This document shows positions 1 to 34,885 of a DNA stretch of 34,885 nucleotides, in pieces. The DNA lies in the NCBI GenBank assembly GCA_025361285.1, contig JANYAP010000167.1, forward strand, positions 1 through 34,885. The letters run 5' to 3'. A program made the translations under genes and the position numbers. The stretch comes from Bacteroidales bacterium (GTDB lineage: Bacteria > Bacteroidota > Bacteroidia > Bacteroidales > JAAUTT01). The notes beneath the pieces are model-generated. The model did not search any database, was not told where the DNA came from, and was given only the letters and a program-made list of their open reading frames with translations. Each line of letters opens with the position of its first letter. Position 1 is the first letter of the stretch.

Positions 1-222
1 AACTTCTATAACTTCTACAACTTCTATAACTCCTATAACTCCTATAACTCCTATAACTTCTACAACTTCTATAACTCCTATAACTCCTATAACTCCTATA
101 ACTTCTATAACTTCTATAACTCCTATAACTTCTACAACTTCTATAACTCCTATAACTCCAATAACTTCTATAACTCCTATAACTTCTATAACTCCTATAA
201 CTTTACAACCTTTATAACTTAC
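1..222. repeat. 9-bp tandem repeat array (AACTYCTAY)n, cut by the window edge
   Basis: Twenty-two 9-mers run without a break from base 1 to base 198, followed by two or three decayed copies to about 222. Three main variants occur: AACTTCTAT (A), AACTCCTAT (B) and AACTTCTAC (C), with one AACTCCAAT. Copies 2-6 and 7-11 both read C-A-B-B-B, a 45-bp higher-order duplication. The array begins before base 1, so its full length is unknown. Two plus-strand frames are open through it (Asn-Phe/Ser-Tyr and Thr-Ser/Pro-Ile repeats) and close just after it, so it could also be the 3' end of an upstream gene. A related 9-mer array in the opposite sense lies just after queA, which favours an intergenic repeat. 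Confidence 0.95.
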
Positions 223-250
223 TTTCACTGAACAAAAATAACTAATTTTG
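223..250 (+). promoter_or_regulatory. Candidate promoter of queA
   Basis: TAATTTTG at 243-250 matches the Bacteroidota -7 element TAnnTTTG. TTTC at 223-226, 16 bp upstream, is an imperfect -33 element (consensus TTTG). The site lies between the 9-mer array and the queA start. If it is the promoter, the array is not part of the queA mRNA. It is a sequence match only. Confidence 0.45.
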
Positions 251-289
251 CACGATTAAAAATTTTGATTTTCATAACTTCATGCATCA

Positions 290-1537
290 ATGTTAAATAA
301 CAGGGATTTAGTACAAAATATAGGCATTTCCGATTACGACTATATACTTAACGATGAACAAATTGCGAAATACCCTCTAGCCGAAAGAGATCAATCGAAA
401 CTACTCGTTTTTCGCGATGGAAACATCTCACAATCAATATTTTCGAGCCTTCCCGAAATACTATCCGATGGGCAATTGTTGGTGTTTAACAGCACTCGGG
501 TAATTCCGGCCCGATTAAAATTTCGTAAATCGACTGGTGCAAATATCGAAATTTTTTGCTTAGAACCAGTTAATCCAAAGGACTATCAACTTTCGTTTCA
601 GGCAAACCGTTGTACTTGGAAATGCATTGTAGGCAACCTTAAAAAATGGAAAGATACTGATTTGCACAAAGATATTGTTACTTCTAGTAACACAATTACC
701 GTAACAGCCACAAAAATAGCCGATTACGGAACATATCAGCATATCGAATTTTCATGGAATACGGCTCAAACGTTTGGCGAAATTATTGAATTGCTGGGTG
801 TTACCCCTATCCCACCCTATTTGAATCGTATAACCGAAGATATTGATCGCGATCGATACCAAACGGTTTATTCGCGCACAAAAGGCTCGGTGGCAGCGCC
901 CACGGCTGGTTTGCATTTTACCAATTCGCTTATCGATAACTTAAAAAAACAAAATATTAATATTGAAGAAGTTACACTTCATGTAGGTGCAGGTACATTT
1001 AAACCAGTGCAAACCGAATATATTGCTGATCATGAGATGCATACGGAGTTTTTCTCAGTATCGAAACAGACTATAAATCAACTCATAATCAATTACGGAA
1101 AAATTGTTGCGGTAGGAACCACCACTCTACGCACCTTGGAGAGCTTGTATTGGATAGGCATTAAGCTTCGCGGGTCGGAAGGTACCTTCAAAGAGCAATT
1201 ACATATAAACCAATGGGATGCGTGTAATGTAGACGGAAATATATCGTACACCGAAGCGCTACAAACAATACTTAATTACTTAGAAAACAATAATTTAAAT
1301 GAGCTTGTTGCCACAACACAAATTTTAATTGCGCCAGGTTACAATATCCGCAGCATAGAAGCATTAATAACTAATTTTCATCAGCCTAAAAGTACGTTGT
1401 TGCTTTTAATTGCGGCTATAGTGGGCAACAAATGGAAACACATTTACAACTACGCCGCCGAAAATAATTTTAGATTTTTGAGTTATGGCGATAGTTCGAT
1501 ACTATATTTGCGGAAAAAAGAAGCAGAAAAGTTGTAA
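290..1537 (+). CDS. queA: S-adenosylmethionine:tRNA ribosyltransferase-isomerase
   Basis: QueA moves the ribosyl part of S-adenosylmethionine onto preQ1 in tRNA, giving epoxyqueuosine at the wobble position of GUN anticodons, a cytoplasmic step of queuosine synthesis. The family motifs are easy to see: VFNSTRVIPARL near residue 65, a YQTVYSRTKGSVAAPTAGLHFT block near residues 193-214, VTLHVGAGTFKPV near 230, and TNFHQPKSTLLLL near 364. At 415 residues it is longer than the ~350 residues of proteobacterial QueA, which fits the longer Bacteroidota form. The ATG at 290 is preferred because the ATG at 282 is in another frame. The gene is monocistronic, with the 9-mer array upstream. Its last codons and TAA stop lie in the first copy of an opposite-sense 9-mer repeat. 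Confidence 0.96.
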   Translation: MLNNRDLVQNIGISDYDYILNDEQIAKYPLAERDQSKLLVFRDGNISQSIFSSLPEILSDGQLLVFNSTRVIPARLKFRKSTGANIEIFCLEPVNPKDYQLSFQANRCTWKCIVGNLKKWKDTDLHKDIVTSSNTITVTATKIADYGTYQHIEFSWNTAQTFGEIIELLGVTPIPPYLNRITEDIDRDRYQTVYSRTKGSVAAPTAGLHFTNSLIDNLKKQNINIEEVTLHVGAGTFKPVQTEYIADHEMHTEFFSVSKQTINQLIINYGKIVAVGTTTLRTLESLYWIGIKLRGSEGTFKEQLHINQWDACNVDGNISYTEALQTILNYLENNNLNELVATTQILIAPGYNIRSIEALITNFHQPKSTLLLLIAAIVGNKWKHIYNYAAENNFRFLSYGDSSILYLRKKEAEKL

Positions 1538-1580
1538 AAAGAAGTTGTAAAGGTTATAAAAGTTTTAAAGGTTGTAAAAG
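1531..1580. repeat. 9-bp repeats (GTTRTAAAR) at the 3' end of queA
   Basis: Four consecutive 9-mers occupy 1544-1579: GTTGTAAAG, GTTATAAAA, GTTTTAAAG and GTTGTAAAA. A further GTTGTAAAA at 1531-1539 contains the queA stop codon. The unit resembles the reverse complement of the array at 1-222 (GTTATAGAA and GTTGTAGAA), so queA is bracketed by related 9-mers in opposite orientation. A short AACC-ending piece (TTTCTATAACC) follows near 1584. Confidence 0.8.
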
Positions 1581-1659
1581 CCATTTCTATAACCTAAATA
1601 ATGAATGGCGAAAATTTGAAACTTCTTTTCGACAGCTTCAAATCGTTCATAAAAATAAT

Positions 1660-2532
1660 TCAGCGCTTTAAAGCCTTCTTCATCGTTTCACCAATCAATG
1701 CGGGCGTTTCAACCACATATAAGCCACATTCCTTAAGTATTTCAATTTTTGCGGCAGCGGTATCGGCTTTGCCGCCAACAATAGCTCCAGCATGCCCCAT
1801 CTTACGACCTTTTGGTGCCGTTTGCCCTGCAATAAACCCCACAACTGGTTTTGTGCCATGGTCTTTTATCCAATATGCAGCCTCGGTTTCCATCGATCCA
1901 CCAATTTCGCCAATCATTATAATACCTTCGGTATCGGGGTCGTCCATTAAAAGTTTAACAGCTTCGAGGGTTGATGTTCCAATAATTGGATCGCCACCAA
2001 TGCCAATGCAGGTCGATTGCCCCAAACCTTGTTTTGTAATCTGATCGACAGCTTCGTAAGTTAATGTGCCAGAGCGAGATACAATACCAATTGTTCCTTT
2101 TCGGTGAATAAAGCCTGGCATAATACCTACTTTTGCCAATTCTGGCGATATTACCCCTGGGCAATTGGGTCCTATTAAGCGCGAATTACCTTTAGTTAAA
2201 TATTGTTTCACTTTTATCATGTCCGAAACAGGAATTCCCTCTGTTATAGCAATAATTAGTGGAACTTTGGCATCGGCGGCTTCCATAATGGCATCGGCAG
2301 CAAAAGCTGGCGGCACAAATATGAGCGAAACATTGGCTCCTGTATGTTCAACAGCTTCTTTAACGGTATCAAAAACAGGTCGTTCCAAATGAGTTTGACC
2401 ACCTTTGCCAGGGGTAACACCACCAACTACGGCTGTGCCATATTCCATCATTTGGGCGGCGTGGAAAGTACCTTCGCTGCCTGTAAAACCTTGAACCACA
2501 ACTTTCGAATTTTTATCGACTAAAACACTCAT
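1660..2532 (-). CDS. sucD: Succinyl-CoA synthetase (ADP/GDP-forming) alpha subunit
   Basis: This is the alpha subunit of succinyl-CoA ligase of the TCA cycle, which couples succinyl-CoA cleavage to nucleotide triphosphate formation through a phosphohistidine. The N-terminal CoA-binding Rossmann domain is visible ([14 protein letters not shown] at 11-24, [10 protein letters not shown] at 36-45), as is the ligase domain with [11 protein letters not shown] near 118. The active-site histidine is H247 in GHAGAIVGG, matching H246 of the E. coli enzyme. At 290 residues the gene is full length. The beta subunit gene (sucC) is not next to it. sucD converges with queA and the two stops are about 120 bp apart. 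Confidence 0.97.
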
Positions 2533-2635
2533 ATATGCTGAATAATTATTGAACTATAAAGATACAATTATAGGCGATTTTGTTTAATAAAGTGCTATAC
2601 AACATAAGAGCATTTTTTTAATTAATATCATTTCA

Positions 2636-2643
2636 TAACTTTG
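2636..2643 (+). promoter_or_regulatory. Candidate -7 element upstream of the YaiO-like gene
   Basis: TAACTTTG matches TAnnTTTG about 90 bp upstream of the start at 2731. A T-rich run lies about 20 bp further upstream, with no clear TTTG -33 element. Motif match only. Confidence 0.35.
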
Positions 2644-2730
2644 GGTGTAATAGAGTTAGAATTTAGTTGTTAGCAATAATACTAATCAAACAGCTGTTAA
2701 TAAGATAATTATATATTAAACAAACAAGTC

Positions 2731-3996
2731 ATGTTCCGTAAATTAGTACTGATAGTTTTTATATTTTTTCGAACTTGCCCAACCTTTGCCCAGCCCGAAA
2801 CCCCCGATGTGGAGGAACTTTTTAAACATGCTCAGAATTTAGCATTTTCGAACCAATGGAAAGAGGCCAGAGCGTTTGCCCAACAAGCATTGGTTATAAA
2901 CCCTAAGTATTTCGATGCCAAAGTGCTTATTGGTAGAACTTTTGCTTGGGAACAGAAATACGATTCGGCACGGTTGGAAATAATGCCTGTAATTACTTCG
3001 GATACAGCCCACTGCGATGCCCTCGATGCGATGATTGACATTGAATTTTGGTCGAAAAATTATCCTGAAGCATTAAAATGGTGCAACATAGCACTTACGT
3101 TTTACCCCAACAACCGCGATATTCTTCTTAAAAAAGCTCAAATACTTATAGCGATGGGAAACGACGAAGAGGCTCGCGCCATACTAGCTCTTTTACTCGG
3201 TTTAGACCCTAACAGCTACGAGGTGAATGCATTATTAGCTAGCATGCATAAATACCGCAACCGCATTGCGTTGGAGCACACTTTCGATTTTTTTCGCGAA
3301 CCATACACACACCGATGGCACATGACATCGCTGCAATATCAACGCGACGAAAAATGGGGAACGATAATTGGCAAATGCAATATGGCTCAATTGGTTACAG
3401 CTAACGAATGGTACCCTTCAAATGCTGGCTTTCAGGCCGAAGTGGATGCATACCCAATTATACGCCCTGGCACATACCTCTATTTAAATGGAGGCATATC
3501 ATTAAGTACTTTATTTCCATTTCTACGCTTTGGGTTTGAGCCATTCCAGTCGCTAGGCAAAGGCTGGGAAGTTTCGGCTGGTGGGCGATATTTGTTTTAT
3601 GATACCAATTTAATGGCTAGCAAAGTAACAATACTTACTGGATCGATAAGTAAATACTTCTCCAATAATTGGTTATCGTTCCGCCCTTATTGGGCAATGA
3701 CTTCCAGCAACTTTTCGCAATCGTACTTTGTGTTTTACCGACATTATTTAGGAATACCCGAAAACTACATTGGAGGCGCACTAGGCGTTGGATTGTCGCC
3801 CGACGAAAACTATAATAGAACGGCTTACTACGGAAATTCTTCTTTAAGCAGTTACCGCTTTCGTTTCGATATTCAGCATAAACTAAGCAAACAATTTATA
3901 TTGAGATGCTTAACAGGCTACACATACGAAAAATACACTTACAAAAAATATCGTAACAGGTTCGACACCAGTGTATATTTGGCTTTTTTGTTTTAG
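2731..3996 (+). CDS. YaiO-like protein: N-terminal TPRs and C-terminal outer-membrane beta-barrel
   Basis: An N-terminal signal peptide (to about residue 20, ending in TFAQ) is followed by roughly four TPR-like helical pairs to about residue 180. The rest is rich in alternating aromatic beta-strand patterns and ends in VYLAFLF with a C-terminal Phe, as expected for an outer-membrane barrel. This architecture matches the YaiO family, known as an outer-membrane protein in E. coli whose role is poorly defined. The barrel would sit in the outer membrane with the TPR region in the periplasm as a partner-binding platform, which is inference. No glycan synthesis genes flank it, so the context does not suggest a substrate. 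Confidence 0.75.
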   Translation: MFRKLVLIVFIFFRTCPTFAQPETPDVEELFKHAQNLAFSNQWKEARAFAQQALVINPKYFDAKVLIGRTFAWEQKYDSARLEIMPVITSDTAHCDALDAMIDIEFWSKNYPEALKWCNIALTFYPNNRDILLKKAQILIAMGNDEEARAILALLLGLDPNSYEVNALLASMHKYRNRIALEHTFDFFREPYTHRWHMTSLQYQRDEKWGTIIGKCNMAQLVTANEWYPSNAGFQAEVDAYPIIRPGTYLYLNGGISLSTLFPFLRFGFEPFQSLGKGWEVSAGGRYLFYDTNLMASKVTILTGSISKYFSNNWLSFRPYWAMTSSNFSQSYFVFYRHYLGIPENYIGGALGVGLSPDENYNRTAYYGNSSLSSYRFRFDIQHKLSKQFILRCLTGYTYEKYTYKKYRNRFDTSVYLAFLF

Positions 3997-4027
3997 GGAA
4001 GATGGGTTACACAAAAACGTTTAACGT

Positions 4028-4085
4028 TGTTTATCAGTTCATTGCAACACTTACCATTTCATTTCCACTGTTTTTATAGAATAAC
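4028..4085. repeat. ~58-bp dispersed repeat, copy 1
   Basis: This stretch closely matches 18661-18719. Both copies contain TGTTTATCA, CTTAC, CCACTGTTTTTAT and GAATAAC in the same order, with one single-base indel. Both copies lie between converging genes, just past the stop of the minus-strand gene. Read on the minus strand, both end in a short open frame (EMVSVAMN* here, ETVSIARN* in copy 2), so they may be a remnant of the end of some gene or element. Confidence 0.8.
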
Positions 4086-4099
4086 GAAGATTGCACCAA

Positions 4100-4804
4100 T
4101 CAGAGAAGATTAAATCTTACCAAAGGTAAGTACGTAATTATCTGCGATTTAGTAATTGAATTAACCTTAATTACTAATTCCTGTCCTGGAGGAAGTTTTT
4201 TGATAAAGTTTAACGTTTTGGGCGAAAGTTTAGCTCCATCGTTGTCGGACGATATAAACATTCCCCCATAATAATAACCAACCGTAAAATGCTCTATTCT
4301 AAACCATTTGTCGCTTTCTGGCAAATCGTCTGTAAAAAATAGGTTTATTGAATCGGCAGTGAAAAAGGTGGCTCGGTTAATTACGCTTTTTTCTTTTATA
4401 AAAATTTTCCCAACGCACAATGTTGGCGATGGAACAATTAGCACTATAAATTGTTTCTTACCAATAATTAATGTATCGTTATTATCATTTATAAAATAAG
4501 TAGTTACAAACGATCTACCAGCATTATTTGGAATAGTAAGAAATCCATTCTCCGACTTTACTATTATTCCGTTATTAACTCCTAAAAATAGTTGGGTTGA
4601 TTTTAAAATAGTGTCGGGTAAGCTTATTTCCAAATAATTATCGATACCGCAATATAAAAAGTTACCTTTCGAATCGGTAGAATTTATTGCCACTTTGTTC
4701 CAGTAATTATTGAGTATTAAGGAATCGTTTGCACTCATTTTCTGAGCATTTAGATGATGAAACTGACTGAAAACTATAAGAAATATTAGAATTACTCGTT
4801 TCAT
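4100..4804 (-). CDS. Secreted stand-alone protein with GldM-like C-terminal domains
   Basis: About 234 residues with a signal peptide (MKRVILIFLIVFSQFHHLNAQ). The body resembles the extracytoplasmic beta-domains of GldM: an early YCGIDNYLEISLPD segment like the GldM 'YxGxDNPI' start, a FIVLIVPSPTLCVGK segment like GldM 'FRVKxIPDPxxxxG', and a final region ending in LPPGQELVIKVNSI. GldM itself is about 500 residues, has an N-terminal membrane helix and works with GldL in the type IX motor, so this protein is only a relative of its periplasmic part. I chose the ATG at 4804 because the track ORF start adds 16 residues before the signal peptide. No other gld/por genes are nearby. The assignment is from pattern recognition. 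Confidence 0.55.
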   Translation of the reverse strand: MKRVILIFLIVFSQFHHLNAQKMSANDSLILNNYWNKVAINSTDSKGNFLYCGIDNYLEISLPDTILKSTQLFLGVNNGIIVKSENGFLTIPNNAGRSFVTTYFINDNNDTLIIGKKQFIVLIVPSPTLCVGKIFIKEKSVINRATFFTADSINLFFTDDLPESDKWFRIEHFTVGYYYGGMFISSDNDGAKLSPKTLNFIKKLPPGQELVIKVNSITKSQIITYLPLVRFNLL

Positions 4805-4935
4805 TAAAAAATAATTTACGCCGAAGATAATAATTGGAAACAGATACACCAAAAGTATTGCATCGATTACATTATATACAACGAATTTATTTTTCTGACA
4901 TATTTATTTTAACGCACAAGTTATAAGTTTATTTC

Positions 4936-4970
4936 TTCTTGGTTCTTGGTTCTTGGTTCTTGGTTCTTGG
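4936..4970. repeat. Five-copy heptamer repeat (TTCTTGG)5
   Basis: Five exact TTCTTGG copies in tandem, preceded by a partial copy, about 85 bp upstream of metA and about 130 bp upstream of the start of the GldM-like gene. It lies in the divergent intergenic region, so copy-number change could affect expression of either gene. That is inference. Confidence 0.95.
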
Positions 4971-5055
4971 TTTTTAATTCTTGCGTTCTATATATAATTG
5001 TCCACAACCCCTTGAAACGTTACAGTTTTTAATTAATTTTACAAAAAAATGAAAT

Positions 5056-5973
5056 ATGCCATTAAACGTACCCGATAATCTTCCTGCAATTGATGTTTTA
5101 AAGGAAGAAAACATATTTATAATGACCGAAACGGTTGCTATTCATCAGGATATTAGACCGTTGCGAATAGCTATTTTGAATTTAATGCCAGTTAAAGTAA
5201 CAACCGAAATTCATTTGCTGCGAATGCTGTCGAATTCGCCATTGCAAGCCGAAATATCGCTAATTAACATAAAAAATCATGTTTCGAAGAACACGTCGCA
5301 GCAACATTTGGAAACTTTTTATTTAAACTTCGATCAAATAAAAAACCAAAACTTCGACGGATTAATTATTACTGGCGCACCAGTAGAACATCTTGAATTC
5401 GAGGAAGTTACATATTGGGGCGAAATTAAAGAAATTATGGACTGGGCTAAATCTCATGTAACTTCTACATTTTATATATGCTGGGCTGCTCAAGCTGGTT
5501 TATTCCATCATTATGGTATTGAAAAACATGCCGTCGACAAGAAGATTTTTGGCGTTTTTCAACACCAGGTAAATAATTCGAAGATACCGTTGTTGCGTGG
5601 CTTCGACGATGAATTTATGGCTCCACACTCCCGATTTACCGACATTTTTAGAGACGACGTACTGAACGTTAAGGAGCTTGAAATTGCTGCCGAATCGCCC
5701 GAAGCCGGTGTGTATATTGTTGTTTCTCGCGACGGAAAACAGGTGTTTGTTACAGGTCATTCCGAATACGATTTACTTACCTTAAAAATGGAATACGACC
5801 GCGATGTGGCTAAAGGAATTGCTATTGATGTGCCACGAAACTATTTCCCAGGCAACGACCCAACGCAGTATCCGCGGGCATTGTGGAAAGGACATGCTAG
5901 TTTGTTGTTTTCCAATTGGTTAAATTATTATGTGTACCAGCAAACGCCTTATTCTATTGATGATATATCGTGA
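5056..5973 (+). CDS. metA: Homoserine O-acyltransferase, probably acetyl-CoA specific
   Basis: MetA-family enzyme of methionine synthesis that acylates homoserine before sulfur incorporation. The catalytic residues are in place: nucleophile C142 in the ICWAAQA motif, and H235 and E237 in TGHSEYD. Residue 111, known in this family to set acyl-CoA choice, is Glu in TGAPVEHLEF. Glu at 111 goes with acetyl-CoA and Gly with succinyl-CoA, so this is predicted to be a homoserine O-acetyltransferase despite the usual 'succinyltransferase' name. The length of 305 residues is typical. The ATG at 5049 is out of frame. The pirin gene follows after 42 bp on the same strand. Confidence 0.95.
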   Translation: MPLNVPDNLPAIDVLKEENIFIMTETVAIHQDIRPLRIAILNLMPVKVTTEIHLLRMLSNSPLQAEISLINIKNHVSKNTSQQHLETFYLNFDQIKNQNFDGLIITGAPVEHLEFEEVTYWGEIKEIMDWAKSHVTSTFYICWAAQAGLFHHYGIEKHAVDKKIFGVFQHQVNNSKIPLLRGFDDEFMAPHSRFTDIFRDDVLNVKELEIAAESPEAGVYIVVSRDGKQVFVTGHSEYDLLTLKMEYDRDVAKGIAIDVPRNYFPGNDPTQYPRALWKGHASLLFSNWLNYYVYQQTPYSIDDIS

Positions 5974-6015
5974 AAAAGTTAGGCATGAAACCGTTGTAAA
6001 CAATAATTATCATTT

Positions 6016-6726
6016 ATGAAAACAACATTACATAAAGCCAATACCCGTGGACATGCTAATTATGGTTGGCTCGACACATATTACACTTTCAGTTTTGCGA
6101 ATTATTACGATGCTAAAAGGATGAATTTCGGTGCATTACGCGTTCTCAACGACGATTGCATTGACGGTGGTGGAGGTTTTGGAGAACATCCGCACGACAA
6201 TATGGAAATAGTTACTATAATTCTCGAAGGCGAGTTGGAACATAGTGATAGTATGGGTAATACGTTCCGAATTAAAAAAAACGATATTCAAACAATGTCG
6301 GCTGGAACGGGAATTTTTCATTCGGAATTTAATTACAGTAAAACCGAACCGTTACGCCTTTTACAAATATGGGTATTGCCCGATAAACAGGGACTTACTC
6401 CAACCTACAATCAGAAAACATTCGACCCCTCAAAGCGCATAAATAATTGGCAGCGAATAGTTTCGCCAAGCGAACCCAACGCAGTTAAAATTAACCAAAA
6501 TGCATACTTCTCGTTAATAGATATGCATAAGGATTTTTTAACTGACTATCAACTTCATAGCAAATATAGCGGAGTCTATATTTTTGTTTTGGAAGGTTCA
6601 GTAAGTGCAAACGATACTATATTGAATAGAAGGGATGGTTTAGGTGTTGAAGAAACTAACACAATAGCATTCAAAGCATTAGAAGCTTCGGAATTGCTGG
6701 TAATAGAAATTCCTGCATCAATTTAA
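6016..6726 (+). CDS. Pirin family protein (bicupin, YhhW-like)
   Basis: Cupin-fold protein of 236 residues. The metal-binding set of the N-terminal cupin is visible: H58 and H60 in GEHPHDNMEIVT, H102 and E104 in GIFHSEFN. YhhW-type pirins can have quercetin 2,3-dioxygenase activity in vitro, but the natural substrate in Bacteroidota is unknown. The protein has no signal peptide and should be cytoplasmic. It starts 42 bp after metA and may share its transcript. No link to methionine metabolism is established. Confidence 0.9.
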   Translation: MKTTLHKANTRGHANYGWLDTYYTFSFANYYDAKRMNFGALRVLNDDCIDGGGGFGEHPHDNMEIVTIILEGELEHSDSMGNTFRIKKNDIQTMSAGTGIFHSEFNYSKTEPLRLLQIWVLPDKQGLTPTYNQKTFDPSKRINNWQRIVSPSEPNAVKINQNAYFSLIDMHKDFLTDYQLHSKYSGVYIFVLEGSVSANDTILNRRDGLGVEETNTIAFKALEASELLVIEIPASI

Positions 6727-6899
6727 GCCTCCTTTTTTTTCAAATTGTCGCTAAAAACACATATATTATTCTTATTACGTCTGCGCCGCACCCTGAGCTT
6801 GTAGAACGGTATGTGAATGACAACTAGTTACATCAAACATGCAGATTTAAGGTGATGGAATAGTTACCAATATTATTGAAAGGCTAGTTACGGTAACCC

Positions 6900-7400
6900 T
6901 TATTTGGCGTACACCGCTGTTTTAAAGGTAAAGTGTTTTTGCGAGAAGTAACTGTAAATTACTATTAATCCAGTAGTTAGTATTTTCGATACAGTAGGGT
7001 AAAGCCCAAAATAGTCCACAAACAGTTTAAGGAAAAAATAGTTTAACATAATGCATACCAGCACAATAACTCCATATCTAAACAATTGAATTCTACCTTC
7101 TAATTCGGAATGCGAAAAAGTAATGTATTTCGAAAGTAGAAACCCTGTAGTAAAGGTTACAGGAAAAACCATTATAAACGAAGCTATATGTGGGCTAATA
7201 GCCACAAAACCAATATCTACGATTTGTTTTTTGAGAATAAAGTTATACGAAATAAAAAAAAGCAAAATATCGAGTGCCGTATTCGATCCACCACAAAAGG
7301 CGTAGCGAAACGTTTCCTCGGGAACATACTGTTTAAAAGGCTGATAGAGCCAGTTAATAAGAGCGAGAATGTGTTTTCGAAAATTGTTTAACTTTTTCAA
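6900..7400 (-). CDS. GtrA family membrane protein
   Basis: A 166-residue integral membrane protein with about four hydrophobic segments (roughly 37-57, 68-90, 105-125 and 133-150). The FRYAFCGGSNTALDILLFF start and the final YFSQKHFTF segment are typical of the GtrA family. GtrA proteins are thought to help move polyprenyl-linked sugars across the inner membrane for glycan modification. No glycosyltransferase is adjacent, so the substrate is unknown. A TAATTTTG -7-like element lies just upstream of the start. Confidence 0.88.
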   Translation of the reverse strand: MKKLNNFRKHILALINWLYQPFKQYVPEETFRYAFCGGSNTALDILLFFISYNFILKKQIVDIGFVAISPHIASFIMVFPVTFTTGFLLSKYITFSHSELEGRIQLFRYGVIVLVCIMLNYFFLKLFVDYFGLYPTVSKILTTGLIVIYSYFSQKHFTFKTAVYAK

Positions 7401-7422
7401 TGGCTATTTAAAAAATGCACCG

Positions 7423-7430
7423 CAAAATTA
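7423..7430 (-). promoter_or_regulatory. Candidate -7 element of the GtrA gene
   Basis: The minus strand reads TAATTTTG, an exact TAnnTTTG match, 22 bp before the ATG of the GtrA gene. No convincing -33 element is seen. Confidence 0.4.
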
Positions 7431-7596
7431 GAAAAAGTATTCACTCGGCAATTGATGTTTTACGTAAAAGTTGGAGTGGGTAAAGATATATTGAAATGAA
7501 GGTACGATTATTTAGTCTTAATTTTGTTTCAAAATGCTAAAAGTCAGGGAATTAGTAATTATGAATTGAGTAAAGTGCGATTTCGGAGCTATCTTA

Positions 7597-8364
7597 TTAA
7601 TAAATAAAATAATAAAGCGAAACAGCCAAGCCAATAACTATAACTATTGTGCGTAAAAAAGTGGGATTTATTTTTCCAGCGAGTTTTCCGCCAATATAAC
7701 CTCCCGAAATTGCGCCAATTGCAATAACTCCAGCAATTAGCCAGTCCACTTTCCCCGAGAATAAAAAATAAACCGATGCGGCAATATTAACGCTAAACGA
7801 AATGGCTTGTTTTAAAACATTTAGTTTGGTTAGGGATTCGTTGATAACTAAACCCAGAATTGCCATTAAAATAACACCAAGCCCAGCACCAAAGTATCCT
7901 CCATAAATAGCAGCCAGAAAGATAAATAAATACATAGCTGCTGCATTTAAACGCCCGCTATGAGCCATACTTGTACGCAATGCAACCCAATTCCGAACGG
8001 GCACTTGTAAGGCTAAAATAATGGTTGCCAGTAATATAAGATAAGGAATAATGGTACGAAATGAGCTTTCGTTAGTATTGAGCAGTATAAGTGCGCCAGC
8101 AATGCCCCCAACAATGCTAACTGGCAGAATTTTAAATAAACGTTTTTTTTGCGATTCGAAATCGTGGCGTTGCGCATAAACGCCGCCTAATATTCCGGAG
8201 CATAGCCCAATGGTATTGGTAACGTTTGCCGCAACGGCAGGCATTCCAATGGCAGTTAAAACGGGGAAAGTAACTAAAGTGCCACCACCAGCAATGGCGT
8301 TAATAAACCCTGCGGCAACTGCTGCAAAACAAACAATTACTAAATCGAGTAAGGTGTAAGACAT
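7597..8364 (-). CDS. Sulfite exporter TauE/SafE family (TSUP) membrane permease
   Basis: A 255-residue, almost wholly hydrophobic protein with about seven or eight membrane helices. The N-terminal FAAVAAGFINAIAGGGTLVTFP and the central GGYFGAGLGVILMAILG are the paired glycine-rich repeats of the TauE/SafE (TSUP) family. Members export or import small anions such as sulfite, sulfoacetate or other organosulfur compounds. The substrate cannot be told from the sequence. The gene lies downstream of rplS on the same strand, but a strong terminator separates them, so it probably has its own promoter. Confidence 0.9.
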   Translation of the reverse strand: MSYTLLDLVIVCFAAVAAGFINAIAGGGTLVTFPVLTAIGMPAVAANVTNTIGLCSGILGGVYAQRHDFESQKKRLFKILPVSIVGGIAGALILLNTNESSFRTIIPYLILLATIILALQVPVRNWVALRTSMAHSGRLNAAAMYLFIFLAAIYGGYFGAGLGVILMAILGLVINESLTKLNVLKQAISFSVNIAASVYFLFSGKVDWLIAGVIAIGAISGGYIGGKLAGKINPTFLRTIVIVIGLAVSLYYFIY

Positions 8365-8380
8365 ACATTATAAATAAAAT

Positions 8381-8415
8381 ACGAAAGGCCGCCTATTACA
8401 ATAAGCAGCCTTTCG
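8381..8415 (-). terminator. Rho-independent terminator downstream of rplS
   Basis: On the minus strand ACGAAAGGC pairs with GCCTTTCGT, and the stem extends inward with further pairs (UGCUUA with UAGGCG, including G-U pairs). A T-rich stretch follows. It sits about 20 bp after the rplS stop and before the TauE/SafE start, so it likely ends the rplS transcript. Confidence 0.8.
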
Positions 8416-8434
8416 TTTATTTTTAATCCTAAAA

Positions 8435-8797
8435 TTATTGAGAAACTCGCTTCTCTTGAATTCTAGCTTTTTTGCCAGTAAGGTTACGAAGATAAAAAAT
8501 CTTGGCTCTACGCACTTTACCAAACTTATTTACTTCAATCTTATCGATAAAAGGTGAGTTAGCAGGAAATATTCTTTCAACGCCCACGTCTCCCGACATT
8601 TTTCTAACTGTAAATGTAGCTGTAAGACCAGTACCGCGTTTCTGGATAACCACACCTCTGTATTGCTGAATACGTTCCTTTGCACCTTCTACAATCTTAT
8701 AGTGTACAGTAATTGTATCGCCAGCCTTGAAGGCAGTAGCAGCGGTTTCACTTTTATCAGCAAACAAATTATTAACAACATTCATTAAATCCATCAC
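8435..8797 (-). CDS. rplS: 50S ribosomal protein L19
   Basis: L19 sits at the 30S-50S interface of the ribosome. The [13 protein letters not shown] segment, [13 protein letters not shown] and the C-terminal [24 protein letters not shown] are classic L19 signatures. The 120-residue length is normal. In many bacteria rplS follows rpsP-rimM-trmD, but here it stands alone. The start could be Met1, Met2 or Met5. A minus-strand TACTTTTG -7-like element at 8836-8843 and a strong downstream hairpin support a single-gene transcript. Confidence 0.97.
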
Positions 8798-8835
8798 CGT
8801 AATATTTTGATTGTTTGTTTTTTTATAACAGCTCG

Positions 8836-8843
8836 CAAAAGTA
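8836..8843 (-). promoter_or_regulatory. Candidate -7 element of rplS
   Basis: The minus strand reads TACTTTTG (TAnnTTTG) about 40 bp upstream of the rplS start. No clear TTTG -33 element lies at the expected spacing. Confidence 0.4.
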
Positions 8844-8899
8844 TGATTTTTTTTTGATAAGTAATAATATACTTCAAAAATAATGCGACTTATTTTATT

Positions 8900-10555
8900 T
8901 TAATGCGCAACGCCGTGTACTTTTAACTTATCGCCAGTTTGCTCTACAATTTTTTTCGACCACCATTCGGGATATCCAGGTTGCGAAGGGGCTGCCGATT
9001 GTGTATATCCATTTTTGAGAAACTTACCATCCTTTTCTTTTTTAATATTGCCGTCGATGTATTTAACTAATAAATAGTTACCTAATTCTTTCCACTTGTA
9101 AAAAGTGTTGTCTCCCATTTTTACTGAATAATCGGTTAAAAACGCAATCGCTTTCTTGGGTTTTATTTTAAAAAGAGCAAGAGCCTTTTCGTCGGTTATT
9201 GAAGTGTTTTCAATATATTGGTTTTCAAGCGATAACTGTGTTTTTTTAACGTCCTCAATCATTATATTGTATCGCAAATAGCAAAAGTTAGCTACAAAAT
9301 TAAATGTCCAGAAAGCCGATTTGTCGGAATATGTTAGTATGTCGCCATTGCCAACACCAAACGATTCGGGCACTTTGGTAATGCTTGCGTACATTGGCGT
9401 ATAAACTGTACTAGCGGCATCATCAACCCCAAACCACAGAATACCACCTATTTGGTTTGGCAGCCAGCCACGCGATTGCGCCACAAACGAAAACCCAGTT
9501 TGTTGTGTGGCTGTGGCACGTTCGTTGAGGTAAGCAACGCCATCGGCTTTCCATGTTAAAGGACGCCAACGGTAAGGTAGACCGAATGGCCCAGCACCCA
9601 TATCTTTACTCATATCGAGTTCGGTGTCTTCCAAATGGTCGCGCATAAAGCCCATCATATCTTTTAGCGATATTTTGTGTTCGGGCTTAATATACAATGG
9701 CATACGATTAGTGAGATTTTGGCCAGTAACATAATCCCAATACTGTGTCATATTGCTATTTACTTTGTTAAACATAGACCATACGCGTATTTCGGAGAAG
9801 CGAGCAGCGCTAAAATCGACTGGAGCATAGGTGTCGGAAAAGCTAAAATCCTTATCCTCGCCAGAGTAGAGTCCTTTTGATTTTGCAAAGCTAATTACAT
9901 CGGGGTCGTACAAGCAATTATCGGGGTCGTTAAGCGGAAAAGTTCTTATGCGAGCTTGATTGGCATGGCCTGAAATATAACCATCGGGTATTCGCATTGC
10001 AACCCATAAGGCTCCTTTATTGGCTGACCCTTTACCGATAATTTCGAGTATCCAGGCTTCGTTTTTATCGGCTATGGAAAATGATTCGCCAGTGCTATAA
10101 TACCCGTATTCGTTTACTAACGAAGCCATTGTGCTAATGGCTTCGCGAGCAGTTTTGGCGCGTTGAAGGGTAAGGTACATAAGACTTCCGTAATCGATTA
10201 TTGCCGTAGTGTCTTGTAATTCGGTGCGTCCGGTAAATGTGGTTTCGCCAATCGATAATTGGTATTCGTTCATGTTTCCTACAACGTTGTAGGTGTGAGC
10301 TACTTGTTTAATTTTACCTAGTGGTTTGCCAGTATCCCACTCAACTACATCAACCATAGCATCTTTTGGGTGATTTGCTGCTGGTTGGTAATAAAGCTCA
10401 CCAAATAGCGTGTGAGAATCGGCGGCGTAGGTTATCATAACCGACCCATCGGTTGAGGCTCCTTTGGTAACTATGTAGTTTGTGCAAGCCTGCAAAGGCG
10501 ATGGTACGATGTTGAATAGTAGAAATAATAGTGCTACCAGTGTTAGTTTTTTCAT
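8900..10555 (-). CDS. Secreted C69 family dipeptidase
   Basis: Peptidase family C69 enzymes are N-terminal-nucleophile amidohydrolases that cleave dipeptides. Residues 1-23 form a signal peptide ending in PLQA, and the next residue, C24 of CTNYIVTKGAS, is the expected nucleophile, exposed once the leader is removed. Further family features are GSVMITYAADSH, YGSLMYLTLQRAKTAREAI and the acidic-aromatic C-terminal region. The 551-residue length fits the Bacteroidota C69 group, which is commonly periplasmic and serves peptide use. It is followed on the same strand by nothing closer than rplS. Confidence 0.93.
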   Translation of the reverse strand: MKKLTLVALLFLLFNIVPSPLQACTNYIVTKGASTDGSVMITYAADSHTLFGELYYQPAANHPKDAMVDVVEWDTGKPLGKIKQVAHTYNVVGNMNEYQLSIGETTFTGRTELQDTTAIIDYGSLMYLTLQRAKTAREAISTMASLVNEYGYYSTGESFSIADKNEAWILEIIGKGSANKGALWVAMRIPDGYISGHANQARIRTFPLNDPDNCLYDPDVISFAKSKGLYSGEDKDFSFSDTYAPVDFSAARFSEIRVWSMFNKVNSNMTQYWDYVTGQNLTNRMPLYIKPEHKISLKDMMGFMRDHLEDTELDMSKDMGAGPFGLPYRWRPLTWKADGVAYLNERATATQQTGFSFVAQSRGWLPNQIGGILWFGVDDAASTVYTPMYASITKVPESFGVGNGDILTYSDKSAFWTFNFVANFCYLRYNIMIEDVKKTQLSLENQYIENTSITDEKALALFKIKPKKAIAFLTDYSVKMGDNTFYKWKELGNYLLVKYIDGNIKKEKDGKFLKNGYTQSAAPSQPGYPEWWSKKIVEQTGDKLKVHGVAH

Positions 10556-10726
10556 GATTTTCGATTTAGTTTGTACTTTTTACTACAATAGTTCGGTAAA
10601 CATTTAATCTAAGTTATTTAACACTTTTATTTAGTGTAATTTGTCGCTTTCGTATTTTGGTGACAATAAATTATATAATAGCCATCAAATAACTATGTTA
10701 TTAACAATACTGTAATTACTTTGTAA

Positions 10727-13186
10727 TTAAAACTTAACCGCTACCTTCAAATTTATTCTTCGCGAAGTAAGATAATTGGGAACGGAAAATTCGTTAGGGT
10801 CGCCAGCCTGATTAGGAACGGTGCGCACCCAAGTATATGACGATTTGTTGTTTATATCTAAAAGATTGAAGAATTCGATGCTAACAACGAAATCTTTAAA
10901 CTTGTTAATCCACTGCACGTTGCTATTATGTTCGTCGCTTTTAAAGGTTTTCGAAAAACCCATATCAACACGGCGATAAGGACCTATGGCAAATGTTTGG
11001 TCGAAGCGTGCCGACCCTGGAGGGCTAACTTGCAAGCTACTTCCATAAACTAAATTTAAATGCAATTGCAGTGTTGGGTTGTTGGGCAGATAATCTTGGA
11101 AATACAGGTTGAAATTTACTCGTTGATCGGTTGGTCGGGGGTAATAGCCTGGCTCTATTCTGGTGCCACTTCGGTTGATATAAAAATCGTTTATAATGTT
11201 TTCTTCCGATTTAAGGAACGATAAGCTTGCCCACGATTCCACGCCAGGAACAAATTCGCCATTCAATTTAAAATCCATCCCAGCGGCATATCCATTGGCA
11301 TTGTTCTGGGCTATATAGCGAATACGCACATTGTCAACTTTATACGGTATTAGGTTGCTAAGCTGCTTGTAATATAATTCGGAAGTAAAAATAAACGGTC
11401 GGTTCCATAGTTTTAGGTGATAATCGCCACCAATTAAATAATGAATACTCTTTTGAGCAACAATGTGTTGGTTAATATTTCCGTGAAAATCGCGCATCTC
11501 CTTATAAAATACTGGTTGATAATATAATCCGGTGGCAATGTGCAACATTATATCGCGAGTCCATTGTGGCTTAAGCGATAATCTAACTCGCGGACTTACA
11601 ACCAATTGTTGATTAAAACTCCAATAATTAAATCTAACTCCTCCATTAAGAAATAATTTATGTTTGGAGGTGCTAAACTGATACAAATCCTGAATATAGC
11701 CTGAATAGCGGCTCGAAGCAACATTATTCTTGGCATTTACAACATCGTATAATTGAATAGACGATGGCGAATACGGTGACGAAAAGCCTGCGGAATCAAT
11801 TAATGTCCATTCGTTTAAACGATCGATTATTATTTCGCGCTTATAATCTAACGCCCACCTAAGCTGATGGTTTCCAGCCGAAAATGTACCTATATGCGAG
11901 GCTGTGTATGAGTTAGTCCACATAAAATTGCGTGCATGGTTAAGCATTCCGCCAACGCCTATGTTCAGCATGCTATCCTTGTAGTTTGTTCCATCGGGCG
12001 TATTGTCTAATTCGTTTATAAGGTACTGGCCTTCAATGTCGAATGTTTCTTGTTCGTAGGTTGAATATGCCGACCCCAAAAGCTTTAACGATAATTGACT
12101 GGTTGGTTTGTAATTAAGTGTTAAAGCGCCAAGCATGGAGCGGTATTTATCCATTTCCTGACCGCCGTAATACACTGTAAGGTTATATATCTGTGCAATT
12201 GATCCAAAATTTGTTGACCGCGTTTGAGGTACAAACTGAAATTTGTTTTGTGCAAAATTTCCAAGAACGCTAGCTTCGAATTTTTTTGTAAACTGATATG
12301 TTATAAGCGATTGTACATCGGTAAATGCAGGTTTGTAATCGCCTTTCGTGTCGAGGGTGCTTAACAGATATTGCGATGTTTTGTACCTAAAGCCAGTAAT
12401 ATGGGTTAATTTGCCATTTTTCGAGACTCCTTCGGCAGTAACTGATGCGCCCTGAAAACTAGCGCTAACCGATGCTTGATATGTTGTTGGGCGACGATAA
12501 ACAACATCGAGTACCGACGACATTTTATCGCCATAGCGAGCTTCGAAACCGCCAGCCGAGAATTTTACCGACGAAACCATGTCGGCATTTATAAAGCTTA
12601 ATCCTTCCTGTTGTCCCGATCGTATTAATTGCGGACGAACTATTTCAATGTCATTAACATATACAATGTTTTCATCGAAATTACCGCCCCGTACCGAGTA
12701 TTGCGAGCTTAACTCGTTCGACGAAGAAACGCCAGGAAGCGTTTTAATCATAGCCTCGATATTGCCGCTGGGGTTTGGTATCTGTTTATAATCCTTCATG
12801 CTAATGCGGCTAATATTGCTGGCTCTGTCGGATTCACTAACCACCGAAACTTCGTCTATTGCTTTAACGTTCTGATAAAGAACTATATCTAATTTAAGTT
12901 TTTCGCCGTTTTTAAGGTGAATTACTTGCCTTTGGCTATTGTATCCAATCATCGAAAAAACTACAACGAAATCCTTGCCCGAAGGAACAATTAAGCGATA
13001 GTAGCCACTGTCGTTGCTCGATATTCCATACGAAGTGCGATCGGCATAAACGTTTACGCCATTTAAAAAATTTCCGTGTTCGTCCTTAATTCTGCCATCG
13101 ATAGAGGCAATATTTTGGGCATATCCCGATAACGAAATATACAATAACAACGTGTACAATAAACAATTCCGAGCTGTGTTTCTCAT
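10727..13186 (-). CDS. TonB-dependent receptor with N-terminal carboxypeptidase-like regulatory domain
   Basis: About 819 residues. After the signal peptide (MRNTARNCLLYTLLLYISLSGYAQ) comes a CarboxypepD_reg-like beta-sandwich (IDGRIKDEHGNFLNGVNVYA), then a plug domain (IKTLPGVSSSNELSSQYSVRGGNFDENIVYVNDIE) and a long beta-barrel ending in a C-terminal Phe (KVAVKF). Such receptors take up siderophores, metal complexes, oligosaccharides or peptides across the outer membrane with TonB-ExbBD energy. No SusD homologue is adjacent, so it is not a SusCD pair. I moved the start from 13249 to the ATG at 13186 because the longer form puts 21 residues in front of the signal peptide. It is divergent from the DUF6702 gene. 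Confidence 0.93.
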   Translation of the reverse strand: MRNTARNCLLYTLLLYISLSGYAQNIASIDGRIKDEHGNFLNGVNVYADRTSYGISSNDSGYYRLIVPSGKDFVVVFSMIGYNSQRQVIHLKNGEKLKLDIVLYQNVKAIDEVSVVSESDRASNISRISMKDYKQIPNPSGNIEAMIKTLPGVSSSNELSSQYSVRGGNFDENIVYVNDIEIVRPQLIRSGQQEGLSFINADMVSSVKFSAGGFEARYGDKMSSVLDVVYRRPTTYQASVSASFQGASVTAEGVSKNGKLTHITGFRYKTSQYLLSTLDTKGDYKPAFTDVQSLITYQFTKKFEASVLGNFAQNKFQFVPQTRSTNFGSIAQIYNLTVYYGGQEMDKYRSMLGALTLNYKPTSQLSLKLLGSAYSTYEQETFDIEGQYLINELDNTPDGTNYKDSMLNIGVGGMLNHARNFMWTNSYTASHIGTFSAGNHQLRWALDYKREIIIDRLNEWTLIDSAGFSSPYSPSSIQLYDVVNAKNNVASSRYSGYIQDLYQFSTSKHKLFLNGGVRFNYWSFNQQLVVSPRVRLSLKPQWTRDIMLHIATGLYYQPVFYKEMRDFHGNINQHIVAQKSIHYLIGGDYHLKLWNRPFIFTSELYYKQLSNLIPYKVDNVRIRYIAQNNANGYAAGMDFKLNGEFVPGVESWASLSFLKSEENIINDFYINRSGTRIEPGYYPRPTDQRVNFNLYFQDYLPNNPTLQLHLNLVYGSSLQVSPPGSARFDQTFAIGPYRRVDMGFSKTFKSDEHNSNVQWINKFKDFVVSIEFFNLLDINNKSSYTWVRTVPNQAGDPNEFSVPNYLTSRRINLKVAVKF

Positions 13187-13290
13187 TTCTAACAAAAGTG
13201 TCGAATATAGGATATTTTCCGTTACCAATGCTAACGAATTATTGAACAATTTATTTTAGATGAAATTGCCTTGCCTTTAGATTTCTCTAC

Positions 13291-13325
13291 TTTCCGCAAT
13301 AAACCTAAAAAATTGTGTAATTTTG
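13291..13325 (+). promoter_or_regulatory. Candidate promoter of the DUF6702/type IX/TPR operon
   Basis: TAATTTTG at 13318-13325 is an exact TAnnTTTG match, and TTTC at 13291-13294 is a near-consensus -33 element 23 bp upstream. The start codon at 13347 leaves a leader of about 15-20 nt. Confidence 0.5.
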
Positions 13326-13346
13326 CTTACCTCATAAATCTTATAA

Positions 13347-13847
13347 ATGCTTGGTTTTAAAATATATATCTTATCGGCTATACTATCGCTTTTTAGCGCT
13401 AGCTACCACCATGTGCATGTTTCGGTGCTAAATATGGAATATTCGAGTGGTAAGCCCACCATAGAGTTGTCGTTTAAAACAACCACTGCCGATTTCGAAT
13501 TAGCCATTGGGCATAATTATAATGTAGCCTTAAATTTAGGGCAAGCCAATGAATGTGCCGATGCTGACAAGCTAATTAACAAATACATAGCCACAACTTT
13601 TAAAGTACTAATTAACAATAAATATCGACCCGAAATTGTTTCTATTAGAAAAGAAACTGTTGACGATGTTACTTGGATTTACACGTCGATATTGGTCTCG
13701 GAGCCAATAAAAAATATTACCATTCATAATGCTTTACTTATGGATATTTTTATGGATCAAACTAATTTGCTTATTTTTTCAATTAACAAAAAGGAGACTG
13801 GTTACCGCCTCGATTTTTATAACCGAGAGGTTGAAATAGTCTATTAA
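13347..13847 (+). CDS. DUF6702 family secreted protein
   Basis: A 166-residue protein with an N-terminal hydrophobic signal (KIYILSAILSLFSASY) followed directly by HHVHVSVLNMEY, the start typical of the Bacteroidota DUF6702 family ('H-x-H-x-S-x-x-x'). The body alternates beta-strands and ends in YRLDFYNREVEIVY. Its function is unknown. It is 22 bp ahead of the type IX secreted protein and divergent from the TonB receptor, so it is probably periplasmic and either co-transcribed with the surface protein or linked to receptor function. That link is inference. Confidence 0.75.
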   Translation: MLGFKIYILSAILSLFSASYHHVHVSVLNMEYSSGKPTIELSFKTTTADFELAIGHNYNVALNLGQANECADADKLINKYIATTFKVLINNKYRPEIVSIRKETVDDVTWIYTSILVSEPIKNITIHNALLMDIFMDQTNLLIFSINKKETGYRLDFYNREVEIVY

Positions 13848-13869
13848 TACCAAACCAGAAATTTGTACA

Positions 13870-16473
13870 ATGATAAAAAAGATACTTGTTCCCATATTTT
13901 TTGCGTTTATTCTATTATCTGTTAAAGCCACGCATAACAGAGGAGGAGAGATTACCTATCGCCAGCTTTCGGCATATACTTACGAATTTACAATTACCAC
14001 GCTTACCTACACCCTTAGTAATCAGGAGCGACCCGAATTGGAAATAATGTGGGGCGACAATACATCATCGGCAGCTCCGAGGACGAGCATTGTTAAGCTT
14101 CCCGATTATTACCAGAAAAATATATATAGGCAAACTCACACATTCCCTGGGCCAGGCATATACGAAATTGTAATGCAGGATCCCAACCGAAATTTAGGCG
14201 TTCAAAATATTCCCAATTCGGTAAATGTTCTCTTTGCCATAAAAACCACTATGATTGTCAGTCCACAGTTAGGCACCAACAATACGCCCGTTTTACTTAA
14301 CGATCCGCGCGATAAAGCTTCGCTAGGTCAGACTTTTATTCATAACCCGTCGGCGTTTGATATAGATGGCGATAGTATTTCGTATAAACTGGCTACCTGC
14401 CTAAGCGATGGGGGTAAACCAATTGATAATTATACCTTTCCTCGCAGTAGCGATACACTTTATGTTAACCCTGTTACTGGCGATTTAGTATGGAAAAACC
14501 CTATGGATACTGGCATTTTTAACATTGCCATGAACATAGAAGAATGGCGTAAAGGTGTAAAAATATGCAACATAGTTCGCGATATGCAAGTTGAAGTAAA
14601 AAACTCGTTAAACAAACCTCCTGTAAATGAGCCATTACGAAATTGGTGTATTGAGGCTGGAACAATTTTGCAGTTTTCGGTAAAAAGTACCGATACTATT
14701 TTCGACCGAATAAGTCAATACGCTTCCGGAGGACCTTTGTCGTCGTTACTCGATGGAATTGCAACCTTCGTGCCCGATCCTTTAAATACCGGAATGGGCT
14801 ACAGTGCTTCTATTTTTCGTTGGCAAACTAACTGCTCTCACGTTCGTAAACAGCCTTATTATGTTGTTATTAAGTCCGAAGATAATGCATCACTTCGATT
14901 GACCGATTTAGATAATTTTTCGATAAATGTACTCGCTCCAGCCCCTAAAAATTTAAGGACCTTGGCTAAAGATAATTCAATAATTGTAAATTGGTCGAAA
15001 GCCGTATGCGTAAATGCCACAGGTTACGATATTTACCAAGCTTCGGGAGCAACTAACTTTGTTATCGACAGTTGCCTTGGGGGAATTCCAGCGAGTTCGG
15101 GTTTCGTAAAAGTAGGGTGGGTTAAAGCAGGCGATAACGATACCACATTTATCGATACAGGTTTAAGCAAAGGCGTAAATTACTGTTACCGTGTTGTTGC
15201 AACTTTTGCCGATGGTGCAGTGGGTTATCCATCGGAGCAATCGTGTACTACTCTTTCTCCTGGAAATCCAGCACTTACTGCTACCAGTGTAACAGTAATT
15301 GACGCTACTAATGGCGAAATTTTTGTGTCGTGGATTAAACCGCAAGGCTTGGACACTATTCTTGGGCCTTTCGAGTATAAAATTTATCGTGCCGATAGCT
15401 ATTTAAGCTCAAATTTTAAGTTGATCTCTACCAAACAAACTCCCGACGGTTTGGATACAACCTATACCGATAAAGGCTTGAACACCGAATCGTTTCCATA
15501 TACATACAAGGTTGAACTATACAAGGATTCGTTAGGTAGGAAAGTTTTGGCAGGAGCGCCTGAAACAGCTTCGAGCATGTACCCGCGTTTGTCGGCTGCC
15601 GATAATCAGGTAACTGTTAAATTAGTAAAAGCGGCACCGTGGGTAAATTACCGATATATTATTTATCGTAAATCATTACAAACTAATGCTTTCGATTCGA
15701 TAGGTTATACCGATACTGGCGAATTTATCGATAATGGGCTCGCTAATGGGCATATATACTGGTATTTAGCCAAAGCCTATGGGTCGCGAACTATCGATGC
15801 TAAAAAGTACTTCACCTTAAATTGGTCGCATAGCGATAGCATAAGTCCACTCGATACGCTAAAACCTTGTCAGCCAACCTTAAATGCTGTTACCAATTGC
15901 GATAGTAGCTTAAATATAATAAGCTGGCTAAATCCTAATACGTACTGCGCCAACGATATAATAAAATATAATATTTTTTTTAAACGCGGTTTATCGTACC
16001 CCTTTTCACTTATTGCAACAATTACCAACCCCGATATTACGGTATTTCGGCATCATCCCGACGAAACCCTTGCCGGATGTTATGCCGTTACTGCAATTGA
16101 TAGTTTTAATAACGAAAGCACCATCCTACAAGAACAATGTACCGAAATTTGCACAGGATATTCGTTGCCGAATGTTTTTACACCTAATAACGACGAGTTT
16201 AACGACATATATAAAGCATACAACCCCGATGGATACGTAAAAAAGGTTGAAATGAAAATTTTTAACCGCTGGGGAAAATTGGTTTTCGAAACTTCCGACC
16301 CCAATATAAACTGGGATGGAAGAGATAAAAACTCAAAGCATTACGTTACCACTGGTGTATATTATTATCTGTGCGATGTTTACGAGCCTCGCCTTGCTGG
16401 TATTGAGGTGCGAAACATGAACGGATTTATACATGTATATACCGAAACAAGCAATAACAACTTAGATAGATGA
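13870..16473 (+). CDS. Large secreted FN3-like protein with type IX type B C-terminal domain
   Basis: An 867-residue protein. Residues 1-20 are a signal peptide (to KATH). The N-terminal region (THNRGGEITYRQL, then PKD-like strands with HTFPGPGIYEI) is common in Bacteroidota surface proteins. Residues of about 350-760 hold several fibronectin type III-like modules, with 'YKIYR', 'YIIYRKS' and 'YNIFFKRG' strands and CYRVVATFADG-type segments. The end (NVFTPNNDEFNDIYKAY, KIFNRWGKLVFET, NWDGRDK, TTGVYYYLCDV) is the CHU_C/gliding motility-associated domain that serves as a type B sorting signal for type IX secretion. It is predicted to be exported to the cell surface or medium, as an adhesin-like protein. 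Its stop overlaps the next start (ATGA). Confidence 0.9.
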   Translation: MIKKILVPIFFAFILLSVKATHNRGGEITYRQLSAYTYEFTITTLTYTLSNQERPELEIMWGDNTSSAAPRTSIVKLPDYYQKNIYRQTHTFPGPGIYEIVMQDPNRNLGVQNIPNSVNVLFAIKTTMIVSPQLGTNNTPVLLNDPRDKASLGQTFIHNPSAFDIDGDSISYKLATCLSDGGKPIDNYTFPRSSDTLYVNPVTGDLVWKNPMDTGIFNIAMNIEEWRKGVKICNIVRDMQVEVKNSLNKPPVNEPLRNWCIEAGTILQFSVKSTDTIFDRISQYASGGPLSSLLDGIATFVPDPLNTGMGYSASIFRWQTNCSHVRKQPYYVVIKSEDNASLRLTDLDNFSINVLAPAPKNLRTLAKDNSIIVNWSKAVCVNATGYDIYQASGATNFVIDSCLGGIPASSGFVKVGWVKAGDNDTTFIDTGLSKGVNYCYRVVATFADGAVGYPSEQSCTTLSPGNPALTATSVTVIDATNGEIFVSWIKPQGLDTILGPFEYKIYRADSYLSSNFKLISTKQTPDGLDTTYTDKGLNTESFPYTYKVELYKDSLGRKVLAGAPETASSMYPRLSAADNQVTVKLVKAAPWVNYRYIIYRKSLQTNAFDSIGYTDTGEFIDNGLANGHIYWYLAKAYGSRTIDAKKYFTLNWSHSDSISPLDTLKPCQPTLNAVTNCDSSLNIISWLNPNTYCANDIIKYNIFFKRGLSYPFSLIATITNPDITVFRHHPDETLAGCYAVTAIDSFNNESTILQEQCTEICTGYSLPNVFTPNNDEFNDIYKAYNPDGYVKKVEMKIFNRWGKLVFETSDPNINWDGRDKNSKHYVTTGVYYYLCDVYEPRLAGIEVRNMNGFIHVYTETSNNNLDR

Positions 16474-17681
16474 AAATGAATAGATTACTTTTATTCGGAT
16501 TGTTTTTAACGTTACTTTATAATGCAAGCGCCCAGCAATATGTTATAAACAGATTAAAATCAAAGGTTTATATCGAACAAAATCAATTCGATTTGGCGTT
16601 AGAACTTCTTCAAAATACTACTGCATTTCCTAAAGCCGATAACACAATTTATTGCTATATAGGCTATTGCTATTTTCAGAAACAGAATTACACGAGTGCC
16701 ATTTACAGTTACCTGAAAGCCGATAGTGTTTCGAAAAACATTGCCAGCATTGAGCTGGCGCGATGTTATGCTTATAATGGCGACAATAAAACCGCACTAA
16801 TTTGGCTCGAAAAACACTTAGCTGGAAACCCTAAGAAACCCGAACTCGAAATTATAACCGATAATGCTTTCGAATCTGTTTCTAAAACAAGCCAATGGGA
16901 CGAATTATGGAAGAAACAATGGTACTCCGAAGCCGAAACTGAAATAAATGCAGTTAACGCATTGTTGGCTAAAGGCATGCCCGATGAAGCTCAAATTGAA
17001 CTCGAAACCTATCAAGCTAAAATTTCGCCAAAGCATATTTTCTTTGCACTTCAGGCTAAAGCATACTTAATGCAAAAAATGCCTAAGCAATCGTTATTAT
17101 CAATAAATGAGGCTATTGAAAAGCACAGTATGTCGGCCGAATACTACTTTTTTAGAAGCCAGCTGTTGCTTAAATCGCAAAAATACGCCGATGCATTAAA
17201 CGACATATCGAAAGCCATAAAGCTAAACAACATATTACCAAAATACTATATAAAGCGTGCCGAAATATCTCGCTTAGCTGGGAACAAAAAAATTGCCGAA
17301 CTCGACTTAAAGATTTACGAGGAGCTATATCCCGAATCGGTTGAAACAAACTATCAGCGCGGATTACTCGAAAAAGCTAAAGGCAACCTACTTACGGCAC
17401 TCGATTATTACGATACTGTTATAGACAAAGATGCCACTAAGGCAGTTTACTTTCTCGAACGAGGCAAAATAGCCCTCGAAGTTAAGCAAGTTGAAAAGGC
17501 CGATGGCGATTTTGGTATGGTGCTCGATTTCGACCCAAACAATACCGAAGCCTATTTAATGAAAGGCAATACGCGATTTTTACTCGAGGATATTGATGGA
17601 GCTTGTTTTTGCTGGAAAAAGGCCAAACAGCATGGAAGCCGCGAAGCTGCGAGCAATATTTATAAAAATTGTAAAGAGTAA
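16470..17681 (+). CDS. Secreted TPR-repeat protein
   Basis: A 403-residue protein with a signal peptide (MKMNRLLLFGLFLTLLYNASAQQ). The rest is almost entirely TPR-like helical repeats, for example YIGYCYFQKQNYTSAIYSYLKA near 55, YYFFRSQLLLKSQKYADALNDISKAIKLN near 225 and VYFLERGKIALEVKQVEKADGDFGMVLDFDP near 335. The start overlaps the stop of the type IX-secreted protein by 4 bp, so the two are translationally coupled. It could be a periplasmic or outer-membrane partner for surface display of that protein. No enzymatic motif is seen. Confidence 0.85.
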   Translation: MKMNRLLLFGLFLTLLYNASAQQYVINRLKSKVYIEQNQFDLALELLQNTTAFPKADNTIYCYIGYCYFQKQNYTSAIYSYLKADSVSKNIASIELARCYAYNGDNKTALIWLEKHLAGNPKKPELEIITDNAFESVSKTSQWDELWKKQWYSEAETEINAVNALLAKGMPDEAQIELETYQAKISPKHIFFALQAKAYLMQKMPKQSLLSINEAIEKHSMSAEYYFFRSQLLLKSQKYADALNDISKAIKLNNILPKYYIKRAEISRLAGNKKIAELDLKIYEELYPESVETNYQRGLLEKAKGNLLTALDYYDTVIDKDATKAVYFLERGKIALEVKQVEKADGDFGMVLDFDPNNTEAYLMKGNTRFLLEDIDGACFCWKKAKQHGSREAASNIYKNCKE

Positions 17682-17747
17682 CTAACGATAAGCTGTATTA
17701 AACACTATATTGGCGCACCAATTATTGTACAAATTTATAATTGTATT

Positions 17748-17927
17748 ATGCTAGTAATAAGTAACAGTATTTTTAGGGGTAGTCAAAAGCAATACTACGA
17801 TTTAGCTCAGAAAGAGCGTGTATTAATTAATCGCAAGAGTAATTATTTTGAGCTTGTACCATGCGGGCATACTATTCCCGATAATCCTAGTCCATCAAAC
17901 GATAGGGTTTCCAAACCCAGAAAATGA
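17748..17927 (+). CDS. Small Phd/YefM-like antitoxin ORF, orphan and possibly truncated
   Basis: A 59-residue ORF just below the track cut-off. It starts MLVISNSIFRGSQKQYYDLA and continues QKERVLINRKSNYFELVPC. This resembles the N-terminal DNA-binding half of Bacteroidota Phd/YefM antitoxins, which begin 'MLVISSREFRxxQKxYxDxA' and continue '...Q(V/I)IIQRGxxxAFxLVP'. Such antitoxins usually have 80-90 residues, with a C-terminal toxin-binding segment. Here the similarity ends at about residue 40 and a Pro/Ser/Lys tail follows. No toxin gene (RelE/YoeB/Doc type) fits in the 100 bp before the next gene. It may be a solitary regulator or a decayed toxin-antitoxin locus. The rest of the 17682-18027 gap shows only a candidate promoter. 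Confidence 0.5.
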   Translation: MLVISNSIFRGSQKQYYDLAQKERVLINRKSNYFELVPCGHTIPDNPSPSNDRVSKPRK

Positions 17928-17999
17928 TGATAAATAGCTAATAAACTTGCTCAGCAATTTTGTTAAGATGGTTTTAGACTATCGAATCGTAATTTTTAC

Positions 18000-18007
18000 T
18001 ATTTTTG
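18000..18007 (+). promoter_or_regulatory. Candidate -7 element of the MaoC gene
   Basis: TATTTTTG fits TAnnTTTG, 20 bp before the MaoC start. A TTTTAG lies about 23 bp upstream in place of the -33 TTTG. Confidence 0.4.
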
Positions 18008-18027
18008 CCGCCCTAAACCTATAAAAC

Positions 18028-18492
18028 ATGAGTAAATTAACTATTAGCAGTATTGAAGAGTTTGAAACGCACGTAGGCAAAGAGTTAGGCTTTTCGGAGT
18101 ATTTAAAAATTACGCAGGAGCAAATTAATTTGTTTGGCAACGCAACGCTCGATCATCAGTGGATACATACCGACCCAGAGCGGGCTGCTACCGAAAGTCC
18201 GTTTAAAAGCACCATTGCGCACGGGTTTTTAACACTTTCGTTGTTACCACATTTTTGGGCTCAAATATGCGAGTTTCAAAACGTAAAGCTAATGGTAAAC
18301 TATGGTATTGAGGAACTTAGGTTTAATCAACCAGTATTGGTGGGTAGCGAGTTAAGGGCACGAGTATCGTTAAAATCGCTAAAAAACTTACGTGGAGTTA
18401 TTAAGGCTCAACTACATATAATACTCGAAATAAAGGACAATCCAAAACCAGCCTTAGACACTACACTTATCTTTTTGTATCATTTTAAGTAG
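18028..18492 (+). CDS. MaoC family (R)-specific enoyl-CoA hydratase-like dehydratase
   Basis: Single hot-dog domain of 154 residues. The catalytic Asp/His pair of the hydratase-2 motif is visible as D42 and H47 in NATLDHQWIHTDPERA, followed by the AHGFLTLSLLPHF helix start. Family members hydrate trans-2-enoyl-CoA thioesters to (R)-3-hydroxyacyl-CoA, or act on related thioesters. The exact substrate is unknown. There are no fatty acid or PHA genes beside it, and it appears monocistronic. Confidence 0.92.
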   Translation: MSKLTISSIEEFETHVGKELGFSEYLKITQEQINLFGNATLDHQWIHTDPERAATESPFKSTIAHGFLTLSLLPHFWAQICEFQNVKLMVNYGIEELRFNQPVLVGSELRARVSLKSLKNLRGVIKAQLHIILEIKDNPKPALDTTLIFLYHFK

Positions 18493-18573
18493 TGGTTTTA
18501 CAAGTTGTAAATTGGCGGAATGGTGTAATTATTAAATAGTTCTAAGGATTATAATGAAATAAGTCATTCGATT

Positions 18574-18630
18574 TAGTGTCATTCCGACGCAGGTCATAAC
18601 GTCGAAGACCTCACCGAAGGTAATCCCTAG
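18574..18630. repeat. REP-like repeat, decayed copy
   Basis: It begins TAGTGTCATTCCGACGCAGG, matching the palindrome family at 28018-28157, then degenerates (AGGTCATAACGTCGAAGACC still holds a partial inverted repeat). It sits in the convergent gap between the MaoC gene and the xylose-binding-type gene. Confidence 0.7.
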
Positions 18631-18660
18631 TTTAAAACCATCCTTATTATCTTATTTATT

Positions 18661-18719
18661 TGTTTATCAATTTCTTGCAATACTTACAGTTTCATTTTCC
18701 ACTGTTTTTATCGAATAAC
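18661..18719. repeat. ~58-bp dispersed repeat, copy 2
   Basis: Second copy of the repeat at 4028-4085, in the same orientation and again directly after the stop of a minus-strand gene in a convergent gap. Differences are scattered substitutions and one extra T. Confidence 0.8.
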
Positions 18720-18743
18720 CAAAACAATTAGCCTGCATATTAT

Positions 18744-19742
18744 TTATTTGCTATTATAAATATCTTCTTCTTTTAAAAAGCCGTCGGCAACAACTGTACT
18801 TTTCATATTCGTTTTATCTAAGCTTATAGGATCTATTAAAAAACTCGGCACATCTTTTTGACCGTTATACAATGTGTTTCCTGTTAACTTAATATCTTGG
18901 TTTTTTGCACATTGTATTGCCAACTCAACAGCTCTATCTGCTAAAATTTTCAATGGTTTGTATATTGTCATTGCCTGTGTACCGTTAACAATATTCTGAC
19001 ATGCCTTCAATTCGGCATCTTGCCCAGTAATTAGCGGATATTTTAGTGCATTATTGGCATTTAGTGCATCTATTGCTCCATAAGAAAGTCCATCGTAGGC
19101 TGATAGAATAACATCTGGTACATCATTCGATGATAGCTCAAGATACTGATCGATTGCATGGTATGCGTTATCTCGTGCCCAATCTTCAATATATGTATCA
19201 TATACTACCTTAATTTTGCCCGACTTTATATACGGGTCTATAATTCCAGCCCATCCTTGTTTCATCCATACTGCATTCTGATCGGATTTGTCTCCTCCTA
19301 GCAAATAGTATTTCCCTTCGGGTACATATTTAGTGGCGTACTGTGCCATTAGTGTACCCACTTTAACATTATCGAATGAAACAAAATAATCTAGGTCGCA
19401 ATTTTGAATAAATCGGTCGTAAGCAATAACTTTAACATTGTTTTCGTGTGCAATTCGCACAATGGCTGCCCCTGTATTTTTGTTAACTGCAATTACTAGC
19501 AATACATCAACGCCTTGGTCAATTAATTGCTGTGTTTGCTCAATTTCCAATGAGGCACTTAAATTTGCATTAGTAACTATCACTTCCACATCAAGTAATT
19601 TTGCTTTTGCTAATATTATGTCTCTATCCTTTATCCACCGTTCATTTTCAACAGGCAACATGAGCCCAATTTTAACTTTGTTCGATGAACAAGAAGTTAA
19701 CATAAAACCCAATGATACTATGATTACGTATAAATATTTCAT
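18744..19742 (-). CDS. Xylose-binding-type (XylF-like) periplasmic-binding lipoprotein
   Basis: About 332 residues. The start (MKYLYVIIVSLGFMLTSCSS) is a lipoprotein signal with a lipobox Cys at 18. The rest is a type I periplasmic-binding fold of the XylF branch: KIGLMLPVENERWIKDRDI, the IEQTQQLIDQGVDVLLVIAVN segment, VKVIAYDRFI, ILSAYDGLSYGAIDAL and YPLITGQDAELKACQNIVNGTQAMTIYKPL. XylF-type proteins deliver D-xylose to an ABC importer, but no permease or ATPase for sugar is in the window. It may instead serve a sensor or a distant transporter. I preferred the ATG at 19742 over 19787 because the extra 15 residues would precede the lipoprotein signal. Confidence 0.88.
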   Translation of the reverse strand: MKYLYVIIVSLGFMLTSCSSNKVKIGLMLPVENERWIKDRDIILAKAKLLDVEVIVTNANLSASLEIEQTQQLIDQGVDVLLVIAVNKNTGAAIVRIAHENNVKVIAYDRFIQNCDLDYFVSFDNVKVGTLMAQYATKYVPEGKYYLLGGDKSDQNAVWMKQGWAGIIDPYIKSGKIKVVYDTYIEDWARDNAYHAIDQYLELSSNDVPDVILSAYDGLSYGAIDALNANNALKYPLITGQDAELKACQNIVNGTQAMTIYKPLKILADRAVELAIQCAKNQDIKLTGNTLYNGQKDVPSFLIDPISLDKTNMKSTVVADGFLKEEDIYNSK

Positions 19743-19836
19743 AATTAATACTTTATGTTTTCGTGAGTTATAGTAGCAAAATTTCAAGCATGAAGGTACA
19801 AAAAAAATTAACTAATTTTATTCAACATAATTTAAA

Positions 19837-20247
19837 CTACAAGTTTACCGAGCATTTTGTTAATATTACATCCATTAAGTAGCCAGTACAAATACCTTTA
19901 ACAGAAACAATTTGGCCAACTTTAACCGACGATGTATCAATTTCGGTTTTATTAAACGCACACATTACACCCTCTGTATCAGATTTTTCCTTTAAATATA
20001 CCGATATTTGACCATCTTTTTCCAATATTGTATCAACTTTGCCAGTAACTTCCACTATCTTATTAAGATAAAGCATATTAGTAGAGTCTTCGTTGGATGC
20101 ATAGGCTTTTATTAAAGTGTTAGCCGATACTACCGCCTCCGTTTTTTTTGATGCTACATTGGTATCCGATGGGCGAAAGGTTCGTTTCCAGACTAAATAA
20201 CCTGACAAAATCGCAAAAACTCCTAGAATTAGCCAAAATCTTTTCAT
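19837..20247 (-). CDS. Membrane-anchored OB-fold (tRNA_anti-like) protein
   Basis: A 136-residue protein (140 if the upstream ATG at 20259 is used) with one N-terminal membrane helix (FWLILGVFAILSGYLVW). A small beta-barrel domain follows, with YLNKIVEVTGKVDTI, a central strand set, and VGQIVSVKGICTGYLMDVILTKC. This is the pattern of the tRNA_anti-like OB-fold family seen in Bacteroidota envelope proteins. The ligand is unknown and no RNA link is implied. It follows yceI by 12-24 bp on the same strand, so the two are probably co-transcribed. Confidence 0.72.
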   Translation of the reverse strand: MKRFWLILGVFAILSGYLVWKRTFRPSDTNVASKKTEAVVSANTLIKAYASNEDSTNMLYLNKIVEVTGKVDTILEKDGQISVYLKEKSDTEGVMCAFNKTEIDTSSVKVGQIVSVKGICTGYLMDVILTKCSVNL

Positions 20248-20271
20248 ATTGTTAGTCATATACTTATAGTT

Positions 20272-20820
20272 TTACATTGGATTATAGGTAATATCAACAT
20301 TTACTTCCATTTCCTTAGCTATTTTGTTTTCAACTAATTGAGGAATAACTATCCCAAAATCCTTCGGAGCAATGGTAAATTTGGATACGGCAATAATCGA
20401 CGTTCCTTTCACTTCAATAGTTCCCTTAGTGGTAATTGTTTTAGTAATACCGTGCATCGAAAGTTCTCCTGTAACTTCTGCCGAATATACTCCCGCTTTT
20501 TTAAAATTTATGGTCGATAAATTTGTGATTTTACCACTAAAACTGGCCTTTGGAAATTTTTCGGACTCCATGTAATTCTCGTTGAAATGTTCCTGCATTA
20601 GAGCCACCTTAAACTCGAATGCTTTTTGAAGAAGATTAAACTTAATATCTCCTGTTGAGGCATCAATAACGCTAACAACTTGATTATTATGCGCTTCAAC
20701 ATTTTCCATAGGCGTGTGCGAATAAAACCAAACATGCCCATTTTTCGACAAATACTTTTGTGCACTTACCAATTGCAATGAAGCAATTAAAAGCATTGAA
20801 ACTAGAACTTTTGTTTTCAT
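20272..20820 (-). CDS. YceI family periplasmic lipid-binding protein
   Basis: A 182-residue protein with a signal peptide (to LVSA) and the YceI lipocalin-like barrel. The HFNENYMESEKFPKASFSGKI segment and ELSMHGITKTITTKGTIEV are the family's best-conserved parts. YceI proteins bind long polyisoprenoid or amphipathic lipids; in a known structure the barrel holds a polyisoprenoid chain. It pairs with the downstream OB-fold gene. The DUF5777/cytochrome operon lies 282 bp upstream on the same strand. Heptamer-like repeats occupy the region just before its start. Confidence 0.92.
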   Translation of the reverse strand: MKTKVLVSMLLIASLQLVSAQKYLSKNGHVWFYSHTPMENVEAHNNQVVSVIDASTGDIKFNLLQKAFEFKVALMQEHFNENYMESEKFPKASFSGKITNLSTINFKKAGVYSAEVTGELSMHGITKTITTKGTIEVKGTSIIAVSKFTIAPKDFGIVIPQLVENKIAKEMEVNVDITYNPM

Positions 20821-20828
20821 AATTTAAC

Positions 20829-20875
20829 AGTATTTAGTAAATAGTATAGTAATAAGTACTTAGTAATCTGTACTT
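20829..20875. repeat. Degenerate heptamer repeats (AGTANNN) upstream of yceI
   Basis: Copies read AGTATTT, AGTAAAT, a 5-bp AGTAT, AGTAATA, AGTACTT, AGTAATC and TGTACTT. They share the AGTA core with the arrays near 27020 and 30416. They lie directly before the yceI start on its upstream side. Nothing else is recognisable in the 20821-21102 gap. Confidence 0.6.
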
Positions 20876-21102
20876 TTAAAATATTAGGCACTGCAGGATT
20901 AAGAGTGAGAAACATCTCGAAAATTGACGATTAACACCTTGGTATGTGTTTGGCTTGTTGAGCATTAGACACTAAAATCTATATCTTTTTTAATAAATAT
21001 CGATTATAAGTTTAAGGTCTTAAATATGAGGCGTATATGAATTTACCTTCACTCTAAATCCTGTAGAGCCAAATATTATAACATCAACCCTTTGTAAACT
21101 GT

Positions 21103-22002
21103 TCATTTTAATGCAAAAACTCGCGAAATATTAAAGCCGAAGCGAATACCCGCATCGCTCCATTTGCTTTGTGTGTTGGTAATAAAATTTTTCTCAATCA
21201 TCGATTCGGAATTCGATACAAACAATTGAAATACATGACCGCCCGTTTCCAAATCGAAACCTATCGATAACGGATTATATGTTTTTGTTTTGCGATAATC
21301 GTTAAGTGGAGGAATAACATAATAATATTCCACATTAATCGAAATTCGTTTAGTAAGTTTATAGCGAAACCCAGCCCCTACAGCTAATACATCGTTCGGT
21401 TCCAATTCACTTTCTACTAAATTTTGGTGAACAAAAGTAGGGTTTAATTCGAGCGAAAACCGGTCGTTAAACTTACGAGCAACCAGTAACTGATATACAT
21501 AACAAAAACGCGAAAAATATGGTATTTGTTTGCCTGTTAAACCAATTTCGTTTGGGTAAGCAGTAAAAAATGAAGTTGATGAAAGCAATGATAAGGATAT
21601 TGGCATATTTTTAGCTCCTTTCGATTGACGTAGTAGAGAAAATTTGGCGAAACCATCGTATGTTTTATTTAAGTTTCCTCGCCCCACTCCTACCATCAAC
21701 CAGTTGGTAATTCCATATTCCAAACTTAAATGAATATTCGATTGATCGAGACCCCAAAAATTATGAGCACCCGAGTTTAAAGTGCCAAACCTGTGCGAAA
21801 TTCGAAAATCGAGCTGATGAACAGGCATACGCTCAATTGAATGACCATTAACAATGCGAGTTGATTTAAAGGTTGCCGTTGTATACTCGGTACTGCTGTT
21901 GGTTGCCTCGGTTAACAGCTGATCCAAGTCCTGTGCCGACATATATCTTACTGTAAATGATAACATTAACAAAAACAGTATTCTTAAAAAATGGTTTATC
22001 AT
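21103..22002 (-). CDS. DUF5777 family outer-membrane beta-barrel protein
   Basis: A 299-residue protein with a signal peptide (to YMSAQ). The body has repeated amphipathic strands. The phrases DFRISHRFGTLNSGAHNFWGLDQSNIHLSLEYGITNWLMVGVGR and PLSIGFDLETGGHVFQLFVSNS are typical of the DUF5777 family. It is predicted to be an outer-membrane barrel of unknown cargo. It is the third gene of a minus-strand run with the two heme lipoproteins (gaps of about 35 and 49 bp), so it is probably in one operon with them. Confidence 0.85.
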   Translation of the reverse strand: MINHFLRILFLLMLSFTVRYMSAQDLDQLLTEATNSSTEYTTATFKSTRIVNGHSIERMPVHQLDFRISHRFGTLNSGAHNFWGLDQSNIHLSLEYGITNWLMVGVGRGNLNKTYDGFAKFSLLRQSKGAKNMPISLSLLSSTSFFTAYPNEIGLTGKQIPYFSRFCYVYQLLVARKFNDRFSLELNPTFVHQNLVESELEPNDVLAVGAGFRYKLTKRISINVEYYYVIPPLNDYRKTKTYNPLSIGFDLETGGHVFQLFVSNSESMIEKNFITNTQSKWSDAGIRFGFNISRVFALK

Positions 22003-22051
22003 TTTTGAAAAGTTTGGATTACAATATGTTAATTATGTTGGTTTGTTAAAA

Positions 22052-22438
22052 CTAATTTTTGGGTGACTGATTTCCAATCCATATTTTAATTGATTGAATA
22101 CTGCAATCGCTTAAAATATAGCCCTGTGGCATTGCCTTTGTGCCTGTATATTCGCCAGTGTGCAAAATACTGCCTAAAAGTTGTCCGTTATCAACCTGAA
22201 CTTTTACATTTGCATATGTATCAAGCAATATGTTACCTTTTGGTAATGCTCCACTGTGACACGATGTGCAATTTTCATTCAAAATTTTAAAAATTGCGCC
22301 TTCGAATACAACAGGCGAAATGGTATCGGTACATGCCGAATTTAAGGTTGGATATAGAAATTCTTTGCTGTCGTAATAACAGCTTGATAATAAAATGAGT
22401 ACTAGGGTCGAGAATGTTATTAAAACTTTCATTGGCAA
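22052..22438 (-). CDS. Mono-heme c-type cytochrome-like lipoprotein
   Basis: A 128-residue protein. It begins with a lipoprotein signal (VLILLSSCYY) and carries one CTSCH heme c motif in FKILNENCTSCHSGALPKG. A C-terminal helix (SIQSIKIWIGNQSPKN) resembles the end of planctomycete-type cytochrome domains. The domain is close to the first domain of the upstream five-heme protein. It probably accepts or relays electrons at the outer membrane or in the periplasm. It lies between the five-heme gene and the DUF5777 gene. Confidence 0.85.
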   Translation of the reverse strand: MPMKVLITFSTLVLILLSSCYYDSKEFLYPTLNSACTDTISPVVFEGAIFKILNENCTSCHSGALPKGNILLDTYANVKVQVDNGQLLGSILHTGEYTGTKAMPQGYILSDCSIQSIKIWIGNQSPKN

Positions 22439-22473
22439 TTACTTTGTTGGTCGGTAAATAATGGTTCGCTATT

Positions 22474-23700
22474 TCAATCGTTTTCGGGTATGCTTTTTAA
22501 AGCATTAGCAATGGCCTTAATTTGTATTGCGGTAAGCGACGATAAATATTTCATTTGGGTTACTTCGCCTATGGCCTGCGTAATTTCGCTTACAGGTTTA
22601 CCTCCAACATTTGAGTTGGCAAATGGACCGTGACATTTAGCACACGTGTTAGTATACAATTCTTTACCATCGGGATTTGGGTTTGGCGTACCTGCAAGTG
22701 CCGTAATTATTGCTTGTTTTTGAGGATCGGAAAGCTGTGAGAGATTCTTCATTTCGGGTACATTATTAACGCCAGCTAATAACTGATTTAATAAAGCTCC
22801 AATTTTTGAAGATGTTGCTAGTGGTCCATGACATCCGGCACAATAAGTAGCATACAATAATGCGCCATCGAGTGTTGAAATTGGAGTTCCTACCAACGAA
22901 TCGGCAATGGCCTTGCGCTGAGCATCGGTAAGTACCGAAAGATTTTTCATATCGGGTATTGTGTTTATACCGTTATTGATATCAGAAACCGTTGCATTTA
23001 ATTTTGCCGAAGTAGCCAACGGTCCGTGACATGACTTACAATACGAAGCGTACAAAACAGCTCCATTTAGCGTTGTAAAAGGCGATCCAACCAAAACGCT
23101 TACAATAGCTTGCCGTTGTGCGTCGGAAAGTAATTTAAGGCTCTTCATCAACGAAACGCTGTCAATGCCCTTATTTAACATGAGCCCCGAAGCACCTCGC
23201 TTGGTCGAAGTTGACAACGGTCCGTGACAACCTTCGCAATAGGTGGAATATAAAACAGCGCCATCAACAGATGATATAGGGGCAATTGGAGGTAAAGCAA
23301 CTGCATCCTTCAAACAAACTTTATTATGTGCTCCCTGAGCAATCCAAACTTCGAGAATATGTAACTGATTACTAGTTAATGCCCTGTTAGGAGGCATCAT
23401 ATTAGGGTTGTTAGGGCTGCTAACAATTGTGTAAAGCTTACTCTTAGCAATATTGCCAGGAGTTACCAATTGTAGTACGTTCTCGTAAATCGAATCGATT
23501 AATATATCGCTTTTACTGCCATTAGGACTATGGCATTCGGCACATTGCGACATAAGTATTGGAACAACATCTCGGGTAAAACACACGGTGTCAAGCTCAT
23601 CGATACCCACTGGATCGTGCCTACACGATTGTAACTGCATTACAGTAAAGTATATAAATGCAATCACAAACGCCGCAATATTTAGTTTAAATCGTTGCAT
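22474..23700 (-). CDS. Five-heme c-type cytochrome lipoprotein with four tandem 66-residue domains
   Basis: A 408-residue protein. Its N-terminal signal ends in a lipobox-like LQSC (Cys26). Five CxxCH motifs are present: CAECH 53-57, CEGCH 155-159, CKSCH 221-225, CAGCH 287-291 and CAKCH 353-357. The last four are spaced exactly 66 residues apart and each repeat ends in a conserved 'MKxLSxLTDxQxxAI' helix with a likely axial Met. The first domain (PILMSQCAECHSPNGSKSD, MMPPNRALT) is of the planctomycete cytochrome type. It is a predicted multi-heme electron carrier at the outer membrane, first gene of a run with a mono-heme lipoprotein and DUF5777. Confidence 0.93.
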   Translation of the reverse strand: MQRFKLNIAAFVIAFIYFTVMQLQSCRHDPVGIDELDTVCFTRDVVPILMSQCAECHSPNGSKSDILIDSIYENVLQLVTPGNIAKSKLYTIVSSPNNPNMMPPNRALTSNQLHILEVWIAQGAHNKVCLKDAVALPPIAPISSVDGAVLYSTYCEGCHGPLSTSTKRGASGLMLNKGIDSVSLMKSLKLLSDAQRQAIVSVLVGSPFTTLNGAVLYASYCKSCHGPLATSAKLNATVSDINNGINTIPDMKNLSVLTDAQRKAIADSLVGTPISTLDGALLYATYCAGCHGPLATSSKIGALLNQLLAGVNNVPEMKNLSQLSDPQKQAIITALAGTPNPNPDGKELYTNTCAKCHGPFANSNVGGKPVSEITQAIGEVTQMKYLSSLTAIQIKAIANALKSIPEND

Positions 23701-23717
23701 AATAGAATATTTTGTTG

Positions 23718-23725
23718 CAAAATTA
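23718..23725 (-). promoter_or_regulatory. Candidate -7 element of the cytochrome/DUF5777 operon
   Basis: The minus strand reads TAATTTTG, an exact TAnnTTTG match 17 bp before the start of the five-heme gene. No -33 TTTG at normal spacing is obvious. Confidence 0.42.
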
Positions 23726-23783
23726 CAAATAATAACGAAACTGTTAGAAACTTATTGCAAAGAAAAAAAACATAAAACTTCAA

Positions 23784-24815
23784 TTATTTCAGTAATTTTT
23801 TGATAGGAGTCACAAACCTTTTTATATCTGTTTCTTCTGTATCCCACGATGTCATACATCGCACTTCGTTAAGTTAATCGTTTACCACATAAAAGAAATA
23901 TTCTTGTTGAAGGGGTTCGATTATATTTTTGGGAACAATTGCAAATACACCATTCGATTTAACTTCCTGAGTTATTTTTATTTCATTTATTTTCGAAACT
24001 TCCGATGCCAATAATTGAGCAATTCGATTAGCATTAGATGCATTTTGTAACCATAAATTATGGTGGAAATAGGCTAAAAACTGGGCTGTAATGTATCGCA
24101 TTTTCGATGCCGACTGCATTCCTTGTTTTCGATAATACATAAAATCGGTGTCCAATCCATTTTTCAGAAAAACAATAGCTTCGCCATACAAAAAGCCGTT
24201 TTTTGTGCCTCCAAACGATAAAACATCAACACCAGTATCGGTTATCATTTCTTTGAAAGAAATTTCGAGTGACGCGGCGGCATTTGCAATTCTAGCACCG
24301 TCAACATGCAGATACATACCGTGATTATGTGCCAAATCGGCTAATTCTTTAATTTCCTGAGCCGTATAAACTGTTCCTAGTTCGGTTGGTTGCGAAATGG
24401 AAATTACTTTTGGTTGTGAATGATGCTCAAAACCAAACCAGTGTAAATGCTTATTTATTGCTTCGGGCGTTATCTTTCCGTTATCGGTTACGATAGGTAT
24501 TATTTTACATCCAGTAAACTTTTCGGGAGCACCGCATTCATCAACATGAATATGAGCCGTTTCGGCACAAATAATTGAATGAAAAGAATTTATTAAGGCT
24601 TTAATACCTAATACATTAGCAGCAGTACCCAATAATACAAAGTTAACTGATGCTTGATATCCAAATACTTCCCTAAACTTTTCTGGCCAGTTGTGAGTAG
24701 TTATCGGTGCCATATCCAATAGCGTGACCTATATTTACTTCCGAAAGTTTTTGTAATAGTTCGGGTGAACGCCTGAGTTATTATCGCTGGCAAAGCCTCG
24801 CTTATCGATTTCCAT
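23784..24815 (-). pseudogene. ltaE: Low-specificity L-threonine aldolase pseudogene: two frameshifts and one in-frame stop
   Basis: The track ORF (23874-24719) is only the middle of a threonine aldolase, a PLP enzyme cleaving L-threonine to glycine and acetaldehyde. Upstream, ATG at 24815 opens MEIDKRGFASDNNSGVHP, the family N-terminus. Frame is lost at a CCC run (24763-24765) and continues in the next frame as PELLQKLSEVNIGHAIGYGTDNYSQLARK. It is lost again near 24680 and continues as KFREVFGYQA. After VVND an in-frame TAA (23874-23876) is followed in the same frame by LNEVRCMTSWDTEETDIKRFV and a real stop at 23784. The rejoined length of about 344 codons fits the family. The PLP-lysine region (LSFGGTKNGF) is intact. 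Confidence 0.87.
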
Positions 24816-24862
24816 GTCATTTAGTATTAAGTACATTGTACCAGATACTAAAGTAATGTTTT

Positions 24863-26440
24863 TTAAAACTCGGAGGTAAAGAAAAACTGAATATTCTGAA
24901 ATTTTTCCTGAGCCATCATTAAACTGTACGACGAATCGGCCAAAAAAACATCTCTACCATGCTTATCTTCGGCAATGTATTGATATTTACGACGTTTAAA
25001 ATCGTCAAGTTCCGCCTTATTGGTGCTTTGTATCCAACAGGCTTTATGTAACTGAATTGGCTCGTACCTGCACGATGCATTATACTCGTGCTCGAGGCGA
25101 TACTGAATAACTTCGAACTGCAACGCGCCAACGGTGCCAATAATTTTCCGTCCGCTCGATTTATTGGTAAACAACTGAGCCACACCTTCGTCCATTAACT
25201 GATCTAGACCTTTTGCCAATTGCTTGTATTTCATTGGGTCGGCATTTTCTACATAACGGAACAATTCGGGCGAAAAGCTTGGAATGCCCTTAAAATGAAT
25301 TTGTTCGCCTCCGGTAAGTGTATCGCCAATTTTAAAATTGCCAGTGTCGTGTAAGCCAACAATGTCGCCAGGAAATGCCTCATCGATAACCTGTTTTTTA
25401 TCGGCCATAAACGACGTAGGATTCGAAAACTTTAATTGTTTGCCATGGCGAACGTGTAAATAGTTAGTGTTTCGCTCGAATTTGCCCGACACAATTCGCA
25501 CAAAAGCAATGCGATCGCGGTGGTTAGGATCCATGTTGGCATGAATTTTAAAGATAAATCCCGAAAACTTTTGCTCTTCCGGCGAAATAACCCGCTCTAG
25601 GGTTGTAAAGCTTTTAGGACTAGGCGCAATTTCAATAAAACAATTCAATAACTCTCTAATGCCAAAGTTATTAAGTGCGCTTCCGAAAAATACGGGTGCT
25701 ACTTTTGCCTGAAGGTAATCGTCGAGCTTAAAATCGGGGTAAACGCCTTCAATTATCTCCAAATCTTCGCGAAGCTTATCGGCATATCTGCCCACATATT
25801 TTTCGAGCTCGTTGCTGTTAACATCGGTTAATTCAATGGATTCGCCAATAGTTTGTTTTTCAACTTCAGTAAAAAGTTGAAGGTTCTTCTCGTATAAATT
25901 ATATACGCCCTGAAACGTTGTGCCGTTGCTAATTGGCCAACTCAACGGACGAACTTTTATCTTTAGTTCCTCCTCTATTTCGTCGAGCAAATCGAACGGG
26001 TCTTTACCGTTGCGGTCGAGCTTATTAATAAAAACCATTACGGGAGTGTTGCGCATACGGCACACGTCCATCAGTTTTTTGGTTTGCGCCTCCACGCCTT
26101 TTGCGCTATCAACCACTATTATAACGCTATCAACGGCGGTGAGTGTGCGAAAGGTGTCCTCGGCAAAGTCCTGATGCCCAGGTGTATCTAATATGTTTAC
26201 CTTTATATCTTTGTATTCGAAACCCATTACCGATGTTGCCACCGAAATGCCACGTTGTTTCTCAATTTCCATGAAATCGGAGGTGGCGGTTTTCTTTATT
26301 TTATTCGATTTTACGGCGCCAGCAACGTGTATTGCACCGCCAAATAACAATAGTTTTTCGGTTAATGTAGTTTTACCTGCATCGGGGTGACTAATAATAG
26401 CAAAGGTTCTGCGACGTTTTACTTCCTGAATATAATCCAT
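24863..26440 (-). CDS. prfC: Peptide chain release factor 3
   Basis: RF3 is the GTPase that recycles RF1/RF2 from the ribosome after peptide release. With the start at 26440 the protein has 525 residues, the family's usual size. G-motifs are clear: SHPDAGKTT at 17-25 (G1), DTPGHQDF at 85-92 (G3) and NKLDR at 139-143 (G4). The following [25 protein letters not shown] and the C-terminal [17 protein letters not shown] segments are RF3-specific. The track start at 26590 adds 50 unrelated residues and would overlap the divergent gene at 26570, so I rejected it. A TACTTTTG element with an upstream TTTG-type site lies just before the start. Confidence 0.96.
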
Positions 26441-26462
26441 GTTTACTAAAAATTTCGGTTGG

Positions 26463-26499
26463 CAAAAGTAGTAAAAATAAGTAGGAATGTAGAAACAAA
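26463..26499 (-). promoter_or_regulatory. Candidate promoter of prfC
   Basis: The minus strand has TACTTTTG (positions 26470-26463) and a TTTG at 26499-26496, 25 bp further upstream. This fits a loosely spaced Bacteroidota promoter before the ATG at 26440 and supports that start. Confidence 0.45.
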
Positions 26500-26569
26500 G
26501 AATTGATGAGTTTTGTAAGTAGCCGTTATATTCAATTTTTGGGTACCTTCGTTCAAAATGTAAACACCT

Positions 26570-27037
26570 ATGGATATAAAGAAAAAGCACGGACGTTACG
26601 AACGCCTTTACAAGCAGTTGGAAGAATTGCTAAAAAAAACTGATAATCCAATATCGCGTATGGCAACAGTGGCGGCTGTGCTTCACCATAAAATGGATTG
26701 CTATTTTTGGACTGGCTTTTATTTGCTGAACGATAGCAAACTACTCGTAGGACCGTATCAAGGCCCAGTTGCGTGCCAGGAACTTACTAAAAATAAGGGA
26801 GTGTGCTGGGCTGCAATAAACGAAAACACAACTATAGTTGTTGCTGATGTTCATCAGTTTACCGACCATATTGCCTGCGATGCGCGTTCGAAATCGGAAA
26901 TTGTAGTGCCAATGCGCAATAACAACGCCGAAGTAATTGGGGTGCTCGACGTTGATAGCAAATATTTGAATTCGTTCGACGATGTAGATGCAAAATGGCT
27001 TGAGAAGATTGTGAAGTTGGTAATAAGTAATAAGTAA
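26570..27037 (+). CDS. Free methionine-(R)-sulfoxide reductase (GAF-type)
   Basis: A single GAF domain of 155 residues that reduces free L-methionine-(R)-sulfoxide with thioredoxin. The three conserved cysteines are C69 (GPVAC), C79 (NKGVC) and C103 (HIAC). Their spacing of 10 and 24 residues is identical to C84/C94/C118 of the E. coli enzyme. The [24 protein letters not shown] and VIGVLDVDS motifs are all present. The gene is divergent from prfC. Its last residues (LVISNK) and its TAA stop are encoded by a heptamer repeat array, so the natural C-terminus may have been changed by the repeat. Confidence 0.93.
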
Positions 27038-27068
27038 TGAGTAATGAGTAATGAGTAATGAGTAATGA
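27020..27068. repeat. Seven-copy heptamer array (GTAATRA)7 containing the fRMsr stop
   Basis: Two GTAATAA and five GTAATGA units run in exact 7-bp register. The fRMsr gene terminates in the third unit (TAA at 27035). Since 7 is one more than a multiple of three, the array presents TAA and TGA stops in all frames of the plus strand. The same AGTAA core recurs at 30416-30456 and 30656-30718. Confidence 0.95.
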
Positions 27069-27070
27069 TC

Positions 27071-27204
27071 GTCCATCCGTAATTTCGATAATTTGCGTAA
27101 TTAATCCTGACAGGTTTTCGCTAATAAATAGACTTTCTGATAATTATAAATTACCGAGGTTATATAAAATACAAAACCTGTCAGGATTTTTCGACATAAC
27201 GGAT
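27071..27204. mobile_element. Nested inverted-repeat (MITE-like) element
   Basis: AATCCTGACAGGTTTT (27103-27118) and AAAACCTGTCAGGATT (27173-27188) are perfect 16-bp inverted repeats around a 54-bp spacer. Outside them ATCCGTAATTTCGATAA near 27076 and TTTTCGACATAACGGAT near 27203 pair at about 14 of 17 positions. The element starts right after the heptamer array with GTCCATCCGTAAT, which recurs at 30455. It has no coding capacity. It could be a non-autonomous mobile element or a large structured RNA at the 3' ends of the two converging genes. Confidence 0.6.
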
Positions 27205-27253
27205 AAATGCTAATTGTATTAAAATCCTTTTCTAGCTTAACAGCATTCAACAC

Positions 27254-27910
27254 CTATACTGCCAAATATATTAGAAAAAGAATAACCTCAGCCACCAGGC
27301 ACACAATACCAAAATAAGCAATGCTTTTGCCTTTACGCTGCGAATCGGCATCGTATGTAAAAACTTTAGCACCATTGGGCAAGGTTTTTTTGTACGAGTT
27401 AATGTGGCGGCCTATCATAATACCAATTACACCGCCAAGGAAGCAAAACATATATGCCGTTTTAACGTGTGTGCTAGTAACCGCTTCGGGTTGCGACAGA
27501 ATGTCCAATCGGTTTTGCTTCCACATTTCAATTTGCGCTTTATCGGGCTCTTTGCAACGTTGTTTTAATATTTCCTGTGCCCAATGAAAATCGTTTAAGC
27601 TCCATTCGTCGGGGCGTTGAAGCATCTCAATAAGCTCGTCGTCGCTAAAATCGAACAGATAGTAATCGGGTTCGAGCTTATCTATATTAACCTCTTCGAG
27701 TTCGGCAAGCAAATTTTGCGCAGTTTCTAAATCGGCGGGCTTAATTTTAACGCATATTTGCGTAAGTAGCGTATTTCCTGCAAAAGTTGCATCTTCAGCA
27801 ATTTTCTCGGTAACAATCTTCATAAAAATATCGCTTTTTTCGAGAAGCTCCACAACGCCATTAGCTTCCTCTATAGTAATGAATTTTTTCAGACTTATTA
27901 GTTCTTCCAT
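27254..27910 (-). CDS. DUF2007-like domain protein with two C-terminal membrane helices
   Basis: A 218-residue protein of unknown function. Residues 1-75 (ISLKKFITIEEANGVVELLEKSDIFMKIVTE ... VKIKPADLETAQNLLAELEE) resemble the DUF2007/'putative signal transducing' fold, a small ACT-like domain. A helical middle part follows (FDFSDDELIEMLQRPDEWSLNDFHWAQEILKQR). Two hydrophobic segments near 149-167 and 197-215 would anchor it in the inner membrane with the N-terminal domain in the cytoplasm. No catalytic motif is seen. It is in the same direction as plsC, with a repeat-filled gap between. Confidence 0.6.
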   Translation of the reverse strand: MEELISLKKFITIEEANGVVELLEKSDIFMKIVTEKIAEDATFAGNTLLTQICVKIKPADLETAQNLLAELEEVNIDKLEPDYYLFDFSDDELIEMLQRPDEWSLNDFHWAQEILKQRCKEPDKAQIEMWKQNRLDILSQPEAVTSTHVKTAYMFCFLGGVIGIMIGRHINSYKKTLPNGAKVFTYDADSQRKGKSIAYFGIVCLVAEVILFLIYLAV

Positions 27911-28017
27911 AAATGTTTTTTTGGATGGTAAAAGTAGTTATTTAATGATAATTGCCTTATCTGCAATGTCGATTTTGAAAGAGTGAAAATAACATAAAGT
28001 GCGTTGTCTTCCAAACG

Positions 28018-28157
28018 TAGGTCGGGATACCATTAGTGGTGGTGTCATCCCGACGTAGGTCGGGATCCAAAGCATGTAAGCTATTGCATTTCTGTCGAAC
28101 ATTCGTTTGGGATTCCGACCTGCGTCGGAATGACAGCATACCTACGTCGGAATGACA
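28018..28157. repeat. REP-like palindromic repeat cluster
   Basis: GTCATCCCGACGTAGGTCGGGAT (from 28043) is itself a palindrome. A second unit, GGATTCCGACCTGCGTCGGAATGACA (28110-28136), and a third half (CCTACGTCGGAATGACAC, 28141-28158) follow. A partial unit (CGTAGGTCGGGAT) opens the cluster. The last unit abuts the stop codon of plsC. A decayed relative is at 18574. Such arrays resemble REP/BIME elements that are mobilised in trans by RAYT-type transposases; no such transposase is in the window. The track ORF 27957-28139 is a by-product of the repeat. Confidence 0.88.
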
Positions 28158-28910
28158 CTATATTGCACTACCCTTTAGCTTCTCCAAATTTGTAACCATA
28201 TAATCGCGCACTTTTTCGGTTGTCTCTTTGGTAGATAAATTAGCGAACTCTTCGTACGGGATAGGATCGAGAATTTGAATTTTAATATTCTGACTTTCCC
28301 TCATTATAAAACCCCTTTTGGGAAGCGAATTGGCAGTTCCATTCAATAAAATAGGTAAAATATCTACTTTCGATTCTTTAGCCAGCTTAAAAGCCCCATC
28401 CTTAAAGGCTAGCATAATCCCATCAATCGATCGGGTACCTTCCGGAAAAATCATTAACGAACTACCGCTTTCCAACGTTTGCTCGCATTGTTTCATCATT
28501 TTTAAATGGCTTTTTTTACTAGCACGGTTTACCGATATATACTTGTTTAAGTGCATGTTCCAGCCCATCACAGGCACGCGAAACAACTCGGCCTTCGAAA
28601 CCCATTTAAAGTGAGTAAATAGTTGGTATATTACCAGTATATCCAACAACGATTGATGATTACTTACCATAACGTATGTTTTTTCGGGATCAATTTTATT
28701 GCGCCCATAAATAGTGGTTTTCCACAACGGATTAATCCAAATGTGCATCGACCCCCAAACCGACGAAAAAAGATGTAGATACCTCAACTTTTTATCGAAC
28801 AAAACCGTTATTACCCAAATAAATACGGCTATTGGAAACATAAACGCTCCAATTAAAACAGTAAACAGCCAAACTAACAATGACACAGTAATTAAATACA
28901 TAATTTGCAA
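28158..28910 (-). CDS. plsC: 1-acyl-sn-glycerol-3-phosphate acyltransferase (PlsC/LPLAT family)
   Basis: It acylates lysophosphatidic acid to phosphatidic acid in membrane lipid synthesis. The catalytic NHQSLLD (H85, D90) and the substrate-binding FPEGTRS (155-161) motifs are present, with SVNRA near 126 and ILPILLNGTANSLPK as the fourth block. One or two N-terminal membrane segments (about 3-38) anchor it in the inner membrane. The 250-residue length is normal. The start could be Met1 or Met4. Its TAG stop directly adjoins a REP-like repeat unit, TAG followed by TGTCATTCCGACG, matching the same junction seen at 18574. Confidence 0.93.
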   Translation of the reverse strand: MQIMYLITVSLLVWLFTVLIGAFMFPIAVFIWVITVLFDKKLRYLHLFSSVWGSMHIWINPLWKTTIYGRNKIDPEKTYVMVSNHQSLLDILVIYQLFTHFKWVSKAELFRVPVMGWNMHLNKYISVNRASKKSHLKMMKQCEQTLESGSSLMIFPEGTRSIDGIMLAFKDGAFKLAKESKVDILPILLNGTANSLPKRGFIMRESQNIKIQILDPIPYEEFANLSTKETTEKVRDYMVTNLEKLKGSAI

Positions 28911-29045
28911 CCTCGATAAGTATGTTTATATTGGCTGTAAAAATAATTTATATTTTAATTAAAATGCAAATTGGTATTAATCAATAAATTTATATGTCCT
29001 TTACAGTATTGCATCCTAATAATGGCATAGTATTTGACATTTTCC

Positions 29046-29076
29046 TTTGAATGAAGCCAAGAAAGGTTTAATTTTG
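29046..29076 (+). promoter_or_regulatory. Near-consensus Bacteroidota promoter
   Basis: TTTG at 29046-29049 and TAATTTTG at 29069-29076, separated by 19 bp, match the -33/-7 consensus TTTG-N19-TAnnTTTG well. The start codon of the secreted protein is at 29132. It is the best promoter match in the window. The 28911-29131 gap otherwise shows nothing recognisable. Confidence 0.65.
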
Positions 29077-29131
29077 CAGCATAGCAGTTATAAGTTTTAC
29101 TTACACTATACATATTACTAATAGTTTAGAA

Positions 29132-29731
29132 ATGAAAAATATACTTTTGTTTGTTTTAGTAATTGCAGTTGGTAATGTTTTCGGTCAGGCTACAAAAACT
29201 ACCCAAAAATTGGTACCCGATACTGTAATAAAAATGGGTGGACGTAAGTTTCCAGCATTTATTAAGCAAGTAGGTGGCGATTTTATTACCTACAGTTTCG
29301 AAACAAAGCCCGATTCCATAATTAGAGCGCAACGAAAGGATTTAGAAAAAGTAATTTTTAAAAACGGGCGCGTTGAAATATTTAGCAAGCCAGCCGTACA
29401 AATGATTGAGGAAGGACAATGGGAAGCAGTTCTTATAACCCATAAAGCCAACGACGTTAGCGGGTTGTATAAACGAGCATTCATTACAGCTAAGTCCACC
29501 GGATCCGCACGAAGTAAAAAGGCCGCTCAGGAAAGCGCCACAATTAGACTTCAGAAAAAAGCCGCTGGTAAAGGCGGATCCATTGTGTTAATATCTAACG
29601 AAGAAGCTATTGGCGCTTATGGCGACATTCCAACGTTTTACATGGAAGGCTACGTTTACGGCACAACACCTCTCGAAAAAGGCACCGATGTTATGGTTGA
29701 TAAAGATTCGAAGCCCAAACAGAAAAAATAA
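29132..29731 (+). CDS. Secreted protein of unknown function
   Basis: A 199-residue protein with a signal peptide (MKNILLFVLVIAVGNVFGQ). Residues 30-85 form a small beta-rich segment (VIKMGGRKFPAFIKQVGGDFITYSF ... DLEKVIFKNGRVEIF), as in Bacteroidota proteins that mark a cell-surface or stress role without a known activity. Residues 120-180 contain a helix (ARSKKAAQESATIRLQKKAAGKGGSIVLI) followed by YMEGYVYG. I do not recognise the family and see no enzymatic motif. It is 20 bp ahead of the ABC ATPase gene, so it may be an accessory protein of that transporter. Confidence 0.7.
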   Translation: MKNILLFVLVIAVGNVFGQATKTTQKLVPDTVIKMGGRKFPAFIKQVGGDFITYSFETKPDSIIRAQRKDLEKVIFKNGRVEIFSKPAVQMIEEGQWEAVLITHKANDVSGLYKRAFITAKSTGSARSKKAAQESATIRLQKKAAGKGGSIVLISNEEAIGAYGDIPTFYMEGYVYGTTPLEKGTDVMVDKDSKPKQKK

Positions 29732-29751
29732 TCAACAATCAACTAACCTCA

Positions 29752-30438
29752 ATGCTAATTGAACTTCAGCGCATTAGTAAAACATATTGGAATGGAACGG
29801 AAAATAATGGGCGTCAAGTATTAAACGACATTTCGCTTTCCATTAATTATGGAGAAACAATTGCTATTATAGGTCCATCGGGTTCTGGCAAAAGCACACT
29901 CCTTAATATTATGGGAACAATTGATACGCCAACCGCGGGAAGCGTTATCTTTAAGGGCACCAACTTAATTTCAACTAGCGAACATGCGCTTGCCAAAATT
30001 CGAAACCAACACATAGGCTTCATTTTTCAACTTCACCACTTATTACCACAACTGAATGTAATTGAAAATGTGCTTGTTCCTACAATTCCTGAAAAAGATA
30101 AAACAAAACGCAAAACATCGCAGGTTAGGGCTATGGATTTACTTGACTATGTAGGCCTTACCGATAAAACTCGTCAACTACCAGGCAATTTATCGGTTGG
30201 CGAATGCCAAAGGGTTGCAGTTGTAAGAGCTTTGGTTAATAATCCCGAAATAATTTTAGCCGACGAACCTACGGGATCACTCGATAGCGAATCGGCATTT
30301 AAGCTAGGCGAATTGCTGCTAAATATAAACAAAACATTAGGCGTTTCCTTAGTTGTTGTAACGCATTCGGCGGAACTAGCTATCACATTAAATAAAGTAT
30401 ATAAACTTGGTAATGGAGTGCTGAGTACTGAGTACTGA
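29752..30438 (+). CDS. ABC transporter ATP-binding protein (LolD/MacB-like)
   Basis: A 228-residue ATPase subunit of the lipoprotein/macrolide exporter type. Walker A GPSGSGKS (41-48), the Q-loop (Q93), the signature LSVGE (147-151), Walker B IILADEP (167-173) and the H-loop VTHS (H205) are all visible. The signature reads LSVGE rather than LSGGQ. It should work with the FtsX-type permease encoded downstream. The last residues (VLSTEY) and the TGA stop lie inside a heptamer array, so the original C-terminus may have been altered by the repeat. Confidence 0.92.
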   Translation: MLIELQRISKTYWNGTENNGRQVLNDISLSINYGETIAIIGPSGSGKSTLLNIMGTIDTPTAGSVIFKGTNLISTSEHALAKIRNQHIGFIFQLHHLLPQLNVIENVLVPTIPEKDKTKRKTSQVRAMDLLDYVGLTDKTRQLPGNLSVGECQRVAVVRALVNNPEIILADEPTGSLDSESAFKLGELLLNINKTLGVSLVVVTHSAELAITLNKVYKLGNGVLSTEY

Positions 30439-30456
30439 GTAATTAGTAAATAGTGT
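30416..30456. repeat. Heptamer array at the end of the ABC ATPase gene
   Basis: Units GAGTGCT, GAGTACT, GAGTACT, GAGTAAT and TAGTAAA, then TAGTGT, run in 7-bp register. The ATPase stop TGA (30436-30438) is inside the array. The last 19 bp recur almost exactly at 30656-30674. Confidence 0.88.
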
Positions 30457-30655
30457 CCATCCGTAATGTCTGTTTTTTGATTAGCAACGAGCTTTAGCTC
30501 GTTGAAAAATAAAACAAACAAATACTGCTTTAGCCTAAATATCAATATGTTATTTGGCCTAAAGCCCATCTTTGTATATTCATTTTCTCTGACATAAATG
30601 CCAGAGCAATTAAAAAATTACGCATACCATTGACCTTAGGGATAGACACAAAATT
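30457..30655. mobile_element. 199-bp segment with hairpins, bracketed by 19-bp direct repeats
   Basis: AGTAATTAGTAAATAGTGT (30438-30456) and AGTAATGAGTAAATAGTGT (30656-30674) flank the segment and differ at one position. Inside are the perfect hairpin CAACGAGC-TTTA-GCTCGTTG (from 30484) and a second stem formed by GCTTTAGCCTAAATA and TATTTGGCCTAAAGC. The segment opens with CCATCCGTAAT, shared with the element at 27071. There is no ORF. It looks like an inserted non-autonomous element, but mispairing of heptamer tracts could also give this layout. Confidence 0.55.
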
Positions 30656-30718
30656 AGTAATGAGTAAATAGTGTTGATTACTATGTACTAAGTACTAAGT
30701 ACTAAATACTCAGTACTA
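30656..30718. repeat. Nine-copy degenerate heptamer array before the ABC permease gene
   Basis: Nine 7-bp units in register include AGTAATG, AGTAAAT, ATTACTA, TGTACTA, AGTACTA (three times) and AATACTC. The array ends 13 bp before the permease start codon and so forms its immediate 5' region. AGTACT is itself palindromic. Confidence 0.88.
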
Positions 30719-30731
30719 AAAAACAATCAAA

Positions 30732-33700
30732 ATGACTTTTTTCCGAATAATAGCCAGAAGTCTATGGTATTTCAGAAAGCAGCATTTAGCTGTTTTTGTG
30801 GGTACTGTAATATGTACGGCCGTACTCACTGGCGCTTTAATTATTGGCAATTCGGTAAATTTTAGCCTCCGCAAACTTGTAGAAACAAGGCTTGGAAACA
30901 CTAAATACGTGCTTACAACAGGACCAAGGTTTGTTCGCGCCCAATTAGCCAACGAAATGGCTAATGCCTTGCAAATAAACGCCACTCCTCTCCTACTTTT
31001 GCAAGGCATTGCAATTAATTCCGAGTCCAACACCCGTATAAACACCGCTCAAATTATTTGCATCGATAATACATTTTGGTCGTTTTCAAACAATACAATG
31101 CCATTACTGGAAGAAAATGAGGCTATTATAAGCGAAAACGTTGCTCAAAAGCTTAAACTTACCAAAGGCAACGAATTTTTAGTAAAAATTGACAATGCAG
31201 CCATAATTCCTGTAAATACGCCGTTCGCACCCGAAAGCAAACCGTCAATTTCATTAAGGCTTACAATTAAAGATATAGTTAATGACAGTTGCTTCGGTCG
31301 ATTTAGTCTGCGAAGCAATCAGGCAGCGCCTTTAAACATATTCGTTTCCCGACTATTAATAGCAAAAAAACTAAACCTTTCGAATGTTACCAATTGCATT
31401 CTATTGTCTGATAACAAATCAAATAACATAACTAAATTCGAAATAGAACAATCACTTTCCCAACATTGGCAAACCGAGGATGCTGGACTGGCAATTAACA
31501 AAACCTCTGATAATGAATATTATGAAATAGTATCGAACCGAGTTTTTATCGATAATCCAATTTCGAAAGCCATAAGCCTAATTCCTATACCTCACCAAAA
31601 CATTCTTACATATTTGGTTAATTCCATTCAATATAAAAACAAAAGTACGCCATACTCCTTTGTTTCAGCCACTTCTCTACCAATAACATCGGCAATTATC
31701 GGAAATAGAGAAATTGTTGTAAACCAGTGGCTTGCTAACGACCTGCAAATTACTGTTGGCGATTCACTTACGCTTACCTATTACGTAATTGGCCAGCTAC
31801 GAACGTTAATCGAAAAAAGCAAAAGTTTTAAGGTTATTCAAGTTATACCTATCGAAAGCAAATACGCTAACAGCTCGCTAATGCCGTCGTTTCCTGGCTT
31901 GTCCGATGCAGGCAGTTGTCGCGATTGGAACGCTGGAATACCAATCGACCTAAAAAAAATTCGTGATAAAGACGAAAAATACTGGAACGACTTTAAAGGA
32001 ACTCCAAAAGCATATATCTCATCAGAAACAGGCGCAGAATTATGGAGCAACCAATTCGGCAACTTAACTGCTATTCGATTCAATAATAGCGACATAACAC
32101 TCCAATCGCTAAAAAATACAATTATTCGCAACATTAACCCATCGAGCCTTGGGATAGCCATTACTCCAGTGTTTTACAATGGTTTAAATGCTGCAAATAA
32201 TGCTGTCAATTTTGGCGAATTATTTCTGAGTTTAAGCTTTTTCGTCATTACAGCTGCATTATTACTTACAATACTTTTGCATTCGCTAAACACCGAAATA
32301 CGAAGTAGCGAAAGTGGCATTTTAGCTGGCTTAGGCTATAGTTTTAGGAAAATTTTACAACTTCGTTTCGCCGAATCGGCAGTGGTTATAATATTAGGAG
32401 GCATAATTGGAGCAATAATTGGAATAGCCTACAATTACCTACTAATTAAAGGGTTAAACTCTGTTTGGAACAATGCCGTGCGAGCAAATATGTTAGAGGT
32501 AAACATTAAATTTTCTACCTTATTAATTGGTTGTTTTAGTGGAATTTGCATTGCTCTAATATCCATTTTCGTTGTAACTAATAGAAAATTAAAAACTTCG
32601 GTGGCTAGTTTAATTAAAGGCTTGCCCAACAATATTGCAAGCTCGAGCATGTGGAATATAAATTTAAGTAAAATAATTACTTACGTAGGTATTTTGGGTG
32701 CTTTAGTGCTCATTATCATTTCAATTGCTACAAAATCGATCGAAAACGTAGCGCTGTATTTATCGGCAGGCAGTCTATTTCTAATTGGAAGTTCTGCTCT
32801 CATTATTAATTACATAAGTAGTACGAGTAAAAAATCCAACTCGCCTCTATCTAGTATTTTTCAACTTGCTGTTAAAAACGCCGGAAGAAACAAATCGCGC
32901 AGTATTACCGTAATTTTGGTACTTGCAATAGGCGTATTTAGTATAATAATTACAGGTTCGTACCGCAAAACATTTTACGATACCGAAAACCTCAGTAAAT
33001 CGGGTACTGGCGGTTTTAAATTTTGGGTAGAAACTTCATTACCTATTATTTACGACCTTAACACCAAAGAAGGAAAGGAAAACCTACTTGCTAGTAACGA
33101 AAACGATTTGGATAGTGTAAAATTTATTCAAATACAAGATTTGGAAGGCGACGACGCCAGTTGCTTGAATCTCAATCAGGTACAACGCCCTCGCATTTTA
33201 GGTATTTCAGCATACGAATTCGACAAACGTAACGCATTTTCATTTACTAGCCTACAAAAAGATGTAGATGAACAACATCCATGGCTTGGATTAGATTTAA
33301 AGTTAGGCAAAAATATTTATCCTGCTTTTGCCGACCAAACCGTAATAAAATATGGTTTTAAAAAAACAATTGGCGACACGCTAACGTATAACAACGAAAC
33401 TGGCGACACAATAAAGTTCGTAATTATTGGAGGGCTCAACAATTCCATTTTTCAGGGCAACTTACTAATTTCTAACAAAAAATTTTCTAGCAATTTTCCA
33501 TCTTCAGCAGGATCGAAAATTATATTAGTTGATGCTCCAAAACAAAGTCAAGTAGTAGTTGAAGAAATAATTAGAAATAGTTTTATAGATTATGGTGTAG
33601 AAATTGCCACGGCGTCAAATCGTTTAGCCGAATTTAACTCTGTCGAAAACACTTATCTTAATGTATTTATGGGTTTAGGAAGTCTGGGCGTAATTATTGG

Positions 33701-34031
33701 TACTTTCGGCATGGGTTTAATACTATACCGAAATATGCTCGAACGAAGGCATGAAATGGGGCTTTTAATGGCTATTGGCTTTACAAAAAAAGAAATAGTT
33801 CGCTTAATAGTCATCGAAAACGTATTTCTTCTACTTGCTGGCATCCTATGTGGACTTTTATCGGCAATAATAGGTATATTTCCTTCTATTATCTCACCTG
33901 CATTTAATATTGATGGCAGTTTTTTAACCGCAATTATAAGTTCGATATTCATAATTGGATTGATCTGGATTATCGTTCTAGTTAAATCGTCAACTAAAGT
34001 TAAACTTAATTCATTGCTAAGGAACGAATAA
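30732..34031 (+). CDS. Large FtsX/MacB-like ABC transporter permease
   Basis: A 1099-residue permease. An N-terminal helix (about 18-40) is followed by a large extracytoplasmic region to about residue 490. A three-helix FtsX block lies near 500-625 (FVITAALLLTILLHSLNTEIRSSESGILAGLGYS is typical). Two more helices lie near 655-690, a second extracytoplasmic region follows at about 745-1000, and a final FtsX block ends the protein (GLGSLGVIIGTFGMGLILYRNMLERRHEMGLLMAIGFT near 1000-1095). Such proteins use ATP hydrolysis in the cytoplasm to drive extraction or export of lipids, lipoproteins or peptides. The ATPase gene is 293 bp upstream. Confidence 0.88.
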   Translation: MTFFRIIARSLWYFRKQHLAVFVGTVICTAVLTGALIIGNSVNFSLRKLVETRLGNTKYVLTTGPRFVRAQLANEMANALQINATPLLLLQGIAINSESNTRINTAQIICIDNTFWSFSNNTMPLLEENEAIISENVAQKLKLTKGNEFLVKIDNAAIIPVNTPFAPESKPSISLRLTIKDIVNDSCFGRFSLRSNQAAPLNIFVSRLLIAKKLNLSNVTNCILLSDNKSNNITKFEIEQSLSQHWQTEDAGLAINKTSDNEYYEIVSNRVFIDNPISKAISLIPIPHQNILTYLVNSIQYKNKSTPYSFVSATSLPITSAIIGNREIVVNQWLANDLQITVGDSLTLTYYVIGQLRTLIEKSKSFKVIQVIPIESKYANSSLMPSFPGLSDAGSCRDWNAGIPIDLKKIRDKDEKYWNDFKGTPKAYISSETGAELWSNQFGNLTAIRFNNSDITLQSLKNTIIRNINPSSLGIAITPVFYNGLNAANNAVNFGELFLSLSFFVITAALLLTILLHSLNTEIRSSESGILAGLGYSFRKILQLRFAESAVVIILGGIIGAIIGIAYNYLLIKGLNSVWNNAVRANMLEVNIKFSTLLIGCFSGICIALISIFVVTNRKLKTSVASLIKGLPNNIASSSMWNINLSKIITYVGILGALVLIIISIATKSIENVALYLSAGSLFLIGSSALIINYISSTSKKSNSPLSSIFQLAVKNAGRNKSRSITVILVLAIGVFSIIITGSYRKTFYDTENLSKSGTGGFKFWVETSLPIIYDLNTKEGKENLLASNENDLDSVKFIQIQDLEGDDASCLNLNQVQRPRILGISAYEFDKRNAFSFTSLQKDVDEQHPWLGLDLKLGKNIYPAFADQTVIKYGFKKTIGDTLTYNNETGDTIKFVIIGGLNNSIFQGNLLISNKKFSSNFPSSAGSKIILVDAPKQSQVVVEEIIRNSFIDYGVEIATASNRLAEFNSVENTYLNVFMGLGSLGVIIGTFGMGLILYRNMLERRHEMGLLMAIGFTKKEIVRLIVIENVFLLLAGILCGLLSAIIGIFPSIISPAFNIDGSFLTAIISSIFIIGLIWIIVLVKSSTKVKLNSLLRNE

Positions 34032-34090
34032 GCTGCACAACTAACATAAGTTTAATTAGTTACAATTTACAAACAACAATAAATATATCG

Positions 34091-34711
34091 ATGGTTTTAA
34101 CCTCAACAAGTATAAAAAGGTGCATATTTATAATTTCTGTTTTGATTTGCCATATCTCCGCGGCCCAGCAAATACGGTACATACAAGTATATTTTCTTTA
34201 TGGGTCGAAACCAGCGAAAGACTACAAGAAGCACGAACCAAATGAATTTGGCGGACTTCACGGAGGGCATGTAAGTATTGGTATAGACTCGTTTAATGTT
34301 AGTTTCCACCACGTTAATGGTTATCATATCTTTTCAAAGCGAAAAAACTTAAAAGGTATCTACGAAAAAATACCGATAGTCAGTTTTCTGAAAGATACAA
34401 CATCTCGCAAATACACAATTTTCGAAATTCCTTTGGATAGCATCAATTACGATAAGCTGCGGGCCAAAATAGCAGCTTATTTACAAAAAACTCCATACGA
34501 CTATGCCTTTTACGGAATGCGCTGTGCAGCAGCATCATACGATATGTTAAGCCATGCGGGAATATTAAAGCAAAGCTCGCGGTTAGGAATAATATACTCA
34601 AACTTCTACCCTCGTTTATTACGCAAAAAACTTTTTCGGTTGGCAGAAACGCAGCCATATATAGTTAAATATCAGCAGGGTAGCAAATCGCGTATTTGGG
34701 AGAACGATTGA
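34091..34711 (+). CDS. Secreted protein, candidate permuted papain-like (NlpC/P60-type) fold
   Basis: A 206-residue protein with a signal peptide to about residue 26 (ending HISAAQQ). GGLHGGHVSIGID near 53-65 holds a His at the start of a beta-strand, and YDYAFYGMRCAAASYDMLSHAGIL near 135-158 places a Cys at the N-terminus of a helix. A His-before-Cys order is that of circularly permuted NlpC/P60 relatives such as the YiiX/DUF830 group, which act on amide or ester bonds in the envelope. This is a fold-level guess without a database match. It follows the ABC permease by 60 bp on the same strand. Confidence 0.5.
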   Translation: MVLTSTSIKRCIFIISVLICHISAAQQIRYIQVYFLYGSKPAKDYKKHEPNEFGGLHGGHVSIGIDSFNVSFHHVNGYHIFSKRKNLKGIYEKIPIVSFLKDTTSRKYTIFEIPLDSINYDKLRAKIAAYLQKTPYDYAFYGMRCAAASYDMLSHAGILKQSSRLGIIYSNFYPRLLRKKLFRLAETQPYIVKYQQGSKSRIWEND

Positions 34712-34741
34712 CACGTAAGAATGTAAAAACATAAAAACAAT

Positions 34742-34770
34742 AAAAAAAGCCCCAAGTTTTGCTTGGGGCT
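34742..34770 (-). terminator. Rho-independent terminator of the tRNA-Phe transcript
   Basis: On the minus strand AGCCCCAAG, loop CAAAA, and CTTGGGGCT form a 9-bp perfect stem followed by a run of seven T. It begins 5 bp after the tRNA 3' end. The plus strand lacks a T-run after the stem, so it serves the tRNA. Confidence 0.92.
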
Positions 34771-34775
34771 TTGGG

Positions 34776-34848
<73 letters not shown>

Positions 34849-34885
34849 GTTTTATTGCGGTGCAAATGTAAACAAAAAAATAACT

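Follow-up and report, generated by a model that had tools for sequence, protein, structure and literature searches.

Our findings suggest that a five-gene locus of a Bacteroidales bacterium encodes an outer-envelope electron-transfer module, in which a predicted 12-strand DUF5777 barrel is combined with a one-electron carrier and with a YceI protein on the lipid or quinone side, a reading to which we assign a probability of about 0.5. By analogy, the module is best read as a two-part, Cyc2-like unit of barrel plus carrier. The locus lies in a window of 34,885 nucleotides, the whole stretch of DNA that was analysed (contig JANYAP010000167.1), and all five minus-strand open reading frames that the initial annotation had reported at 19837-23700 were recovered with the same coordinates and strand:

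22474-23700, minus strand: five-heme lipoprotein gene; 408 aa, lipobox ..LQSC, five CXXCH motifs
22052-22438, minus strand: mono-heme lipoprotein gene; 128 aa, lipobox LLSSC, one CXXCH (CTSCH)
21103-22002, minus strand: DUF5777 gene; 299 aa, PF19089 (E=4e-95)
20821-21102: intergenic gap of 282 bp between the DUF5777 and YceI genes
20272-20820, minus strand: YceI gene; 182 aa, PF04264 (E=6e-17), secreted lipocalin-like family
19837-20259, minus strand: OB-fold gene; 140 aa, N-terminal TM helix, PF12869 tRNA_anti-like (E=2e-21)

The curated Pfam cut-offs were passed by all window products except the mono-heme protein, with 318 bits for DUF5777 (gathering score 23.1; model positions 1-247 of 247), 62.8 bits for YceI (gathering score 23.7; model positions 12-149 of 150) and 76.6 bits for the OB-fold protein (gathering score 23.5). 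From the five-heme gene towards the OB-fold gene, the intergenic distances are 35, 49, 282 and 12 bp. Promoter and terminator scans of the 282-bp gap in the window genome gave no signal above shuffled sequences, and the DUF5777-YceI junction measures only -4 to +30 bp in many relatives; one transcript spanning the gap in the window genome is a candidate only. Both flanking genes, which encode a xylose-type sugar-binding protein (18744-19787) and a threonine-aldolase-like protein (23874-24719), fall outside the recurring gene set. The former is a lone lipoprotein. The latter, a Beta_elim_lyase frame, is readable only from an internal TTG and its match begins at Pfam model position 38; the annotated start may be late, or the gene may be truncated.

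DUF5777 is present in 99 of the 248 sampled Bacteroidota genomes and in 49 of the 119 genomes of the order, and the neighbourhoods of 140 DUF5777 loci were annotated using profiles derived from the genes of the window. The exact order multi-heme, mono-heme, DUF5777, YceI, OB is shared by the window with six other genomes (L132, L144, L155, L156, L161 and L165, of which L144 is listed as the same genus). Permuted five-gene sets occur in about a dozen more, for instance in the order multi-heme, mono-heme, OB, YceI, DUF5777 (L046, L047, L135, L150, L151, L159 and L162). The commonest arrangement is a reduced one of mono-heme, YceI and DUF5777, and the core of carrier, YceI and DUF5777 is spread across Bacteroidota. 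Across 98 phylum loci, the mono-heme family accounts for 14% of the genes within three positions of DUF5777 against 0.2% of those five or more positions away; the corresponding values are 13% and 0.4% for YceI, which lies within three genes of DUF5777 in 73 of these loci, and 3.3% and 0 for the OB-fold protein. The gene association around DUF5777 exceeds chance, and the exact order in six other genomes, together with this large enrichment near the barrel, excludes a gene set without a conserved neighbourhood.

The strongest part of the case, which is independent of any analogy, is an apparent need of the barrel for an electron carrier as its partner. Of 101 phylum-level loci, 94 encode a small one-electron carrier no more than 3 kb away from DUF5777, which supports the envelope redox module proposed in the initial annotation. 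The carrier is a heme protein in 81 loci (one of them also with a Rieske protein), a Rieske 2Fe-2S protein alone in 10 (10-11 loci have Rieske in all) and plastocyanin alone in 3. The view of loci without a heme partner as exceptions was overturned when inspection revealed Rieske (PF00355, best E=4.6e-11) or plastocyanin (PF00127, best E=1e-14) genes there, identities that stood above the curated cut-offs in all six examples scanned. On a quick DUF5777 tree with shallow support, the Rieske label changes six times, five of them forced by supported branches. Since Rieske and plastocyanin stand in place of heme, with at least five changes, electron transfer, not heme, appears to be what is kept. 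The seven carrier-less loci comprise L042 and L121 near contig ends, L130, whose DUF5777 match is weak and has a CGGCH protein as neighbour, and L066, L084, L092 and L109, where YceI is present and no carrier was recognised in the 3 kb around DUF5777. In L040 (5222-5797) and L050 (7007-7594), the gene directly beside DUF5777 encodes a plastocyanin-like protein carrying a type IX sorting tail.

Heme domain and barrel are also found on a single protein, in seven genomes. One such protein occurs in the phylum sample (L129), and six more genomes in its order carry copies (L185-L190) that are colinear over both parts, 52-56% identical to the L129 copy and free of stops. In this one-chain layout the heme domain is N-terminal and the barrel C-terminal, and CX4CH is found in all six copies aligned. 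The conserved neighbourhood and the natural fusion argue for a carrier-barrel pairing, and repeated carrier replacement together with fusion indicates that the partner has to be an electron carrier. The proposed tie between barrel and cytochromes is thus borne out by the phylum-wide pairing and the heme-DUF5777 fusions.

The mono-heme lipoprotein of the window, whose start is probably the ATG at 22432, falls below every Pfam cut-off (PF13442 E=0.047) and groups clearly with a local family, the DUF5777-partner heme family. Members near DUF5777 have CX2CH or CX4CH in 163 of 164 cases and CX3CH in the remaining one, so that essentially all keep the heme motif despite this variation; heme loss in partners lacking CXXCH is ruled out, as these have CX4CH or CX3CH. 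A lipobox-like site was found in 115 of the 117 partners checked. Acidic residues after the lipobox Cys are raised at +4 and +6 to +8 relative to background lipoproteins, and the consensus of the published LES, the Bacteroidota surface lipoprotein signal, which is acidic and lies just after that Cys (PMC5080379), is not matched; a surface export signal of the heme lipoproteins is only suggestive.

The five-heme lipoprotein (CAECH, CEGCH, CKSCH, CAGCH and CAKCH) matches PF13442 over three stretches (E=1.2e-27) as well as PF07635 PSCyt1, and consists of an N-terminal PSCyt1-like domain followed by four tandem CBB3-type repeats. By eye, the N-terminal domain resembles the first domain of the multi-heme lipoprotein at the equivalent place in relatives, where this gene mostly encodes 2-5 heme domains. 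The last four repeats share 33-54% mutual identity, and a search of 118 other genomes of the order gave no match to them at E<=1e-5; within the sample, they are special to the window genome. As read from the sequence, each of the five domains has a downstream Met that could act as distal ligand and is therefore seen as a separate class-I-like single-heme unit, and the protein is best seen as five such domains in a row. A packed bis-His multiheme was set aside, the domains being separate single-heme units.

For DUF5777, AlphaFold2 run on a nine-row alignment gave a 12-strand barrel (pLDDT 76.5, pTM 0.70), in keeping with the outer-membrane barrel that had been predicted from the window. Its PDB matches are porin-type barrels, including the monomeric porins NanC, KdgM, OmpG and FapF and also OMPLA, at low TM-scores, and therefore only the barrel class is safe. 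DUF5777 is accordingly presented here as a predicted outer-membrane beta-barrel of 12 strands, in which H70, H256, F72, F258 and R294 are near-invariant among 148 sequences. A literature search, with most subscription journals outside its scope, found no paper mentioning DUF5777.

The porin-cytochrome logic that the initial annotation had invoked holds in that an outer-membrane barrel is accompanied by cytochromes, as in MtrCAB, and is not supported for an MtrCAB-type conduit. MtrB has 26 strands (PMC8406198), which in MtrCAB surround a decaheme, whereas the DUF5777 module has 12 predicted strands and five separate heme domains, and no MtrB-like structure is among the PDB matches listed for the DUF5777 model. 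The 12-strand AlphaFold2 barrel therefore does not support an MtrCAB conduit, which was rejected on strand number and heme type. A mono-heme cytochrome-barrel pair is the better analogy because heme-DUF5777 fusions exist, and Cyc2, a fused cytochrome-porin that serves as an iron oxidase, is the precedent for such a device (PMC8406198), with one heme domain and one outer-membrane barrel on a single chain, as in L129 and L185-L190. However, Cyc2 has 16 strands against 12 predicted for DUF5777, and the partner of DUF5777 is normally a separate lipoprotein; the window genes are separate, the fusion occurring only in other genomes. Furthermore, the Cyc2 motif AXPXFAR[QK][TY] was found in none of 117 partners and in none of 6 fusions, the carrier can be a Rieske protein or plastocyanin, and YceI and OB-fold partners are added.

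The window genome has a second DUF5777 locus (L032; G000 contig 30, 4454-10512), with genes for a Crp-family regulator, a heme lipoprotein, DUF5777, an Fe-S protein with a Tat-like signal, NrfD, a 288-aa protein and a CBB3-type cytochrome c. In the order, similar paralogous loci also contain genes for hexaheme and heptaheme cytochromes, the former a lipoprotein, for a NapC/NirT-type cytochrome and for cytochrome b561, the last identified in L176, itself without YceI. The YceI and OB genes are absent from the paralogous multiheme loci of the order while carrier and barrel are present; what stays constant is therefore the carrier with the barrel, YceI and the OB-fold protein being accessories in one branch. 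The heme partners sort by gene context, with 10 changes compared with 28 on average after shuffling. In a third context, which lacks YceI, two-CXXCH proteins of ~340-370 aa (L106 6570-7595; L105 4677-5726; L051 8238-9344) adjoin or lie near the heme protein and DUF5777.

The OB-fold protein is the sole PF12869 match in the window genome, and the best PDB match of its model (pLDDT 79.8) is 3f1z (PF12869). It resembles CcmE as a membrane-anchored OB-fold near c-type cytochromes, with weak fold similarity (rank 35); unlike CcmE, which has a conserved heme-binding histidine, it contains no histidine and therefore no covalent heme ligand. A role as a CcmE-like heme chaperone was rejected on this ground; the closest fold is 3f1z. 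Conserved residues across the family are mainly Gly and Cys, with no His; C100, C124 and C136 are conserved, and three Cys are kept in most members. Phmmer searches with YceI and the OB-fold protein against solved structures returned nothing useful.

Under the barrel-plus-carrier reading, DUF5777 would pair with a one-electron carrier of its own, usually anchored by lipid; in the window this is the mono-heme lipoprotein. The carrier would dock at the barrel mouth and exchange electrons with something arriving through or beside the barrel. A 12-strand barrel is presumably too small for threading a folded cytochrome domain, so electrons would pass from the mouth. The five-heme lipoprotein could serve as a flexible electron relay or capacitor, YceI, judging from its family, may ferry an isoprenoid lipid or quinone to and from the barrel or carrier, and the OB-fold protein would be an accessory held by its N-terminal helix, probably in the inner membrane, with cysteines that may be redox-active or structural. 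We infer direct contact of carrier and barrel, electrons crossing the membrane and YceI carrying quinone. His/Met-type c domains, Rieske centres and plastocyanins are usually of fairly high potential, which would suit either the oxidation of a substrate in the envelope or outside it, with electrons going to a terminal oxidase, or the reduction of a strong oxidant, for example a lipid peroxide. COX1 was found in 35 of the 45 genomes with a strong DUF5777 match and in 14 of the 74 others of the order (p=2e-10, kinship ignored), and ten DUF5777-positive genomes of the order have no detectable COX1. The window genome has a cytochrome c assembly gene.

The main rival is lipid-peroxide detoxification of the BcnA/LcoA kind, an envelope antioxidant system in which YceI would bind isoprenoid quinone or oxidised lipid, the carrier would deliver or remove electrons, quenching outer-membrane lipid peroxides, and the barrel would anchor the parts or handle lipid; we consider it rather unlikely. 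According to the passages of PMC9113575 on these proteins, YceI proteins bind ubiquinone-8 or octaprenyl compounds, BcnA (YceI) with the cytochrome b561 LcoA lowers membrane lipid peroxidation, and adjacent or fused YceI-cytochrome pairs recur in that setting. As there, YceI is genetically linked to a redox protein, with fusions and a conserved neighbourhood as evidence; YceI occurs in most DUF5777 loci, and the COX1 association also fits. However, those passages mention no barrel partner, and the DUF5777 module of Bacteroidota has an outer-membrane barrel and a c-type, Rieske or copper carrier, lipid-anchored or periplasmic and probably of high potential, not a membrane quinol-reducing b561; the five window genes include no b561. 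Moreover, YceI is missing from the paralogous multiheme loci where carrier and barrel stay together, and is therefore not core. As a family, the module matches neither Cyc2 nor BcnA/LcoA. In a Riemerella RNA-seq study of iron limitation, a YceI gene is listed among the changed genes, with no link drawn to a DUF5777 locus.

Less probable still is a conduit across the outer membrane that would, together with surface partners, exchange electrons with the outside in metal oxidation or reduction. The fused heme-barrel form, the hexaheme lipoprotein, heptaheme, b561 and NapC/NirT-type genes of paralogous loci, and the plastocyanin or DOMON-like proteins with type IX tags that are encoded next to some loci are consistent with it, whereas the 12-strand barrel, the lack of the Cyc2 motif, a lipoprotein surface signal that differs from the published LES and a window locus with no surface or metal gene argue against it. 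Type IX tails near the barrel are not enriched overall (15 of 604 versus 9 of 377 genes), a general association with type IX secreted surface proteins was rejected, and a surface partner is therefore suggested by a few cases only. Type IX secreted proteins occur near DUF5777 in L054 (5163-5915), L058 (8243-8998) and L080 (7938-8735), behind a small repeat protein (ankyrin-like by eye); two have a weak DOMON match, and they are possible surface redox proteins. A role of DUF5777 as an ordinary channel or as a lipid transporter, with cytochromes that only share its regulation, seems very unlikely: the fold of DUF5777 resembles NanC, KdgM, OmpG, FapF and OMPLA, but phylum-wide pairing, fusion and carrier replacement are hard to square with shared regulation.

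More broadly, it is possible, if on balance doubtful, that DUF5777 represents an undescribed class of outer-membrane electron-transfer barrel with a modular carrier, for which evolution would have recruited cytochrome c, Rieske or blue-copper proteins time and again, and with YceI feeding a lipid-soluble redox substrate, which would give Bacteroidota a quinone- or lipid-linked electron route across the outer membrane or along it. With a minimal set of three genes, the question lends itself to simple experiments. If the barrel-plus-carrier reading is true, a large group of environmental bacteria would have a redox device of the outer membrane that differs from both MtrCAB and Cyc2 and has replaceable carriers, and the YceI proteins of Bacteroidota would gain a defined redox partner.
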